From the NCBI RefSeq assembly GCF_028289705.1, contig NZ_JANQOI010000017.1:62001-126000 (forward strand): a DNA stretch of 64,000 nucleotides. Direction: 5' to 3'. The DNA comes from Pelagibius sp. (GTDB lineage Bacteria > Pseudomonadota > Alphaproteobacteria > Kiloniellales > Kiloniellaceae). The notes beneath the pieces are model-generated. The model had not been told where the DNA came from and did not search any database. It saw only the letters and a program-made list of their open reading frames with translations. The position numbers and the translations under genes were made by a program. Shown here one piece after another: positions 1 to 64,000 of the stretch (position 1 is its first letter; every line of letters begins with the position of its first letter).

Positions 1-1
1 C

Positions 2-307
2 TTCGAGATGGTCCGGCCCATCGAGGACGAGACCGAGGTCTGCGCAGCGGCCTATGGGGCCCTGCGCCGCGCATGCGCGGGGTCGGCTCTGGAAGAACAG
101 GAGGAGTTCGTCTACCGGGCGCCCTACCGCCTGGCCAGCTTCGAGACCTTCCGCGACGACCTGATCGCCGTCGATCTGCGCCGCCGCCCCGTGGTGCTGG
201 CCCGGGAGGAGTCGTTGCGGCAGAGCTTCATGGCGGCGGGAGAACAGCGCGACGACGCCTTCTGGTTCGAGATTCCCAGCCGGCTCAATCTCATGCAACG
301 TCTCTGA
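2..307 (+). CDS. C-terminal end of a probable SAM-dependent methyltransferase (partial)
   Basis: The open frame enters from the left edge at base 2 and stops at TGA 305-307, so only about 100 C-terminal residues are present. Motifs such as VYRAPYRLASF and PSRLNLM resemble the tails of class I SAM methyltransferases of Rhodospirillales, but the SAM-binding motifs would lie outside the window, so this is a family-level guess. The next gene starts 11 bases after the stop on the same strand, so the two are probably co-transcribed. Confidence 0.45.
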   Translation, partial: FEMVRPIEDETEVCAAAYGALRRACAGSALEEQEEFVYRAPYRLASFETFRDDLIAVDLRRRPVVLAREESLRQSFMAAGEQRDDAFWFEIPSRLNLMQRL

Positions 308-318
308 GGTCTCTCATC

Positions 319-648
319 GTGGCCATCCGCTATCTTTCGGAACACGACTCGCCCGACGATCCCGGCGGCATGATCCGCGAGGTCCTGGAGATGGGCGAAG
401 CCTTCCCCGGGCCGGCGGAGGACGTGGTCCTGGCCTGGGTCCTGCGGCTGGGCGAGGGGCGTGATCCGGCGGCAGCAGCCAAGCAACTGATCGCCGACTA
501 CCGGCTGGACCAGAAACCGCAGCCCGGCGGCGCCTGCGGCCGCGTCATCGAAATGCTGAAGGAAACCGCCAGCTATCCCGGCGACCGCATGGCCCGGCAC
601 GTCTGTCAGCCACGCCGGCGCGGCGGCTGGCGGCGCAACCGCAGCTAG
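319..648 (+). CDS. Small hypothetical protein (109 aa)
   Basis: I do not recognise a named family. GTG at 319 is chosen because TGAGGT, which contains the stop of the preceding gene, lies just upstream and can act as ribosome binding site; the frame continues open further upstream but overlaps the previous gene there. The protein is acidic and helical for about 85 residues and ends in a basic, Arg-rich tail (RRRGGWRRNRS). No membrane segment or signal peptide is visible. It sits between a probable methyltransferase and a DNA glycosylase gene, 18 bases before the latter. Confidence 0.6.
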   Translation: MAIRYLSEHDSPDDPGGMIREVLEMGEAFPGPAEDVVLAWVLRLGEGRDPAAAAKQLIADYRLDQKPQPGGACGRVIEMLKETASYPGDRMARHVCQPRRRGGWRRNRS

Positions 649-666
649 GCAGGCGACACGCCAGGC

Positions 667-1893
667 ATGGCCCCACGACTCATCGACAATCGTTCCGCCC
701 GGCGGCTGTTCCTGGCACGCCAGGGCCTCTGCCGCGATCCCTACCACCGCATCGGCGATTCCGAGCTGCTGGCCCTGATCGAGGCGCTGGGCTTCATCCA
801 GGTGGATTCGATCCAGACCGTCGAGCGCGCCCACCACATGATCCTCTTCGCGCGCAACCAGACCTATCGCCACAAGCAGTTGCGGCGCCTGATCGAGAGG
901 GAGGGGGCGCTGTTCGAGAACTGGACCCACGACGCTGCCATCATCCCGAGCCGCTTCTACCCCTACTGGAAGCGCCGCTTCGCCCAGATGGAGGTGGGTC
1001 TGCGCCAGCGCTGGCTGGCCTTGCGGCGCGGCAACTTCGAGCAGGAGGTGGCCGGCGTCCTGGACCACATCCGCGCCCACGGCCCGGCCATGGCCCGCGA
1101 CCTGGGAAACGATCCCGAGGGGCAGGAACCCAAGCGCGCCAAGGACAGCGCCGGCTGGTGGGACTGGCATCCCTCCAAGACCGCCCTGGAATACCTCTGG
1201 CGCAGCGGCCAGTTGGCGGTCTGTGCCCGCAGCGGCTTCCAGAAGGTCTATGACCTCACCGAGCGCGTCGTCCCCGCGGCCCATCGCGAAGCCGAACCGA
1301 CCGAGGCCGAAGCCATCGACTGGGCCTGCAGCGGCGCCCTGGACCGCCTGGGGCTGGCCACCCACGGCGAGATCGCCGCCTTTTGGGATCTGGTCTCCGT
1401 CGACGAAGCGAAAGCCTGGTGTCAGGAGCGCAAGGGACGTGTTCTGGAAGAAGTGCAGGTCGAAAGCGCCAACGGCGGCAAGCCCCGTGCGGCCTTCTGC
1501 TGGGCCGGCAGCGACCCTTTGAAGGACCTGCCCGAGCCGCCGAAGCGCCTGCGCGTGCTCAGCCCTTTCGATCCGCTGCTGCGCGACCGCAACCGCAGCG
1601 AACGGCTGTTCGGCTTCCACTACCGGATCGAGGTCTTCGTGCCGGCGGCCAAGCGGCGCTACGGCTATTACGTCTTCCCGATCCTGGAAGGCGACCGCCT
1701 GATCGGGCGGATCGACATGAAGCATGAGCGCGAGGGCGCCTGCCTACGGGTCAGGGGCCTCTGGCTGGAGCCGAAGGTTAAGCCTTCGCGCGCACGGCTG
1801 GAGCGGCTGGAAGCGGAACTGGAACGCCAGCGCCGGTTTACGGGCGCTGCCTGCGTGGTCTTCGAGGATGGTTATCTCAAGGACGAAGCTTAG
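667..1893 (+). CDS. YcaQ/AlkX-family winged-helix DNA glycosylase
   Basis: A 408-residue protein of the HTH_42/YcaQ family. Known members excise bulky or crosslinked alkylated bases; bacterial YcaQ unhooks interstrand crosslinks. The N-terminal region carries GFIQVDSIQTVERAHH, where Q45 and D47 match the catalytic Q-x-D motif of the YcaQ branch; the AlkZ branch has Q-x-Q. Winged-helix repeats fill the middle (about 80-250), and the C-terminal beta-rich part contains LSPFDPLLRDR and the family-typical YGYYVFPILEGDRLIGRID. Length is normal for the family. ATG 667 gives the standard N-terminus. The stop overlaps by four bases the stop of the convergent membrane-protein gene, so transcription of the two must collide there. 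Confidence 0.88.
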   Translation: MAPRLIDNRSARRLFLARQGLCRDPYHRIGDSELLALIEALGFIQVDSIQTVERAHHMILFARNQTYRHKQLRRLIEREGALFENWTHDAAIIPSRFYPYWKRRFAQMEVGLRQRWLALRRGNFEQEVAGVLDHIRAHGPAMARDLGNDPEGQEPKRAKDSAGWWDWHPSKTALEYLWRSGQLAVCARSGFQKVYDLTERVVPAAHREAEPTEAEAIDWACSGALDRLGLATHGEIAAFWDLVSVDEAKAWCQERKGRVLEEVQVESANGGKPRAAFCWAGSDPLKDLPEPPKRLRVLSPFDPLLRDRNRSERLFGFHYRIEVFVPAAKRRYGYYVFPILEGDRLIGRIDMKHEREGACLRVRGLWLEPKVKPSRARLERLEAELERQRRFTGAACVVFEDGYLKDEA

Positions 1894-3287
1894 AACTCTT
1901 CGATGCCGGTCCAGGCCTCGTGGATCTCCTTTGTCTGATCACGCAGCAACTGGACCAGGCTGCCGAACAGCACCAGCGCGCAGAGCGCCGCGACGGCGAT
2001 CCAGAGATACTCCCAGAAATGATCCGGCGGGCTCGGACTCTCCGGGAGGTTCTCGACGCCGAGCCCTGCGAGAACCTCGCTTAACCAAGTCATGTTGGCG
2101 GCGAATGCCTCGGCGATGAAAACACCGATCAGGATCTGCTTGGAGCTGTAGTAGCCGGCCACCGCGACCGCGGCCAGCGGGGCAGCCTGGCCGACGAAAA
2201 GGAAGACGGCCATCAAGAGGGACTGCAGCTTGCGCCAGGCGCCGTCGGACTCGCTCATGTTCAGGACCAGGCTGTTCAGCACCCAGGTCTCGTCCAGGAG
2301 GTTCAGGCGGGTCGAAGACAGCTCCGGCAGGAGGCGGCGGCGCAGGGCCTGGCGGCGGCGGAACTGCAGCGCATAGATGTGGTAGGCGACGAGCAGCACC
2401 AGCGGCGAGGCAGGCACCACGATGTCCCGCGCGAGATTGACTTCCAGCCCCGGCGCCGAGAGCTTGCCGGCGGCATCGCCGGCCCTCTCCTCCTGCCACT
2501 TGCGGATGTCAGCGACCGAGCAGTTGGCCATGGCGTTGGCAACGCAGAATGTGTCGATGATCAGGACGGCACGGAAAGCCTCCTCGCCCTGCGGCAACTC
2601 CAGCAGATGGTTCTGCAGGACGGTGTCCTGCACGACGGTATCGTTGAAGCGCCTCAGATCGATCAGGCGAAGATCCTGCTCCATGAGCTGCCGGCGAGTC
2701 GGCAGATCGCCGGGCAGCAGGTCGCCGGCCTTGAGGATCACCTCCCGGCCCCGCTCCAGGCCCGCGGCCAGATGCTCGGCATAGAGCAGGAAGGCGGTCA
2801 ATCCGGCCAGATGCTTGTAGTCGAGGGTCCCCAGATCGACCTCGAAGAAGGTGTTGAGGATCTGCCGGTCAGCCTCGAACCGCGAATACTCGACGAAGGC
2901 CTCCAGCAGTTCGAACTGCGCTTCCGGCAACTGGCGCGCCAGCTGCTCGACGGCCTGCTCCCGGTCCTCCTCCGGCAGCGCCTCGATGGTCCCCCGCAGG
3001 GCTTGCGCCGTCGCCTCGGCCAGCGCCAGGACCTTCAGCAGACCTTGATGATAGTTGAAGGAGAGGACATCGCTGGCCTTGACCGCCTCTTCCACCTTGA
3101 GCACCGGCTGCAGGGTCGCCAGGGCCGGCGACACCTTCTCGGAGACAAAGGCCGGATCTTGCAGCACCAGGAAGATGACGGCTCCGGCCAGCAGCAGGTT
3201 GACATAGAAGAGATTGCGCAGGCGAAGGGTCGTCGCCGACAGGCGATCGATCAGCTTGGCCTGATGGCCGTCCCCTTCCCCTGCCAT
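1890..3287 (-). CDS. Hypothetical membrane protein, about five transmembrane segments
   Basis: A 465-residue protein of unrecognised family. ATG 3287 is preceded by AGGGGAG at good spacing. One hydrophobic segment near residues 25-43 is followed by a long, mostly helical non-membrane region of about 230 residues. Hydrophobic stretches follow near 285-305, 350-385 (one or two segments) and 430-450. A basic stretch (QFRRRQALRRRLLPEL) follows the second segment and suggests a cytosolic loop. The overall plan of an extracytoplasmic domain plus a C-terminal helical bundle would suit a sensor or scaffold, but no catalytic motif is visible. It is monocistronic and convergent with the YcaQ-like gene. 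Confidence 0.75.
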   Translation of the reverse strand: MAGEGDGHQAKLIDRLSATTLRLRNLFYVNLLLAGAVIFLVLQDPAFVSEKVSPALATLQPVLKVEEAVKASDVLSFNYHQGLLKVLALAEATAQALRGTIEALPEEDREQAVEQLARQLPEAQFELLEAFVEYSRFEADRQILNTFFEVDLGTLDYKHLAGLTAFLLYAEHLAAGLERGREVILKAGDLLPGDLPTRRQLMEQDLRLIDLRRFNDTVVQDTVLQNHLLELPQGEEAFRAVLIIDTFCVANAMANCSVADIRKWQEERAGDAAGKLSAPGLEVNLARDIVVPASPLVLLVAYHIYALQFRRRQALRRRLLPELSSTRLNLLDETWVLNSLVLNMSESDGAWRKLQSLLMAVFLFVGQAAPLAAVAVAGYYSSKQILIGVFIAEAFAANMTWLSEVLAGLGVENLPESPSPPDHFWEYLWIAVAALCALVLFGSLVQLLRDQTKEIHEAWTGIEEF

Positions 3288-3420
3288 TCGGGCGCTCCCC
3301 TGGCAGCGGCGCGCGCAGTCGCGCCGGTCTCAGGATAGTCTGCCGGGACGCCCCGGAGAAGCCAGCCCTTTCCCCGCCCGCGCCCGCCTCTTTGTAGGTA
3401 GGTCGCGGAAGCCGGACCCA

Positions 3421-4185
3421 TCAGGCCACGCGCTTGGCAAGCTCCTTCGGGGAGAGGTAGTGGTAGGACAGCAGCGCGCCGTCCTTGACGACGGCGAAGA
3501 CCCCGTAAGGCGTCGGCGAGAGGGCCCGCACCTCCGCGGCGCTCGTCAGCTCGATCTCGCGAAAGGCGATGCCGCGCTCTTCGGCGAAGCGCGCAACGTT
3601 CAGCACAGCGTTGTCCAGATAGGGGCACTGGTCGCTGCGGAACACCGTGAAGCCCGCGCCGCCGCCCGGCAGATCGGCGAGCTTCTTCTCCCAGCCGCCG
3701 CAGAAGTTGGGTGCGGGGGCCGCAGGCTCGAAGCTGCGCAGCATGATGTCGAAGGCCGGCGGGGCCTTGGCCACGGACCGAAAGCCGTGATGCTCCAGGA
3801 TTCCGGCGTCGATGAGCCAGTTGTTGGCACTGGTGACGGCGGCAAGCCCCTTGAAGCCGCCGGCCTGGGCTGTCGCCAGGGCATCCTCGATCAACAGGCT
3901 GGATAGGCCCTTGCCCTTGCTGCGGCCGACCACCCAGAGGCAGTGAATGACCATGTAGTCCCCCGCCCCTTCGATGGCCCGCCAGGCATAGTCGCCGGGC
4001 ATGAACTCGATGAAGCCGCGTTCGCCGCCGCCCAGCAGACGCATCTGCAGGCCCTCGGCAAAGCGCGCCTTCAGCCAGGCCAGTTTGCGTTGATAGCCCG
4101 CTTCCTTGCGGGCGCTCATCTTGCAGAAGAATCCGGTCTTTTCCACGGTCTCCGCGGTGACGGAGATGAGGGAGGGCGCGGTCAC
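3421..4185 (-). CDS. GNAT acetyltransferase with YoaP-like C-terminal domain
   Basis: A 254-residue protein. The N-terminal 150 residues form a GNAT fold with the acetyl-CoA region around VGRSKGKGLSSLLIEDAL, and the C-terminal part (FRSDQCPYLDNAVLNVARFA) resembles the YoaP thioredoxin-like extension. The frame is open far upstream, but that part is only the antisense of the ceramidase gene. GTG 4185 is chosen because it overlaps the TGA of the upstream gene as GTGA, a classic translational-coupling junction, and the conserved region starts just after it. The substrate is unknown. It forms an operon with the ceramidase-family gene. Confidence 0.8.
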   Translation of the reverse strand: MTAPSLISVTAETVEKTGFFCKMSARKEAGYQRKLAWLKARFAEGLQMRLLGGGERGFIEFMPGDYAWRAIEGAGDYMVIHCLWVVGRSKGKGLSSLLIEDALATAQAGGFKGLAAVTSANNWLIDAGILEHHGFRSVAKAPPAFDIMLRSFEPAAPAPNFCGGWEKKLADLPGGGAGFTVFRSDQCPYLDNAVLNVARFAEERGIAFREIELTSAAEVRALSPTPYGVFAVVKDGALLSYHYLSPKELAKRVA

Positions 4186-4868
4186 GTCTCGGCCTTCGCC
4201 GGCCTCCGCGGTCCGCTGGGCGCAAGTCTCCGGCCGTGGGCGATCATGGTACGGGTCAGGCGGTAGAGCACGACGGCGTTCAGGATATGCCAGAGGAAAT
4301 GGGTGCCCATGGGCAGCATCTCGCAAAGCGGCAGATCGGCGGTGCGCAGGCTGAGGGACAGGGCGAAAACACCGGCGGTAATAAGGATCGGCGAGCCCGC
4401 GGGGTGGCCGCGGACGAAGGCGAGAAAGCCGCCGACCAGAAACATCGCCGCCAAGGCCACGCCATAGGTCCCGAAACCGAAGCCGAACAGCCTCGGCAGC
4501 CCCATCAGCAACGCCAGGACCGCGATCATGCCCAAGAGAGCGCCCCAGGCCGGCAGGCCGACGAGGCGCCACAAGGCCAGGAACAGGTAGAGCAATATGA
4601 ACAGGACGATGGGGATCACGTCGGCGAGGCCGGCCCAGCGCACCGCGAAGGTGTGGAACAGCCCGCTGCCGATACCGATAAGAAAAACCAGGACCACCAA
4701 GGCGATGACGGCAGGATCGCGGCGCACGGGCGCGTCTTCGCCGCGCAGCACCCGAACCAGCAGGACAGCGGCGACGATGAAGGCGATGTTGGTCAGGGCA
4801 TTGAGCGGTTCCGCCCACAGCCCCGGCCCCAACCGCTCGCAGTAAATGTCGATATGATGCTGCGCCAT
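4182..4868 (-). CDS. Ceramidase-family (CREST) integral membrane hydrolase
   Basis: A 228-residue, seven-helix membrane protein of the alkaline ceramidase/CREST superfamily, metal-dependent hydrolases that cleave amide bonds in lipids such as ceramides. Signature elements visible are IDIYCERLGPGLWAEPLN near the N-terminus, GIGSGLFHT in helix 3 and THFLWHILNA near the C-terminus; the serine and histidines match the metal/catalytic set known for the family. ATG 4868 is the only sensible start. It is first in a two-gene operon, with its stop inside the start codon of the GNAT gene. Bacterial substrates of this family are largely unproven, so lipid deacylation here is inference. Confidence 0.85.
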   Translation of the reverse strand: MAQHHIDIYCERLGPGLWAEPLNALTNIAFIVAAVLLVRVLRGEDAPVRRDPAVIALVVLVFLIGIGSGLFHTFAVRWAGLADVIPIVLFILLYLFLALWRLVGLPAWGALLGMIAVLALLMGLPRLFGFGFGTYGVALAAMFLVGGFLAFVRGHPAGSPILITAGVFALSLSLRTADLPLCEMLPMGTHFLWHILNAVVLYRLTRTMIAHGRRLAPSGPRRPAKAET

Positions 4869-5326
4869 GGCGGCGCTTACAGTCCGGTCTCGTGGAAGCG
4901 GCCGATCATCAGGGACCCCGTCCGTTCTGTTGGTTTGCCATCTCTTCTATGTAGTGGATGATCCGCCCCATCGGAATGGCGAAGACGCCCGCCCGCCCCC
5001 GGTTGAGGGACATGACAGTGGCCAATGCCCTGAAGCCGTTGCCGGCCGGCAGGAAATACGGCCCGCTCTCCCGAAAGGCGAAGAAGCTGGTGGCGATACA
5101 GGCCGCACCCAAAACCGGCTCAGGGCCGATTCTGTGAGCAATTTCAGGTGGTACGCGGCTCTGTCCGCCGCATCTCCCACGGGAACTTCGGATTTGGGCC
5201 CGATGGTTTCCAACCTCTAAATTAAAAGTTTCTCAATCAGACGGCGGATACAAGGTTACCAAAGGTCGCGCCGGGCCAAGGCCGTGCAATGCGGCCACCG
5301 AGGCGGATCAGAATCGGGAGAGAACC
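4869..5326. other. Divergent intergenic region between ceramidase-family and peroxidase genes
   Basis: 458 bases without a convincing gene, between divergently transcribed genes, so it must hold two promoters. The part near 5215-5260 is AT-richer than its surroundings and is the best promoter candidate for the peroxidase gene. A 67-codon TTG-started frame on the minus strand (4909-5112) is not called because it lacks a recognisable family and a ribosome binding site. No strong inverted repeat was noticed. Confidence 0.5.
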
Positions 5327-6343
5327 GTGTTCCGGGCATTCATTCTAGCAAGCTTCGTAGCCTTCTCCGCAGGCGCCGCCGTGGCTGCCGCACCACAAGG
5401 CACGGAGGACCTGGATACCCTGCGCAGCCTCTATCAGCGCCCGACGGCCATTCCCTTCCCCGAAGACGCCCCCTATTCGCCACAGCTCGCGACTCTGGGC
5501 AAGATGCTGTTCTTCGACCCGCGGCTGTCCGGCGCCAAGAACATGAACTGCGCCAGTTGCCACAATCCCTCCTTCGGCTACGAGGCCCCGGTGGAACTCG
5601 CGGTCGGCGGCCTCAACGAGCGCCTGTCGCGTCATGCCCCCACCACCCTCAACATGGCCTGGGTCGAGCCGCTGTTCTGGGACGGCCGGGCGGCCAGCCT
5701 GGAGGAACAGGCGGCGGGGCCGATCACCGCGCCGGCGGAGATGAACGGCAAGTTCGAAGAGATCATCGAAACCCTCTCGGCGATTCCCACCTATAGGACA
5801 TGGTTCGAGCGGCTGTTCCCGAACAGGGGCATCTCGGTGGATACCATTCTGGTCGCCATCGCAACCTATGAACGGACCATCGTCTCAGGCTGGTCGCCCT
5901 TCGACCGTTGGGTCGACGGCGACGAGACTGCCATGAGCGAGTCGGAGATCAACGGCTTTCGGCTGTTCAATGGCAGGGCGAACTGCGCCGGCTGCCACAG
6001 CGGCTGGAACTTCACGGATAACGAGTTTCATGACATCGGCCTGTTTACGGCGGATATCGGCCGCGCCGGCATCGAGCGCGGCCCGCTGCGCAACCGGCAT
6101 GCCTTCAAAACGCCCGGCCTGCGCGACCTGACCTACCGCGCGCCTTTCATGCACAACGGTTCGATCGCCGATCTGGAAGGCGTGATCATGCACTACGAAA
6201 GCGGCGGCATCGAGCGCCCCTCGCGCTCGGCAGAGATGCAGGCTTTCGAGCTGACCGACGAGGAACGCGGCGACCTGCTGGCCTTTCTCCGGGCGCTGAC
6301 CGCCGAAGTCTCCGACACGCCGGTGCCGAACCTCCCGAACTGA
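5327..6343 (+). CDS. Periplasmic di-heme cytochrome c peroxidase (MauG/CCP family)
   Basis: A 338-residue protein with an N-terminal signal peptide (FILASFVAFSAGAAVAAA) and two c-type heme motifs: CASCH at residues 75-79 and CAGCH at 220-224. The order N-terminal heme domain, NMAWVEPLFWDGRA, second heme domain, FMHNGSIADLEGVI is that of bacterial di-heme peroxidases, which reduce H2O2 using electrons from small cytochromes, or of MauG-like enzymes that oxidise protein residues. Start GTG 5327 is preceded by GGGAGA. It stands alone, followed after 51 bases by a chemoreceptor gene. The substrate cannot be decided from sequence. Confidence 0.9.
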   Translation: MFRAFILASFVAFSAGAAVAAAPQGTEDLDTLRSLYQRPTAIPFPEDAPYSPQLATLGKMLFFDPRLSGAKNMNCASCHNPSFGYEAPVELAVGGLNERLSRHAPTTLNMAWVEPLFWDGRAASLEEQAAGPITAPAEMNGKFEEIIETLSAIPTYRTWFERLFPNRGISVDTILVAIATYERTIVSGWSPFDRWVDGDETAMSESEINGFRLFNGRANCAGCHSGWNFTDNEFHDIGLFTADIGRAGIERGPLRNRHAFKTPGLRDLTYRAPFMHNGSIADLEGVIMHYESGGIERPSRSAEMQAFELTDEERGDLLAFLRALTAEVSDTPVPNLPN

Positions 6344-6394
6344 CGCCGCCTTCGCCCCCGCCCTAACCCGTCTCAACTGGACCGCACCGCGACC

Positions 6395-8050
6395 ATGTCG
6401 ATCAGAACCAAGATCTTTCTGCCTCTGCTCAGCGCTCTGCTGTTCGGCCTCGCCCTTTCCGGCTTTATCGCCCTGCAGGCAAACCTTCAGCAGGGCAAGG
6501 TCGAAGACATCATCGGCAAGGCGCTCTACGCCAATCAGAACGCTCAGGCCACCCGGCGGCACTTCGACGGCGCCAATACGGTCATCGAACGGGTCACCGA
6601 CATGACCTCATTGATCTCGCATGAGGAGATCGAAGCCGGATTCCGCGCCTCGGCAAGCCCGCTCGGCGAAGCGATCGACATGCTTCCGGCGGTCGCGCTC
6701 TCCGAGGAGATGGGCGCAACGGCGATGGAGCTCCAGCAGGCCCACCAGGCCTGGCTGTCCGACGCGGAGATCGTCCTGGGTCTCAAGGCCTCCGCCGCCG
6801 TCCCGACCCTCGAACGCATGGATCGCCACCGCACCGCCATGACCCGGCTCATCGACCAGGCAAACGAGTTCGCCCGCCGGGACGGCAATGCGCAGACCGC
6901 CGCGGCGGGCGAGTCCATGCGAAGCGTGCTGATCTTCTGCCTGGCCCTGGCAGCGGCGCTGACCCTGATCGGCATCGGCGGCGCCTTCCTCCTGGCCCGC
7001 AGTCTCTCGCGTCCGCTGATCGATCTGGTCGGCAATGCCGAGCGCCTCGCCGGCGGCGATACCGCGGTCGACTTCACGGAAGCCTGCCGCAAGGATGAGA
7101 TCGGCAGCGTCGCCCAGGCGATCGCCGGTTTCCGCGACGGCGTGGTCGAGCGATCGAAGCTGGAGGAAGAGGCCAAGCAGGATCAGACGGCCAGGGAAGC
7201 GAGACAATACCGCATCGAGCAATTGATCGAGAGCTTCAACACCCAGGCCTCCACCACCCTGGCCGCGGTCGACGAGAAGATGGGCGTGATGCAGCAGACT
7301 GCCAATGCCCTGACCGCCAGCGCCCAGGACACCTCCTGCCGGACCGGCGAAGCGGCGCAGTCTTCGGCGACGGCGGCCGGTAACGTGCAGTCGGTCGCCT
7401 CGGCCGCCGAAGAACTCACCACCTCGATCCAGGAGATCGCCCGCCAGATCTCCAACACCTCCGACAAGATCAACGCCGCGACGGAGAAGACGCGCCTGAC
7501 CAACGACAAGGTGAACGGGTTGTCGGAAGCCGCCGGGCGGATCGGCGACGTGATCCAGCTCATCCAGGACATCGCCGAGCAGACCAATCTGCTGGCCCTC
7601 AACGCCACCATCGAAGCGGCGCGCGCCGGCGAAGCCGGAAAGGGTTTCGCCGTGGTGGCCAACGAGGTGAAGTCGCTGGCCAACCAGACCGCCAAGGCGA
7701 CCGACGAGATCTCTAGTCAGATCACGGGCATCCAGGACTCCACTGGCGAGGCGGTCGACTCAATCATCGCCATCGCCGAGACCATGGAGGAGATCAACAG
7801 CGCGGCGGGAACCATCTCTTCGGCGATCGACCGGCAGGGAACCGCTACCCTGGGGATCCGCGAAAACGTCGATCGCGCCTCGGAATGCGCCGGCGACGTG
7901 GACCGCAACATCGGCATCGTGACCAGCGCCGTCGAGGAGACCGCGGGCTCCGCCGATGCGGTGAGAAACCACGCCGACCAGGTCCGCCAGCAGACCCATG
8001 AACTGAAAAGCGCTGTCGAGCAGTTCCTCAACGAGGTCTCTGCCGCCTAA
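6395..8050 (+). CDS. Methyl-accepting chemotaxis protein
   Basis: A 551-residue inner-membrane chemoreceptor that signals to CheA/CheW. A first membrane segment spans about residues 9-30 ([21 protein letters not shown]), a helical periplasmic sensor of about 145 residues follows, then a second membrane segment near 175-198, a HAMP domain ([20 protein letters not shown] onward) and a long coiled-coil signalling domain. The kinase-contact tip reads [20 protein letters not shown] with [11 protein letters not shown] following, the standard MCP tip. No CheB/R-binding pentapeptide is seen at the C-terminus. The periplasmic ligand is unknown. No other chemotaxis gene is nearby. Confidence 0.95.
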
Positions 8051-8129
8051 CCCCCGATTGCCGCCTAACCCTTGCCGCTGTCCGGTTAAACTGCCGGCGC
8101 GCGAGCAGGCGGTCATCGAGCGTGTAGCT

Positions 8130-8233
8130 CACCCCCCTCCCAACCTCCCCCCGTCAAGGGGGGAGGAGATTTTCTCAGCACTTCAATAACTTCCCCCTCC
8201 CCCTCGATGGGGGAGGGATGGGGTGGGGGTGAC
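8130..8233. repeat. C-rich palindromic intergenic repeat (two hairpins inside a longer imperfect inverted repeat)
   Basis: Two perfect 9-bp hairpins with 5-base loops sit here: CCTCCCCCC/GGGGGGAGG at 8144-8152 and 8158-8166, and CCCTCCCCC/GGGGGAGGG at 8195-8203 and 8209-8217. The outer flanks (CACCCCCCTCCCAACC at the left, GGGATGGGGTGGGGGTG at the right) are themselves imperfectly complementary, so the whole block can fold as one cruciform. Blocks of this composition recur in alphaproteobacterial intergenic DNA and behave like REP/MITE-type elements. It lies in the 330-base gap (8051-8380) between the convergent chemoreceptor and dgcA genes, and could also end transcription. Nothing else was seen in that gap. 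Confidence 0.8.
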
Positions 8234-8380
8234 ACCCTCTCCGCCGCAAGCCGTTCGCCACGGCGCTTTCGCTGTCCTATCCCAACACGCAGCTGTCAAC
8301 TCTAACGCCTGACGACGCAAGCCTCTGCGCGATACACAAAACGCGAACTCGGAGAGCTGAACCTAAGCTCTGAGCAATAC

Positions 8381-9379
8381 CTAGCCCCAGAGGGCCGCTT
8401 CCGGCGGGCTGACCAGGCTGTCGTCGATCCTGAGGGGCGGGGCACGGTCTTCGGCCAGCAGCAGCGGTCCGTCGAGGTCGACCACCGGCACGCCCTGCGC
8501 CAGGATCACCGCCGGCGCCATGGCCAGCGAGGTGGCGAGCATGCAGCCGACCATGATGCCGAAACCCTCCGCCTGGGCCGCCGCCTTCAGGCGCAGGGCC
8601 TCCGTCAGGCCGCCGGTCTTGTCGAGCTTGATGTTCACCATGTCATAGCACCCCTTCAGGGCCGCCAGGGTTGCGGTGTCGTGACAGGATTCATCGGCGC
8701 AGACCGGCACGGGGCGCCGCATCCCGGCCAGGGCCTGATCGTCGCCCGCAGGCAGGGGCTGTTCGATCATCTCCACCCCCAGCACCGCGAGTTGCGGGGC
8801 GAGGCGGGCATAGTCGGCAGCCGACCAGCCCTCATTGGCGTCGACGATGATACGTGCATGCGGCGCCTGCTCGCGCACCGCCGCCACCCGGGCCATATCG
8901 TCGGGTCCGGCGAGCTTCAGCTTCAGAAGCGGCCGTTCGGCATTGGCCGCGGCCGCCTTGGCCATGTTCTCGACCGTGTCCAGGGACAGCGTGTAGGCGG
9001 TCACCACCGGCTGCGGTTCGCTGGCGCCGATCAGCTCCCAATGGCGATGGCCGGCCTGCTTGCTTTCCAGGTCCCAGAACGCGAGGTCGACGGCGTTGCG
9101 CGCGGCACCGGGCGCCAAAACCGTCTGCAGCCCCAGGCGGTCCAGGCCGGCCGCCAGCCGCGGCCGCAGGGCCTCGATCTCCGCGATCACGCCCTCCATG
9201 GTCTCGCCGTAGCGGGCGTAGGGAACGGCCTCGCCGCGCCCGGTTTTGCCGCCGATGCTGAGCTCGACCAGCACCACGTCGGCCTGGGTCTTGCTGCCCC
9301 GCGAAATGGTAAAGCTGCCGCGGATCGGCCAGGACTCTGCGGTGACACTGAGCGCAATGCTGTCTGCGGCCTGAACCAT
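8381..9379 (-). CDS. dgcA: Enolase-superfamily epimerase, DgcA-type N-acetyl-D-glutamate racemase
   Basis: A 332-residue muconate-lactonising-type enolase-superfamily protein close to L-Ala-D/L-Glu epimerases. The barrel carries the family acid-base and metal residues: KLKLAG (first catalytic Lys), IIVDANEGW (metal Asp), EMIEQPLP (metal Glu), CADES (third metal ligand) and NIKLDKTGG (second catalytic Lys). The frame is open upstream, but ATG 9379 is the first sensible start because the dgcN stop is at 9400. The DgcN neighbour points to the DgcN-DgcA route, in which N-acetyl-D-glutamate is racemised to the L form; dipeptide epimerase activity on peptidoglycan peptides is the alternative. Confidence 0.82.
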   Translation of the reverse strand: MVQAADSIALSVTAESWPIRGSFTISRGSKTQADVVLVELSIGGKTGRGEAVPYARYGETMEGVIAEIEALRPRLAAGLDRLGLQTVLAPGAARNAVDLAFWDLESKQAGHRHWELIGASEPQPVVTAYTLSLDTVENMAKAAAANAERPLLKLKLAGPDDMARVAAVREQAPHARIIVDANEGWSAADYARLAPQLAVLGVEMIEQPLPAGDDQALAGMRRPVPVCADESCHDTATLAALKGCYDMVNIKLDKTGGLTEALRLKAAAQAEGFGIMVGCMLATSLAMAPAVILAQGVPVVDLDGPLLLAEDRAPPLRIDDSLVSPPEAALWG

Positions 9380-9399
9380 CTGCGGGTGCGCGTGCCGGC

Positions 9400-10398
9400 C
9401 TACTGGAGCCGGTCGACCAGCGGCTTGACCCCCTCGCGGAAGGGATCGACCGTCGGCAACTCGAACTCGTCCTCCAGGCGGCGCAGGTAGGCCTCGATGG
9501 CCGAATCGTGCATCTGCGAGGTGTTTACCGCGATGCCGATGAAGTGAACCTTGGGGTTGGTGAGGCGCGCCGCCGCCAGGTTGGCATCGATGCAGGCGGA
9601 GAGGGTCGGCAGCGGATAGTCCGGCAGCCCGCGCATGTGCGGGCGCGTCGGCTCGTGACAGAGAATCAGCGCATCGGGCTGGGCACCGTGGAGCAGACCC
9701 ATGGAAACGCCGGCGAAGGAGGCATGGAAGAGAGAGCCCTGCCCTTCGACGATGTCCCAATGATCAACGTCATTGGCAGGCGAGAGATACTCGACCGCAC
9801 CGGAGATGAAGTCGGCAACCACGGCGTCGATGGACACGCCACTGCCGGCGATCAGGATGCCGGTCTGGCCGGTGGCGCGGAAGTCCACCTTCATGTCCCG
9901 CGCCTTCATCTCCTTCTCCAGGGCCAGGGCCGTGTACATCTTGCCCACTGAGCAGTCCGTGCCGACCGCCAGGATCCTCCTGCCCGAACGTTTCTTGCCG
10001 CTGGCCACCTCGAAGTCGCGGTCGGGATGGCGCACATCGAAGAGTTGGCGGCCGTGCTGCTCCGCCGCCGCCTTCAGCACCGGCACGTCGGCCAACCGGT
10101 TGTGCAGGCCCGCGGCCAGATCGAAGCCGAGAAGCAACGCCTGCTCGAGCACCGTGATCCAGCTCTCCGAGAACACGCCGCCGCGATTGGCCACACCGAT
10201 CACCAGCGTCTTGGCACCGGCTTCCCGGGCCGCTTCCAGGGTCATTTCCGGCAGACCCAGGTCAGCCTTGCAGCCCTCCAGGCTGAGTTGGCCGACGCAC
10301 CAGTCCGGGCGCCAGTGGGCGATGCCCTGAGCGGTCTTGGCGGCGAGCTGGTCCGGCGCGTCGCCGAGAAACAGGAGATACGGATGCTGAATCGCCAT
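9400..10398 (-). CDS. dgcN: DUF1611 protein, DgcN-type D-glutamate N-acetyltransferase
   Basis: A 332-residue DUF1611-family protein with a P-loop in the middle (ILAVGTDCSVGKMYTALAL), GSGVSIDAVVADFISGAVE and the strongly conserved VEGQGSLFHASFAGVSMGLL. Members paired with DgcA have been described as N-acetyltransferases that start D-glutamate catabolism. ATG 10398 is preceded by GAGGGG, and the conserved sequence begins immediately after it. It is first in a two-gene operon with dgcA 20 bases downstream, and is divergent from the MATE gene across a 227-base promoter region. Confidence 0.8.
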   Translation of the reverse strand: MAIQHPYLLFLGDAPDQLAAKTAQGIAHWRPDWCVGQLSLEGCKADLGLPEMTLEAAREAGAKTLVIGVANRGGVFSESWITVLEQALLLGFDLAAGLHNRLADVPVLKAAAEQHGRQLFDVRHPDRDFEVASGKKRSGRRILAVGTDCSVGKMYTALALEKEMKARDMKVDFRATGQTGILIAGSGVSIDAVVADFISGAVEYLSPANDVDHWDIVEGQGSLFHASFAGVSMGLLHGAQPDALILCHEPTRPHMRGLPDYPLPTLSACIDANLAAARLTNPKVHFIGIAVNTSQMHDSAIEAYLRRLEDEFELPTVDPFREGVKPLVDRLQ

Positions 10399-10625
10399 CG
10401 GCCCCTCGATCCCGTCTTTGCGTGGGGGCTGCCGGCCCCAGCCGCCACAGCCCACTTGATTGATTGCACCTCTGCCCCTGGGGAGAGGATCGTCCCCGGC
10501 CCAGAGCCCGGCATCTTAGAAACAACCGGCCGCCGCGCCAAGCCGGACGCAACGGTTTTCGCCGCCCGCGCCCTGGCCTATGCTGGCCGGCCCAAGCAGT
10601 TACCATCCAATTCCAGCGATCCGGC

Positions 10626-12047
10626 ATGAGCAACCCGCCCAGGAGGGCAAGGCCCGGCCGCGGGGAAACCGGGCGCCCGCCGGACAGCGGCTGGCAGCCC
10701 GGCGACCGGAGCGGCGACTGGCACCGCAGGGTCTGGAGCCTGGCGGGCCCCATCATCCTGGCCAATCTGACGATCCCCCTGGTGGGCGCCGTCGACACGG
10801 CGGTTGTCGGCCATCTGCCCGACCCCAAGTTCATCGGCGGCGTCGCGGTCGGCAGCCTGGTCTTCTCTTTCCTGCTCTGGGCCTTCGGCTTTCTCAGAAT
10901 GGGCACCACCGGCTTTACCGCCCAGGCTTATGGCGCCGGCGACCAGGCCGAGTTGCGCGCCGCCCTGTTGCGGCCCCTGGCGCTGGCCGCCGCCTTCGGC
11001 GTGCTGGTCATCCTGCTGCATGGGCCGGTGCGCATCTTGGCGCTCTGGGCCATGGATGCCAGCCCCGCGGTCAGCGCCGAGGCCGCTCTCTACTACGACA
11101 TCCGGGTCTGGAGCGCGCCTGCGGCCCTGATCAACTTCACCATACTCGGCTGGCTGCTCGGCGTGCAGCGGGCGCGCACGGCGCTCGCCCTGCAGATCGT
11201 CCTCAACGGGGTCAACGTCGTCCTGGACCTGGTCTTCGTGCTGGGATTCGGCTGGGGCGTGGCCGGCGTCGCCTGGGCCACCCTGACGGCCGAGTTCACC
11301 GCGGCCCTGCTTGGCGGGATCATCCTGCTGCGCATCCTCGGGCGGCTTCCGGACAGGGACGATCTGACCCGTCTTGCGGACCGGAGCCGGCTTCTGGCCC
11401 TGTTCAAGGTGAACGTCGACATCTTCCTGCGCAGCGTCCTGCTGCTCTTGGCCTATGGGACTTTCACCTCCACCGGCGCCGGGCTCGGCGATCTGGTGCT
11501 CGCAGCCAACGCGGTACTGATGCTGTTCCACACCATCATTGCCTACGGTCTGGACGGCCTCGCCCATGCTGCGGAAATCCTCACCGGCGGCGCCTATGGC
11601 GCCCGGAACCGCAGAACCCTGCGCCAGGCGGTCATTGTCAGCGGGCTCTGGTCGTTGGCCTCGGCGCTCTTGCTGACAGTGATCTTCGCCGCCGCCGGCC
11701 CGGCCATCATCGCGATCTTCACCGACATTCCGGAGGTGCGGGAAACCGCTAGGGCCTATCTTTGGTGGGTGGTCGTACTGCCGCTCATTTCCGTCTGGAG
11801 CTTCTTCCTCGACGGTGTCTTTGTCGGCGCCACCCGCACGGCGGCGATGCGCAACACCGCCTTCCTCTCGCTCTGCTGTTTCCTTGCGGCCATCTGGGTC
11901 CTGGTGCCGATGCTTGGCAACGACGGCCTCTGGCTCAGCCTCATGGTGTTCATGGCGGCAAGAGCCGTCACGCTGGGGGCCTGCTATCCCGCTCTGGAGC
12001 GCAGCGCCGCGGCGCCGCTTCAGACCAAGAGCAAGATTGAAGCTTGA
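10626..12047 (+). CDS. MATE family efflux transporter (DinF-like)
   Basis: A 473-residue inner-membrane protein with twelve hydrophobic segments in two halves. The first helix reads RVWSLAGPIILANLTIPLVG and is followed by DTAVVGHL, the usual MATE start. Such pumps export cationic drugs, metabolites or flavin-like compounds with Na+ or H+ coupling. ATG 10626 follows a weak ribosome binding site; the first 30 residues are a hydrophilic, Arg/Pro/Gly-rich extension before the first helix. It is transcribed alone and is convergent with the hypothetical gene at 12077. Confidence 0.92.
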   Translation: MSNPPRRARPGRGETGRPPDSGWQPGDRSGDWHRRVWSLAGPIILANLTIPLVGAVDTAVVGHLPDPKFIGGVAVGSLVFSFLLWAFGFLRMGTTGFTAQAYGAGDQAELRAALLRPLALAAAFGVLVILLHGPVRILALWAMDASPAVSAEAALYYDIRVWSAPAALINFTILGWLLGVQRARTALALQIVLNGVNVVLDLVFVLGFGWGVAGVAWATLTAEFTAALLGGIILLRILGRLPDRDDLTRLADRSRLLALFKVNVDIFLRSVLLLLAYGTFTSTGAGLGDLVLAANAVLMLFHTIIAYGLDGLAHAAEILTGGAYGARNRRTLRQAVIVSGLWSLASALLLTVIFAAAGPAIIAIFTDIPEVRETARAYLWWVVVLPLISVWSFFLDGVFVGATRTAAMRNTAFLSLCCFLAAIWVLVPMLGNDGLWLSLMVFMAARAVTLGACYPALERSAAAPLQTKSKIEA

Positions 12048-12076
12048 GGGGGCTCCGCTGGTCCGGACCGCCGGTC

Positions 12077-12679
12077 CTAGATGAGTGAACCGACGCTGCG
12101 CAGCGGGCGCAGCGGCAGATCGAGCAGGGTTTCGAAGATCGCCGTTCCATCGTCGATCGCGGCGGCATCGTAGTGCGTGGCCGCCACACGCAGGGCCCAG
12201 GTTGCCAGTCCGCCCCTCTGGAAACCGATGGCGAGACGCTGCCAAAGGACCTGTTCCGCCATCCGGTCATCGTCGATCCCCGGCGGATGGATGAAGATCA
12301 CGTAGAGCGCGCCGTCCGGCGTCGGGGCGGCGATCAGGGAGGGATCGTCGACCCCCGCCAGGCGGCCGTCGCTGCCCTGGCGCAGCCGAATACAGCACAA
12401 CGACAGGCGCAGGTGCTGACCGCGCAGGCGCCGCAGGCTGTCCTTGATGCTGTCCGGGATACCGCCCGGGATTGCGCCGGGCACGGAGGGTGCCGGCCGG
12501 GCTGTCGGGCCACCCGGCCGGCTGAGGGGAAGCTCGGGGGAGAACCCGAAGGGAGGGGCCGTCAGAACGCTTCCCCTTTCCAGTTCCAAGGACGTCGCCA
12601 ATCGCGCAGGCACCGCGCCAGCCGAGCCGGCGGGAACGCCAGCGATAGGGGAACCCTGAGAACCGTGTTTGCTCCGCAT
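12077..12679 (-). CDS. Hypothetical protein (200 aa)
   Basis: No confident family. The N-terminal 75 residues are low-complexity (Gly/Pro/Ala/Ser-rich) and probably disordered. The C-terminal 120 residues look folded (QHLRLSLCCIRLRQG, ALYVIFIHPPG, LWQRLAIGFQRGGLATWALR, ETLLDLPLRPL) and are vaguely reminiscent of a decayed GGDEF-type fold, but no GGDEF motif is present and this should not be relied on. ATG 12679 is preferred because AGAGG precedes it; a TTG 14 codons upstream is possible. It is transcribed away from the kinase operon terminator. Confidence 0.55.
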   Translation of the reverse strand: MRSKHGSQGSPIAGVPAGSAGAVPARLATSLELERGSVLTAPPFGFSPELPLSRPGGPTARPAPSVPGAIPGGIPDSIKDSLRRLRGQHLRLSLCCIRLRQGSDGRLAGVDDPSLIAAPTPDGALYVIFIHPPGIDDDRMAEQVLWQRLAIGFQRGGLATWALRVAATHYDAAAIDDGTAIFETLLDLPLRPLRSVGSLI

Positions 12680-12740
12680 CGCCTCTACAGTACTCCGTGA
12701 TACAACTACACGGTGCGTCAATTTTGTGGCTCTGCGGTGC

Positions 12741-12764
12741 TCAAAATGCGACCAAGTCGCAAAT
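12741..12764 (-). terminator. Probable intrinsic terminator of the histidine-kinase operon
   Basis: On the minus strand a perfect 6-bp stem TGCGAC/GTCGCA with a 3-base loop is followed by TTTT, about 40 bases past the kinase stop and within an AT-rich patch. The stem is short, so termination may be partial. Confidence 0.45.
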
Positions 12765-12802
12765 TTTCTGCAATATTTGTAGGTGTTTATATTTTAGGTG
12801 CG

Positions 12803-14359
12803 TTAGGCCGCCAGGGGAAAGCGCATGACCATGGCGAGACCGCCGTCAGGACGATTTTCCGCGCGAACGCTACCACCAATCGCCTGTAAGTTGCGACGAA
12901 CGATCCATAACCCGATTCCCATGTGTGGTGTGCCCTCGCCGCCGTCCGACGACGGATCGCCGGCCACCGGGGCCGAACGCAGGGAGACATAGCGCTCGAA
13001 GATGCGCGTCAGCTCGCCGTGGGGCACGCCGGGGCCGCGGTCCAGCAGCGACAGCTCGGCGCGGTCGTTCACCTTGCGCAGCTCGACGATGATCTTGGAG
13101 CCGGTGGGCGAGACCTCGACGGCGTTGTCGATAACGTTCTCCAGGACCGTTTCCAGCAGGTCCTCGCCGGCCAGGACCGAGATGTCCGGCTGCAGCCGCG
13201 CATCGAGGATCAGGCGCTGGCTGGCGAAGGTATCGGCATAGGCGGAGAGCATCCGCTCCACCATCTCGGTCAGCACGATGCGCTGGCGCGGCGGATCCAG
13301 CAGCTCGGCTGTGGTTTCCTCCAGGCGGCGGGCATAGGCGACCAGATGGTCAAGCCGGTCGATGGAGACCTCCAGCACGTCCATGGCCCGCTGGCCGCGT
13401 ACCTCGTCCGGCGGCACCATGCGCCGCAGCGGCTCCAGCGACTGCCGCATGATGGCGATCGGCGTCTTGAAGGCGTGGGCGTTATCCTCGGCGGCCAGGC
13501 GGATGCTCTCGGCGGAGTCCTGCAGGGCACCGGTCATGCGGTCGAACTCCTCGGCCACCGGCGCCAGCTCCGGCACCCGGTTCTGCTGGGCGAAGCTGAC
13601 GTGGCCGGACTTGCCGGTGCGGATGCTGCGCGCCAGGAAGCGGAAGCGCATGAGCCCGCGCCAGATGGAGACGAAGAGGCCGATGGTGAAGATCGCCATG
13701 GCGAAATAGATCGCCGCGGCAATGCGCACTTCCAGGGTCTTCCAATAGGGCTGATCGATGGATGTGCCGAGGAACTCAGCCGTCGAGTGGGTGGTGATCA
13801 CCGCCCAACAGCCGGCATCGGTGTTGATCGGCGTGATCGAGGTCAGCAGTTCCTCCTCGCCGGAGGGGCGGCGGTGCCGCAGTGCCATTGACAGCTCGCC
13901 CCAGCAGCTCTGGGCGAGGTTGTCGAAGACGCCCCGCTCCACCAGACGGTCGCGCTCCTCGGCCAGTTCGGTGGGCGCGATGGTCGGCCGCGAGGCAACG
14001 AAGAAAAAGCTCTCCGCGCCGTATTCGCCGGCCGGCCGGAACAGGATCTTGACCCCGGTCTGGTCGGTGGCGAAGCGGGCGACCTCGTCGTTCAGCAGCG
14101 GCAGCGAAGAGACCTCCTGCTGTTCCAGCAGGGGGCGCAGGCTTTCCGCCACCACCCGGCCCTGCTCACGCACGCTTTCCATCAGCAGAAAGCGCTTCTC
14201 GGCGTCGGCCTCGCGGAACTGGGTGTAGAGGATGATCGGGACGGCACAGAAGATGATCAGCAGCAGGAAAAGCTTACTGACCAGCGAGCGGAAGGGCAGA
14301 CTGAAGTAGAAGCTGCCGGGTGCCGGTGGCGGCAGCGATCCTTCCGCCCGTGCGACCAC
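12803..14359 (-). CDS. Membrane sensor histidine kinase (ChvG-like)
   Basis: A 518-residue kinase. One membrane segment near residues 28-47 (LFLLLIIFCAVPIILY) and a second near 215-235 bracket a periplasmic sensor of about 165 residues. HAMP-like and dimerisation regions follow, with phosphoacceptor His295 in AHAFKTPIAIM, then the catalytic domain with N box ENVIDNAVEVSPTG, G1 LLDRGPGVP and G2 HMGIGLWIVRRNL. The AHxFKTP H box and the operon with a ChvI-type regulator suggest a ChvG/ChvI-like envelope-stress or acid-sensing system. It begins (GTG 14359) three bases after the regulator stop. Confidence 0.88.
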   Translation of the reverse strand: MVARAEGSLPPPAPGSFYFSLPFRSLVSKLFLLLIIFCAVPIILYTQFREADAEKRFLLMESVREQGRVVAESLRPLLEQQEVSSLPLLNDEVARFATDQTGVKILFRPAGEYGAESFFFVASRPTIAPTELAEERDRLVERGVFDNLAQSCWGELSMALRHRRPSGEEELLTSITPINTDAGCWAVITTHSTAEFLGTSIDQPYWKTLEVRIAAAIYFAMAIFTIGLFVSIWRGLMRFRFLARSIRTGKSGHVSFAQQNRVPELAPVAEEFDRMTGALQDSAESIRLAAEDNAHAFKTPIAIMRQSLEPLRRMVPPDEVRGQRAMDVLEVSIDRLDHLVAYARRLEETTAELLDPPRQRIVLTEMVERMLSAYADTFASQRLILDARLQPDISVLAGEDLLETVLENVIDNAVEVSPTGSKIIVELRKVNDRAELSLLDRGPGVPHGELTRIFERYVSLRSAPVAGDPSSDGGEGTPHMGIGLWIVRRNLQAIGGSVRAENRPDGGLAMVMRFPLAA

Positions 14360-14362
14360 GGC

Positions 14363-15136
14363 CTAGGCGTCTCCGCCCTTGCCAGCCTGATCGCGCCAGC
14401 GATAGCCGAAACCGGGGTAGTTCTCGATACCGTCGAAGGCATCGTCGACGTCGCGGAACTTCTTGCGAATCCGCTTGATGAAGGAGCGGACATTGGCGCG
14501 GTAGCCGTCGGGGCCGTAGCCGGCCACGAAGTCCTTGCCGCGGACGATGTCATAGATCTGGCGGTAGGACACGTCGCCGCCCTGCTGGGTGACCAGGAAC
14601 AGCACGATGGCGAACTCGGTGAGCGTCAGGTCAACCTGCTCGCCCGCCCAAAAGGCGCGGGAGATGTCGGTCTTCAACTCCAGGGGGCCGTTGCGGATGA
14701 CCGCCGGCGTCTGGCCGCTGCTGTCGGCCGAGGGCTTGACCCCCTCGGTGATCAGCTTCAGCCGCTGGAGGATGATCGGCAGGCGGCGCGACTTGTCGAT
14801 GAAGTCCACGGCCCCCCACTTCAGGGCTGCTTCTTCATAGATCTCGTCGCTCAAGACCGTCAGAAAGATCACCGGGGTCTGGATGCGGCATTCGCGCATG
14901 CGGCGCAGCACCGCCAGGCCGTCCAGGCCGGGCATGCGCCAGTCCAGAAGGACCGCTTCCGCCTCCTCTCCTGACATCATGAACTCGAGGGCGCTCTCGC
15001 CGTTGGCGAAGTCGACGACCTCGTAGCCCTCTTCGGCCAGGTTGAGCCCCAGGGATTCTCTGAAAAGGTCATCGTCGTCGACGATGAATACGCGATTGAA
15101 AGTAGTTTCTGCCACGACCGGCTGCACAGCCATCAT
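14363..15136 (-). CDS. OmpR/ChvI-type response regulator
   Basis: A 257-residue regulator. The receiver domain holds the acidic pocket VDDDD (about 19-23), phosphoacceptor Asp65 in LLDWRMPG and the conserved Lys in FIDKS. An OmpR-type winged helix follows (about 160-250) with GYRANVRSFIKRIRKKF and IENYPGFGYRW, very close to the ChvI C-terminus. In the receiver, EGYEVVDFANGESAL is also ChvI-like. AGGAAG stands just before ATG 15136. The operon order is lipoprotein, regulator, kinase. Known ChvI systems control envelope and exopolysaccharide genes, which is suggestive given the nearby glycan cluster but is not shown here. Confidence 0.88.
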   Translation of the reverse strand: MMAVQPVVAETTFNRVFIVDDDDLFRESLGLNLAEEGYEVVDFANGESALEFMMSGEEAEAVLLDWRMPGLDGLAVLRRMRECRIQTPVIFLTVLSDEIYEEAALKWGAVDFIDKSRRLPIILQRLKLITEGVKPSADSSGQTPAVIRNGPLELKTDISRAFWAGEQVDLTLTEFAIVLFLVTQQGGDVSYRQIYDIVRGKDFVAGYGPDGYRANVRSFIKRIRKKFRDVDDAFDGIENYPGFGYRWRDQAGKGGDA

Positions 15137-15194
15137 ATCTTCCTGCGCCTTGGGCGCCCCCTTTCCTGTTGCCTGCTTATGTCACCTCGCGCCG

Positions 15195-15800
15195 CTAGCC
15201 GCCTCCGGCCGCCCCATTCGACGGCTGCAGGGGGTCTGTGCCTTCTTCGACCCGCTCAGCCTCGGCCTGCGCCAGCAGCTCGCTCAAACAAAGGCGGGCA
15301 AACTCGTCCGGCACCGTGTCGCCGTTGGTGTCGCCCTCTGCGCCGCCCTTGACCTTGTATGTCAGGACCCGAAAGTCGCTGCCACCGACCTTCGGATAGA
15401 AGAATATATGTAGAACGCAGTTGCTGCCGTTGTAGGCCCAGATCTTGGCCGGCGGTTCTTCGATCAGCAATGCGGGATCGCCGAGCAAGGCCGAGGTGCG
15501 CTCAAAGTCGAGGCCCACCAGCGCGTCGGGATCTGCCTGCGGTTCCCGGGTCAGTTCGATCGCCGCTTGGGTCACTTCGGGCTTGCGCTTGGGAAGCGGC
15601 GGTGGCGGCTTCAGCTGGACCACCTTCGCTTCCTCAATCTTCGCCGGAAACCTTCCCATGTCGCTCAGTGCCTCATCAACGGACACAGGGCGCACAGTCT
15701 CCGGCGCCGGTCCGCGCGCGTCGAGAGCTGGAATGCCCAGTTCTGCACACGCAGAAAGACCCAGCAATGCCATCCCCAGGACCCCGTTTCGGAGTCTCAT
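15195..15800 (-). CDS. Hypothetical lipoprotein
   Basis: A roughly 200-residue protein whose N-terminus from ATG 15800 is MRLRNGVLGMALLGLSAC, a signal peptide ending in a lipobox (LSAC), so an outer- or inner-membrane lipoprotein is expected. The frame extends 21 codons upstream, but that start would spoil the signal peptide. A proline/lysine linker (PPPPLPKRKP) separates the lipidated end from a C-terminal domain (DFERTSALLGDP, WAYNGSNCVLHIFFYP) of the type that recognises small periplasmic lipoproteins. It lies 58 bases upstream of the response regulator on the same strand and could be a partner of the sensor. Confidence 0.75.
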   Translation of the reverse strand: MRLRNGVLGMALLGLSACAELGIPALDARGPAPETVRPVSVDEALSDMGRFPAKIEEAKVVQLKPPPPLPKRKPEVTQAAIELTREPQADPDALVGLDFERTSALLGDPALLIEEPPAKIWAYNGSNCVLHIFFYPKVGGSDFRVLTYKVKGGAEGDTNGDTVPDEFARLCLSELLAQAEAERVEEGTDPLQPSNGAAGGG

Positions 15801-16376
15801 TATCTTTGTCCTGATCTTCGCTCGCTCCGGCTGGACCGGAACCCTGACAATCGTGAACCGCAAATTCTTAACGAAACCCTAAGGTGATGGCCCAGGACGG
15901 AGGTCGTTGGGATCCCGGCGCTGGAATCCTCAAAGAGATCAGCCAAGTGCTTAATATCGAACGGTTCCTGAACAGTGTGACAAATTTGGCGTGAGGTAAT
16001 CTGGAACCGCAGAAGCACCCGGCATTGCCCTCTCGGAGCACCTGGCGGCCTGCCGCGAGACCGCCGTCCGACCCACCTGCGATACGTTATCGCCTTTGGA
16101 CTTCAACCCTCAACACCGTTCTTTCGCTGACAAAGACGGCGAAGTTAGGGCAAGGGTCGGGCGGTGAAGTGGCACCACCGCGCCGCGGCCTTTTCTTGGT
16201 CACCCCCACGCAGCGGCAAACAGCCGCGTACCGTGGGACGGCCGCGTCTCGCAGGGCTGCGAAGAGGCATTGACAAGCGCATCCCGGGGGCTTGTTATCA
16301 AGACGAGGTTGGTCGGGTTGGACCCAATAAAGGCGCAAAGCGCGCCGACATGAAGTCACGAAACAGGGAAACCATC
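15801..16376. other. Divergent intergenic region upstream of potF
   Basis: 576 bases with no convincing gene. It holds the potF promoter (listed separately) and must hold the lipoprotein promoter. The tract 15840-16000 is AT-richer than its surroundings. A 90-codon minus-strand frame (16087-16359) and several plus-strand frames here are not supported by any family. Confidence 0.55.
16270..16298 (+). promoter_or_regulatory. Sigma70-type promoter of the polyamine transport operon
   Basis: A perfect -35 TTGACA (16270-16275) is followed by a 17-base spacer and TGTTAT (16293-16298, four of six matches to the -10 consensus). A transcript starting near 16305 would have a leader of about 70 bases before the potF ATG. 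Confidence 0.6.
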
Positions 16377-17477
16377 ATGAATAGACTGTCGCTTCTTGCG
16401 TCTGCCTTCGCCGTTGCTGCCCTGGCGCTGCCTTCTGGGGCGGCGCAGGCTCAAAGTAAAGTCGTCCACGTCTACAACTGGTCCGATTACATCGACGAGA
16501 CAATCCTGGAGGACTTCGAGAAGGAAACCGGGATCAAGGTCGTCTATGACGTCTACGATTCCAATGACGTATTGGAAACCAAGCTGCTGACTGGTAACAG
16601 CGGCTACGACGTTGTTGTGCCCTCCGGCACGTTCCTGGCGCGGCAAATTCAGGCCGGCGTTTATCAAAAGCTCGACCGGTCGAAATTGCCCAATCTCCCC
16701 AACATGTGGGGGGTAGTGACCGACCGGACAGCAAAGTACGACCCGGGCAATGCCTATTCCGTGAACTATATGTGGGGCACCACAGGGTTCGGTTACAACG
16801 AGGACATGATCCTGGAACGCATGCCTGATGCTCCGGTTGATTCCTGGCGCATGATCTTCGATCCAGACGTGGTTTCGAAGTTTGCAGACTGCGGCGTACA
16901 CGTGCTTGATGCGTCGGACGAGTTGATTCCCGCAGCCCTCAACTACATCGGCGAGGATCCAGACAGCCAGGACCCCGACGTCATCCGCAAGGCTGAAGAT
17001 GTGTTGATGGCAATCCGGCCACATATCTTGAAGTTTCATTCATCTGAGTATGTGAACGCTTTGCCGAACGGGGATATTTGCTTGGCACTAGGTTGGTCCG
17101 GCGACGTGCTGCAAGCCCGCGACCGGGCCGCCGAAGCCGACAACAACATCAAGATCAACTACGTCGTCCCGAAGGAAGGCGCGCTAATGTGGTTCGACCA
17201 GATGGCGATCCCGAAGGATGCGCCTCACCCCGAGGAGGCGCATATCTTCGTCAACTACATCATGAGGCCGGAGGTGATGGCCAAGGCTTCCAACGTTGTC
17301 TATTACGCCAATGGAAACAAAGCCTCTCAAGAGTTCCTGAACGAGGATGTCATCGGCGACCTGGCGATCTACCCAACGCCGGAGGCCGTGGCCTCGCTCT
17401 ACACCACCACGCCCTACGCACCCCGGGTGCAGCGCGTGGTCACCCGGCTTTGGACCAAGGTCAAGAGCGGCCAGTAA
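16377..17477 (+). CDS. potF: Periplasmic polyamine-binding protein (PotF-like)
   Basis: A 366-residue solute-binding protein with a signal peptide (LLASAFAVAALALPSGAAQA). The mature start VVHVYNWSDYIDETILEDFE, followed by KETGIKVVYDVYDSNDVLETKL and YDVVVPSGTFLARQI, follows PotF (putrescine) more closely than PotD. The aromatic and acidic residues of the ligand pocket (NWSDYI, YMWGTTGFGYN, DQMAIPK) are present. ATG 16377 gives a proper signal peptide; the open frame upstream is not coding. It is the first gene of a four-gene ABC importer operon and is followed by a stable hairpin. Confidence 0.92.
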   Translation: MNRLSLLASAFAVAALALPSGAAQAQSKVVHVYNWSDYIDETILEDFEKETGIKVVYDVYDSNDVLETKLLTGNSGYDVVVPSGTFLARQIQAGVYQKLDRSKLPNLPNMWGVVTDRTAKYDPGNAYSVNYMWGTTGFGYNEDMILERMPDAPVDSWRMIFDPDVVSKFADCGVHVLDASDELIPAALNYIGEDPDSQDPDVIRKAEDVLMAIRPHILKFHSSEYVNALPNGDICLALGWSGDVLQARDRAAEADNNIKINYVVPKEGALMWFDQMAIPKDAPHPEEAHIFVNYIMRPEVMAKASNVVYYANGNKASQEFLNEDVIGDLAIYPTPEAVASLYTTTPYAPRVQRVVTRLWTKVKSGQ

Positions 17478-17485
17478 GCGGTTGT

Positions 17486-17518
17486 AACGGCTCCGCCGAC
17501 GCCGCGGCGGGGCCGTTT
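17486..17518 (+). terminator. Intercistronic GC-rich hairpin after potF
   Basis: Thirteen-bp stem with a single G-T wobble (17486-17498 against 17505-17517), a 6-base loop and a short T run. It lies between the binding-protein gene and the ATPase gene. Such hairpins commonly protect the abundant binding-protein mRNA and reduce read-through to the membrane components. Confidence 0.65.
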
Positions 17519-17563
17519 CTAGAGCATCAGGACGGCGGACGGCAAAAGCGAGCGGGGGAGTCG

Positions 17564-18745
17564 ATGAGCGATGCCGGAGCAGCCGGGGGAGCGGCGCGCA
17601 GCGCGACCGCCCCCGCAGCGCGTCAGCGCTGGGAGCCCTGGAACGATCCCAGCCAGCGCCCCCACGTTGAAATCGTCGATGTGACCAAGCGTTTCGGCGA
17701 CTTCGTCGCTGTCAACAACATCTCGCTGGACATTTTTCAGGGGGAGTTCTTTTCCCTGCTCGGGCCGTCGGGCTGCGGCAAGACCACGCTCTTGCGCATG
17801 CTGGCGGGCTTCGAACTGCCCAGCGAAGGCCAGATCCTGCTGGAGGGGGAAGACATGTCCGGCGTGCCGCCCTACGAGCGGCCGGTCAACATGATGTTCC
17901 AATCCTACGCCCTGTTCCCGCACATGAACGTGGAGAAGAACATCGCCTTCGGCCTGAAGCAGGACCGGGTCCCCAAGCCGGAGATCGAACGGCGGGTCGC
18001 CGAGGTGATCGAGATGGTGCAGCTCGGCCCCTTCGCCCGGCGCAAGCCCCACCAGCTCTCCGGCGGCCAACGCCAGCGCGTGGCCCTCGCGCGCTCTCTC
18101 GTCAAGAAGCCGAAGATGCTGCTGCTCGACGAACCGCTGGGGGCGCTGGACAAGAACCTGCGCACCCAGACCCAGTTCGAGCTGATGAACATCCAGGAAG
18201 AGACCGGCATCACCTTCGTGATCGTCACCCACGATCAGGAAGAGGCGATGACGGTATCCAGCCGGATCGCGGTGATGGATCACGGCAAGATCGTGCAGGT
18301 CTCCACCCCGGCAGAGCTCTATGAGTACCCGGATTCCCGCTACGTGGCAGATTTCATTGGAGAGGTGAACATCCTGGAAGGCCATGTCGAGGCCCGGGAG
18401 GGCGACCATCATCTGGTGCAAAGCAGCGAGGCCGGCTGCACGGTGCGGACCGGCCCCAGCGGCGAGGAACCGGCCGGCCGCCAGGTCTGGATCGCCATTC
18501 GCCCGGAAAAGCTGCAGATCTCCCTTGAGGCGCCCGACGATCAGTCGACCAACTGCATGGCAGGAGAGGTCTGGGATATCGGCTACCTCGGCAACCTCTC
18601 GATCTATCACGTGAAGCTGGACAGCGGGAAAATGGTGACGGCGACCCAGGCCAACATGGCTCGCCTGATCGAACGGCCGATCACCTGGGAGGACCGGGTC
18701 TATCTGACCTGGGCGCCGGATGCCGCCGTCGTGCTGCTGAGCTGA
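17564..18745 (+). CDS. potG: Polyamine ABC transporter ATP-binding protein (PotG-like)
   Basis: A 393-residue ATPase of the spermidine/putrescine family. After a 35-residue low-complexity N-terminus come Walker A LLGPSGCGKTTLLRM, Q loop MMFQSYALFPHM, signature LSGGQRQRVALARSL, Walker B LLLDEPLGALD and switch His in VTHDQEEAM. The C-terminal third (about 280-393) is a TOBE/OB regulatory domain. ATG 17564 has a strong GGGGGAG ribosome binding site. It energises import with the two permeases downstream. Confidence 0.93.
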   Translation: MSDAGAAGGAARSATAPAARQRWEPWNDPSQRPHVEIVDVTKRFGDFVAVNNISLDIFQGEFFSLLGPSGCGKTTLLRMLAGFELPSEGQILLEGEDMSGVPPYERPVNMMFQSYALFPHMNVEKNIAFGLKQDRVPKPEIERRVAEVIEMVQLGPFARRKPHQLSGGQRQRVALARSLVKKPKMLLLDEPLGALDKNLRTQTQFELMNIQEETGITFVIVTHDQEEAMTVSSRIAVMDHGKIVQVSTPAELYEYPDSRYVADFIGEVNILEGHVEAREGDHHLVQSSEAGCTVRTGPSGEEPAGRQVWIAIRPEKLQISLEAPDDQSTNCMAGEVWDIGYLGNLSIYHVKLDSGKMVTATQANMARLIERPITWEDRVYLTWAPDAAVVLLS

Positions 18746-18756
18746 GCGGTCGCCCC

Positions 18757-19806
18757 TTGTCCAAGCCCGAAGACAGCCCCAGCCAAGGCACCCCCAGCCA
18801 AGGCCCCAAGGTCGCCTACATGAGCGGGCGCGATGCAACCGCCGGCGGCCTGGCCGGAGTCCATCAGCGCCTGCTTCTGATCCCGCCCTACCGGCTGCTG
18901 GCCGCCCTGCTCAGGCGTATCGGCCTCACGGGACACGGCCTGGTCATCGCGGTGCCCTACCTCTGGCTGCTGGCCTTTTTCCTGGCGCCCTTCCTGATCG
19001 TCCTGAAGATCAGCTTTGCCGAAGTCATCATCGCCCAGCCCCCCTACACGCCGCTCTTCGAGTTCGTCGAGGACGGCTTCATCTCCATCAAGGCCAGCCT
19101 GGAGAACTATCTGTTCCTGCTGGAGGACAGTCTCTACTGGAAATCCTACCTCTCCTCCCTGCGCATCGCGCTGATCTCCACAGCGCTGGCCCTGCTGCTG
19201 GGCTATCCCATCGCCTACGCCATGGCGCGAGCGCCCAAGCGCTGGCGCTTCGCGCTTCTGATGATGGTGATCCTGCCGTTCTGGACCTCCTTCCTGATCC
19301 GCGTCTACGCCTGGATCGGCATTCTGAAGAAAGAGGGCCTCTTGAACCTGGCGCTGATCGAGCTGGGCCTCATTTCGGAACCGCTGACCATCCTCAACAC
19401 CGACATCGCGGTCTTCATCGGCATCGTCTATTCCTACCTGCCCTTCATGGTGCTGCCGCTCTACGCCAACCTGGAGAAGATGGACCTCAGCCTGCTGGAG
19501 GCGGCCGCCGACCTGGGCTGCCGGCCGGCCAAGGCCTTCTGGGTGATCACCGTGCCCCAGTCCATACCCGGCATCATCGCCGGCTGCTTCCTGGTCTTCA
19601 TCCCCGCGGTCGGGGAGTTCGTCATCCCCGACCTGCTCGGCGGCTCCGAGACGCTGATGATCGGCAAGACGCTCTGGTCGGAGTTCTTCAACAACCGCGA
19701 CTGGCCGCTGTCCTCCGCCGTGGCCGTAGTCCTGCTGCTGGTGCTGGTCATTCCCATCGTGCTGTTCCAGCGCATGCAGGAACGCAGCGCCCAGGCCGGG
19801 GGCTGA
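18757..19806 (+). CDS. potH: Polyamine ABC transporter permease 1 (PotH/PotB-like)
   Basis: A 349-residue permease with six main hydrophobic segments and the EAA coupling loop (EAAADLGCRPAKAFWVITVP). TTG 18757, 11 bases after the potG stop, gives a 50-residue hydrophilic N-terminus; ATG 18820 is an equally possible start and would still keep every membrane segment. It forms the translocation pore with the next gene. Confidence 0.9.
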   Translation: MSKPEDSPSQGTPSQGPKVAYMSGRDATAGGLAGVHQRLLLIPPYRLLAALLRRIGLTGHGLVIAVPYLWLLAFFLAPFLIVLKISFAEVIIAQPPYTPLFEFVEDGFISIKASLENYLFLLEDSLYWKSYLSSLRIALISTALALLLGYPIAYAMARAPKRWRFALLMMVILPFWTSFLIRVYAWIGILKKEGLLNLALIELGLISEPLTILNTDIAVFIGIVYSYLPFMVLPLYANLEKMDLSLLEAAADLGCRPAKAFWVITVPQSIPGIIAGCFLVFIPAVGEFVIPDLLGGSETLMIGKTLWSEFFNNRDWPLSSAVAVVLLLVLVIPIVLFQRMQERSAQAGG

Positions 19807-19810
19807 TCCC

Positions 19811-20632
19811 ATGAAACAGGGACTGACCTGGTTCAACCTCGGCTCGCTGGCCATCGGCTTTCTGTTCCTCTATCTGCCCATCGCCCTGCTGGTGATCTAC
19901 AGCTTCAACGAGTCGCGCCTGGTCACGGTCTGGGCCGGCTTCTCGACCAAGTGGTACGGCGAGATGCTGCGCAATGAGTCCCTGATGAACGCAGCCTGGG
20001 TCACCCTGAAGGTGGCCTTCTTCGCCTCCACCATCGCCACCGTGCTGGGGACGCTGTCAGGCCTGATCATGGCCCGCTTCGGGGCCTTTCGCGGCCGCAC
20101 CCTGTTTTCCGGGATGATCTACGCGCCGCTGGTAATGCCCGAGGTGATCACCGGGCTTTCCCTGCTGCTGATGTTCGTCGCCATCTCTCTGGACCGCGGC
20201 ATGGTGACCGTCACCATCGCGCATACCACCTTTGCCATGTGCTATGTCGCGGTGGTGGTGCAGTCGCGCCTGGTCAGCTTCGACCGCTCGATCGAGGAAG
20301 CGGCCATGGACCTGGGCTGCCCGCCGGGGCAGACCTTCCTCAAGATCACCCTGCCGGTGATCGCGCCGGCAGTGGTCGCCGGCTGGCTGCTGTCCTTCAC
20401 CCTCTCCCTCGACGACTTGGTCATCGCCAGCTTCACCACCGGGCCCGGCGCCACCACCCTGCCGATGAAGATCTACAGCCAGGTGCGCCTGGGCGTCACG
20501 CCGGAGATCAACGCCGTCTGCACCATCCTGGTGGGCTTGGTGGCCACCGGCGTTCTGGCCGCCTCCATCGTGACCCGCCGCCAGGAACTGCGCCGGGAAC
20601 AGGAAGAGCGGGAGGCGCTGGCGGCGCCTTAG
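19811..20632 (+). CDS. potI: Polyamine ABC transporter permease 2 (PotI/PotC-like)
   Basis: A 273-residue permease with six membrane segments, the EAA loop EEAAMDLGCPPGQTFLKITL and the family-typical SFTLSLDDLVIASFTTGPG. ATG 19811 follows the upstream stop by four bases. It is the last gene of the potFGHI-type operon. The C-terminus is charged (RRQELRREQEEREAL). Confidence 0.93.
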   Translation: MKQGLTWFNLGSLAIGFLFLYLPIALLVIYSFNESRLVTVWAGFSTKWYGEMLRNESLMNAAWVTLKVAFFASTIATVLGTLSGLIMARFGAFRGRTLFSGMIYAPLVMPEVITGLSLLLMFVAISLDRGMVTVTIAHTTFAMCYVAVVVQSRLVSFDRSIEEAAMDLGCPPGQTFLKITLPVIAPAVVAGWLLSFTLSLDDLVIASFTTGPGATTLPMKIYSQVRLGVTPEINAVCTILVGLVATGVLAASIVTRRQELRREQEEREALAAP

Positions 20633-20818
20633 AATCTTTCATGTTTTGACGGCACCGGCCCGCACCCCTTCCCGGCCACCCCCCGATTGTTTCAATGGGC
20701 GATTATCCTAGTGGGTGGCCGGGTGGGGGCGCGGGCCGGAACCGTTTCGACGTCAGTCGAAAACACTTGGCCCGCCAGGGAGTTTTCCCGGGCCGCGCAA
20801 TTCGCTACAAGTCCTGCC

Positions 20819-22072
20819 GTGTCCGCACTCCTGGAACCTCTTGCCGGTACCCGAAGCCGCCACGACCGCCTCGCCGTGGTCCTTTCGCTCTTCGGCCTGC
20901 TGTTGCCGCTGCTCGGCCTGCTTGCGCCCAAGGCCGTGGTGCCGCTCGTCCTGGTGACGGCAGGCCTCGCCGCGGTGCTCCTGGGCAGGCGGGCCCTGCC
21001 CTGGCAGATCATGGACCGGCCCATTACTCTGGCCTTCGGGCTCCTGACCCTCTGGTGTCTGATCGCTTCGCTCTGGACCTTCGCCCCCGGCGAAGCAGCG
21101 GCGCTGGCGCTACGCGTCGCTGTTCTTTTGCTGGTCTTGATTTACCTCTGCGCGCTCGCGGCAAGCCTCGACCATCGACAGCGGCGTGTCGCCGCCCTCG
21201 GCTTTGCTCTCGGCATGGCGCTGACCGTCGTTTTGGTGGTCGTCGAGTTCAGCTTCGGCTTCCCGGTCTCTTCGGCGCTCAAGGGCGACCTCGACCGCGC
21301 CGCCTTTAACTACGAGTATCATGCCTTTTCGCGCCTCAACCGAGGGATTTCGGCGCTGGCAATTCTGATCTGGCCGCTGGCGGCCCTGTGCTGGGATCGC
21401 GGCTGGCGGGCCCGTGCCCTCGCCCTACCGTCGGCCCTGTTCGCGCTCGTCATGGCATCCCAGTCATCCGCCGCGCTCCTCGGCCTTGGGTTGGGGATTC
21501 TCGCCGCAGCCATCGCGGCCCTGGGGCGCAGGGCCGGGCGCCTGGTCCTGGCGCTGGCAGTGGCCGGCGCCCTTTTGGCGGGCCCGGGCTTTGCCAAACT
21601 GATGAAAGCGGCGGAGTTGGACCAAGCCAGCTATCTCAGCGAAACGGCCAACTACCGGGTGCACATCTGGGACTTCGTCGCCGACCGCATACTGGAGCGC
21701 CCGCTCTTCGGCTGGGGGTTCGACTCCTCACCATCGATCCCGACCGAAGGTGTGACCCCGTTCAGGGCCGACAAGAACGTCATCCCCTCCCACCCCCACA
21801 ACGGGCCGCTGCAGATCCTCCTCGAACTGGGCTACGTCGGCGGCACCTTGACCATCGCGGTGCTGTTCCTGCTTGGCCGAAAGCTGGACGGCCTGCCGGC
21901 GCCGGTGCGGGTTTGCGGTCAGGCTATGTTCATCACCATTCTTGCAATTGCGTCGAGCGCCTACGGCCTGTGGCAAAGCCATTGGCTGACCATGATGGGC
22001 GCCGCAGCGATGATTTTGGTGTTGGCTCTGCCCAGTAGCCCCGACGAACGGAAGACGGCCCCGCCCGACTGA
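20819..22072 (+). CDS. O-antigen ligase-like (WaaL/Wzy family) membrane protein
   Basis: A polytopic inner-membrane protein of about 417 residues with roughly ten to twelve hydrophobic segments and one large periplasmic loop (about 275-345) that ends in SHPHNGPLQILLELGYVGG. The loop His in this last motif is the hallmark of O-antigen ligases and polymerases. FNYEYHAFSRLNRGISAL and RVHIWDFVADRILERPLFGWG also fit the Wzy_C family. GTG 20819 is the best start; the frame is open to TTG 20687, but that 44-residue extension is not membrane-like. It is alone between the pot operon and the convergent cys genes. Confidence 0.85.
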   Translation: MSALLEPLAGTRSRHDRLAVVLSLFGLLLPLLGLLAPKAVVPLVLVTAGLAAVLLGRRALPWQIMDRPITLAFGLLTLWCLIASLWTFAPGEAAALALRVAVLLLVLIYLCALAASLDHRQRRVAALGFALGMALTVVLVVVEFSFGFPVSSALKGDLDRAAFNYEYHAFSRLNRGISALAILIWPLAALCWDRGWRARALALPSALFALVMASQSSAALLGLGLGILAAAIAALGRRAGRLVLALAVAGALLAGPGFAKLMKAAELDQASYLSETANYRVHIWDFVADRILERPLFGWGFDSSPSIPTEGVTPFRADKNVIPSHPHNGPLQILLELGYVGGTLTIAVLFLLGRKLDGLPAPVRVCGQAMFITILAIASSAYGLWQSHWLTMMGAAAMILVLALPSSPDERKTAPPD

Positions 22073-22107
22073 GAAGGCCGGCGGATCCCTGTAATGGCCT
22101 ACGGGAC

Positions 22108-24051
22108 TTAGTCGGCGCGCTTCTTCAGGGTGAAGGCGTCTTCGATATACCTGATGATGCGGCCGACGGACTCGGAGACATCCTCGACTGCCGTGTCGAC
22201 GACGAGATCGGGCGATTCCGGCGGCTCGTAGGGGGCAGAGATACCGGTGAACTGCGGGATCTCGCCGGCACGCGCCTTTTTGTAGAGGCCCTTGGGATCG
22301 CGCTGCTCACAGGTCTCCACGTCGGCCTTGATGAAGATCTCGTGAAACCGTCCCGGTGCCGAGGCACGGGCACGGTCACGATCCACCCGGTAGGGCGAGA
22401 TGAAGGCGGTGATACAGATGATCCCGGAATCGGCGAAAAGCGCCGCGGCCTCGCCCACACGGCGGATGTTCTCGGTGCGATCCTCCGGCGAGAAACCAAG
22501 GTTGGCGTTCAGCCCCCGCCGCACGTTGTCGCCATCCAGCACGTAGACCTGATAGCCCCTGGCGAAGAGCCGCTGCTCGACCTCCATCGCCAGGGTGGAC
22601 TTGCCGGCGCCGGACAGGCCGGTGAACCACAGCACGCCACCGTGGTGGCCGTTGCGCGCGGCGCGGGAGTCGGCGGTCAGGCTGTGCTCGACCGATATGA
22701 CGTTGGTGGACTTCACGGCGATCGCCTGGCGCTGGTCCGGCAGTCCTTCCATGAAAATCACGCCGCCGCCGACGGTGTCGTAGTCCTCGACCAGCACGAA
22801 GCGGCCGGTCCTGGAGAGATCGCCATAGTCGTCCAGGGCGAGCACATGGCGGCTGTAGAGGGTCACCTCGGCCACGGCATTGCGCTCGACCGCATCGCCT
22901 GGGCTGTTCTGCAGGGTCTGGGTATCGACGATGCGTTCGATCGACTTCACCCGGACCTCGGCTTCCTGGGTCAGCAGCTTCAGCTTGTAGCTGTCGCCTT
23001 CCTTGAGCGGCTTGTGGCCGAGCCAGAAGAGCCGCGCGTGGAAAGTGGTGCTGAGCTTCGGCGGGTTCTCCGTGTGACTGACGACTTCGCCGCGCTCGAC
23101 GAAGAGCTGCTCGTCCAGGGTGATGCCCACCGACTCCCCCGCCGCCGCCGTGTCGGGGGCGCTGCCCTGCGGCCAGGCCTCGATGGAGCGGACCTTCGCG
23201 GTCTTGTTGGACGGCGAGAAGAGCACCGTGTCGCCGACGGAGATGGCACCGGACTCGATCCGCCCGGCCAGGACGCGCCGGGCATCGAACTTGTAGACGT
23301 CCTGAATGGGCATCCGCAGCGGCTGGGCGCCGATGCCCGGATGGCCATGGAAGCCGTCCAGGGCCGAGATCACCGTCGGCCCGTCGTACCAGGGCGTCCG
23401 CTCTGAGCGGCCGGCAATGTTGTCGCCGCCGCGCGCGGAGATGGGCACGATCACCAGGGGGGCCGAGCCGATGGACTTCAGATAGTCGGAGATCTGCTGC
23501 GAGACTTCGTCGAAGCGCGCCTGGCTGTAATCCACCAGGTCCATCTTGTTGATCACCACGGCGATCTGCTGAACGCCCAGCAGGTGCAGGAGATAGGCGT
23601 GGCGGCGGGACTGCTCACGCACGCCCTCTTCCGCATCCACCACCATGATCGCCGCATCGGCGCTGGCGGCGCCGCTGACCATGTTCTTGAGGAACTCGCG
23701 GTGACCCGGCGCGTCGATGATCACATAGTCGCGCAGCGCGGTCTTGAACCAGATCTGCGTGGTGTCGATGGTCACCGCCTGGTCGCGTTCGGCCTGGAAG
23801 GCATCCAGGATGAAGGACCACTCCACCTCCATGCCGCGGCGCGCGGAAACCTCTTTGAGCTCCTCGAACTTGCCCGGCGGCAGGGAATCGGTGTCGTGCA
23901 GCAGCCGGCCGATCAGCGACGACTTGCCGTGGTCGACGTGGCCGACGATCACGATGCGGTGGAGCGCGCGCTCACCGACCGTTTCGTCCTCGCCCGGCAG
24001 AGCCAGGTTTTCCGTCGCATCTTCAGGCAAGGTGGTGCTGTCCTCGCTCAT
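22108..24051 (-). CDS. cysNC: Bifunctional sulfate adenylyltransferase subunit 1 / adenylylsulfate kinase (CysN-CysC fusion, NodQ-like)
   Basis: A 647-residue fusion. The N-terminal EF-Tu-like GTPase has P-loop [15 protein letters not shown] (about 36-50), [11 protein letters not shown] and NKMD, followed by two beta-barrel domains. The C-terminal APS kinase has its own P-loop [13 protein letters not shown] near residue 475 and [10 protein letters not shown]. With CysD it makes APS from ATP and sulfate at the cost of GTP, then PAPS. ATG 24051 lies 17 bases after the cysD stop. No sulfite-forming reductase gene is nearby, so the PAPS may serve sulfation. Confidence 0.95.
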
Positions 24052-24068
24052 TGCTGGGCCGCTCCCGT

Positions 24069-24863
24069 CTACATGTAGCCGGTGGCGCGCAGGCGCTCAA
24101 AGGCGTCTTCGCGCTCGTGGTCCATGGCCCGGCCGGCCCGTTCCGCCGTCTTGGTGGTCTGCAGCTCGGCGATGATATCGTCGAGGGTGGCCGCATCGGA
24201 GTCGATGGGGTGGGTGATGTCCTCGTCGCCCAGGGAGCGATAGCGCTTGCCGTCGCGCGCGAAGTAGAGCGGCACGATGGGAATGCCCTCGCGCCGGGTA
24301 TAGAGCCAGATGTCCAGCTCCGTCCAATGCAGCAGCGGGTGGATGCGGATGTGGGCGCCGGGCGGGAAGTCGGTCTTGTACTGGTCCCAGAACTCCGGCG
24401 GCTGGTCGCGGAAGTCCCACTGGCCGGTCTCGTCGCGGGGGCTGAAGACCCGCTCCTTGGCCCGGGTGGCCTGTTCGTCGCGGCGGATGCCGGCGATCAC
24501 CGCCCGCAACTCATACTTCGCAATGGCCGTGCGCAGCCCCTCGGTCTTGCGCGCCGCCGAGCGCGCCGCCGGCGGCAGGCTCGGGTCGACCGCCTCGATG
24601 GGCGGGCATTCCTCGCGGCGGAAGTCGAGCTTCCACTCCGCCGCATAGCGGTCGCGGAAGGCGTACATCTCCTTGAACTTCTTGCCGGTGTCCACGTGCA
24701 TCACCGGAAAGGGCACATGGCCGAAGAAGGCCTTGCGCGCCAGCCACAGCATCACGTTGGAATCCTTGCCGAGAGACCACAGCATGGCCAACGGCTCGAT
24801 GCGGTTGTAGGCCTCGCGCAGGATGTAGACGGATTGGGCTTCCAGTTCGTCCAAACGGTCCAT
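24069..24863 (-). CDS. cysD: Sulfate adenylyltransferase subunit 2 (CysD)
   Basis: A 264-residue PAPS-reductase-fold pyrophosphatase-type enzyme. The PP-loop is [13 protein letters not shown], followed by [20 protein letters not shown], and the C-terminal half carries [20 protein letters not shown] and the basic CysD signature [14 protein letters not shown]. It forms a heterodimer with CysN. AAGGAAG precedes ATG 24863. It is first in the cysD-cysNC operon. Confidence 0.95.
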
Positions 24864-25027
24864 CTTGGAAGACTTCCTTGGGAAGATGCTGCAGGCGCGA
24901 AGGGCTTAGCGCCTTTGCCAACGCGAATCAAGGTTCATAAGGGGGTGGAGGATAGCCGACCTATGGTTAACACAGGCCTAGTCTGCTTCCCGCGGCGGCG
25001 CCGAAAATGCTTTGGAAAATGAGAGCG

Positions 25028-26008
25028 TTAGACGCGGTGGTAGTCGCGGTACCACTGCACGAAGCGCGGAATGCCCTGGTCTATGGTCACCCGCGGCTCG
25101 AAGCCGAGATCGCGGCGCGCCGGCTCGATATCCGCGTAGGTCTCCTTGACGTCGCCCGGCTGCATCTCGGCGAACTCGCGGATGGCCTTGCGCCCGCAGG
25201 CCTCCTCGATCAGTTCGACGAAGCGCAGCAGCGGTTCGGAGCGGTGGTTGCCGAGGTTGTAGACGGCATTCGGCGGCTGTCCGTTCTGCGCCTGGGGCGG
25301 CCGGTCAACGACGGCCAAAACGCCGGCGACGATGTCGTCGATGTAGGTGAAGTCGCGGCGCATGTCGCCGTGGTTGAAGATGCGGATCGGCTGCCCTTCG
25401 AAGATGGCCCGGGTGAAGATGTAGGCCGACATGTCCGGCCGGCCCCAGGGCCCATAGACGGTGAAGAACCGCAGCCCGGTGCTGGGCAGCTCATAGAGGT
25501 GGGTATAGCAGTGGGTCATCAGCTCGTCGGCGCGTTTGGTGGCGGCGTAGAGTGAGATCGGCTGATCGACCCGCTGGTCGACGGAAAAGGGCAGTTCCTT
25601 GTTGCCGCCGTAGACCGACGAGGACGACGCATAGACGAAGTGGCGCAGCTTGGTCAGCCGCCGGGCCAGTTCCATCATGCAGAGATGGCCCATGAGGTTC
25701 GTCTGTATGTAGGCGAAGGGATTTTCCAGCGAGTAGCGCACCCCGGCCTGGGCGGCCAGGTGAACCATCTCGGTCACCTCCGGGAACTCCTTGGCGAGCC
25801 CGAGCACCGCGTCCTTGTCGGAAATGTCCAACTGACGGAATGTGAAACCATTGTGACCGGAGAGGCGATCCAGCCGCGCCTGCTTCAGCGCCGGATCGTA
25901 ATAGTCGTTCAGGTTGTCGACTCCGATGACTGCCTGGCCGCGCTCGATCAGCCGGCTGGCCACATGAAACCCAATGAAACCGGCAGCACCGGTCACGATG
26001 ATGGACAT
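25028..26008 (-). CDS. UDP-glucuronate 4-epimerase-like NAD-dependent epimerase
   Basis: A 326-residue short-chain epimerase. It has the Rossmann motif VTGAAGFIGFHVASRL, then GVDNLNDYYDPALKQARL, which is the mark of UDP-glucuronate 4-epimerases (LpsL/CapI type), the catalytic SSSSVYGG and YAATKRADE (Ser, Tyr, Lys), and FFTVYGPWGRPDM. It would convert UDP-GlcA to UDP-GalA for surface polysaccharide. ATG 26008 has AAGGAAG five bases upstream. It is transcribed alone; its neighbours are sulfate activation and an exonuclease. Confidence 0.92.
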   Translation of the reverse strand: MSIIVTGAAGFIGFHVASRLIERGQAVIGVDNLNDYYDPALKQARLDRLSGHNGFTFRQLDISDKDAVLGLAKEFPEVTEMVHLAAQAGVRYSLENPFAYIQTNLMGHLCMMELARRLTKLRHFVYASSSSVYGGNKELPFSVDQRVDQPISLYAATKRADELMTHCYTHLYELPSTGLRFFTVYGPWGRPDMSAYIFTRAIFEGQPIRIFNHGDMRRDFTYIDDIVAGVLAVVDRPPQAQNGQPPNAVYNLGNHRSEPLLRFVELIEEACGRKAIREFAEMQPGDVKETYADIEPARRDLGFEPRVTIDQGIPRFVQWYRDYHRV

Positions 26009-26266
26009 TGGCTTCCTTTCATTGGGGCTCTCCACGCGCGCCGGGCGGCACGGACAGGCCCCTGTCCTATCGGTTCGACACCACCTGTCTGATCAGCCCC
26101 GACTCTGGTAGCCCCGGCCGGCCCGCCAGGGCGCGGACAATCCCTGCGGCTTGTGGATTTCTCGGGGGTCAACTAGCAGGTCTCGGCAGCGAGGCAAAGT
26201 CTCAAAGTCGCGACGCTTGGAACCCGGCCTGCCGCCGGCTCCATCACTGGGTTCTACGCGGGGGCT

Positions 26267-26839
26267 TTAGAGGGCCTCGGCCACGCCGGTTCGGAGGATC
26301 CGGACCACCGAGCGTGCATCGTCGATGGCCCGGTGCGCGGTGCCCTCAGGCGGCAGGCCCACCTTCCTGAGAGCGCCGTCCAGCCCCATCCCGCGCCGAA
26401 GCTTGAGGTGCTTGGCAAAGGCTTCCTTGACGTTCACGTAAGGCAGGGCCTCGAAGGGGTTGTCGATTCCGTGCTTGGCGCAGTCCCGGCCGATCTGCGC
26501 GCCGTCGTAATTGCCCCAGGCAGCCAGGGTGAAATCCCCCGCCTCTGTAGCCCAGCGGTGGAACGCCTGCAGGGCTTCGGGAAACCGCGGCGCAGAGTCG
26601 ACGTCGGACTGGCGGATCGTGGTCAGCTCGGTACAGAAGGCCGAGAGCTTCGGCGCCATGAAGGGCCGCACGAAGGTTTGAAACTCGGGCGTCATGGTGC
26701 CCGGAGTCTCAGGCGCCTCATCCGGGCCGGGCAGGCTGAACCGAACGGCGCCGATTTCGATGATTTCCGAGGGAGCCTGCTCCTTGCCCCGGTGCCAGCA
26801 GGTTGCCTCCAGGTCAAAGACCACGTAGCGCTTTGCCAT
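26267..26839 (-). CDS. DEDDh-type 3'-5' exonuclease (KapD/ERI-1-like)
   Basis: A protein of about 190 residues with the RNase T/DnaQ fold. Exo I is YVVFDLEATCW (metal Asp and Glu), Exo II lies around AAWGNYDGAQI and Exo III is GTAHRAIDDARSVV with the catalytic His and Asp. Small exonucleases of this branch act on RNA or single-stranded DNA. ATG 26839 starts directly before the conserved beta strand; ATG 26896 is possible but adds a non-conserved stretch. It is divergent from the glycan cluster across a 236-base region that contains a palindromic operator candidate. Confidence 0.85.
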   Translation of the reverse strand: MAKRYVVFDLEATCWHRGKEQAPSEIIEIGAVRFSLPGPDEAPETPGTMTPEFQTFVRPFMAPKLSAFCTELTTIRQSDVDSAPRFPEALQAFHRWATEAGDFTLAAWGNYDGAQIGRDCAKHGIDNPFEALPYVNVKEAFAKHLKLRRGMGLDGALRKVGLPPEGTAHRAIDDARSVVRILRTGVAEAL

Positions 26840-26950
26840 CTTAAACTTCTGACCGGCGGTTTCCGGCCCTGACAGTTCCTTCAATTCACGCCGCATATAG
26901 CCCGCAAGATAAACACAAATCAATGAAATTGTTCGGCTTTTCAAATTTCT

Positions 26951-26996
26951 GTTCATAATCAGAACATTGACAGAGGCAACCCTTCGAGAGTAGACA
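26951..26996 (+). promoter_or_regulatory. Palindromic operator GTTC-N7-GAAC abutting a TTGACA promoter (glycan cluster start)
   Basis: GTTC at 26951-26954 and GAAC at 26962-26965 form a palindrome; one base later comes TTGACA (26967-26972), an 18-base spacer and TAGACA (26991-26996). The same arrangement recurs at 31511-31557 before the winged-helix regulator. This part of the gap is AT-rich and serves the + strand gene at 27076, and perhaps the divergent exonuclease gene. Confidence 0.5.
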
Positions 26997-27075
26997 GAGC
27001 CAACGGGCGGGCCGGGCGCCGAGTCCCGCCGGATGCGTGCACCCGGCTTCCAATCCGGCACGTCAAAGGGAAACC

Positions 27076-28626
27076 ATGCAAGCTGCCGCGATCCTCTATT
27101 TGGTCGACACGATGTTCGGCAACCGCTTCTGGTTCCCGCTGTTCGAGCGCGCCCATGCGGCCGGCGGCTACGCGGTCGATGCGGTCTGCTTCCAAAAGCA
27201 TCAGCGCAAGTCGTTTCAAACCCTTGCCTGTTGTCGGCATGTCTATCCCGAACCCGAGTTCGTCTATGGCTACGCGGAGCTTCCGGACCGGCCGGACCCC
27301 GAGCTGGCTGACTGGGTACGGGATTTCGAGCGGGAAGCGGGCTGCCTGATCACCGATCTGATTCAGGCCGACCGCCATGTCGGCCTCGGGTTCCAGCAGG
27401 CCGGCCTCAACAATCCCGAGACCCATAACCGGCGCAAGGCCGCCTACTGGCGCACGCTGCGCTACATCAGGCAGCTCGACGGCTATGTCGAGGAGATCCT
27501 CGACCGCTCCGCCCCGAGCCTGGTGGTCACCTCGGTGGTCGCCGATCTCTACAGCAAGCTGATCTGCGCCAAGGCCCGGGCCCGCGGCATCCCCATCAGA
27601 ATGTTCAACTCGCTGCAGGTCGGCAGCCTTTATGGCTGGTATCACGACGAGTACTGGACCCATCCGCCTCTGAGACACGCCCTGCAAGGCAAGATCGACG
27701 CGGCCCCACCGCAACTGGTCACCCCACCCGTGGGCAGCGGAACGCCGGAAGGCGCCAATCAGGATCTCGAGCCGGTTTACGCCACGCACTACCTGGCGAA
27801 GCTGAAGGCCGGCCTGGGCCTGCGCGCGCTGCTGCGCAGCCTGGTCCAGGAGGCAAAGCGATCGCTTGGCAATCTCAAAACGAAACGCCCCGACCGCCCG
27901 AGCTTCCTTGAGGCCGCCAAGCTGCAACTCCGCATACGACGCCAGTTCAGGGAGCTGGAACGGCGCGTGGGACAGCAGCCGGAGGAACTGCCCGAGCCCT
28001 TCGTGCTCTACGCGCTCCACAAGGAGCCGGAGGCCTCGACCATGGTCAAGGCGCCGGAGTTCAACAATCAGCTCGCGATCATCGACCTGGTGGCGCGCGC
28101 GCTGCCCGGCGGCTACACGCTGCTGGTCAAGGAGAGCATGGTGTCCCTCGGCTTCCGCTCCCAGGGCTTCTATCAGGCCGTTTCCGAGTTGCCCAACGTG
28201 CAGCTCGTCATGCCGGACCGCCGGGCCAGCGATCTTCTGCCGATGGCCGCCGCAACGGTGGTGATCACCGGCACAGTCGGGCTGGAAGCGGCAAGGGCCG
28301 GCATCCCGGTTCTCTCCTTCGGCACGCGGAACAACTACGATCCCATCGAGCACGTCCACGTCGTCACCGACTTCCTGCAGGTTCGCGCGAAGCTGGCCGA
28401 ACTGCTCGCGGAGGTTCCGGAGACCACAAAGCAGCGCCGCGCGCGCCAGGCCCGGCTCTACGACGAGGCCGCCGCCGAGCTGGGGATCGAGATCGGGGAG
28501 TTCTTCGAGGCCAAACGCCGCAGCTCGGCACCGGTCGCCGAGCATGTCATCGAGCGCGCCATCGACCTGCTGTTGGCCTCGCTCTCCAGCACGCCACAGC
28601 CGGCGCGGAGGGTTTCGCAATCGTAA
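27076..28626 (+). CDS. Capsule-polysaccharide-synthesis-like protein (PF05159-like, GT-B)
   Basis: A 516-residue soluble protein. The C-terminal half has the pattern of capsule synthesis/Kdo-transferase-like proteins: YALHKEPEASTMV, TLLVKESMVSLGFRSQGFY, and VITGTVGLEAARAGIPVLSFG near the sugar-nucleotide site. The N-terminal half is a variable acceptor-side domain. GGGAA precedes ATG 27076. A paralogue with the same C-terminal motifs lies at 36069-37631. It is first in an operon with a methyltransferase, a PIG-L deacetylase and a FemAB-like protein. The substrate is unknown; glycosyl transfer is inferred from fold-level motifs. Confidence 0.72.
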   Translation: MQAAAILYLVDTMFGNRFWFPLFERAHAAGGYAVDAVCFQKHQRKSFQTLACCRHVYPEPEFVYGYAELPDRPDPELADWVRDFEREAGCLITDLIQADRHVGLGFQQAGLNNPETHNRRKAAYWRTLRYIRQLDGYVEEILDRSAPSLVVTSVVADLYSKLICAKARARGIPIRMFNSLQVGSLYGWYHDEYWTHPPLRHALQGKIDAAPPQLVTPPVGSGTPEGANQDLEPVYATHYLAKLKAGLGLRALLRSLVQEAKRSLGNLKTKRPDRPSFLEAAKLQLRIRRQFRELERRVGQQPEELPEPFVLYALHKEPEASTMVKAPEFNNQLAIIDLVARALPGGYTLLVKESMVSLGFRSQGFYQAVSELPNVQLVMPDRRASDLLPMAAATVVITGTVGLEAARAGIPVLSFGTRNNYDPIEHVHVVTDFLQVRAKLAELLAEVPETTKQRRARQARLYDEAAAELGIEIGEFFEAKRRSSAPVAEHVIERAIDLLLASLSSTPQPARRVSQS

Positions 28627-29405
28627 GGGACCAGAACCTGGAGATCTGGCAGACTGGCGGGCTGGTCGGCGACTACCTCGAGCGCTCGGAGCTCTACCCC
28701 GGCGAAGAGCGTTTTCTGAGCGACCATGCCGAGGAACTCAAGACCGCCAAGCTGCTCGACATCGGGGTCGGCGCCGGGCGGACCACCGCGCGCTTTGCCG
28801 CCGCCGTGCGGGACTATGTGGGTGCCGACTACTCTCCTTCCATGGTCGAGGCGGTCACCCGCAAGTTTGCCGGCAAGCTGGAGAACGCCCGCTTCGAGCA
28901 GGCCGACGCCCGGGATCTCGGCAACCACGCCGAGGGCAGCTTCGATGCCATCCTCTTCAGTTTCAACGGCCTCGACACCCTGGGCGCCGAGGAGCGAGCG
29001 ATGTTCCTGGACGAGGCCCGGAGGGTCCTGCGGGACGATGGCCTGCTGGCCTTTTCCTCCCACAACCTCAGCGCCCTGGACCAGGTGTTCCGCTTCAAGC
29101 GCGCCAGATCGGTGGCCAAGCTGATCGAACACACCAAGCGCAAGGCGATCCAGCTTTCGCGCAATCCGCCGCTGTCCAAACTGATGGCCCGGGATTGGGC
29201 GCTGGTCTACGACGGCACCCACGGCAAGCTGTTGCGCCACTACTATGTGACGCCGCCGGCCCAGGTGCGCCAACTGGCCGAGCACGGCTTCGGCGAGATC
29301 CGGGTGATCGACACCAAAACCGGCGACGAGTTGGAGCCGGACTCCCGGGCCGCAGCGCGAGCGCGCTGGCCCTACTTCTTCGCCCGGGCCCAGAAGCGCG
29401 CCTGA
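28620..29405 (+). CDS. Class I SAM-dependent methyltransferase with a non-canonical start codon
   Basis: About 261 residues. SAM motif I is LLDIGVGAGRTT, then VGADYSPSMVEA, FDAILFSFNGLDTL (motif II) and VLRDDGLLAFSSHN (motif III). Motif I lies upstream of the first in-frame GTG (28806), and no in-frame ATG, GTG or TTG occurs from there back past the end of the preceding gene. The best candidates are ATC 28620, with a perfect GGAGGG seven bases upstream and overlapping the preceding stop, or CTG 28638 with AAGGGA upstream. The coordinates use ATC 28620. A base error is the other explanation. Substrate unknown, probably a sugar or lipid precursor. Confidence 0.72.
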   Translation: MVRDQNLEIWQTGGLVGDYLERSELYPGEERFLSDHAEELKTAKLLDIGVGAGRTTARFAAAVRDYVGADYSPSMVEAVTRKFAGKLENARFEQADARDLGNHAEGSFDAILFSFNGLDTLGAEERAMFLDEARRVLRDDGLLAFSSHNLSALDQVFRFKRARSVAKLIEHTKRKAIQLSRNPPLSKLMARDWALVYDGTHGKLLRHYYVTPPAQVRQLAEHGFGEIRVIDTKTGDELEPDSRAAARARWPYFFARAQKRA

Positions 29406-29430
29406 GCCATGTCTGGCGGTTGGTGAGCGG

Positions 29431-30279
29431 ATGCTGAGACTTCTGAAGCGCACGGGACGGCGGCTGGTGGCGGGTCTGGCCTCGCCGGCACCCAGCGCGG
29501 AGCTCTGGAAATCCGTGGCGGAGCTGCAACATGCGGCCAGGGTGGTGGATCTGGCGCGCCGGCGCGCGCTTTTCACCCCCCAGCTCACCGAGGCGCCCAA
29601 GGACCAGCGCGTTGTCGTCATCGCTCCGCATCCGGACGACGAGGTGATCGGCTGCGGCGGCACCCTGATCCTGGCGCGCCGGCACGGCTGCGCCGTCCGG
29701 GTCGTCTATCTGACCTCCGAAGGCTTCCAGGGCGCCGAGCAGCGGGTCGCCGAGGCGCGGCAGGTCTGCACCCACCTGGGGGCCGAGGCGGTGTTCCTGC
29801 CGTTCGTGCCCGGCCGGATCCCGATCACCGAGGACGCGGCGCGGCAGTTGGCCGAGGCCGTCGAGGCCTTCTCGCCCGGCCACATATTCCTGCCCTTCAT
29901 CCTCGACGATCACGACGATCACCGCCGCGCCATCGAATTGTTTCGCGCGGCGGCCGGCTCCGGCCATCTGCGCGGTGAGCCAATGCTCTGGGCCTACCAG
30001 GTCTACAGCGGCGCGCCCCTGCCGAACGTCGTCGACATCTCCGAGGCGGCGTCAGAAAAGCGCACCGCCATTGCCTTCTACCGCTCGGAGATGGAAAAGC
30101 GGCACTGGGCCCACTATGCCCTGGGGCAGAACGCCGCCGCGTCCCGGTTTCTGCCCTCCAGCGCCAGGGAACACTACGCAGAGTTGTTCTTCCGCTCGAC
30201 GCTGGAGGACTACCTGGCGCTGGCGGACACCTACTTCGCGCAAGGTAACACCTACCACCGCAGCTACCGGGACGGCTGA
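29431..30279 (+). CDS. PIG-L/LmbE-family deacetylase
   Basis: A 282-residue zinc-dependent N-deacetylase. The metal motif is VIAPHPDDEVIGCGG (His67, Asp70) and the second motif FILDDHDDHRRAIELF supplies further metal and catalytic residues. Members remove acetyl groups from GlcNAc-containing lipids, mycothiol precursors or bacillithiol, and in glycan clusters from amino sugars. ATG 29431 is 25 bases after the methyltransferase stop. The next gene is a FemAB-like acyltransferase, so removal of an acetyl followed by re-acylation is a reasonable inference. Confidence 0.88.
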   Translation: MLRLLKRTGRRLVAGLASPAPSAELWKSVAELQHAARVVDLARRRALFTPQLTEAPKDQRVVVIAPHPDDEVIGCGGTLILARRHGCAVRVVYLTSEGFQGAEQRVAEARQVCTHLGAEAVFLPFVPGRIPITEDAARQLAEAVEAFSPGHIFLPFILDDHDDHRRAIELFRAAAGSGHLRGEPMLWAYQVYSGAPLPNVVDISEAASEKRTAIAFYRSEMEKRHWAHYALGQNAAASRFLPSSAREHYAELFFRSTLEDYLALADTYFAQGNTYHRSYRDG

Positions 30280-30331
30280 CGCGGTGGCCCCTCGACCCCC
30301 TTCGATTGCGCGCGCCGGGAGCGCCCGCTAG

Positions 30332-31378
30332 GTGACGGAGCTCAGGGTTCTGACCGCACGCAACGAAGAGGTGGCGCCGCTGCTGAAGACCCTGGAGGGC
30401 TATGGCGCCCCCGCGCATTGCCTTGCCGCCCCCGCGTGGCTTCCGGTGCTGTCCAAGGCCTATGGGGTCGAGACCGTCTTCTTCCATCTGCGCGAAGCCG
30501 ATGGCCGGCGGATCGCCGGCCAGCTTCCCGCCTACTACGGGAAGGGGGGCAAGGCACTCTACGGCCTGCGCTACGGCCTGCGGGCCCGCAGCGCGCAACA
30601 GGCCGAAGCGCTTCTGAAGAGCGCTGAGGACTTCGCCAGAACCAACGGCCTGGCGAAGATCGACCTTGGACTGGAGGCGGGCCTGGCCTTGACGCATGCC
30701 GATGTTATCACGGCGGCAACGTTTTCCTTCGATCTGAGCGGCTGCCGCGGAGAGGACGATCTCTGGCCGCTTCTGTCCCAGAGCGGCCGGCGCGCCCTGC
30801 GCGCGGCCCTGCGCAGCGACCAGCGCCCGTGCAGCGGCTGGGAGCACTTTGACGCCGCCTTTCGGCTGTATCGGGAGGCCATGGCGCCCAAGGGCGTGAG
30901 GGTGCACAGCGAAGCTTTCCTGCGCGCAATCGCCGAAGGCTTCCCCGACAGCTTCGTGCCGCTGGTCTGCTATGAAGACGAGACCCCCGTCGCGTCTGCC
31001 TTCCTGCTGCTCGGCGAGGACGTCGGCGCCTATCTCTATGGCGGCACCACCGCGCGCGGCACCGACCTCAGGTCGGCAACGCTGCTCTACTTCACCATGA
31101 TGAAGCTCTGCCAGGAACGCGGACTGGCCTGCTTCGATGCCGGCGAGTCGGCGCAAGGCAGCGGCACCTTCGAGTTCAAGCGGCGCCTGGGGGGCCGGCA
31201 GGTCGAGATCTGCTACCTGCGCAAAACGGTCAGCGGCCAAGGCAGTCTCGGGGCGGCGGCAGCCCGGCAGGTCTCGCGCCTCACCGCCGGGCTCGCCCGC
31301 GCGGCCGCCAAGGGGCCCTTGGCGGCCCTGGCCCCCCGTGGCGGCGGACAGAACATCACCGCGCGGCGGATCATCTGA
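30332..31378 (+). CDS. FemAB/GNAT-like acyltransferase
   Basis: A 348-residue protein of the FemAB-like (BioF2-like) acetyltransferase group: an N-terminal GNAT-like lobe (LSKAYGVETVFFHL, LYGLRYGLRARSAQQAEALL) and a second lobe (YREAMAPKGVRVHSEAFL, VASAFLLLGEDVGAYLYGG, CFDAGESAQGSGTFEFKRRL). Such proteins in polysaccharide clusters are thought to acylate amino sugars or link amino acids. GTG 30332 is used; no ATG fits. It closes the first operon of the cluster. Confidence 0.75.
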   Translation: MTELRVLTARNEEVAPLLKTLEGYGAPAHCLAAPAWLPVLSKAYGVETVFFHLREADGRRIAGQLPAYYGKGGKALYGLRYGLRARSAQQAEALLKSAEDFARTNGLAKIDLGLEAGLALTHADVITAATFSFDLSGCRGEDDLWPLLSQSGRRALRAALRSDQRPCSGWEHFDAAFRLYREAMAPKGVRVHSEAFLRAIAEGFPDSFVPLVCYEDETPVASAFLLLGEDVGAYLYGGTTARGTDLRSATLLYFTMMKLCQERGLACFDAGESAQGSGTFEFKRRLGGRQVEICYLRKTVSGQGSLGAAAARQVSRLTAGLARAAAKGPLAALAPRGGGQNITARRII

Positions 31379-31510
31379 GGCCTTGCAGGTCGATTTCTGC
31401 ATGGGCAGATCCGTGCCCCGGAAGCCATCCGGCATCCAGCCTCACGGCCCTCTTGAGGGTTCAATTTCCTGTGTTTAACAATTTGAAAATAATACTTAAT
31501 TCTCTACAGA

Positions 31511-31557
31511 GTTCAGGTGGTGAACACTTGACAGCAGCCATTTCAGAGGAGTAGAAG
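31511..31557 (+). promoter_or_regulatory. Palindromic operator GTTC-N7-GAAC abutting TTGACA-N18-TAGAAG promoter (regulator gene)
   Basis: GTTC 31511-31514 and GAAC 31522-31525 form a palindrome; TTGACA is at 31528-31533 and TAGAAG at 31552-31557 after 18 bases. The same design occurs before 27076. A transcript would begin near 31564, just before the AAGGGAG ribosome binding site of the regulator gene. The surrounding gap (31379-31576) is clearly AT-richer than the genes and also has TTAAC at 31475. Confidence 0.55.
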
Positions 31558-31576
31558 AAGCCTCTAAGGGAGCACC

Positions 31577-32266
31577 TTGAAGACTCACAGGGGTGCGCCG
31601 GAGCAGCGCTTGGCCTCGCAGAACGAACCAGCCGTCGAACAGGATCAGGAAGGCGATTCCACACGCCTGATCCTGCATGCGATCGAGTCGCGGGACCGGG
31701 TGACCCAGCGGGGCCTGGCCGCCGAGCTGGGCATCGCCCTGGGCCTGACCAACATCTATCTGAAGCGCTGCCTCAGCAAAGGCCTGATCAAGATGCGCAA
31801 GGCGCCGGCCCGGCGCTATGCCTATTACCTGACGTCGAAAGGCTTCACCGAAAAGGCGCGGCTGACCGCCAAGTTCCTGCGCCGCTCCCTCAGCTTCTTT
31901 CGCCTGGCCCGCCAGGACTGTGCCGAACTCTTCGATCAGTGCCGCAACAGGGGCATCGAGAAGGTCGCCTTCGTCGGCGCCGGGGATCTCTGCGAGATCG
32001 CATCGCTGGCCGCGCTCGACAGTGAGGTCGAGGTGGTCGCGGTGCTGGACGAGGTGACCAACCGCCAGAAGGTCGCGGGCATCCCTGTCGTGCGCCGCCT
32101 CGATCAGCTTCCCGCGGCGGAAATTCTGGTGATCACCGATACCAGGGACCCGCAGGCCTGCTTCGACCGTCTGGCCGAATGGCATCCGCCGGAGAAGATC
32201 CTGTTCCCGGGCTTTTTGCACCTCTCGCGGGGCCGCAACGGCGGCCGGGAGGGCAGGTCCCGATGA
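31577..32266 (+). CDS. Winged-helix transcriptional regulator with C-terminal Rossmann domain
   Basis: A 229-residue protein. Residues 25-95 form a MarR-like winged helix (STRLILHAIESRDRVTQRGL, AAELGIALGLTNIYLKRCL, then the wing APARRYAYYLTSKGF). From about residue 127 a Rossmann-like domain begins (KVAFVGAGDLCEIASLAAL, VVAVLDEVTNRQKVAGIPVV) of the kind that binds nucleotides or nucleotide-sugars in CoA-binding and PglD-type proteins. TTG 31577 follows AAGGGAG by four bases. Its last codons overlap the NusG-like gene as ATGA. The position at the head of the nonulosonate genes and its palindromic promoter suggest cluster-specific, possibly autoregulated control. Confidence 0.8.
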   Translation: MKTHRGAPEQRLASQNEPAVEQDQEGDSTRLILHAIESRDRVTQRGLAAELGIALGLTNIYLKRCLSKGLIKMRKAPARRYAYYLTSKGFTEKARLTAKFLRRSLSFFRLARQDCAELFDQCRNRGIEKVAFVGAGDLCEIASLAALDSEVEVVAVLDEVTNRQKVAGIPVVRRLDQLPAAEILVITDTRDPQACFDRLAEWHPPEKILFPGFLHLSRGRNGGREGRSR

Positions 32267-32763
32267 CCGACTGGTATGTGGTGCAGACCCTGGCGCGGTC
32301 CGAGGACCGCGCGGAGATCAACCTGAAACGCCAGGGGTTTCAAAGCTATCTGCCGAAGCTCCGCCGGGAGCGGCGCCACGCCCGGCGGCGGGAGATCGTC
32401 GCCTCGCCGCTCTTTCCCGGCTACCTCTTCGTCGAGATCGACATATCCCGGCAACCTTGGCGCTGCATCAACGGCACCTTTGGCGTGAGCCATCTGGTTT
32501 GCCATGGCAGCAGACCGAGCCCGGTTCCGCTTGGCGTCGTCGAGAGCCTGAGGGCGCGCGAAGACGAGACGGGCTTTGTCACGCTGGAGCCTCGGCGCTT
32601 CGAGCGGGGCGAGGCGCTGCGGTTCGTCAGCGGCGCCATGCGGGACTGTTTCGGCCTTTTCGAAGGCATGGCCGCGCGCGAGCGGGTCATCGTGCTGCTC
32701 GACCTGCTCGGCCGCAAGGTGCGGGTCGAAGCGCCCCTGGACGCCGTCGCCGCGGCGACCTGA
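32263..32763 (+). CDS. NusG-family elongation factor (RfaH-like)
   Basis: A 166-residue specialised NusG paralogue. The NGN domain starts at once (DWYVVQTLARSEDRAEINL, QGFQSYLPKLRRE, SPLFPGYLFVEID) and a KOW-like C-terminal domain follows (GEALRFVSGAMRDCFGLFEG, RVIVLLDLLGRKVRVEAPL). The lack of Lys-rich linkers and the site at the head of a polysaccharide cluster are typical of RfaH/TaA/LoaP proteins, which bind paused polymerase at a leader sequence and suppress termination in long operons. ATG 32263 overlaps the upstream stop. The downstream leader contains an ops-like GCGGTAGC. Confidence 0.9.
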   Translation: MTDWYVVQTLARSEDRAEINLKRQGFQSYLPKLRRERRHARRREIVASPLFPGYLFVEIDISRQPWRCINGTFGVSHLVCHGSRPSPVPLGVVESLRAREDETGFVTLEPRRFERGEALRFVSGAMRDCFGLFEGMAARERVIVLLDLLGRKVRVEAPLDAVAAAT

Positions 32764-32821
32764 CCGGCGCCCGCCCGCGGCGCCTTTGTTCTTCGGTCTT
32801 GGTGAAGTTTTCACCCGGACT

Positions 32822-32882
32822 GCGGTAGCAGTGGTCAAACCCGGTTTTCCCGGAAGGGACTTGCGAAGCACTTCCGGAACCG
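32822..32882 (+). promoter_or_regulatory. Candidate ops-like element and leader hairpin before pseB
   Basis: GCGGTAGC at 32822-32829 is identical to eight contiguous bases of the enterobacterial ops element (GGCGGTAGCGT) that recruits RfaH. Twelve bases later a strong stem begins: CGGTT plus CCGGAAG (32842-32846, 32850-32856) pairs with CTTCCGG plus AACCG (32871-32882), 12 bp with a three-base bulge and a 14-base loop, and no T run follows. The site lies in the 188-base untranslated gap between the RfaH-like gene and pseB. The function is inferred from position and similarity only. Confidence 0.4.
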
Positions 32883-32951
32883 CCCGATAGACCGGAGCCG
32901 CCGCTCTGACCCGCCTACCGCTTTCATTCCAGCCTTCCATCAGAGAGACCC

Positions 32952-33992
32952 ATGTCCCCGTCGACGACCACTGACTTTTCCTCGGACCAGGATTTCGACC
33001 TCAACGGCAAGTCCGTGCTGATCACCGGCGGCACCGGCTCCTTCGGCAAGCGCTTCGTGAAGACGGTCCTGGAGCGCTACCAGCCACGGCGCCTGATCAT
33101 CTTCTCCCGCGATGAACTGAAGCAGTTCGAGATGGCGCTCACCTTCTCGCCGGAACGCTATGCCTGTCTGCGCTACTTCATCGGTGACGTACGCGACAGC
33201 GACCGTCTCGATATGGCCCTGCGGGAGGTCGACGTGGTGGTCCACGCCGCCGCGCTGAAACAGGTGCCGGCGGCCGAGTACAATCCCTTCGAGTGCATCC
33301 AGACCAACGTCATCGGGGCCGAGAACGTGGTCCGCGCCGCCTTGCGCAACGGCGCCGAGCGGGTCATCGCCCTTTCGACCGACAAGGCTGCCAACCCGGT
33401 CAACCTCTATGGCGCCAGCAAGCTGGCCTCGGACAAGATCTTCGTGGCGGCCAACAATCTGAGCGGAACCATCGGCACCTCCTTCTCGGTGGTGCGCTAC
33501 GGCAACGTCATGGGCTCGCGAGGCAGCGTCGTCCCCTTCTTCCAGAAGCTGATCGACGAGGGGGCCGAGAGCCTGCCCATTACCGACGAGAACATGACCC
33601 GCTTCTGGATCACCCTGCAGCAGGGCGTGGACTTCGTGCTGTCCTGCTTCACGCTGATGCGCGGCGGTGAGATCTTCGTCCCCAAGATCCCGAGCATGCG
33701 CATCACCGACCTGGCGAAGTTCATGGCACCGGCGCTGCCGCATCGCGAGGTGGGCATCCGCCCCGGCGAGAAGATCCACGAGGTGCTGATCACCGAAGAG
33801 GACTCGCGCAACACCTTCGAGTTGGCCGACCGCTACATGATCATGCCGGAGTTCAAGAGCTACCTGCGCCCCAACCCCGAAGAGCTCGGCGCCTCGCCGG
33901 TCCAACCGGGGTTCAAGTTCGCCAGCAACAACAACGACGACTGGCTCGACGAGACCCGTCTGGCCACCATGATGCAAGAAGCCGCGGAGTGA
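32952..33992 (+). CDS. pseB: UDP-N-acetylglucosamine 4,6-dehydratase (inverting), PseB
   Basis: A 346-residue SDR enzyme that starts pseudaminic acid synthesis. Cofactor motif LITGGTGSFGKRF (about 24-36). The atypical active site STDKAANPVNLYGASK supplies Asp144, Lys145, Tyr153 and Lys157, as in FlaA1/PseB. HAAALKQVPAAEYNPFECI is the family signature. The extra C-terminal 25 residues (VQPGFKFASNNNDDWL) are usual. It is followed by pseC with a one-base stop/start overlap. It acts in the cytoplasm. Confidence 0.95.
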   Translation: MSPSTTTDFSSDQDFDLNGKSVLITGGTGSFGKRFVKTVLERYQPRRLIIFSRDELKQFEMALTFSPERYACLRYFIGDVRDSDRLDMALREVDVVVHAAALKQVPAAEYNPFECIQTNVIGAENVVRAALRNGAERVIALSTDKAANPVNLYGASKLASDKIFVAANNLSGTIGTSFSVVRYGNVMGSRGSVVPFFQKLIDEGAESLPITDENMTRFWITLQQGVDFVLSCFTLMRGGEIFVPKIPSMRITDLAKFMAPALPHREVGIRPGEKIHEVLITEEDSRNTFELADRYMIMPEFKSYLRPNPEELGASPVQPGFKFASNNNDDWLDETRLATMMQEAAE

Positions 33993-35200
33993 TGGGCGAA
34001 CCGCCCCCTTTCCTGCCCTACGGGCGCCAACTCGTCGACGAGGACGACATCGCCGCGGTCACAGAAGTGCTGCGTGGCGACTGGCTGACGACAGGGCCGA
34101 TGGTCGAACGCCTGGAAGAAGCGGTGCGCGGCTACATCGGCGCGGAGCATGCCATCGCCTGCGCCAATGGGACCGCGGCCCTGCACCTGGCGGCGATGGC
34201 ACTCGGCCTGGGGCCCGGCGACAAGGTGATCGTGCCCGCCGTCACCTTCCTGGCCACCGCCAATGCGGCCACCTACGTGGGGGCCGAGGTGGTCTTTGCC
34301 GACTGCGATGCCACGGACGGCCTGATGGGGCCGGCGGAGCTCGAAGACGCGCTGGAGCGCGCCGGGCCCGGCGTCAAAGCGGTCTTCCCCGTCCACCTGG
34401 CCGGCCAGTGTTCCGATCTCGATGCCATCTACGCGATTGCGCGGCGCCACGGGCTTGCCGTCGTCGAGGACGCCGCCCATGCCATCGGCACACGGATCGC
34501 CGGGGCGGACGGCCGGGAACGCTTCATCGGCGATTGCCCGGAGGCCGGCCTCGCCACCTTCTCCTTTCACCCCGTCAAGACCATGACCATGGGCGAAGGC
34601 GGCATGGTCACGACCAATGACTCAAATCTCGCGGAGCGCGCCCGGCGCTTCCGCTCCCACGGCATGCGGCGCGAGCCCGAGGCCTTCGAGAACAGCGCCA
34701 TGGCCTTCATGCAGGATGGCGGGGCCAATCCCTGGTACTACGAGATGGCGGAACCGGGCTTCAACTACCGCGCCACCGATTTTCAGTGCGCCCTGGGCCT
34801 CAGCCAGTTCAAAAAGCTGGAGCGCTTCGTCGCGCAGCGCCGGGCGCTGGCCGAGCACTACGACACTCTCCTGCGCGACCTCCAGCTTCCGGTCACGCCG
34901 ATCCGCAGGAACCCGCTCTGCACGGCGGCCTGGCACCTCTATGCCGTGCTCATCGACTTCGACGAGATCGAGGTCGAGCGCGGCGCGGTGATGCAGCGGC
35001 TGCGGGAGCAGGGCATCGGCACGCAGGTGCACTACATCCCGGTCCACACGCAGCCCTTCTACCGCCGCAGGAACGGCGATCTTTCGTTGCCCGGGGCCGA
35101 GCGCTACTACGCCCAGACCCTCTCCCTGCCGCTCTTCGCCGGCATGGACGAGAGCGACGTCGACCGGGTCGCCACCGCTCTACAGACCAGCCTGCGCTGA
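33992..35200 (+). CDS. pseC: UDP-4-amino-4,6-dideoxy-N-acetyl-L-altrosamine transaminase, PseC
   Basis: A 402-residue PLP aminotransferase of the DegT/DnrJ/EryC1/StrS family. Motifs: GDWLTTGPMVERLEEA at the start, CANGTAALHLAAMALGLGPG, VEDAAHAIGT (PLP Asp) and the PLP lysine at K196 in SFHPVKTMTMGEGG. QVHYIPVHTQPFYR near the C-terminus is typical of PseC. ATG 33992 overlaps the pseB stop (TGATG); a GTG lies one codon upstream. It aminates the PseB product at C4. Confidence 0.95.
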   Translation: MGEPPPFLPYGRQLVDEDDIAAVTEVLRGDWLTTGPMVERLEEAVRGYIGAEHAIACANGTAALHLAAMALGLGPGDKVIVPAVTFLATANAATYVGAEVVFADCDATDGLMGPAELEDALERAGPGVKAVFPVHLAGQCSDLDAIYAIARRHGLAVVEDAAHAIGTRIAGADGRERFIGDCPEAGLATFSFHPVKTMTMGEGGMVTTNDSNLAERARRFRSHGMRREPEAFENSAMAFMQDGGANPWYYEMAEPGFNYRATDFQCALGLSQFKKLERFVAQRRALAEHYDTLLRDLQLPVTPIRRNPLCTAAWHLYAVLIDFDEIEVERGAVMQRLREQGIGTQVHYIPVHTQPFYRRRNGDLSLPGAERYYAQTLSLPLFAGMDESDVDRVATALQTSLR

Positions 35201-35266
35201 GCGGCGGCAAGCGCCCCCGCGCATCCTTCGCCCGTCGCATCATTCGACAGAGACCCGAACCACGCG

Positions 35267-35971
35267 ATGAAGCTCGCCATCATTCCCGCAAGGGCCGGCA
35301 GCAAGCGGATAAAGAACAAGAACATCGTCGACTTCTGCGGCCGGCCGATGATTTCCTACGCGCTCACCTGCGCGCAGGACTCCGGGCTGTTCGACAAGAT
35401 CCACGTGTCCACCGACAGCCGGGAGATCGCGGATCTGGTGGAACGCCTCGGCTTTCCGGTCGACTTCCTGCGCAGTCCGGATCTGGCGGACGACCGGACC
35501 CATGTGACGCCGGTCATGCGCTGGGTCATCAGGCAATACCGCCAGGCGGGGACGGAAGTAGAGAGCGTCTGCCTTCTCTTTCCCTGTTCGCCACTGATCG
35601 AGCCCTCCGACCTGCAGGCCGCCCATGGAAGCTTCGAAGCCCAGAACGGCAGCGTGCCGGTGCTTGCTGTCGTTCCCTTCCCCTTCCCCATTCAGCGGGC
35701 CTTGTCCGAGCGGCCCGACGGCCTGCTCGCGCCGCACTTTCCCGAGTACTGGGCCGCGCGGTCGCAAGATCTGGTTCCGACCTTTCATGACACCGGGACC
35801 TTCGGCTTCTTCGGCACCGAACACCTGCTGCGTTGCGGCGAGACTTTCGGCGACCGCTTCATCCCGCACTTCCTGCCGCGCCACAAGGTGATCGACATCG
35901 ATGAGCCGGAAGACCTGGAGCTGGCGGAAATCCTGTTCCGGGGCGCTCAGGCGCGTGCGCGCGCCGGATAG
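35267..35971 (+). CDS. pseF: Pseudaminic acid cytidylyltransferase, PseF
   Basis: A 234-residue CMP-sugar synthetase. The N-terminal IIPARAGSKRIKNKNI is the CTP-binding loop. FPFPIQRAL and RSQDLVPTFHDTGTFGFFG separate PseF from NeuA, and HKVIDIDEPEDLELAE holds the metal Asp residues. It activates the nonulosonic acid as CMP-sugar. ATG 35267 lies 66 bases after pseC. Two other CMP-sugar synthetases follow at 43277 and 47807. Confidence 0.9.
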   Translation: MKLAIIPARAGSKRIKNKNIVDFCGRPMISYALTCAQDSGLFDKIHVSTDSREIADLVERLGFPVDFLRSPDLADDRTHVTPVMRWVIRQYRQAGTEVESVCLLFPCSPLIEPSDLQAAHGSFEAQNGSVPVLAVVPFPFPIQRALSERPDGLLAPHFPEYWAARSQDLVPTFHDTGTFGFFGTEHLLRCGETFGDRFIPHFLPRHKVIDIDEPEDLELAEILFRGAQARARAG

Positions 35972-35986
35972 AACCGCAGCGGCAAC

Positions 35987-36066
35987 TTAACGAAAAGTTA
36001 CCGGATTCACTCTATGGCTAAGGGACAGATCGCAAGCTCATCGAGGGACGCAAAGCTAAGCCATAG
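35987..36066 (+). promoter_or_regulatory. Leader with TTAAC box and inverted repeat CTATGGCT/AGCCATAG
   Basis: TTAAC at 35987-35991 is followed 21 bases later by TATGGC (36013-36018). An 8-bp perfect inverted repeat has its arms at 36012-36019 and 36059-36066, the second arm ending two bases before the ATG at 36069. The layout resembles the leaders before 41758 and 42634. No strong ribosome binding site is present outside the second arm. Confidence 0.4.
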
Positions 36067-36068
36067 GA

Positions 36069-37631
36069 ATGCGGGTCTTTATTCTCTTCGCGCCGGAGTT
36101 CATCGACTGGGCGCTGGCAATCGCCCGAAGACTCAAGGAAGAGGACCCTTCCTGCCAACTCCTCGGTGTGGCAAGCGGCCCCCCCGAAATCTACGAGCGG
36201 GTCGCCGCGGCGCAGGACTTACAGGTCTCACCTCTCTGGCGCCTGGAAGATCTGGAACGCAGCTGGCTCGACCACGCGCTGGCGCCGGAGCGCCGCAACG
36301 CACTGGAAGCCAGGATCGGCGCCGACGTCCTCCATCGGCTGGTGGTCGCCGACCGCGATCTCGGCCGGGGCTTCATTTCGGGCGGTGTGACCGCCGAAAC
36401 ACCCCTTTCGCGGATTGCCCGCGACCCCCAGCGGCTCGATCGCTACGTCTTCGGCCTGCTGGACCATGTCGAGCGGGCACTGCAGGACAAGGCCGTCGAT
36501 CTGGTGTTCTGCCACAGCGTTGCCGATGCCCCCTCGCTGGCCCTCGGCCTGATGAGCCAAAGCCTCGGCATTCCTTTCGCGCAGGTGCGACATACCCGCA
36601 TCGGATCGCGGGTGCTGATCGACACCTCGCCCTTCGACGAACTGGCGCCGGTGCAGGATTGCTTCGAGCGCATCGTGTTGACCAACCGTTTTCCGGCGGA
36701 CTCGAAGACCACCTCCCACCGCTATCTCAATGCGGCACGCGCGCTCGACTCGGTGCCCGACTATCTGGACTATCACAGACAGCGCATCGGCCGGCAGCTT
36801 GCATGGCCAAAACTTCTGTGGCGGCTGGCGGTCAGCCTGCGCGCGGAATTGCTCGCGGCAAACAGCCCCGGGCGTCAAGGCCTGAGGAACGCATCGCCCC
36901 TCCGCCAGTGCCTGCTGGATCTGAAGGCGGCGATCGAGACACGCCGGCTGCTGTCCTCCGAGACCTTCCTGCCTCTGGGCGAGCGTCCGGCCGGTTCCTT
37001 CGCTTTCTTTCCGCTCCATGTCGACCCGGAAGCGTCGACCATGGTTCAATCGCCGATGCATACCGACCAGCTTTCGCTGGTCGAAGCGGTCGCCAAGAGC
37101 CTGCCCACCGACATGCCGCTGTTGGTGAAGGAACACCTGCCGACCCTCGGGCGCCGGCCCAAGGGCTTCTACGAAAGGCTCAAAGCGCTCCCGAGAGTCC
37201 TGCTGGCCTCGCCCTTCGAAAGCGGTGCGGCGCTGGTGCGCGAGGCGGCCCTGACAACGGTGGTCAGCAGCACCGCCGGATGGGAAGCCATGCTCTTCGG
37301 CAAGCCGGTGGTGGTCATGGCCTATCCGCCCTACGCCATGGTCAACGACGGCTTCGTCCACTGTCCCGATGTGACCAAGCTGCCGGGCGCCATCAGACAG
37401 GCTCTCGCGGGCGAACCGGCGGACGAGCGGCGCCTGGTCGCCTATGTCGCCGCTGCCCTGGCCTGCTCCTTCGAGTGTCCGACCGAGGATCTCTGGGGGG
37501 AGCGGGCAGCCGAGGCCGCCGGCAGCCGCCCGCAGTTGCTGGAAAACCTCGTGGCACAGCTTCGCGACGTCGCGGGACGCGAGCCCGCCGGCCAGGACGA
37601 TATCTGGGAGGCCTTGCGGGAGGCTCTCTGA
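36069..37631 (+). CDS. Capsule-polysaccharide-synthesis-like protein (PF05159-like, second copy)
   Basis: A 520-residue soluble GT-B-like protein and paralogue of the product of 27076-28626. Shared C-terminal elements are FPLHVDPEASTMVQSPMHTD, PLLVKEHLPTLGRRPKGFYE and VVSSTAGWEAMLFGKPVVVM. The N-terminus FILFAPEFIDWALAIARRL begins a Rossmann fold. ATG 36069 is reached just after an inverted-repeat arm. It stands alone between pseF and the NeuB-like gene, with long leaders on both sides. Probably a sugar transferase acting on the cluster's glycan; the substrate cannot be inferred. Confidence 0.72.
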   Translation: MRVFILFAPEFIDWALAIARRLKEEDPSCQLLGVASGPPEIYERVAAAQDLQVSPLWRLEDLERSWLDHALAPERRNALEARIGADVLHRLVVADRDLGRGFISGGVTAETPLSRIARDPQRLDRYVFGLLDHVERALQDKAVDLVFCHSVADAPSLALGLMSQSLGIPFAQVRHTRIGSRVLIDTSPFDELAPVQDCFERIVLTNRFPADSKTTSHRYLNAARALDSVPDYLDYHRQRIGRQLAWPKLLWRLAVSLRAELLAANSPGRQGLRNASPLRQCLLDLKAAIETRRLLSSETFLPLGERPAGSFAFFPLHVDPEASTMVQSPMHTDQLSLVEAVAKSLPTDMPLLVKEHLPTLGRRPKGFYERLKALPRVLLASPFESGAALVREAALTTVVSSTAGWEAMLFGKPVVVMAYPPYAMVNDGFVHCPDVTKLPGAIRQALAGEPADERRLVAYVAAALACSFECPTEDLWGERAAEAAGSRPQLLENLVAQLRDVAGREPAGQDDIWEALREAL

Positions 37632-37709
37632 CCGGCGCAGAGCCGAGGTATTAGGGGCTGGGTATTCGGGGGCTTGGCCGGCCGCGGATTGCCGTTCCAA
37701 AGCAGATAG

Positions 37710-37855
37710 TTAACAATTCGTTCGTAACTGCCGGTCTAGTCTCAACCTCTTGAGTTGGTTGTTGGCGATCTGTGTGCCAACCGCTTCGCGCTAAAGGTTC
37801 ACAGCTTGCCCCACGGTCGCCCGTTCCGGCGTCAGCAGTCAGATCTTCCGGAACG
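37710..37855 (+). promoter_or_regulatory. Leader of the NeuB-amidation operon: TTAAC-N22-TAGTCT plus inverted repeats
   Basis: TTAAC (37710-37714) and TAGTCT (37737-37742) are exactly 22 bases apart, as in two further leaders. Downstream, GTTGGC-N9-GCCAAC and an 8-bp repeat CGTTCCGG (37822-37829)/CCGGAACG (37848-37855) can form hairpins before the GGAGG ribosome binding site at 37866. The element sits in a 248-base gap. Confidence 0.4.
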
Positions 37856-37879
37856 CCGACGTCTCGGAGGTTTTGCCTG

Positions 37880-38956
37880 ATGGTTGGTTTCGGCAAACGC
37901 CAGGTCGGGGATGGACATCCCTGTTTCATCACCTTTGAAGCCGGGCCGACGCACAGCGGACTGGAATCCGCGATGGAACTCGCCTCGCTGGCTGCCGCCG
38001 CGAAGGCGGACGCCATCAAGTTCCAGATGATCGACCCGGACCGCCTTGTCTCGGACCGCGAGCAGACCATCAGCTTCAAGATCCTGGTGGACAAGGAGAC
38101 GAACCGGACGGAGACCGTCGAGGAACGGCTCTACGACATTCTCTGCCGCCGCGCCCTGACCAAGGAACAGTGGCACAGACTGAAAAAACACTGCGACCGC
38201 CTGGGTCTCGCCTTTTTCGCCACCATCGGCTTCGAGGAGGAGATCGAGCTTCTGGAAGACCTGGGCTGCGATTCCATCAAGATCGCCTCGGCCGACGTCA
38301 ACCACGTCCCGCTCATCCGCCGCGCCGCGCAATCGGGCATGTGTCTGCAGCTCGACACCGGCAACGCCACCATCGGCGAGATCGAAACCACCGTCGACGT
38401 GATCCGCGCCGAAGGCAACGAGAACATCATCATCCATCACTGCCCTTCGGGCTATCCGGCACACCTCGACGGGATCAATCTCCGGGTCATCTCCACCCTG
38501 AAGCAGATGTTCCCCTATCCCATTGCCTACTCCGATCACACACCCGGCTGGGAAATGGATCTGGCCGCGGTGGCGTTGGGCGCGAACCTGGTGGAGAAGA
38601 CAATCAGCAAGGACCGCACCACGCCGGCCATCGAACACATGATGTCCATCGAGCCCCAGGAGATGGACAGCTTCATCAAGGTGATCCGGGATCTGGAAAC
38701 CGCACTGGGGCGCACGCGGCGGGTCATGAGCGGCGTCGAAAGAAAGCGCCGCGCCGCCAACCGGCGCAGCATCCACCTCTGCCGTGACGTCAGGGCCGGC
38801 AAGACGCTGGCCCACGAGGATCTCGACTACCGCCGGCCCGGTTACGGCATTCCGCCCTCGGAAGCCGATTTCGTCGTCGGCCAGACCCTCTGCCGGGCCA
38901 AGCGCAAAGGCGAACGCCTGGACTGGACCGATCTCGCGGCTATGGAGCTGGTCTGA
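37880..38956 (+). CDS. NeuB-family nonulosonate synthase with SAF domain (first of three)
   Basis: A 358-residue protein. The TIM-barrel condensing domain has FEAGPTHSGLESAMELASLA, DAIKFQM, GCDSIKIASADVNHVPLIR, HHCPSGYPAHLDGINL and YSDHTPGWEMDLAAVALGA. The C-terminal SAF/antifreeze-like domain is RRSIHLCRDVRAGKTLAHED. It would condense phosphoenolpyruvate with a 6-carbon amino sugar to a 9-carbon acid. The N-terminal motif (FEAGPTHSG) departs from the usual AEIGxNHxG, so its substrate may differ from that of the PseI copy. ATG 37880 has GGAGG nine bases upstream. Its stop overlaps the HisH start. Confidence 0.85.
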   Translation: MVGFGKRQVGDGHPCFITFEAGPTHSGLESAMELASLAAAAKADAIKFQMIDPDRLVSDREQTISFKILVDKETNRTETVEERLYDILCRRALTKEQWHRLKKHCDRLGLAFFATIGFEEEIELLEDLGCDSIKIASADVNHVPLIRRAAQSGMCLQLDTGNATIGEIETTVDVIRAEGNENIIIHHCPSGYPAHLDGINLRVISTLKQMFPYPIAYSDHTPGWEMDLAAVALGANLVEKTISKDRTTPAIEHMMSIEPQEMDSFIKVIRDLETALGRTRRVMSGVERKRRAANRRSIHLCRDVRAGKTLAHEDLDYRRPGYGIPPSEADFVVGQTLCRAKRKGERLDWTDLAAMELV

Positions 38957-39570
38957 TGCCGCCGCTGGGCGTCGTCGACTACGGGATGGGCAACCTCCGT
39001 TCCGTGCTGAACGCTTTCGAAGAAATCGGTCATGAGGCCGAACTGGTCACCGAGGCCGAAGCGGTCGCCGGCTACGACAGGATCGTCATCCCCGGCGTCG
39101 GGGCGTTTTCGCAGGCCATGGCCAACCTCAGCCGAAGCGCCCTGGACGAGGCCCTGGACCGCCATGTCGCCGCCGGCAAGCCGCTGCTGGGCATCTGTCT
39201 GGGCATGCAACTGATCTGCCGCGAGTCTGACGAGGATGGAACCCACCAGGGGTTCGGCTGGATCGACGCCCAGGTGCGGCACTTTCCGCCCGCCGAAGGG
39301 CTGAAGGTCCCGCACATGGGCTGGAACGCGATCGAGATCGCCCGGGAAAACCCGCTGCTGCGCGAGGTGAATTCCGGGGCGGACGTCTATTTCGTGCACA
39401 GCTACTACGTGGACTGCGCGTCGGCGGAGGACGCGGTCTGCACCACCGAGCACGGCGTCCGCTTCGCCTCGGTGATTGCGAAAGAAAACGTCTTCGGCAT
39501 GCAGTTCCATCCGGAAAAAAGCCAGAACATCGGCATGCAGTTGCTACGCAACTTCGCGACGCTGCATTAG
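38956..39570 (+). CDS. hisH: HisH-like glutamine amidotransferase (glycan amidation module)
   Basis: A 204-residue class I glutaminase. The nucleophile is Cys81 in GICLGMQL and the triad is completed by His185 and Glu187 in FGMQFHPEKS. GMGNLRSVLNAFEEIG and IPGVGAFSQAM are HisH signatures. In O-antigen and pseudaminic clusters this paralogue releases ammonia for a WbpG/PseA-type amidotransferase rather than for histidine synthesis, and the neighbours here (HisF-like, WbpG-like) fit that role. It starts inside the stop codon of the synthase gene. Confidence 0.88.
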   Translation: MPPLGVVDYGMGNLRSVLNAFEEIGHEAELVTEAEAVAGYDRIVIPGVGAFSQAMANLSRSALDEALDRHVAAGKPLLGICLGMQLICRESDEDGTHQGFGWIDAQVRHFPPAEGLKVPHMGWNAIEIARENPLLREVNSGADVYFVHSYYVDCASAEDAVCTTEHGVRFASVIAKENVFGMQFHPEKSQNIGMQLLRNFATLH

Positions 39571-39584
39571 GACGGACCGGTCCG

Positions 39585-40379
39585 ATGGTGAAGAAGAGGC
39601 TTGTGGCGGTGCTGATCCTGCGCGATGGGCAGGTGGTGCAGAGCATCAAGTTCAAGCACACCAACGTCATCCACGCCGACCCGGTCCACGCCATGGAGGC
39701 CTTCAACAAGTGGTCGGTGGACGAGATCGTGCTGTTGAACGTTTCCCGCGAGGAGGAGAGCCGCGCGGCCTTCGCCGAGGCCGTGGAACGGGTCTCCAAA
39801 CACTGCTTCGTGCCGCTCGCCGTGGGTGGCTGGATCACCGAGGTGGACTACGCCCGCGAACTCTTGACCAAGGGCGCCGACAAGCTGGTCCTCAACACCG
39901 CCTTCGCCGACCACCCGGCCTTCGTCGAGGCCGCCTCGAAGCGCTTCGGCAAGCAGTGCATTGTCGCCTCCATCGACGTGAAGCGCGATGACGCCGGTGT
40001 CGCGCATGTGGCCGTCGACCGCGGCCGGCGCCTGCTGGAGGAAACGCCCGCGGCCTGGGCCCAACAGGTCCGGGCCCTGGGCGCCGGGGAAATCTTCTTC
40101 AACTCCGTCGATCACGACGGCGCGCGCAAGGGCTACGACCTTGAATCCGTGAAGGCGATTGTCGAGGCCGTCGACCTGCCGGTCATCGCCTTCGGCGGCG
40201 TCTTCACCTGGTCGCATCTGCTGGCCGGCATCAAGGCCGGCGCCGAGGCCGTCGCCGCGGCCAACATCTTTCACTACACCGAGCAGGCCACCCGCAAGGC
40301 CAAGACCTTCCTCGCCAACGCCGGTGTCCCCGTGCGCAGCGAGGGCCAGAGCCTCGCCCCGGTGCGCGCCGCCGGCTGA
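39585..40379 (+). CDS. hisF: HisF-like ammonia-channel subunit (glycan amidation module)
   Basis: A 264-residue TIM barrel of the HisF family. The conserved Asp of the N-terminal CLDV motif of true HisF is replaced (the strand reads VAVLILRDG), while the second catalytic Asp is kept in ASIDVKRDD. Loss of the first acid is known in the O-antigen-cluster HisF2 type and argues for ammonia channelling to the next protein rather than imidazole-glycerol-phosphate synthesis. Other barrel motifs are AVGGWITEVDYARELL, GADKLVLNTA and VIAFGGVFTWSHLLAGI. It lies between the HisH-like gene and the amidotransferase gene. Confidence 0.87.
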   Translation: MVKKRLVAVLILRDGQVVQSIKFKHTNVIHADPVHAMEAFNKWSVDEIVLLNVSREEESRAAFAEAVERVSKHCFVPLAVGGWITEVDYARELLTKGADKLVLNTAFADHPAFVEAASKRFGKQCIVASIDVKRDDAGVAHVAVDRGRRLLEETPAAWAQQVRALGAGEIFFNSVDHDGARKGYDLESVKAIVEAVDLPVIAFGGVFTWSHLLAGIKAGAEAVAAANIFHYTEQATRKAKTFLANAGVPVRSEGQSLAPVRAAG

Positions 40380-40402
40380 CGAGAGCCAAAAGAACCCAGA
40401 CC

Positions 40403-41692
40403 ATGGACTACTGCGCCCGCTGCCTCTATCCGGCCAACGCCAAGCCGACCATCATCCTCGACGAGGAGGGTGTCTGCAGCGGCTGCCGCTATCACGAAAG
40501 CCGCGATGCCAGCGACGTCGACTGGGAGGAGCGCCGCGAGATCTTCGAGCAGATCCTCGACGAGGCCCGGACCATGGCGAAACAGCGGGGCAACCATCAC
40601 GACTGCATCGTGCCGGTCAGCGGCGGCAAGGATTCCCACTTCCAGGTCTGGATCCTGAAGAAGAAGTACGGGATGAACCCGCTGCTGGTGACCTTCAACC
40701 ACACCTACAACGCCCCGGCCGGGGTGCGGAACCTGGAAAACCTGGTGGAGAAGTCCGGCTGCGATCTGGAGCGCTTCACCGCCGGGCCAGATTCCGTGCG
40801 CCGCATCTCCCGCCACATGCTGGAGACCGTGGGCGACATCACCTGGCACTACCACGCCGGCATCCGCACCTACCCCTTCCAGGTGGCGGTGCAGCGGAAC
40901 ATTCCGCTGATCGTCTGGGGCGAGCACGGCTTTGCCGAGCTGACCGGCATCGTCACCCTGGAGGACTTCGTCGAGTTCACCAAGTGGACGCGCAAGGAAC
41001 ACGATATGCGCGGCTACGAACCGGAGGATCTGATCGGCAAGGGCGGTATCACCCACCACGACATCGCCCCCTACGTCTATCCCAGCGACGAGGAGATCGC
41101 CCGCGCCGACATCCGCGGCATCTACATGAGCAACTTCTTCTTCTGGAATGCCAAGGCCCAGGGCGAAAAGATGATCGCCGAGTGGGACTTCGCGCCGGTG
41201 ACCTATGAGCGCGAGCGCACCTTCAACCTCTATGCCAAGATCGAAGACCACGCCAACGACGTCCACGACTACCTGAAGTATCTCAAGTTCGGCTACGGCC
41301 GGGCCACCGACGACGCCAGCATGGAGATCCGCCACGGGCGCATGACCCGTGAGGAGGGCATCGACATGGTGGCGCGCTACGACGCCAACGAGCCCATGAC
41401 CCTGGAGGGCTATTGCGAGTTTCTGGGGATCAGCAAGCAGGGGTTTTACGATCTGGTGGCGCCGATGCGCGACCCGCAGATCTGGGAGAAGCCGAACGGG
41501 CACTGGACAGCCAAGGATTCCGTGATCCGCCAGCCCATCGGCGCGCGCGAGGAGCGCGCCCGGGTCAGCCAGTCGAACGACCGGACCCTGGCCCCGGAAA
41601 ACCGCCATCTTTACTACAACCCTGCCCTGCCCCCTCTACCCAGGGGCAATCCACTGCTCGACGAACGCCCGCTGCGGTTTAAGACACTTTAA
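40403..41692 (+). CDS. N-acetyl sugar amidotransferase (WbpG/PseA family)
   Basis: A 429-residue ATP-pyrophosphatase-type amidotransferase. A zinc-ribbon-like start CARCLYP...CSGCRYH is followed by the PP-loop VPVSGGKDSHFQVWILKKKYG and the family-typical RTYPFQVAVQRNIPLIVWGE and NFFFWNAKAQGEKMI. Members turn an acetamido group into an acetamidino group on sugars using ammonia from HisH/HisF, giving for example Pse5Ac7Am or amidated ManNAcA derivatives. The three-gene module is complete here. ATG 40403 has a weak ribosome binding site. Confidence 0.9.
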   Translation: MDYCARCLYPANAKPTIILDEEGVCSGCRYHESRDASDVDWEERREIFEQILDEARTMAKQRGNHHDCIVPVSGGKDSHFQVWILKKKYGMNPLLVTFNHTYNAPAGVRNLENLVEKSGCDLERFTAGPDSVRRISRHMLETVGDITWHYHAGIRTYPFQVAVQRNIPLIVWGEHGFAELTGIVTLEDFVEFTKWTRKEHDMRGYEPEDLIGKGGITHHDIAPYVYPSDEEIARADIRGIYMSNFFFWNAKAQGEKMIAEWDFAPVTYERERTFNLYAKIEDHANDVHDYLKYLKFGYGRATDDASMEIRHGRMTREEGIDMVARYDANEPMTLEGYCEFLGISKQGFYDLVAPMRDPQIWEKPNGHWTAKDSVIRQPIGAREERARVSQSNDRTLAPENRHLYYNPALPPLPRGNPLLDERPLRFKTL

Positions 41693-41994
41693 CGGTTTCT
41701 AAACGCCAAACCCGTTAGATTCCAGGCTAAGTCGTTATAAATGCCTGGAATAACTGAATGACCAGCAAACAGGGCGAGTTCTTTCTTTCGGGGTTCGGCA
41801 GAACCTATGGGTCGCCCGGAGACAGCTTCATAACCGAGGGATGTCAGGCCGCATTGCTGCAGAGCACGGGGGGAGTTCTCGGACATGCCGGCACAGCGCT
41901 GGCGAAGAGCGGTCTGGATCTCGGTTACGGCGCCCGCTACGGGAAATCGCGCCGCTCCGGGCGCGCGCTGCCCGGCGCAAACCCGCTGCGCTTC
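41680..41994 (+). repeat. Diverged direct duplication, copy 1 (leader plus N-terminal codons)
   Basis: This stretch matches 42556-42876. Both copies contain TAAGACA...TTAACG, TTAAC-N22-TAGATT, a 9-bp inverted repeat, the same SD-like GGAA and the start codon. The first 46 encoded residues align without gaps with about 46 percent identity (SKQ.EF, GF/EFG, QAALL, L.HA). Copy 1 also covers the last codons of the amidotransferase gene. Confidence 0.7.
41719..41751 (+). promoter_or_regulatory. 9-bp inverted repeat ATTCCAGGC/GCCTGGAAT before the GNAT gene
   Basis: Arms at 41719-41727 and 41743-41751 with a 15-base spacer. The left arm overlaps a TAGATT box lying 22 bases after TTAAC (41689-41693). 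The right arm contains GGAA, the only ribosome binding site for ATG 41758. The structure is either an operator over the promoter or an RNA hairpin that hides the ribosome binding site. Copy 2 has the paired change G to A and C to T. Confidence 0.6.
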
Positions 41995-42489
41995 ATTCGC
42001 GCCTCCCTCGCGGAGCTGCCGAAGCGGTTGGCGGCGGACGGCGGGCCCATCTGCCTACGTATGGCCAGGGCGGACGACGAAGCGACCATTCTCGCCTGGC
42101 AGCGCCAGCCTTCGACACGCCGGTTTTCGAGGATCCCGAGGGTCCCGTCCATCGAGGAGCACCATCACTGGTTCAACTCCCGCATCCGCTCCGAAAGCAG
42201 CCTGCTGACGATCATCGAGCACGCCTCCGCGCCCGGCGGTCTGTTGCGCCTGGACCTGGTGGACAGCGAGCCCGCGGGCACGGCGTTCGAGATTTCCATT
42301 CTTGTCTCCGCGGAGCTGCGGCGCCTCGGGTTGGCCAAACAGGCTTTGGAGCTGGCCCGGGAGTGGATTCCCGATGCGGAGTTCATCGCCGAGGTGTTTC
42401 CGGAGAACCTGCCGTCCCAGAAGCTCTTCATCTCGGCCGGTTACCAGCGGCTGGAAAGCGGGCTGTTCCACCACCTGCCGACCGAATAG
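41758..42489 (+). CDS. Chimeric GNAT acetyltransferase (probable PseH) with a methylase-derived N-terminus
   Basis: A 243-residue protein. Residues about 97-243 are a GNAT domain close to PseH-type acetyltransferases (LRMARADDEATILAWQRQP, then SIEEHHHWF, FEISILVSAELRRLGLAKQA with the acetyl-CoA loop, and VFPENLPSQKLFISAGYQRL). PseH acetylates C4 of the UDP-altrosamine intermediate, and no other PseH candidate is near. Residues 1-80 align with the start of the Pse methylase encoded at 42634, but with SAM motif I decayed to LDLGYGARYG. The gene therefore seems to be a fusion of a duplicated methylase 5' end to a GNAT gene; an internal start for the GNAT alone is possible. Confidence 0.8.
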   Translation: MTSKQGEFFLSGFGRTYGSPGDSFITEGCQAALLQSTGGVLGHAGTALAKSGLDLGYGARYGKSRRSGRALPGANPLRFIRASLAELPKRLAADGGPICLRMARADDEATILAWQRQPSTRRFSRIPRVPSIEEHHHWFNSRIRSESSLLTIIEHASAPGGLLRLDLVDSEPAGTAFEISILVSAELRRLGLAKQALELAREWIPDAEFIAEVFPENLPSQKLFISAGYQRLESGLFHHLPTE

Positions 42490-42555
42490 CGCCAGCCACT
42501 CTTTAAAGTAGTGATTTCTTTTAATTCTCTTTAAAAGCGTGCTGTCGCTGCCACG

Positions 42556-42876
42556 TAAGACAGCTTAACGTTTTGTCAAAGCTGAACCCTGTAGATTCCA
42601 AGCAAAGTCATCACAAATGCTTGGAATCATTGAATGGTCAGCAAGCAGGTCGAGTTCTGGCGTTCTGAGTTTGGCGAGGCCTATGCGCAGCGCAACAACA
42701 ACCGCATCACCGGCGAGGGCCAGGCGGCGCTATTGCGCGACTGGGGCAAGATCCTTGCCCATGCCGCCTCGCCGCGCCCCGAAAGTGCGCTGGAGGTCGG
42801 CTGCAACATCGGGCGCAACCTGCTCGCGCTCAAGCACTTCGTCGCCACCCTGCACGGCATCGAACCCAATCGCTTT
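42556..42876 (+). repeat. Diverged direct duplication, copy 2 (leader plus N-terminal codons)
   Basis: Counterpart of 41680-41994. This copy precedes and includes the start of an intact methylase gene, so it is probably the source copy. Distance between corresponding points of the copies is 876 bases. Confidence 0.7.
42595..42627 (+). promoter_or_regulatory. 9-bp inverted repeat ATTCCAAGC/GCTTGGAAT before the Pse methylase gene
   Basis: Arms at 42595-42603 and 42619-42627 with a 15-base spacer, preceded by TTAAC (42565-42569) and TAGATT (42592-42597) 22 bases apart. GGAA in the right arm is placed seven bases before ATG 42634. Relative to copy 1, the seventh position of the left arm is A instead of G and the pairing base in the right arm is T instead of C, so pairing is kept. 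Confidence 0.6.
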
Positions 42877-43260
42877 ACCTGCAAGACCGCACAACAGAAC
42901 GAGGCCCTGAAGGGCGCCATCATCCAAGAGGGTGAAGGCTCCTCCCTTCCCTATGCCGACAACTCCATTGACCTGGTCTTCACTTCAGGCGTTCTCATTC
43001 ACATCGCGCCCGAGAACCTCGGTGCCGTCGTCGACGAGATCGTGCGTGTCGCGCGCCACTACGTGGTCTGCATCGAATACTTCGCCCATGAGCCGACGGA
43101 GGTCGAGTACCACGGTCAGGCCGGTTATCTCTTCAAGCGCGACTTCGGGCAGTTCTACCTGGAACGCCATCCCGGCCTGCGGGTTCTTGACTACGGGTTC
43201 CTCTGGCAGGTGTTGGATTCCGCCGACAATGCCAACTGGTGGCTCTTCGCGAAGGGCTGA
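42634..43260 (+). CDS. Pseudaminic acid biosynthesis-associated methylase
   Basis: A 208-residue class I SAM methyltransferase matching the Pse-associated methylase type (the TIGR03587 family). SAM motif I is ALEVGCNIGRNLLAL, followed by LPYADNSIDLVFTSGVLIHI and the family-typical ending DFGQFYLERHPGLRVLDYGF and NWWLFAKG. It probably O- or N-methylates the nonulosonic acid or its precursor. ATG 42634 follows the conserved leader hairpin. The CMP-sugar synthetase gene begins 16 bases downstream. Confidence 0.9.
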   Translation: MVSKQVEFWRSEFGEAYAQRNNNRITGEGQAALLRDWGKILAHAASPRPESALEVGCNIGRNLLALKHFVATLHGIEPNRFTCKTAQQNEALKGAIIQEGEGSSLPYADNSIDLVFTSGVLIHIAPENLGAVVDEIVRVARHYVVCIEYFAHEPTEVEYHGQAGYLFKRDFGQFYLERHPGLRVLDYGFLWQVLDSADNANWWLFAKG

Positions 43261-43276
43261 TCGCGGCGTGAGACCC

Positions 43277-43978
43277 ATGGCGACCGGCGGACCGACTCTG
43301 GGGCTGATCCCTGCCAAGGGCTCTTCCTCGCGGCTGTCGCGGAAGAACATTCGCAATCTGGGCGACAAGCCGCTGCTGGCCTGGGCCGCCGAGGCGGCGC
43401 GTGAAAGCGGCGTGGTCGACCGCCTGATCCTCTCGACCGAAGACAGTGAGGTGGCGCGGATCGCCGAAAGCTACGGCATCGAGGTTCCCTTCCTGCGGCC
43501 GCGCGCGCTCGCCAGAGATCCGGCAGGGGTCTCCGATACCGCCCTGCATGCAATCGAGCAGCTCGAGGCCTTGGGGGAGCACTTCAGGACCCTGGTCATC
43601 CTGCCGCCGACCTGTCCGCTGCGCACGGCCGAGGACATCCGCGCGGCCTACCGCCTGTTTCTCGAGAAGGACCGCCCGTTTCTGATGAGCGTCTCCGAGT
43701 TCAGCCATACGCCGCTGGCGGCGATGCAGCAGGCGGACGACGGCACCCTCGACCCCTATATGCCGCAGTACTTCGGCCGGCAGTCGCAGGACCTGCCGCC
43801 GGCTTACCGCCCAAACGGCGCGATCCACGTGCTCGACGTGGAAGCTTTCAAACGGGAGCGCTCCTACCTCGCCGAGCCGCTGGTCGGCTATGTCATGCCG
43901 CGCGAACGTAGCATCGACATCGACACGGAAGAGGACCTCCGTGCCGCGGAGTTGCGGCTCGCCGACAGCTTTACCTAG
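43277..43978 (+). CDS. CMP-sugar synthetase (acylneuraminate cytidylyltransferase family, second of three)
   Basis: A 233-residue NeuA-like enzyme: LIPAKGSSSRLSRKNIRNLG (CTP loop), LILSTEDSEVARIAESYG, LPPTCPLRTAEDIRAA, RPNGAIHVLDVEAF and RSIDIDTEEDLRAAEL with the metal Asp residues. ATG 43277 is used; GTG 43268, three codons upstream and with GAAGGG at proper spacing, is a real alternative. It sits between the methylase and pseG, unlike PseF at 35267, and could activate a modified or different nonulosonic acid. Confidence 0.87.
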   Translation: MATGGPTLGLIPAKGSSSRLSRKNIRNLGDKPLLAWAAEAARESGVVDRLILSTEDSEVARIAESYGIEVPFLRPRALARDPAGVSDTALHAIEQLEALGEHFRTLVILPPTCPLRTAEDIRAAYRLFLEKDRPFLMSVSEFSHTPLAAMQQADDGTLDPYMPQYFGRQSQDLPPAYRPNGAIHVLDVEAFKRERSYLAEPLVGYVMPRERSIDIDTEEDLRAAELRLADSFT

Positions 43979-43998
43979 GGATTGTTCCTCAAAATCTG

Positions 43999-45054
43999 AT
44001 GCATGCGGTCTTTCGCGTCGACGGCTCGCCCGCACTTGGCGGCGGGCACGTCATGCGGTGCCTCACCTTGGCACGGGCCCTGACGTCACGGGGCTGGACC
44101 TGCGCCTTCGCGACGACCGCCGCGAGCCCGCAGACGGTCCCCAGCCTCGCGCGGGAGGATCTGCGGCTCATCGAAGGCGACGCAGGGGAGGAGCCTGAGA
44201 CGATGCGGCGCCTCTGGCCAACAGGCACCGACTTGCTGGTGGTCGATCACTACGAAAGGGACCGGACCTTCGAGAGCCGGTGCCGCGGCTGGGCGCGCCG
44301 CATCCTGGCGATCGACGATCTCGCCGACCGCGTGCACGATTGCGATCTTCTGGTGGACCAGACACTCGGCCGCCGTGCCGACGACTACGCCGGTCTGGTG
44401 CCGGAAGACTGCCGGCTGCTGACCGGTGCCGACTATGCTCTGCTGCGTCCGGAGTTCTCAGCGGTCCGCGACGAGAGCTTGTCGCGGAGGAATGAGAGAA
44501 CGGGCCTCGGGCGGATCCTGGTCAACCTCGGAGCAACGGATGCCGAGAACCACAGCCTGGATGTGTTGCGCGCCGTTCAAGAGAGTGGCATTTCTGCCGC
44601 CGTCGACCTGGTGCTCGGCGCCGCGGCGCCACATATCGGCACGCTGGAGGGCATCATCGCCAACATGCCGCAGAGGGTGCGGCTTCACGTCGAGGTGGAT
44701 GACATGGCGTCTTTGATGGCCGCCGCAGACCTGGCCATCGGTGCCGCCGGCACCGCAACCTGGGAGCGCTGCTGCCTCGGCCTGCCGAGCCTGGTGCTGG
44801 TGATCGCGGAGAATCAGCGCCGCATTGCCGAGGCGGTGGTGGCCGCCGGCGCGGCGCGCCTCATCCCCGGCCCGCGCCCCAAGCTGACCGGCCAGATCAA
44901 GGCGGCGCTTCAGGATCTCGCGGACGACGGCGCCGCCCTGAAAGACCTCTCACAAGGCGCCGCGCAGGTCTGCGACGGTCTGGGGGTCCAACGGATCGAA
45001 CGGTTGCTCGCTGCGGCCGACCTCAAGCACGACAGCGCCGCAAGGCAGGTCTAG
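43999..45054 (+). CDS. pseG: UDP-2,4-diacetamido-2,4,6-trideoxy-beta-L-altropyranose hydrolase, PseG
   Basis: A 351-residue GT-B-fold hydrolase. GGGHVMRCLTLARALTSRG supplies the catalytic His17 of PseG. LLVVDHYERD, ILAIDDLADR and LLTGADYALLRPEF are family signatures, and GAAGTATWERCCLGLPSLVL contacts the nucleotide. It removes UDP to free the altrosamine sugar for PseI. Length matches stand-alone PseG (not the PseG-PseH fusion seen in some species). Confidence 0.92.
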   Translation: MHAVFRVDGSPALGGGHVMRCLTLARALTSRGWTCAFATTAASPQTVPSLAREDLRLIEGDAGEEPETMRRLWPTGTDLLVVDHYERDRTFESRCRGWARRILAIDDLADRVHDCDLLVDQTLGRRADDYAGLVPEDCRLLTGADYALLRPEFSAVRDESLSRRNERTGLGRILVNLGATDAENHSLDVLRAVQESGISAAVDLVLGAAAPHIGTLEGIIANMPQRVRLHVEVDDMASLMAAADLAIGAAGTATWERCCLGLPSLVLVIAENQRRIAEAVVAAGAARLIPGPRPKLTGQIKAALQDLADDGAALKDLSQGAAQVCDGLGVQRIERLLAAADLKHDSAARQV

Positions 45055-45085
45055 GCGCGCGGAATGCGAAAGCTGCGAAACGGTC

Positions 45086-45757
45086 ATGACCTCTGACGCC
45101 GACTGGTGGACCAGGCCGCGACGCATCGCGGTCGTGGTCGACAATCCAAGCTGGGTCCTTCCCTTTGCGGAGGAGCTGGTGGAGGCCCTGAACGCCGACG
45201 GGGACCAGGCCACCCTGTTCCGCGACTATGATCAGATTCCCGCCGGAACGGCTGCGTTCTTTCTCGGCTGCATCCGGATCGCGCCGATGCCGGTCCTGGA
45301 GCGGAACCGTTTCAATCTGGTGGTTCACGCCAGCCCGCTGCCCAAGGGCCGCGGTTTCTCGCCGCTGACTTGGCTGATCCTGGAGGGACAAAACGAGGTT
45401 CCGGTCTGCCTGCTGCACGCCGCCCCGGACGTCGATTCCGGCCCGATCATCTATCGCGAGGACCTGCGTTTCGACGGCCATGAGCTGGTCGAGGAAATGC
45501 GCCTCGCCCTGGGCCGCAGCTCCATCGGGCTCTGCCGGAGGTTCCTCTCGGAAGCGACCCCGCCCGCGGGCCAACAGCAGGTCGGCGAGCCGAGCTACTA
45601 CCAACGCCGCAAGCCGGACGACAGCGCGCTCGACCCGCACAAGACCATCGCCGAACAGTTCGACCTTCTGCGCACGGTCGACAACCGGAAGTACCCGGCG
45701 TTCTTCGATTACCGGGGGCATCGCTACGAGATCCGCATCACCAAGCAGGAAAAGTAA
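45086..45757 (+). CDS. Formyltransferase-like protein
   Basis: A 223-residue protein of the formyl transferase N-terminal family (related to methionyl-tRNA formyltransferase). The core NLVVHASPLPKGRGFSPLTW, then LILEGQNEVPVCLLHAAPDV and DSGPIIYREDL hold the folate-site His and Asp (Asn appears displaced), and the C-terminus is a short helical tail. Within nonulosonate clusters such enzymes N-formylate an amino sugar using formyl-tetrahydrofolate. It lies between pseG and pseI with the next start immediately after its stop. Formylation is inferred from family and context. Confidence 0.78.
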   Translation: MTSDADWWTRPRRIAVVVDNPSWVLPFAEELVEALNADGDQATLFRDYDQIPAGTAAFFLGCIRIAPMPVLERNRFNLVVHASPLPKGRGFSPLTWLILEGQNEVPVCLLHAAPDVDSGPIIYREDLRFDGHELVEEMRLALGRSSIGLCRRFLSEATPPAGQQQVGEPSYYQRRKPDDSALDPHKTIAEQFDLLRTVDNRKYPAFFDYRGHRYEIRITKQEK

Positions 45758-46816
45758 GTGACACCCAAAGCCGCCATAGAAATCGCGGGACGGAAGATCG
45801 GCTCCGGCCAGCCGCCCTACATCATCGCCGAGATGTCGGGCAACCATAACGGCGATTTGGAGCGCGCCCTTGCCTTGGTGGAGGCCGCCGCCGCAGCCGG
45901 CGCCGACGCCCTGAAGCTGCAGACCTACACCGCCGACACCATGACCATCGACCATGACGGCGCGGACTTTCGCATCGAAGGCGGCCTCTGGGACGGCAAG
46001 ACGCTCTATGAGCTCTACGAGTGGGCCCACACACCCTGGGATTGGCACGAAGCGCTCTTCGCCAGGGGCCGTGAGCTGAGCCTCGCGGTGTTCAGCAGCC
46101 CGTTCGATGCCAGCGCCGTCGACTTTCTGGAAAGCCTCGATGCGCCGGCCTACAAGATCGCGTCCTTCGAGGCCGTCGACCTGCCGCTCATCGAGAAGGT
46201 CGCCAAGACCGGCAAGCCGATGATCATCTCCACCGGCATGGCCAACATCGAGGAAATCGGCGAGGCCATGGAGACCGCCAGGGCCTACGGCTCAGGCGAG
46301 ATCGTCCTGCTGCACTGCATCAGCGGCTATCCCACGCCACCGGAAGAGGCGAACCTCGAGACCTTGCCGGACCTGGCCAGGCGCTTCGACGCGGTGGCCG
46401 GTCTCTCGGATCACACCCTGGGCCCCTCGGTGCCCATCGCGGCGGTCGCCCTGGGCGCCCAGGTCATCGAGAAGCACTTCACCCTGCGCCGCGCCGACGG
46501 CGGCCCCGATTCGGCCTTTTCTCTGGAACCCGAGGAACTGCGCCAGCTCTGCGAGACCACCCGGACGGCCTGGGCCGCCCTGGGGCGCGTCGACTATGGC
46601 CGCAAGCCGAGTGAAGCCGGCAGCGCCGTCTTCCGCCGTTCGCTCTATGTCGTCGAGGACATCGCCGCCGGCGAGCCCTTCACCGAGAAGAACCTGCGGG
46701 CCATCCGGCCCGGCCACGGCCTGCCGCCGAAACACATCACGGAGCTTCTCGGCCGGCCCGCAAAGACCGCGATCAAACGCGGGACGCCGCTGCGCTGGGA
46801 TCTGGTGAGCTCCTGA
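45758..46816 (+). CDS. pseI: Pseudaminic acid synthase, PseI
   Basis: A 352-residue NeuB-family enzyme with the PseI pattern: YIIAEMSGNHNGDLERALAL, ALKLQTYTADTMT, GKTLYELYEWAHTPW, VFSSPFDASAVDFLESL, HCISGYPTPPEEANL, GLSDHTLG and EKHFTLRRADGGPDSAFSL. The SAF domain follows (RRSLYVVEDIAAGEPFTEKN). It condenses phosphoenolpyruvate with 2,4-diacetamido-2,4,6-trideoxy-altrose. GTG 45758 directly follows the stop of the formyltransferase-like gene, which implies coupling. Confidence 0.95.
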   Translation: MTPKAAIEIAGRKIGSGQPPYIIAEMSGNHNGDLERALALVEAAAAAGADALKLQTYTADTMTIDHDGADFRIEGGLWDGKTLYELYEWAHTPWDWHEALFARGRELSLAVFSSPFDASAVDFLESLDAPAYKIASFEAVDLPLIEKVAKTGKPMIISTGMANIEEIGEAMETARAYGSGEIVLLHCISGYPTPPEEANLETLPDLARRFDAVAGLSDHTLGPSVPIAAVALGAQVIEKHFTLRRADGGPDSAFSLEPEELRQLCETTRTAWAALGRVDYGRKPSEAGSAVFRRSLYVVEDIAAGEPFTEKNLRAIRPGHGLPPKHITELLGRPAKTAIKRGTPLRWDLVSS

Positions 46817-46939
46817 CCATCCACCTCGGTCAGCGGTCCCTGGCCGCGGCCCGCCCCAACCTGAACTTCGCGCACCGATGAGCGCGATCAAGGCCCTTTC
46901 CGCAGTCTTCAAACTCGTCACAACCAAGAAAGTACAGAA

Positions 46940-47794
46940 ATGATCCAAGAAGGCAGGTGTTACGTCGTCGCCGAGATCGGCATCAACCACAACGGGGACA
47001 TCGGCGCGGCAAAGCAGCTCATCAAGGCGGCGAAGGACGCCGGCTGCGACGCGGTGAAATTTCAGAAGCGCACCATCGAGGTGGTCTACACACCAGAGGA
47101 ACTGGCGAAGCCCCGCGAAAACCCCTTCGGCGAGACCAACGGCGACCTGAAGCGGGGGCTGGAGTTCGGCAAGGCGGAATACGACCAGATCGACAGACTC
47201 TGCAAGGAACTGGAGATCGAGTGGTTCGCCTCCCCCTGGGACGAGGCCTCAGTGGACTTTCTCGTCCAGTACGACATCCCCTATCTGAAAATCGCCTCGG
47301 CCTCGGCGACCGACAAGGCGCTGCTGCACCACTGCGCCGCGACCGGCAAGCCGCTGCTGATTTCCACCGGCATGTGCGATCTCGACCTGATCCGGCAGAT
47401 CGTCGCGGCGGTGAAGGACGCCGGCGGCACCATCGCCTGCCTCTACCACTGCACCTCCACCTACCCGGCCAACGCCGAAGAGCTGAACCTGCTTGGCATC
47501 AAGACCCTGGAACAGGAGTTCCCTGACATCCCGATCGGCTACTCCGGCCACGAAGTCGGCCTGCCGACGACGATCATGGCCGCCGCGCTGGGCGCCAAAT
47601 CCATCGAACGGCACATCACCCTCAGCCGGGCGATGTGGGGCTCGGATCAGGCGGCCTCCATCGAGCTGCCGGGCCTGCAGCGGCTGGTGCGCGACATCCG
47701 TGCCTGGGAGGTGGCACGGGGCGACGGCCGGATCGTGATCTATGACTCCGAGCGGCCCATCGCCGACAAGCTGCGCCGGAAGCACACCCTCTAG
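46940..47794 (+). CDS. NeuB-family synthase lacking the SAF domain (third of three)
   Basis: A 284-residue TIM-barrel protein: YVVAEIGINHNGDIGAAKQL, DAVKFQKRTIEVVYTPEEL, WFASPWDEASVDFLVQYDI, YHCTSTYPANAEELNL, GYSGHEVGLPTTIMAAALGA and ERHITLSRAMWGSDQAAS. The C-terminal SAF domain, which in NeuB and PseI closes the active site of the partner subunit, is absent; the protein ends after the barrel (KLRRKHTL). This short type occurs in several glycan clusters. ATG 46940 follows a 123-base gap. It is paired with the CMP transferase 12 bases downstream. Confidence 0.87.
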   Translation: MIQEGRCYVVAEIGINHNGDIGAAKQLIKAAKDAGCDAVKFQKRTIEVVYTPEELAKPRENPFGETNGDLKRGLEFGKAEYDQIDRLCKELEIEWFASPWDEASVDFLVQYDIPYLKIASASATDKALLHHCAATGKPLLISTGMCDLDLIRQIVAAVKDAGGTIACLYHCTSTYPANAEELNLLGIKTLEQEFPDIPIGYSGHEVGLPTTIMAAALGAKSIERHITLSRAMWGSDQAASIELPGLQRLVRDIRAWEVARGDGRIVIYDSERPIADKLRRKHTL

Positions 47795-47806
47795 GGGGCC
47801 GCAGGG

Positions 47807-48511
47807 GTGTCTGTCATTGCCGTCATTCCGGCGCGCGGCGGCTCCAAGACCGTCGCGCGCAAAAACCTCAGGCCCCTGGCCGGTAAGCCCCTGGTTGCCT
47901 GGACCATCGAGGCGGCGAAGGCGGCCCGGGAGGTGGACCGCGTCCTGGTCAGCACCGAGGACGAGGAGATCGCCGCCGCCGCCCGCCAGGCCGGCGCGGA
48001 GGTTCCCTTTCTGCGCCCCGAGGCGCTGGCCGGCGACGATGTGCACTCGGTGATGACGGTGCTGCATGCCCTCGACTGGCTGGAGACGGAAGAAGGCAGC
48101 CTGCCGGAGGCCGTGACCATGCTGCTGCCCACCAGCCCGCTGCGCGAGGCGGCGGACCTGGACCGGGCGGTGGCCCTGTGGCGAAGCGCCGGCGCGCCCA
48201 GCGTGATCTCGGTCTGTACCGCCGGCAGCCCCCTGGGCAGCCTGCGCTGGCTGCGCGACGGCCGGCTGGTGCCCCTGGACGAAGGAGCCAATCGCAACTT
48301 CCAGCGTCAGGACGTGGAGACGCTTTACGCGGTGAACGGTTCCATCTACGTTGCCGCCTCCGCAGCGCTGCGCGAGCAGGGGACTTTCCACATGACGGGG
48401 GCCCTTGGCTCGCCGATGTCCAAGCGCTGTTCCATCGATATCAACACCCTGGAAGACTTCGCGATCGCCGAGGCGCTCGTGTCGCTCGCCGGGCAGGAGA
48501 AACAGGCGTGA
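47807..48511 (+). CDS. CMP-sugar synthetase (acylneuraminate cytidylyltransferase family, third of three)
   Basis: A 234-residue NeuA-like enzyme: VIPARGGSKTVARKNLRPLA, RVLVSTEDEEIAAAARQAG, LLPTSPLREAADLDRAVALW, YAVNGSIYVAASAAL and RCSIDINTLEDFAIAE. GTG 47807 is preceded by a G-rich ribosome binding site (GGGGG). Its stop overlaps the start of the pyruvyltransferase gene as GTGA. It is expected to activate the product of the SAF-less synthase. Confidence 0.88.
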   Translation: MSVIAVIPARGGSKTVARKNLRPLAGKPLVAWTIEAAKAAREVDRVLVSTEDEEIAAAARQAGAEVPFLRPEALAGDDVHSVMTVLHALDWLETEEGSLPEAVTMLLPTSPLREAADLDRAVALWRSAGAPSVISVCTAGSPLGSLRWLRDGRLVPLDEGANRNFQRQDVETLYAVNGSIYVAASAALREQGTFHMTGALGSPMSKRCSIDINTLEDFAIAEALVSLAGQEKQA

Positions 48512-49641
48512 AACGGATTTACCATGTCGGCGGTTGGCATCGGAACTACGGGGACTTCGCCCTGCAGCTTGGCGAGATGCGTATGCTGCGGGCGGCCAGC
48601 GAGGAGTCCCTGGAGTTCATTCCCATCAACTGCCAGACCACCCGCTTTCACCGGGACCTGATCACGCTCATCAACGACGACGCCGATCTGCTGCTGGTCG
48701 GCGGCGGCGGCATGGTCTTTCACCGTCCGGAGGACGACAGCCAATCCGGCTGGCAGTTCAACATCTCGCAGGAGGATCTGGAGCGCCTGACCGTGCCCCT
48801 GGTGGTCTATGGGATCGGCTTCAACAAGTTCTACTTCGACGACCGCGGCTTCAAACCGCAGATGAACGAACACCTGCAGGCCACCCAGGCCAAGGCGGCG
48901 CTGTTTTCCGTCCGCAATCAGGGGACCTTCGACGAGCTTGTCTCCCGCGGGCTCTCGGCCGAGCGGATGGAGGTGATCCCGGACCCGGGCATGTTCGCGC
49001 CCACCGCGCCCCTCAGCCTGCCGGGTCTCACGGAGGGCGACTTCAAGATCGGCCTCAACTGGGCCGGCGACCGGAACTTCTACCGCTTCCCGGAACCCTG
49101 GGAGGAGACCCGGCTGCAGGTGGTCGACGCGCTCTGCGAGGCCCTCAAGCGCCTCTTGGACCGCCAGGGCGGCGGCAGAGTGGTGTTTATCCCGCACCTG
49201 GCGGAGAACATCGACAGCGAGGTCGCCCCGCTGTTCGAGGAACGCCTGGGCGCGGCCTTCTACAACGTGGAGGAGGAACTGCCCTTCCTCTATCCGGCCT
49301 CCCAGGCCCAGTTGCCGCTGTTCGCCGACATCTACCGCCAGATGGATCTGGTCGTCGGCATGAGGGGCCATTCCAACATTGTCCCCTTCGGCCTCGGCAC
49401 CCGGGTCATCGGCCTGGGCAGCCACAACAAGAACCGTTTCTTCCTGGAGCAGATCGGCGAGAGCCAGGCCATGATCAACACGCAGAACTTCCCGAGTGGC
49501 TGTTCGGCGGAGGAGATGCTGGCGACGATGACGGCCGTGGTGGACGACGACAGCCTGGAGGCCCGGCAGGCCGAGCGCCTGGCCGCGCTCACCGCCGTCT
49601 CGGACAGCTTCAACAGACGCGTGGTCGGGCTTCTCGCCTAG
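48508..49641 (+). CDS. Polysaccharide pyruvyl transferase family protein
   Basis: A 377-residue GT-B-like protein of the PF04230 family. Motifs: YHVGGWHRNYGDFALQLGEM, DLLLVGGGGMVFH, VVYGIGFNK, FSVRNQGTFDELVSRGL, VIPDPGMF and DLVVGMRGHSNIVPFGLGTR. Members add pyruvate ketals to sugars from phosphoenolpyruvate, although some relatives serve other transfers. GTG 48508 overlaps the stop of the preceding gene; the longer upstream frame is antisense-type noise in another gene. It probably decorates the exported glycan. Confidence 0.85.
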   Translation: MKRIYHVGGWHRNYGDFALQLGEMRMLRAASEESLEFIPINCQTTRFHRDLITLINDDADLLLVGGGGMVFHRPEDDSQSGWQFNISQEDLERLTVPLVVYGIGFNKFYFDDRGFKPQMNEHLQATQAKAALFSVRNQGTFDELVSRGLSAERMEVIPDPGMFAPTAPLSLPGLTEGDFKIGLNWAGDRNFYRFPEPWEETRLQVVDALCEALKRLLDRQGGGRVVFIPHLAENIDSEVAPLFEERLGAAFYNVEEELPFLYPASQAQLPLFADIYRQMDLVVGMRGHSNIVPFGLGTRVIGLGSHNKNRFFLEQIGESQAMINTQNFPSGCSAEEMLATMTAVVDDDSLEARQAERLAALTAVSDSFNRRVVGLLA

Positions 49642-49676
49642 CCCCCGACGGACGGTCACCCGGACTCATCAGTCGC

Positions 49677-51050
49677 ATGAAACAAAGGGAGAGCGCAGAC
49701 CAGCAGCAGGTCATCTTCTGCCTGCGCGCCGACAGCGACGTCGACCACATCGTGCCGGTGATCGATGCCCTGGCGCGCCAGCGCGACTATGGAATCCGGG
49801 TCGTGATCTACGATCCCATCAAAACCTATGCCGACGACTATCGGATGCAGCATCTGCGGAAGGAGCACGGCATCGAGGCCGAGCACCTGCTGCAGCTGAC
49901 CGCCGTAGGCCTCTGGACGAAGAGTCTTTCCAGGGTCTTTCGCACGCTGTTCCACGGCCTGCTGCGGCTGCAGCGGCGCCTGCCGGCGCCCATCGTGACC
50001 CGGCTGCTGCGGCTGCCGCTGCGCGCCCTGCACCAGCGCTTGAAGGCACTCTGCGCCTCGGATGAGGCCATTGCCGCGCTGACGGAAGAAGTCGGCCGGG
50101 CGCGGAACGGTCTCGTGGTCTTCGATCACACAATCAACCCCCTGGCCGAGGCGGTCACGCGGGTAGCCCGCGGCCGCGGACTGGCGACCCTGGCGCTGCC
50201 GCATTCGGTGCCTCATCTGACCGACCTGCCGCGCGATGCGGTAGTCTCGCCCAGCGATGCCGACGGGTTGGACTGGGGCGCCCTCTACGACCGGGTGGTC
50301 CTGCCCAACGCCCCGTCGGCGGAGCGCTTCGCCCAGGACAGCCGCGACGACAGCCTGCTCACGGTCCTCGGCTCCGCCCGCTTCTGCCGCGGCTGGGGGC
50401 CGACGCTGGAACGCATTGCACCACGCTTCGATTGGAACCCAGGGGCCGGGCAGGCGGTCAAGGTGCTGTTCATTCTTTCGAAGAAGGGCCCCTATGTGGA
50501 CTGGCCCGCGATCAACCGCGTGACCGAACGTCTCTGCCGCGACGAGCGCCTGAGCGTGGTCTTCAAGCCGCATCCAAGGACCGAAGTCAGCGGCCTGCCG
50601 AGCATCGAGAAGAACCCGCGGGTTGCCGTGGCCCCGCCCGCGCTGCCGACAGTCAGCCTCATCCGATGGGCCGACCTGGTGGTCTTCTGGGGTTCGTCGG
50701 TGGTCTATGACGTGATCGGCATGCGCAAGCCGCTGCTGCACCTGGCCTATCCCTTCCGACTGCATTTCGATTTCGAACCCTTCCTGCAGTCCTGCCGGGC
50801 CGACAGCTTCGAGGATTTCTTCGCGCGCCTCGATCACTTCGTCGAGACGCGGGAAGCAACCTACAGCGAAGAGGACGCCCGGGACTGCATGGCGGCGCTT
50901 GTCGAGGGCGAGTCCGGGCCGGTGCTCGAACGCTACCTCGACCTTATGGACAGCCTACTTGCCGGGCCGCCGGCTGAGAGGGCCTTCCCGGAGAGACCCC
51001 TCTCCGCCCAGGAGCAGCAATCAAACGATCTGACCTTCGGAGTTCGCTAG
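49677..51050 (+). CDS. GT-B-like capsule/CDP-glycerol-transferase-type protein
   Basis: A 457-residue protein. Recognisable parts are VIFCLRADSDVDHIVPVIDA at the start, VFDHTINPLAEAVTRVARG and ATLALPHSVPHLTDLP in the middle, and the GT-B donor-site pattern LSVVFKPHPRTEVSGLPSIE, WADLVVFWGSSVVYDVIGM, PLLHLAYPFR. The fold resembles capsule-synthesis and CDP-glycerol glycerophosphotransferase proteins, but no exact family is clear. ATG 49677 is preferred over the much longer upstream open frame, which overlaps two genes. Its stop shares one base with the exporter start. Confidence 0.68.
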   Translation: MKQRESADQQQVIFCLRADSDVDHIVPVIDALARQRDYGIRVVIYDPIKTYADDYRMQHLRKEHGIEAEHLLQLTAVGLWTKSLSRVFRTLFHGLLRLQRRLPAPIVTRLLRLPLRALHQRLKALCASDEAIAALTEEVGRARNGLVVFDHTINPLAEAVTRVARGRGLATLALPHSVPHLTDLPRDAVVSPSDADGLDWGALYDRVVLPNAPSAERFAQDSRDDSLLTVLGSARFCRGWGPTLERIAPRFDWNPGAGQAVKVLFILSKKGPYVDWPAINRVTERLCRDERLSVVFKPHPRTEVSGLPSIEKNPRVAVAPPALPTVSLIRWADLVVFWGSSVVYDVIGMRKPLLHLAYPFRLHFDFEPFLQSCRADSFEDFFARLDHFVETREATYSEEDARDCMAALVEGESGPVLERYLDLMDSLLAGPPAERAFPERPLSAQEQQSNDLTFGVR

Positions 51051-52834
51051 TGAGAAACCGTCAGAGCAATCGGCGCCTGGTGCCGAAGCCGCTGCGCCGG
51101 GCCGCGACCGTGTTCGTCCACTTCTTCAAGGCGGAACCCCTGCGCGGCTGCATCGTGCTGACCTCGATGATCGTGGCCGGCCTTCTGGAAGGGGTGGGCA
51201 TCGCGGCGCTTCTGCCATTGCTGGACACCATCATCAACGGCACCGCGGAAAGCGGATCGTTCATCGGCAGTGCCGTCACGGACAGCCTCAGATCGCTGGG
51301 CATCGAACCGACGATCGGAGTGCTCTTGCTGGTCGTGGTGCTGCTGATCACCGCAAAGTCCCTGGTGCTGGTGTTTGTCGCCAAGCAGATCGGCTACACC
51401 GCCGCGACCGTCACCATGAACCTCAGGCTGCAGCTGCTCGCCGCGCTCATGCGGGCGCGCTGGCCATTTTTCGTTCGCCAGCGCATGGGTTCGATATCCG
51501 CCAGCATGACCAGCGAGCCGGCCCGCGCCGCCAGCACCTATATCGCCGTGGCTCGGGCACTCACCGGGTTGCTGCAGGTGCTGGTCTACGTCGCCCTCTC
51601 GCTGGCGATCTCCATCGAAGTGAGTTTCGCAGCGGTTATGGTCGGCATCGTGTCCGCGGTCCTGTTGCATCGCTTTGTCGTCATCACCGGCAAGATGGGA
51701 CAGAAGCAGACCCTGTTGACCAAGTCCCTGCTCTCCGGATTGGCCGACGGCCTGTTGTCGATGAAGCCGATCAAGGCAATGGCCCGGGAGGGTCAGCTTG
51801 GCCAGATTCTCCACAAGGACATCGTGGCGATGAACAAGGCCCAGCAGCTTCAGATCCTCGCCCGCGAATCGCTGCAGCATTACCGCGAGCCGATCACCAC
51901 GGCGGCCCTGGCCCTCGGCCTCTATTTCATCCTCACCTACTGGGACCTGCGGCTCGAAGGCCTTCTGGTCATGGCATTCCTGTTCCTCAGGATCGTCGGC
52001 CGGGTTTCCTCCCTGCAGAGCAACTTTCAGAGCATCGCAGGCTCCCTTCCGGCCTATTGGTTTGTACGTTCCGTCCTCTCGACGGCCACGAAGGCAGCCG
52101 AGAAGGAAACCCGCCGGCTTTCGCCGCAGTTCGAGTCCGAGATCCGTTTGGAGGGCGTGTCCTTCTCCTATCTCAGGAACAAGCCGGTGCTCAGGGAAAT
52201 CTCCATCGAGATTCCCAAGGGTCACTTCATCGCCGTCGTCGGAGAGTCCGGCAGCGGAAAGACAACCATCGCCGACCTGGTCACCGGACTGCTGCGCCCC
52301 ACCAGCGGCGAAATCATGATCGACTCGACACCGCTGTCGGCCATCGACAAGAGGGCCTGGCGCCGCATGATCGGCTATGTGCCGCAGGACACGCCCCTGC
52401 TGCACGACACGGTGCTCAACAACGTCACCCTCAGGGACCCCGAGATCAGCGAGGCGATGGCCAGGGCGGCTCTTGAGCAGGCCGAGGCCTGGTCTTTTGT
52501 CTCCGCGCTGCCGCAAGGCATTCACTCGATGGTCGGCGAGCGGGGCACGCGCGTTTCGGGCGGTCAGAGACAGCGGATTGCCATCGCCAGGGCTCTTGCC
52601 CATCGGCCGCAGTTGCTGATCCTCGACGAGGCAACCGCCGCCCTGGACCCCAAGACCGAGGCGGAGATCTGCGGCACCCTCAAACAGCTCGCCGGCGAAC
52701 TGACGATCATCGCAATTTCCCACCAGGATGCCTTGCAGGATGCGGCGGATATCATCCACCGGATCGAGAACGGCCGATCCGTCCAGACGGACGGGCGTGG
52801 CGGCGATCACATGCAACTGAGTGCCTCTTCGTGA
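51050..52834 (+). CDS. Type I ABC exporter (fused membrane and ATPase domains)
   Basis: A 594-residue half-transporter. Six membrane segments occupy about residues 30-325 and the ATPase domain follows: Walker A VVGESGSGKTTIADL, Q loop VPQDTPLLHDT, signature RVSGGQRQRIAIARAL, Walker B LLILDEATAALD and switch His in AISHQD. Such MsbA/PglK-like dimers flip lipid-linked sugars or lipids. Its place inside the glycan cluster, with no Wzx flippase seen in the window, makes it the best candidate for export of the lipid-linked glycan. GTG 51050 overlaps the previous stop. Confidence 0.9.
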   Translation: MRNRQSNRRLVPKPLRRAATVFVHFFKAEPLRGCIVLTSMIVAGLLEGVGIAALLPLLDTIINGTAESGSFIGSAVTDSLRSLGIEPTIGVLLLVVVLLITAKSLVLVFVAKQIGYTAATVTMNLRLQLLAALMRARWPFFVRQRMGSISASMTSEPARAASTYIAVARALTGLLQVLVYVALSLAISIEVSFAAVMVGIVSAVLLHRFVVITGKMGQKQTLLTKSLLSGLADGLLSMKPIKAMAREGQLGQILHKDIVAMNKAQQLQILARESLQHYREPITTAALALGLYFILTYWDLRLEGLLVMAFLFLRIVGRVSSLQSNFQSIAGSLPAYWFVRSVLSTATKAAEKETRRLSPQFESEIRLEGVSFSYLRNKPVLREISIEIPKGHFIAVVGESGSGKTTIADLVTGLLRPTSGEIMIDSTPLSAIDKRAWRRMIGYVPQDTPLLHDTVLNNVTLRDPEISEAMARAALEQAEAWSFVSALPQGIHSMVGERGTRVSGGQRQRIAIARALAHRPQLLILDEATAALDPKTEAEICGTLKQLAGELTIIAISHQDALQDAADIIHRIENGRSVQTDGRGGDHMQLSASS

Positions 52835-53793
52835 CCCGGGAGAGCATGCAGAGTGAAGATGGCGGGTCCGAGCCGCGGCAGGCGGAGGTCACCGGAGGCA
52901 CGCGCGGACCATCGGGCCTGCCGGTCTGTATCGCCTGTGGCGGCCGGCGCCTTAAGCCCATGGATTATCCCTTGCCACGCAACGAGCTGTTCCGGAATCT
53001 GGCGGTGCTGGTCTGCCAGACCTGCGGGTTCGGTGCGGTGAAGACACCCATCGATCCGCAGCGGCTGCACCGCTACTACGAAGACGACTATGCGGGCCAC
53101 GCCGGACGCGAAGCAAAGGCGGCGCCGGAGCGCTATTTCTCCGACAGCGCGCTGATGTTCAAACCACAGCGCTCACTCTCGCAGTTGCGCCTCGCCGAAG
53201 GCACGCTCTCCGGCGCGCCCCGGACAATCCTCGATGTCGGCGCAGGCTTCGGCACCACCCTTTTTCTGGCACGGCAGCAGTTTTGGCCGGAGGCGGAGTT
53301 GCTCGCCGTCGAGCCCGATGCTTCGATGGCCGGCTATTTGTCGCGGGCCGGATGCCGGCAGCTTGCGAGCCCTCAGCAGGTCGACCCCGGAAGCTGCGAT
53401 CTCATCGTCGCCTCCCACGTGCTCGAGCACTACCAGGAAGAAGAGATCCTGGATATCCTGGGCGCGCTGCGTACGCTGCTGAGCCCCCGGGGCTGGATTC
53501 TCGCCGAGGTCCCGAACTCGGACTTTTCAGCAGACCCCGACATTGCAGGACACAGTCACGAACCGCACCTGCTGTTCTTCAGCAAAAAATCCCTGCGCCA
53601 GGTGTTCGAGAGATGCGGCCTGCGGGTCTCCTTTCTCGATACCGTCGGCCCGGTCCGGCGGCGCGGACTGGGCGACCGCCTCGGTAATCGCCTGCGCCGC
53701 CTCGCAGGTCGGCCAGCCAGTGAATATGGCGGGAACCGCGCCGCCCTGCGCATCCTTGCGCAGGCACCGAGTTCTGCCGGAGGCTCCGTATGA
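52831..53793 (+). CDS. Methyltransferase with N-terminal zinc-ribbon (CxxC pair)
   Basis: A 320-residue protein. The N-terminal zinc-binding pair CIACGG and CQTCGF (about residues 33 and 62) is followed by a class I SAM domain: TILDVGAGFGTTLFLA (motif I), LLAVEPDASMAGYL, CDLIVASHVLEHY and LSPRGWILAEVPN. This is the arrangement of sugar C-methyltransferase-like and class I methyltransferases in O-antigen clusters, though the large C-terminal domain of true sugar C-methyltransferases is missing. GTG 52831 overlaps the exporter stop. Confidence 0.85.
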   Translation: MTRESMQSEDGGSEPRQAEVTGGTRGPSGLPVCIACGGRRLKPMDYPLPRNELFRNLAVLVCQTCGFGAVKTPIDPQRLHRYYEDDYAGHAGREAKAAPERYFSDSALMFKPQRSLSQLRLAEGTLSGAPRTILDVGAGFGTTLFLARQQFWPEAELLAVEPDASMAGYLSRAGCRQLASPQQVDPGSCDLIVASHVLEHYQEEEILDILGALRTLLSPRGWILAEVPNSDFSADPDIAGHSHEPHLLFFSKKSLRQVFERCGLRVSFLDTVGPVRRRGLGDRLGNRLRRLAGRPASEYGGNRAALRILAQAPSSAGGSV

Positions 53794-54785
53794 CGACCCC
53801 CTTCGGCCGCAAGACGCTCGCGGACTTCGGTTTCGCTGCGCTGCTCGACGCCCTGCCTCTGACCTGCCTCGACGTCGGCGCCCGTGGCGGCTTCACGGCC
53901 GATCTGCTGCCGCTGGCGCAGGCCGTTCACGCCATCGGCTTCGAACCGGACGAGGAAGAGTGCGCGCGCTTGAATGCCGCGCCGGGCGGGGCCGGGCCCT
54001 GGCGCTCGCTGCGCTTCGTCCCGGTTGCCCTCGGAATGGCGGAGGAGACGCGGCGTCTGAATATCTACCGCAAGCGCGGCTGCTCCTCGCTGCTGACCGC
54101 CGATGCGGACCTAGCGGGCCTCTACGGCCGCGAGCCTTACTATATCCTGGACGGCACCCTCGATGTGCCGACAACCACCGCCGACGCGGCCGCCGAGCAC
54201 TACGGGTTCAAAGACGCCGCCTTCTTCAAGCTCGACGTACAGGGCGCCGAACTGGAGATTCTCGAGGGCGCCCAAAGGCTCTTGCGGGAATCGCTGGTGG
54301 CGCTGCGGGTGGAAGTCTCCTTCGTGCCGATCTATCGCGGCCAGCCGCTGTTCGCGGACATCGATCAGGCGCTGCGCCGTCACGACTTCTTTCCCATGCG
54401 CTTTCTGGAGCTGCATCCCTGGCGCCGTTCTTCCAAGGCGAAGTTGCCGAATCTCGCCGAAGGGCCCTTCCCTTACTCGGAAGGCCAGATGGTCCATGGC
54501 GACCTTCTCTATCTGAGAAGCCCGGAGAGCCTGCCGGAGGACAGCGACGCCGGGGTCGAGCGGCTTATCCGCGCGGCCCTGCTGGCGCTTGCCTATGGCC
54601 TCATCGACCACGCGATGGCGATATTCGACCGACCGCCGGTTCGGGCCATGCTGCAATCCAGGTTCGGACTCGATGCTCGAGGCGCGGCATCCGCCCTTTC
54701 CAAACACCTCGCACGCAACAGCCGCACCGTGGCGGCCGGCGCCCTCATCCCGCGCCTGAAGAAGATGGTGGCCGGCCGACGATGA
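53790..54785 (+). CDS. FkbM family methyltransferase
   Basis: A 331-residue FkbM-type SAM-dependent O-methyltransferase: LTCLDVGARGGFTADLLPL (motif I), HAIGFEPDEEECARLNA, AAFFKLDVQGAELEILEGAQ, which is the FkbM signature, and LVALRVEVSFVPIYRGQPLF. These enzymes methylate hydroxyls on sugars or polyketides. The C-terminal 60 residues are an extra helical tail. ATG 53790 overlaps the upstream stop (ATGA) and its own stop overlaps the next start. Confidence 0.9.
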   Translation: MTTPFGRKTLADFGFAALLDALPLTCLDVGARGGFTADLLPLAQAVHAIGFEPDEEECARLNAAPGGAGPWRSLRFVPVALGMAEETRRLNIYRKRGCSSLLTADADLAGLYGREPYYILDGTLDVPTTTADAAAEHYGFKDAAFFKLDVQGAELEILEGAQRLLRESLVALRVEVSFVPIYRGQPLFADIDQALRRHDFFPMRFLELHPWRRSSKAKLPNLAEGPFPYSEGQMVHGDLLYLRSPESLPEDSDAGVERLIRAALLALAYGLIDHAMAIFDRPPVRAMLQSRFGLDARGAASALSKHLARNSRTVAAGALIPRLKKMVAGRR

Positions 54786-55987
54786 GCGCTGTGGATCGGA
54801 TCGGCCGGCCGTTGCGGGTCTGCTACCCCTTCATCGGCAACAACGTCGGCGGCAGCCACCTCTCGACACTGTTGCTCGTGAAAAACCTGGATCGCAGCCG
54901 CGTCGAACCCTGTGTCGTCCTGCACGAAGAGGGCCTGCTGTCTGGTTACATGCGCGAGCAGAAAATGACCTATGAGCTGGTCGCGATTCCCGGGTTTTTC
55001 CGCCCACCTTATTGGTCGCTGAGCAATGTCTTAGCCTTGGCGGCCCAGACCTGGCGGCTTGCCGCTTTCCTGCGCAAGCGTGGGATCGACATCGTCCACG
55101 CCAACGACGTGCGCACCCACTTCGGCTGGACCCTGGCGACCAGACTGACGGGGACCAAACTCGTCTGGCATCAGCGCACGGCGAGTTTCGGCAGCAGCAC
55201 GATCAAGCTGTTCCTGGCAAAGCTGGCACAGCAGGTGGTCTGCATCTCCCACTACACCGCGTCGACCCTGCCGCAATCCCTCGGCTCACGCGCACGCATC
55301 GTCTCCAATCCCTTCGACACCGGTTTCGCAGAGCTTGACAGGCAAGCGGCAAGGCAGAACGTCCTGAAGCAGCTCGCGCTCGACCCGGAAACCCGCATAG
55401 TCGGCTTCTTCGGCAATCTGGTGCACCAGAAGCGCCCGGCCACCTTCCTGCGCACCGCCGCAAAATTGATCGAAGGTGGGAACCGGCCCCTTTCCTTCCT
55501 GATGTTCGGGACCGAACGCAACAATGCGCAGGCCGAACTGGGACGGCTTGCCGAAGCACTGAACATTGGCGGCCGGGTCCATTTCATGGGCTTCCAAACG
55601 CCGATCGAGCCGTGGATGGCCGGCTGCGATCTGATGATCGCAACCGGCGTCGACGACGGCTTGGGGCGCAGCCTGGTCGAGGCCATGATCAGCGGTACTC
55701 CCGTAGTCGCCGCCGATTCGGGCGGGCATTGCGAGGTCATCGAAGACGGAAGGACCGGCTGGCTGGCAACCGCCGACGACCCCGACGCCCTCGCCGCCGC
55801 GGCCGGGCGCGTCCTGGACGATCCCGGCCTGGCACAGGCGACCGTGCAGCGGGCACAGGCCCAGGCGCTGGCCAGATACTCGGTGCAGCGTCACGTCAGC
55901 GAAATGACGGCAATCTACCTGGAGACCCTGGGCAGGTGCCGAAAAGGGTCACCGGGTTATCCCCTGACCGGCGAACCGCTGTCATGA
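54782..55987 (+). CDS. Glycosyltransferase family 4
   Basis: A 401-residue GT-B enzyme. The N-terminal acceptor domain has VCYPFIGNNVGGSHLSTLLL (glycine-rich loop) and IDIVHANDVRTHFGWTLAT. The donor domain has RIVGFFGNLVHQKRPATFLR (start of the second Rossmann fold), GRVHFMGF and GLGRSLVEAMISGTPVVAAD, with the EX7E-like nucleotide-sugar motif. It probably builds the repeating unit in the cytoplasm. ATG 54782 overlaps the FkbM stop as ATGA; the open frame upstream is a shadow. Confidence 0.92.
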   Translation: MSAVDRIGRPLRVCYPFIGNNVGGSHLSTLLLVKNLDRSRVEPCVVLHEEGLLSGYMREQKMTYELVAIPGFFRPPYWSLSNVLALAAQTWRLAAFLRKRGIDIVHANDVRTHFGWTLATRLTGTKLVWHQRTASFGSSTIKLFLAKLAQQVVCISHYTASTLPQSLGSRARIVSNPFDTGFAELDRQAARQNVLKQLALDPETRIVGFFGNLVHQKRPATFLRTAAKLIEGGNRPLSFLMFGTERNNAQAELGRLAEALNIGGRVHFMGFQTPIEPWMAGCDLMIATGVDDGLGRSLVEAMISGTPVVAADSGGHCEVIEDGRTGWLATADDPDALAAAAGRVLDDPGLAQATVQRAQAQALARYSVQRHVSEMTAIYLETLGRCRKGSPGYPLTGEPLS

Positions 55988-56793
55988 GACGGACTGTCGC
56001 GAGAGCGGCCTGGCTGTTGCTCGCCGCCTCATCGCGGCTGCTGCGCCGGCCGAAGTTCGCCCGCCGGCAGCGGCTCATCCTGCGGCATGGCGTTCTGGAA
56101 TACGAGAAGCAGGACTTCTTTCGCCTGCACAACGTCACCTCGGTCCGCGAGGCTTTCCGCCGCGAGGCCGCAAGCATCGCAACGCGGCACCCCAGTCTGC
56201 TCGATTTGGGCGGTGGCGACGGCAGCAATTTCAAGGACATCTTCGACGGCATCGAGGGTTTCCCCGGAAGCTACTCGATCCTCGACATCATCGAACGCCC
56301 CGGGGTGGACAACGCCGTGGTGGGAGACGCCTGCAAGCCAATCGTGACCGACCGTCGCTTCGACGTGACTTTCACAAACAATGCTCTTGAACACATGCCC
56401 GAACCCTTCATGGTCGCCCAGAACATGTACGACCTGCTGAAGGCCAACGGCCTGGTCATGGCATCGACGGTCTTTGCCTGCCATCAACACGCCTCGCCGG
56501 ACGACTACTGGCGCTTCACCGACTCCGGCCTGCGGTATGTGTTCGAGAAGGCCGGATTCGAGACCATCGAATTCGGCTATGACATCAGCCAGCGGCGGCG
56601 GGAGAAGCTCGGCGGGCATATTCCCGAGTCCGCGCCCTTGATCGACCGCAAGGGCGGCTGGCAGGAGCGGTGGTTCGTCTTCTATATCGGGCGCAAGCCG
56701 GGTACTGCTGCGGAACGGCCGGACAACGGCAAGAGCAATGGACAGCCACCTAACGAGAGACAGTCAAGCTTAGGAAACGGACAGACCAAATGA
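55984..56793 (+). CDS. Class I SAM-dependent methyltransferase
   Basis: A 269-residue protein. After a basic N-terminus with a hydrophobic patch (VARAAWLLLAASSRLLRRP) come SAM motif I SLLDLGGGDGSNFKDIF, DVTFTNNALEHMPEPFMV (motif II) and LLKANGLVMASTVFACH. The C-terminal 30 residues are low-complexity (Asn/Gly/Pro/Ser). It overlaps both neighbours by four bases (ATGA). Substrate unknown. Confidence 0.85.
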   Translation: MRRTVARAAWLLLAASSRLLRRPKFARRQRLILRHGVLEYEKQDFFRLHNVTSVREAFRREAASIATRHPSLLDLGGGDGSNFKDIFDGIEGFPGSYSILDIIERPGVDNAVVGDACKPIVTDRRFDVTFTNNALEHMPEPFMVAQNMYDLLKANGLVMASTVFACHQHASPDDYWRFTDSGLRYVFEKAGFETIEFGYDISQRRREKLGGHIPESAPLIDRKGGWQERWFVFYIGRKPGTAAERPDNGKSNGQPPNERQSSLGNGQTK

Positions 56794-57767
56794 CCGCTGA
56801 AGACCTTCGTAAAGCCTTTAAGCGCGACGGTTACGTGCTTCTGAGGGGCGCCCTCAGCGCGCAGGAAGTGGCGGAAATCAGAGCGACGCTGCCGCCGGTC
56901 TACGACAAGCTCACATTGACGCCCAAGCGCTACATGCAAGCCCGGGAGTGCCTGGCGGTCCCGCCGGTCTACCGCCTGATGGCCCATCCGAAGATCATCG
57001 AGGCGTGCCGCCGGATCCTCGGAGAGGACCTGGTTTACGTCAACGATCTGGTCGTGCAGCGCAACGTCATCCCGGTGGGCGACAACCCCCCGCATCTCGA
57101 CTGCCAGGCGGAATTCCGCTTCAACCGCGACAGCCGCTACCTGGTCGACCCGAACTTCCTCTTCGCCAAGGTCGGCGTTTATCTCCAGGACAACACCGAG
57201 GACTACGCGGGGGGGATCGATATCTATCCGCGCGGCCACAGATGGGTAGGGAACGGTCTGTTCTTCTCCTATCAATTTTACAAGAGGGTCCTGCGGCGCA
57301 TGTTCGACCGCGGCATGAAGCTCCTGGACACCAAGGCGGGGGACGTCTTGATCTTTGACAGCCGGCTGCCTCACCGCAGCACCGCCGCGACAAAGCTGGG
57401 GCAGAACAACTACCAAGACAGCGACGACGGCGCGGCCGAGGTTCCCGAGGAGCGCGCCAAATACGTGGTCTACTGGGAGGTCGCACGCCAGGGAGACGAG
57501 GTGCACTTCGTTGCCTGCAACAAGGCAAGGGCAAGAAAGGAAGAGATGAAGCGGCCGGTTGGCGCCTATCGGCCGCGCTGCAGCTACCTGGGGCTGGTCT
57601 ATCCGGACGACTACCCGCCGGAGCTGGTGGAAAAGCTTGATGTCGAGGGCGTGAAGGTCTTCTCGCTCACGCGCGAAGAAGCGGACCCCTGGCTCGCAGC
57701 CTTCAAGGAGGGGGCGGGAGAGGCTCTGGCCGCCGAAAGCGACGGCAAGGCGGTGCCACCGCAATGA
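56790..57767 (+). CDS. Phytanoyl-CoA dioxygenase family protein (Fe(II)/2-oxoglutarate type)
   Basis: A 325-residue jelly-roll dioxygenase. FKRDGYVLLRGALSAQEVAE is the family N-terminus. The iron facial triad is probably His and Asp in PPHLDCQAEF and the distal His in SRLPHRSTAA, with 2-oxoglutarate Arg or Lys downstream. Bacterial members hydroxylate or epimerise small molecules and antibiotics. In the middle of glycan genes, oxidation of a sugar, lipid or acyl group is likely but unproven. ATG 56790 overlaps the previous stop; a 100-base gap follows. Confidence 0.82.
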   Translation: MTAEDLRKAFKRDGYVLLRGALSAQEVAEIRATLPPVYDKLTLTPKRYMQARECLAVPPVYRLMAHPKIIEACRRILGEDLVYVNDLVVQRNVIPVGDNPPHLDCQAEFRFNRDSRYLVDPNFLFAKVGVYLQDNTEDYAGGIDIYPRGHRWVGNGLFFSYQFYKRVLRRMFDRGMKLLDTKAGDVLIFDSRLPHRSTAATKLGQNNYQDSDDGAAEVPEERAKYVVYWEVARQGDEVHFVACNKARARKEEMKRPVGAYRPRCSYLGLVYPDDYPPELVEKLDVEGVKVFSLTREEADPWLAAFKEGAGEALAAESDGKAVPPQ

Positions 57768-57867
57768 ACCGGCCGGCAGCCATCGCCACCGGGCCTACGC
57801 TCGCGGGCCGCTGCCGGGCACGGCGCGGCCGGCCCGTGCGGACATGAGCGCCGCGGGAAACCGGTGA

Positions 57868-59364
57868 ATGCTCTTTAACTCCTACGAATTCATCCTGGTC
57901 TTTCTGCCGATCACGCTGTTCCTGGTCCTGTCGTTACGCAGGCTGGGGATGGTGAGCGCGTCGCTGACCCTGCTCTGCGGCGCCTCTCTGGTCTTCTACG
58001 CGGTCTGGGACTGGCGGTTCATCGGCCTGCTGGTGGGCTCGATCTGTATCAACTATCTGCTGATCTCGGCCCTGTCGGCGCGCCCTCGGCGCTGGCTGAT
58101 GTGGATCGGCATTGCCGTCAACCTCGGCCTGCTCGGTTTCTTCAAGTACGCGACCTTCCTCGGCGAGAATTTCGCGGCCCTTGCCGGGGGGAGCTTCGAG
58201 ACACCGGACATCGTTCTGCCGCTCGCCATCTCATTCTTCACGCTGCAGCAGATCTCCATGCTGGTCGACGCGAGCCTGCAGCCCGTGGCAAGGCCGCGGT
58301 TCCGCGACTACGCGCTCTATGTCAGCTTCTTCCCGCAGCTCATCGCCGGGCCGATCGTGCGCCACGGTGAAATGCTGCCGCAGATCAGGTCGATTGCCAG
58401 CCGCATCGATCTCGTTGCCTTCGCCATGGGCGTGACCCTCTTTGCCATGGGCCTGTTGAAAAAGGTCGCCCTGGCCGACAGCCTGAAGCCCTATGCCGAC
58501 GTTGTTTTCAACGGGGCCGAGCAGACCGCGGCCTCCCTCGGTTTCATCGAGGCCTGGCTGGGCGCGCTCGCCTTCCATTTCCAGATCTACTTCGATTTCT
58601 CGGGCTATTCGGATATGGCCATCGGGCTGGCACTGATGCTGGGATTTCGCCTGCCCTTGAACTTCAACGCGCCCTACAAGGCCACCAGCATCATCGATTT
58701 CTGGCGCCGCTGGCATCTCACCCTGTCCCGCTTTCTGCGGGACTATCTCTATATTCCCCTAGGCGGCAGGCGCGGCGGCCTGGGGCCGCAATCGGCGAAC
58801 ATCATGCTGGTGATGCTGATCGGCGGTCTTTGGCACGGATCGAGCTGGAATTTCGTGATTTGGGGTGGGCTGCATGGGGTCATGATCGTTGCCAATCACC
58901 TCTGGCGGCGCTTTTCCGGCCACTCCCGCGGGCCATCTCGGGCCACCACCGCGGTCTCCGTCCTGCTGACCACCGCCGGGGTGGTTCTGGCCTGGGTGTT
59001 CTTCCGCGCGGAAAGCCTCGACGGATCGCTGGCGATGCTCGCGGGCATGGCCGGCCTTAACGGTCTGGGGACCGTGACCCTCGGCGAGCCTTCGCTCTTC
59101 GACCTGGCGCAGTCCGTCGCCCTGGGCGGCTCCGCGCTCGCCACCCTGGATGCAAATGTGCTGCTGCTGATCGCCATTGCCTTTGCCATGGTGTGGGTCC
59201 TGCCGGCCTCGCAGGAGATCGTGAACTACGATCCCGCAGCAAGGTCCGGCGCAGCGCTGCCCATCCGTTACCCGGCGGCCACGGCGGCCCTCTCCGGTGT
59301 CGGCCTCTCCCTCGCCTTGCTGGCGTTGGCGCGGCCTTCCGAGTTTCTCTATTTTCAGTTCTAG
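57868..59364 (+). CDS. MBOAT-family O-acyltransferase (AlgI-like)
   Basis: A 498-residue polytopic membrane protein: LFNSYEFILVFLPITLFLVL start, FFPQLIAGPIVRHGEMLPQI, FQIYFDFSGYSDMAIGLALM, FWRRWHLTLSRFLRDYLYIP and the catalytic His region GGLWHGSSWNFVIWGGLHG. AlgI/DltB-type MBOATs carry acyl groups across the inner membrane for O-acetylation of exopolysaccharide. The next gene encodes an SGNH-like partner, as in alginate and cellulose acetylation systems. Confidence 0.93.
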   Translation: MLFNSYEFILVFLPITLFLVLSLRRLGMVSASLTLLCGASLVFYAVWDWRFIGLLVGSICINYLLISALSARPRRWLMWIGIAVNLGLLGFFKYATFLGENFAALAGGSFETPDIVLPLAISFFTLQQISMLVDASLQPVARPRFRDYALYVSFFPQLIAGPIVRHGEMLPQIRSIASRIDLVAFAMGVTLFAMGLLKKVALADSLKPYADVVFNGAEQTAASLGFIEAWLGALAFHFQIYFDFSGYSDMAIGLALMLGFRLPLNFNAPYKATSIIDFWRRWHLTLSRFLRDYLYIPLGGRRGGLGPQSANIMLVMLIGGLWHGSSWNFVIWGGLHGVMIVANHLWRRFSGHSRGPSRATTAVSVLLTTAGVVLAWVFFRAESLDGSLAMLAGMAGLNGLGTVTLGEPSLFDLAQSVALGGSALATLDANVLLLIAIAFAMVWVLPASQEIVNYDPAARSGAALPIRYPAATAALSGVGLSLALLALARPSEFLYFQF

Positions 59365-59376
59365 GGCTCTTCGGTC

Positions 59377-60480
59377 GTGAGTGCCGCACGCTACATCGTC
59401 ATCGTCGTGATTGCCGGACTGTCGGTTGTGGCTGCCGCCTTGGGTGCCGCGGTCTCCGCTGATCCGGCGCACCTCTTCCGCACGCCGGCGGCCTATGCGG
59501 AGATCGCCCGGCTGCTGCACGCCGGCACGCCGGTGGGCGAACTCGATTCGCCGCGTCACCGCCTGATCAACCGCGCCTTCATCGACAGCCTGGACCAGGC
59601 ACCGGAAACCGTCATTCTCGGCTCTAGCCGCGTCCAACCCTTCTCCCCGGCAGAGGCCGGTTGGCAGCGCAGCCTCAGCCTGGCCGTCGAGGGGGGCGAC
59701 CTCGGCGATCTTCTCTACATCTACGGCCTGCTCAGAGATCGGGCCCTGATCCCCGCCAGAACCGTCATCACCGTCGATCCCTATATCTTCGCGCCGGACA
59801 GCCACCTGCTCACGCGCAACGGCAAGCACGCGAGCCTGCAACGCATCGTCGGTCTGCTCGAAACCGACTGCATCGAGGACTTCGGTTCTCAAATCCCTCT
59901 GTCCTGGCTGGCCGAGGTGCTGACCCTCGATTACGTCCTGGAGTCGCTCGGCAAACTGGGCGAAGGGTCGAGCGATCAGGTCCGCTTCGGGCCGGACCCG
60001 GAGCTGCGCTCGCCCGGCTTCATCAAGCGCCCGGACGGTTCGGTCCTGTTCTCCCGCGAAATCCGGACCCGCAGCGCCGCTTACGTCGACGACTACGCGG
60101 CAACGGTGCTGGACCACCCGGTCGGCCGCGGCCTCGCCTTCACCAGCCTCGACCCCTGCAAGACGGCAGTCTTCCAGGCGTTTCTTGACCTTCTGCAGCA
60201 CGACGGGACGACCGTGATCCTCGCCATGCTGCCCTATCACCCGACGGCCTTTCGCTTGCTGGAGAGCGACCGCGCGGTCCTGGCGCAGGTCGACGGCTTT
60301 GTCAGGCAGCTCGCCGCGCAGCGCTCGCTTGCCGTTCTCGGCGCCTTCGACCCGGGGCAAAGCGACTGCGGACAGACGGACTTCCTGGACATGCACCACC
60401 CGAAACAACCCTGCATCGAACGCATTCTCGAACCGGCAGTCGAAAGCGGAACCCGGCAATCCGCCGCCGCCGGGCAATGA
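59377..60480 (+). CDS. SGNH/AlgX-DltD-like periplasmic acetylation partner
   Basis: A 367-residue protein with an N-terminal signal anchor (YIVIVVIAGLSVVAAALGAA). The extracytoplasmic domain carries VILGSSRVQPFSPAEAGW, a G-x-S-R block I, and the C-terminal FLDMHHPKQ, equivalent to the DxxH block V of SGNH hydrolases. Partners of MBOAT proteins of this shape transfer the acyl group to the sugar in the periplasm. GTG 59377 is 12 bases after the MBOAT stop, so the two are co-expressed. The family assignment rests on these two motifs. Confidence 0.72.
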   Translation: MSAARYIVIVVIAGLSVVAAALGAAVSADPAHLFRTPAAYAEIARLLHAGTPVGELDSPRHRLINRAFIDSLDQAPETVILGSSRVQPFSPAEAGWQRSLSLAVEGGDLGDLLYIYGLLRDRALIPARTVITVDPYIFAPDSHLLTRNGKHASLQRIVGLLETDCIEDFGSQIPLSWLAEVLTLDYVLESLGKLGEGSSDQVRFGPDPELRSPGFIKRPDGSVLFSREIRTRSAAYVDDYAATVLDHPVGRGLAFTSLDPCKTAVFQAFLDLLQHDGTTVILAMLPYHPTAFRLLESDRAVLAQVDGFVRQLAAQRSLAVLGAFDPGQSDCGQTDFLDMHHPKQPCIERILEPAVESGTRQSAAAGQ

Positions 60481-60549
60481 GCGGCTAGAGATGCTTGCCA
60501 TGGCGGCGCGAAAGAGTACCTTCCCGCAAGAGATCGTGCCGAGGCCAGA

Positions 60550-61398
60550 ATGACCCTCTCCCCCCTACCGCTGAAGCTGCCGATTCCACCGAACCGCAGC
60601 TATGAGAGCGTTTGGCACCACTTCGAGGTCGAACGCGCCATTGCCGACAGGCTGAAAGCGGCGAACCGCGAAGAACGCAAAGCGATCTACAGCACCATGT
60701 ACGACGAGCTCTTCGCGCAGGTGCCGGACCATCCGCGCCTGACCCGCCGCGCCGATGCCGCGGCAACCGCGAAGATGAACCGGCGCAAGCTGGCCCTGGT
60801 GAAACCCTTTGCGAAGCCGGGCGGCAGCTTCCTCGAGTTCGGCCCCGGCGACTGCCGTTTCGCCTTTGAGATGACGCGCCATGTCGGGCAGGTCTACGCC
60901 GTCGACATCGCCGACCAGATCGGCCCCGACATCGAGCGCCCGAACAATTTCGATCTGGTGGTCTACAACGGCTATGACCTGGACCTGCCGGACAACTCCG
61001 TGGATACCGCCTTCAGCGACCAGTTGATCGAGCACCTGCATCCCGAAGACACCGCCGATCATTTCCGCCTGGTCCATCGGCTGCTGAAACCCGGGGGCGT
61101 CTACACCTTTCGCACGCCCTACCGCTTCACCGGCCCGCATGACGTGTCGCGCTACTTCACCGAAGAGGCCGAGTGCTTTCACCTGAAGGAGTGGACCTTC
61201 GGCGAACTGGCCGCGGAGCTGCGGGCCCTCGGCTATCGGCGGATCAAGGCCTATTGGTTCGGGCGCAACCGCCTCATACGCTTGCCGATGATCGCGTTTC
61301 TGGCGTTGGAACTCGTTTATCCCTGGCTGCCGATGAACTGGCGCCGAGGGCACCTGCGCTACCTGACACCCGGCATATCGATGGCCGCTTACAAGTAG
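60550..61398 (+). CDS. Class I SAM-dependent methyltransferase
   Basis: A 282-residue protein. A helical N-terminal region of about 85 residues (AANREERKAIYSTMYDELFA) precedes SAM motif I SFLEFGPGDCRFAFEMTRHV, then VYAVDIADQIG, DNSVDTAFSDQLIEHLHPED (motif II) and LLKPGGVYTFRTPYRFTG. The C-terminus may hug the membrane (LPMIAFLALELVYPWLPMNW). ATG 60550 follows a 69-base gap after the SGNH-like gene. The target is unknown, probably a sugar of the glycan. Confidence 0.87.
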   Translation: MTLSPLPLKLPIPPNRSYESVWHHFEVERAIADRLKAANREERKAIYSTMYDELFAQVPDHPRLTRRADAAATAKMNRRKLALVKPFAKPGGSFLEFGPGDCRFAFEMTRHVGQVYAVDIADQIGPDIERPNNFDLVVYNGYDLDLPDNSVDTAFSDQLIEHLHPEDTADHFRLVHRLLKPGGVYTFRTPYRFTGPHDVSRYFTEEAECFHLKEWTFGELAAELRALGYRRIKAYWFGRNRLIRLPMIAFLALELVYPWLPMNWRRGHLRYLTPGISMAAYK

Positions 61399-61435
61399 CG
61401 CCCAACGGAACCACCCCAGTCCACCGAGAACGGCT

Positions 61436-63472
61436 TTGTCGGTCAACTCCGCTCCCTCCCTCGCCGAAATCACGCCGGCGCCTGCGACGACGCAGGCCGC
61501 CCGGGCGCCCGATGTCCTGTTGATCATCAGTCACCTCGGCCACGGCGGCACCCAGAGGGTGGTCTGCAATCTCGCCAACGGCTGGTCGCGCCAGGGCTAT
61601 CGGGTCCGGGTCCTGCTGATGAGCACCAACCGCAGCAACGCCATCGATCTCGATCCGGCCATCGAGCAGGAGTTCCTCATCTACCGGCCGCCGAGCTGGA
61701 CGATTTTCCATCTGGCCGGGCTCTATCGGACGTCCTGCTGGCTGTGGAAGCTGCGGCGCTACATCAGGCGGTCCAAAGCGCCGGTTGTCGTCAGCTTCAT
61801 TCGCCCGACCAATGCCAAGGTCCTGCTGGCTTGCCTGGGACTGCTGGGTCGGCGGCTCGTCGTCTGCGAACGCAACGATCCGGCCCGCCAGTTCATCCCG
61901 CCGCCCTGGGGGCCGGTCAGCCGCTGGCTCTACCGGACGGCGGATGTCGTCACGGCCAACAGCAAAGGGGTCCTGAAGACCCTGACCGACTTCGTGCCGA
62001 ACCGGAAGCTGGCCTATGTGCCGAACATCCTGACACCGCCGTCTGAGACGGACCTCAAACTGGAGGCGCCGACGATTCTGGCGGTGGGACGCATCGTTCC
62101 GCAGAAGGCGCTGGATGTTCTCTTCAAGGCCTTCGCGGCGGCGCGGAGCGATCTCGGCGACTGGCGCATCGTGATTCTCGGAGAGGGGCCATCCAAGACG
62201 GACCTGATCGCTCTGGCCGAAAAGCTGTCGATCGATGACAGGATCGACTGGCCCGGCCACGTGGCCGAGCCCTATGCCTATTACCGCGCCTCGGCGATCT
62301 TCGCCCTGCCCTCACGCTACGAGGGCATGCCCAACGCTCTCCTCGAGGCCATGAGCTGCGGCCTTCCGGTCATCGTTAGCGACGCCTCCCCGGGGCCGCT
62401 GGAGGTGGTCGAAGACGAGCGCTCGGGCCTGGTGGTGCCCTGTGACGATGTAGAAGCGACGGCCGCGGCCCTGAGGCGGCTGGCCGGCGATCCGGCGCTG
62501 CGCCGCAGGCTGGGCAGCGCCGCGGCGGAGCGCACCAGCGGTTTCAGCCGGGCCCAGGCCCTGGATACCTGGACCGAGGTCGTTCAACTCGCGCCCCCCG
62601 GTGCGGACCGGCAGGCAGAGAAAGGATGGCGCCACCTGGCCGCCCTGAAGGTGATCTCCTACTACGTCCTGAAGCGTCAGGTCTGGGGTTATGTCTTCAA
62701 GCCCTCGATTTGGCCGGAGATCTGGCGGTTCCTGCGCCGCAAGACCCGCATCGCCCTGGGTATCGAGGTCGAGGATCTCGCCGCCATCGAGCGGGACCGC
62801 CAGGCGGCGGTGGCCTGGTGCGAACCCCGCTCCAGCGAAGCGAGAGAGGCGACCGCGAACCTTCTGCCCCAATGGCAATGGGTCGAACTGGAGGCAACGG
62901 AAGGCGGGGAACTGAGCGCCGCGACGGCCCGGGTCGGCTCGGTGCCCTTCCGGCTCGGCGGTGCCAGCAACATGGACCTGCTCTACAACCTCTGCCAGGG
63001 GACGCGGGCCGAAAGGGTCATCGAAACCGGGGTCGCCAACGGCTGGTCCAGTCTGGCCTTCCTGCTGTCCCTGAAGACCCGCCCGGACGCCCGGCTGTTC
63101 AGCGTCGACCTGCCCTACCTCAAGCACCACAACGACCGCTGGGTCGGCATCGCGGTGCCCGAAAGCCTGCACGATCGCTGGCAGCTGTTTCGCATGGCCG
63201 ACCGCGAGGGCCTGCCGAGAGCGTTGAAAGCGGCCGGCACCATCGACCTTGCACACTACGACTCCGACAAGTCGCCGGAGGGACGGGCCTTTGCCTATCC
63301 CCTGATCTGGCAGGCGCTGCGCCCCGGCGGCCTGCTCATCTCGGACGACGTGGGCGACAACACCTCCTTCCGCGATTTCTGTGAGCAGGTCGCCATGACG
63401 CCAGTGATCGTGCGCCAGGGCGACAAATTCCAGGGAATCCTGGTCAAACCAGATCAACCGACCATGAAGTGA
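61436..63472 (+). CDS. Glycosyltransferase family 4 fused to a class I methyltransferase
   Basis: A 678-residue fusion. Residues about 25-385 form a GT4 transferase: LLIISHLGHGGTQRVVCNLA, TILAVGRIVPQKALDVLFKA, RIDWPGHVAEPYAYY and ALPSRYEGMPNALLEAMSCG with GLPVIVSD. A linker of about 110 residues follows, then from about 510 a Methyltransf_24-type domain: RVIETGVANGWSSLAFLLSL (motif I), RLFSVDLPYL, IDLAHYDSDKSPEGRAF and LRPGGLLISDDV. TTG 61436 is the only available start upstream of the GT domain. Transfer and methylation of the same sugar in one protein is the natural inference. Confidence 0.88.
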   Translation: MSVNSAPSLAEITPAPATTQAARAPDVLLIISHLGHGGTQRVVCNLANGWSRQGYRVRVLLMSTNRSNAIDLDPAIEQEFLIYRPPSWTIFHLAGLYRTSCWLWKLRRYIRRSKAPVVVSFIRPTNAKVLLACLGLLGRRLVVCERNDPARQFIPPPWGPVSRWLYRTADVVTANSKGVLKTLTDFVPNRKLAYVPNILTPPSETDLKLEAPTILAVGRIVPQKALDVLFKAFAAARSDLGDWRIVILGEGPSKTDLIALAEKLSIDDRIDWPGHVAEPYAYYRASAIFALPSRYEGMPNALLEAMSCGLPVIVSDASPGPLEVVEDERSGLVVPCDDVEATAAALRRLAGDPALRRRLGSAAAERTSGFSRAQALDTWTEVVQLAPPGADRQAEKGWRHLAALKVISYYVLKRQVWGYVFKPSIWPEIWRFLRRKTRIALGIEVEDLAAIERDRQAAVAWCEPRSSEAREATANLLPQWQWVELEATEGGELSAATARVGSVPFRLGGASNMDLLYNLCQGTRAERVIETGVANGWSSLAFLLSLKTRPDARLFSVDLPYLKHHNDRWVGIAVPESLHDRWQLFRMADREGLPRALKAAGTIDLAHYDSDKSPEGRAFAYPLIWQALRPGGLLISDDVGDNTSFRDFCEQVAMTPVIVRQGDKFQGILVKPDQPTMK

Positions 63473-63478
63473 TCCGCC

Positions 63479-64000
63479 ATGACAGGCCCTCAAGCAAACA
63501 GCTCAGCGATGACGGAACCGCTCGTCTCCGACTTCCATGACATCGAACTGCCGGCGATCCGCAGCGTTCCCGGGATGACCTCCGAGTCCGAATGCCGCTA
63601 CCTCTTCTGGCTCGCATCCTCGCAGCTCACCGGCGCGGGCGCGCTGGTGGAGGTGGGGTCCTGGCTCGGCCGCAGCACCCTGCATCTGGCCGCCGGCCTG
63701 CGGCGGGCCGGGCGGGGCGGAGAACTGCACTGCTTTGACGGCTTCACCTGGGCACCCAGCGATCCGGGCAAGTCGGACCTGCCGCTGAAGCCCGGCGACA
63801 ACTTCCAGTCCTACTTCGAAGCGCATGTCGCGGATTACAGCGATCTCATCTCCATCCATCGAACCCGCATCAAAAAGCTCGCCTGGAGCGGCCGGCCGGT
63901 CGAGGTGCTGTTTCTGGACGCGCCGAAGAAGCTGCCGGAGATTACGCGCTGTATCGAGGCCTTCGGTCCCTCGCTGATCCCGGGCCGCTCGATCATCGCC
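63479..64000 (+). CDS. Class I methyltransferase, Methyltransf_24-like (partial, runs off the right edge)
   Basis: The frame starts at ATG 63479, six bases after the fusion gene stop, and stays open to the last base (174 codons); a second ATG at 63509 is possible. It shows ALVEVGSWLGRSTLHLAAGL (SAM motif I), GELHCFDGFTWAPSD and VEVLFLDAPKKLPEI, the pattern of CmcI/Methyltransf_24-type enzymes, related in type to the C-terminal domain of the preceding fusion. It was not closed by a stop within the window. Confidence 0.82.
   Translation, partial: MTGPQANSSAMTEPLVSDFHDIELPAIRSVPGMTSESECRYLFWLASSQLTGAGALVEVGSWLGRSTLHLAAGLRRAGRGGELHCFDGFTWAPSDPGKSDLPLKPGDNFQSYFEAHVADYSDLISIHRTRIKKLAWSGRPVEVLFLDAPKKLPEITRCIEAFGPSLIPGRSIIA

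Follow-up and report, generated by a model that had tools for sequence, protein, structure and literature searches.

A predicted GTTCA-N5-TGAAC operator shared by two promoters of a Pelagibius glycan cluster with a MarR_EPS-like regulator and an RfaH-like factor

Winged-helix regulators with operators at their own operons, and RfaH factors paired with ops elements, are both known kinds of control. In the capsule loci of Bacteroides, the UpxY/UpxZ pair, one partner of which is a NusG paralogue, is encoded within the clusters, at the head of glycan operons. An HTH regulator next to the RfaH proteins of one cluster (CL4) has already been reported, and RfaH-like recruitment outside E. coli has been described as open (PMC7593976). 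For the operator of the MarR_EPS family (TIGR04176) we found no description in the open-licence literature.

Here we describe a locus in which such elements occur together, within a 64,000-nucleotide stretch of a Pelagibius sp. genome that was analysed as a whole (the window). From comparison of sequences, we consider it quite probable that GTTCA-N5-TGAAC is the operator of the regulator encoded at 31577-32266, setting both the regulator's own operon and a four-gene operon, with an RfaH-like factor and an ops-like element as a second layer. The combination and the assignment of the operator appear to be new.

Two cassettes, their genes and their regulator

The features at the two promoters are as follows.

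26267..26839, minus strand: divergent RNase_T-type 3'-5' exonuclease (Pfam RNase_T, 7.6e-22)
26951..26965, plus strand: operator 1, GTTCATAATCAGAAC, right arm AGAAC where the consensus has TGAAC
26967..26996, plus strand: promoter 1, TTGACA (26967-26972), 18 bases, TAGACA (26991-26996)
27076..31378, plus strand: four-gene block behind promoter 1, present in the window and in the nearest relative (L056)
27076-28626, plus strand: 516 aa capsule-synthesis-like protein, in the block
to 29405, plus strand: methyltransferase, in the block
29431-30279, plus strand: PIG-L type deacetylase, in the block
30332-31378, plus strand: FemAB/GNAT-like acyltransferase, in the block
31511..31525, plus strand: operator 2, GTTCAGGTGGTGAAC, an exact fit to GTTCA-N5-TGAAC
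31528..31557, plus strand: promoter 2, TTGACA (31528-31533), 18 bases, TAGAAG (31552-31557)
31577..32266, plus strand: regulator with a TTG start; MarR_EPS-like winged helix, long helix and Rossmann domain (residues ~127-215)

An earlier note on this DNA had claimed that both promoters carry one cassette, and this was borne out: GTTC-N7-GAAC, TTGACA, exactly 18 bases and TAGACA or TAGAAG stand in the same order at both, with a gap between operator and TTGACA of 1 base at site 1 and 2 bases at site 2. The methyltransferase frame of the block is open from 28617 and contains an LLDIGVGAGR motif, with no ATG, GTG or TTG before 28806; either an unusual start codon or a fault in the assembly would account for this. 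Family libraries returned nothing for the 516 aa protein and a 520 aa protein beyond sub-threshold matches to Capsule_synth.

Within the window, GTTC-N7-GAAC occurs only at the two cassettes (0.8 expected; two reached in 20 of 100 shuffles). Its combination with TTGAC within 0-4 bases is likewise confined to these two places in the 5.41 Mb genome, compared with one place for a reversed-pattern control, and no unrelated promoter with the operator upstream of -35 was found. Without the TTGAC requirement the genome has 43 copies of the palindrome, versus 26 for its reversed control, and among 15 of these 43 places that were inspected none beyond sites 1 and 2 has an adjoining TTGACA. These scans of the genome for a regulon relied on pattern searches, which covered the upstream-of-35 and in-spacer architectures. 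As the cassette count within one genome is near chance, we take its significance from the shared cluster and from conservation in relatives.

Both sites are recognisable in L056, where operator 1 reads GTTCATATTCAGAAC, its arms kept, AGAAC included, and its spacer different, and operator 2 reads GTTCAACTGGTGAAC, with both arms intact and two changes in the spacer. The promoter 1 elements TTGACAG and TAGACAG are conserved across the genus. In a wider search, the regulator was present in 30 of 98 relatives, nearly all of which, where examined, have a GTTCA-N5-TGAAC-like palindrome upstream; because it precedes the regulator gene so regularly, we read the palindrome as, almost certainly, the regulator's own switch, acting on surface-sugar genes.

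We then drew on 80 regulator loci from public genomes, many of them metagenome bins (71 non-redundant loci). Orthologous upstream regions keep the palindrome throughout: GTTCA-N5-TGAAC with at most one mismatch lies no more than 250 bp before the regulator in 80/80 loci, perfectly in 73, where shuffles give an expectation of about one. A de novo search for four-base dyads, which made no use of the motif in the earlier note, ranked GTTC-7-GAAC first (70/71 loci; 0.4 expected). Across 162 sites, gathered with a filter that fixed TTC and GAA and allowed one mismatch overall, the other bases of the arms likewise show strong conservation, unlike those of the spacer, and the full consensus was refined to GTTCA-N5-TGAAC. 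Extra exact operators are rare, with only six in 1.28 Mb of regulator neighbourhoods. A GATTCGRTT-type sequence recurs near the transcription start, just behind the second operator, at eight loci (L065, L081, L085, L089, L092, L114, L117 and L120).

The regulator matches HTH_24 (Pfam, 1.3e-07) and scores 64.5 bits against TIGR04176 (E 7.8e-18), short of the cut-off of 88 bits, and is therefore filed as a relative of that family rather than as a member. The winged helix of all 55 aligned members matches the TIGR04176 model, and the association with extracellular-polysaccharide genes that marks TIGR04176 is found here as well, with glycan genes in the cluster and near many relatives. The predicted structure comprises a winged helix of low confidence, a long helix and a Rossmann domain modelled with confidence; as the fold matches also mostly cover the Rossmann part, we claim nothing from the modelled winged helix. 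A sequence search against solved structures gave no match for the regulator. Its Rossmann part aligns with the NAD domain of Rex (Z ~9-10) and equally well with the Rossmann domain of WbaP (Z 10.3), and 19/55 members give weak matches to TIGR03570, a sugar-acetyltransferase model (NeuD/PglB/VioB). In PglD, the N-terminal part of such a TIGR03570-type protein binds nucleotide sugars, and by inference the signal sensed by the Rossmann domain of the regulator is probably a nucleotide or nucleotide sugar.

A further regulator copy on a P. litoralis contig (G002:C62:72212-72773) matches as two segments, each interrupted by a stop, and is probably a pseudogene. MarR_EPS-type winged helices also occur in open frames of ~700 aa in one alphaproteobacterial family (L197-L202 and L204); no promoter-placed palindrome was found at these long fusions.

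Sign of control, origin and reader of the operator

In 64/80 loci the operator starts at -35 and fills the -35/-10 spacer, usually followed by a second copy at a distance of 22-24 bp; in short TIGR04176 members it lies over the -10/start region, and in the genus Pelagibius it abuts -35 from upstream. Such varied positions across the core promoter speak for repression, which we regard as likely, and the difference in position among lineages makes it less certain for Pelagibius. In this genus the same regulator might instead activate from the same operator, as a dimer centred near -46 that contacts RNA polymerase. Such a role would suit the fixed position of the operator 1-2 bases upstream of -35 in every member of the genus that has this architecture, the weak -10 elements (TAGACA and TAGAAG) and an AT-rich tract upstream, but the spacer-filling operators of the wider family and those covering the -10/start region in short members fit repression, and we consider activation unlikely, if far from negligible.

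The four-gene block is absent from the corresponding place in L057-L060, and in L057-L059 the exonuclease is directly divergent from the regulator; the exonuclease side of that junction matches site 1 of the window, with CAAATCAATGAAATT in two of the three and TAGACAG in all three. From these alignments, it appears that the block was inserted behind an ancestral exonuclease/regulator promoter, the regulator keeping a copy of its own, the order of events being our reconstruction. The likely promoter of the exonuclease, read from the minus strand as TTGATT-18-TATATG, does not overlap operator 1.

Site 1 might then be a relic of the ancestral regulator promoter that is no longer bound after insertion of the block, as its off-consensus AGAAC arm, the loss of one base before TTGACA and the lack of any ops-like element in its leader could suggest. 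Against this, L056 keeps the arms, AGAAC included, and the promoter even though spacer and leader have changed, and similarly imperfect arms occur at other loci (e.g., L061, L062 and L125), making a relic rather improbable.

The presence of the operator tracks that of the regulator. Of the 240 class genomes, 57 encode the regulator; TTGAC-GTTCA-N5-TGAAC was found in 23 of these and in none of the 183 others (hypergeometric p 7e-17, phylogeny ignored). In Pelagibius, one GTTCA-N5-TGAAC-N1-3-TTGACA site lies beside each regulator copy or fragment, and no other genus among 98 genomes has it. The palindrome accompanies the winged-helix family outside the class too, and 11/13 short TIGR04176-type genes, which have no room for a Rossmann domain, carry GTTC-N7-GAAC upstream; since these Rossmann-less members share the palindrome, its specificity goes with the winged helix. 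In other genomes, nucleotide-sugar genes away from the regulator also have operator-bearing promoters, among them the RmlD-like gene of L143, the PseB-like gene of L160 and the nucleotidyltransferase gene of L162. Taken from genome comparison, these results support the proposal in the earlier note that one operator is read by the winged-helix/Rossmann protein, which would control itself and the first operon.

The same note had left room for a LexA-type or other repressor. Such an outside reader of the palindrome would govern the winged-helix gene. The alphaproteobacterial LexA box shares the GTTC half-site and the N7 spacing, but is a direct repeat, whereas the arms here are inverted; GTTC-N7-GTTC was found in 0/71 upstream regions of the regulator, and LexA was rejected as a candidate. 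With the TTGAC-operator also missing from every regulator-less genome and the site following the winged-helix family beyond the class, an outside reader of any kind is very unlikely. Lastly, two such matches in one genome are near the chance level, but a chance likeness of the two promoters is refuted by the retention of both sites in L056, the operator in 80/80 loci and its conservation across genera, families and classes, leaving this explanation a negligible probability.

The RfaH-like factor and the ops-like element

The regulator gene is followed by a second set of features.

32257..32763, plus strand: RfaH-like NusG paralogue (start 32257 or 32263 likely; open frame from 32179)
32796..32820, plus strand: hairpin before the ops-like core, GGTC-GGTGAA-GTT-TTCACC-GGAC
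32810..32832, plus strand: ops-like element, TTCACCCGGACTGCGGTAGCAGT, with core GCGGTAGC at 32822-32829; candidate site at which the RfaH-like factor is recruited
32952..41692, plus strand: nonulosonic-acid type glycan genes, 3' of the ops-like element

The RfaH-like protein contains a NusG domain (Pfam, 5e-21) and scores 128 bits against TIGR01955 (RfaH), below the cut-off of 144.5, and 64 bits against UpxY; its gene adjoins the regulator in 74/80 loci. The glycan genes encode PseB, an aminotransferase, and cytidylyltransferase-like, capsule-synthesis-like, NeuB/PseI-like, HisH/HisF-like and WbuX-like proteins, of which PseB (519.7 bits) and WbuX (335.7 bits) exceed their cut-offs, NeuB and PseI fall below theirs, and the remainder were called from translations.

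We call the GCGGTAGC element ops-like after comparing its letters with the E. coli ops sequence. Behind the RfaH-like gene the consensus is TTCACCCGGACT-GCGGTAGC-GTG, and the element at 32810..32832 is the best match to it within the window (20/23). The exact core occurs behind the RfaH-like gene in 37/71 loci, compared with 0.16% of control stretches, about half of the loci being without it. TCACC-N5-T-GCGGTAGC, with zero mismatches allowed, is found nowhere in the whole genome except at this element. A similar hairpin is present in most of 50 related sequences, with a mean of -13.6 kcal/mol versus -9.3 kcal/mol when the left flank is shuffled.

A scan of the class for ops-like elements gave 14 positive genomes, of which 12 encode the regulator (p 7e-7, phylogeny ignored). 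Operators stand 27-131 bp upstream of six of these elements, amounting to six other genomes with both in one leader; in one of them, G261, the ops element and operator lie 24 kb from the regulator, before a polysaccharide-biosynthesis dehydratase gene. These cases indicate that operons can bear both the operator and the ops element. In L064, L075, L084, L086, L097 and G118 (L174), the regulator and a divergent operon have three or four operators in common, and the leader of that operon contains an ops-like element of its own.

The RfaH-like gene is separated from the ops-like element by a terminator-like stem at 32766-32784, GGCGCC-N7-GGCGCC followed by TTTGTTCTTC (0.3 expected from shuffles), which could limit read-through into the glycan genes.

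Proposed mechanism and relation to known systems

Combining these observations, we propose that a dimer of the regulator would bind the inverted repeat at the promoter, and that binding would set, most likely by repression, the transcription of its own operon, comprising the regulator, the RfaH-like factor and the glycan genes. The second copy of the promoter would place the four-gene operon under the same regulator in this genome. Once the promoter fires, by analogy with E. coli RfaH, the RfaH-like product may be recruited at the hairpin and ops-like element (32796-32832) and may carry RNA polymerase through the long glycan operon. A broader and decidedly tentative extension is that a portable two-key code, consisting of a promoter operator, for a cluster-encoded MarR_EPS-type regulator, and a leader hairpin with ops, for the RfaH-like factor produced by that operon, might mark surface-glycan operons across the Proteobacteria, that operons might join by acquiring the cassette, and that the Rossmann domain might sense the nucleotide-sugar product.

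The widespread and apparently uncharacterised MarR_EPS family and its Rossmann-bearing relatives thereby gain a defined, predicted DNA target, and the family is linked with a factor of the RfaH type and with a recognisable ops-like element beyond the enterobacteria. Both the operator and the ops sites can be used for genome scans, and the window looks like an instance in which an operon has entered a regulon next to a copy of the promoter.

Compared with described systems, the regulator resembles the redox repressor Rex in having a winged helix and a Rossmann domain, but its sequence matches no solved structure, WbaP gives an equally good alignment with its Rossmann domain, and the Rex operator differs from GTTCA-N5-TGAAC. 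With TIGR04176 MarR_EPS proteins it has in common the winged helix, the glycan-cluster setting and the GTTCA-N5-TGAAC found upstream of short members, and it differs by its added Rossmann domain and sub-cut-off score. As in UpxY/UpxZ, a cluster-encoded pair with a NusG paralogue stands at the head of glycan operons; here, however, the NusG paralogue is paired with a winged-helix DNA-binding protein that has a predicted operator of its own, and the RfaH-like protein is nearer to RfaH than to UpxY. The likeness to enterobacterial RfaH/ops extends to an RfaH-like gene in the operon, a GCGGTAGC core before a long glycan operon and a hairpin before that core, while the RfaH-like gene of the window differs in lying inside its own target operon and in scoring below the cut-off of the RfaH model.
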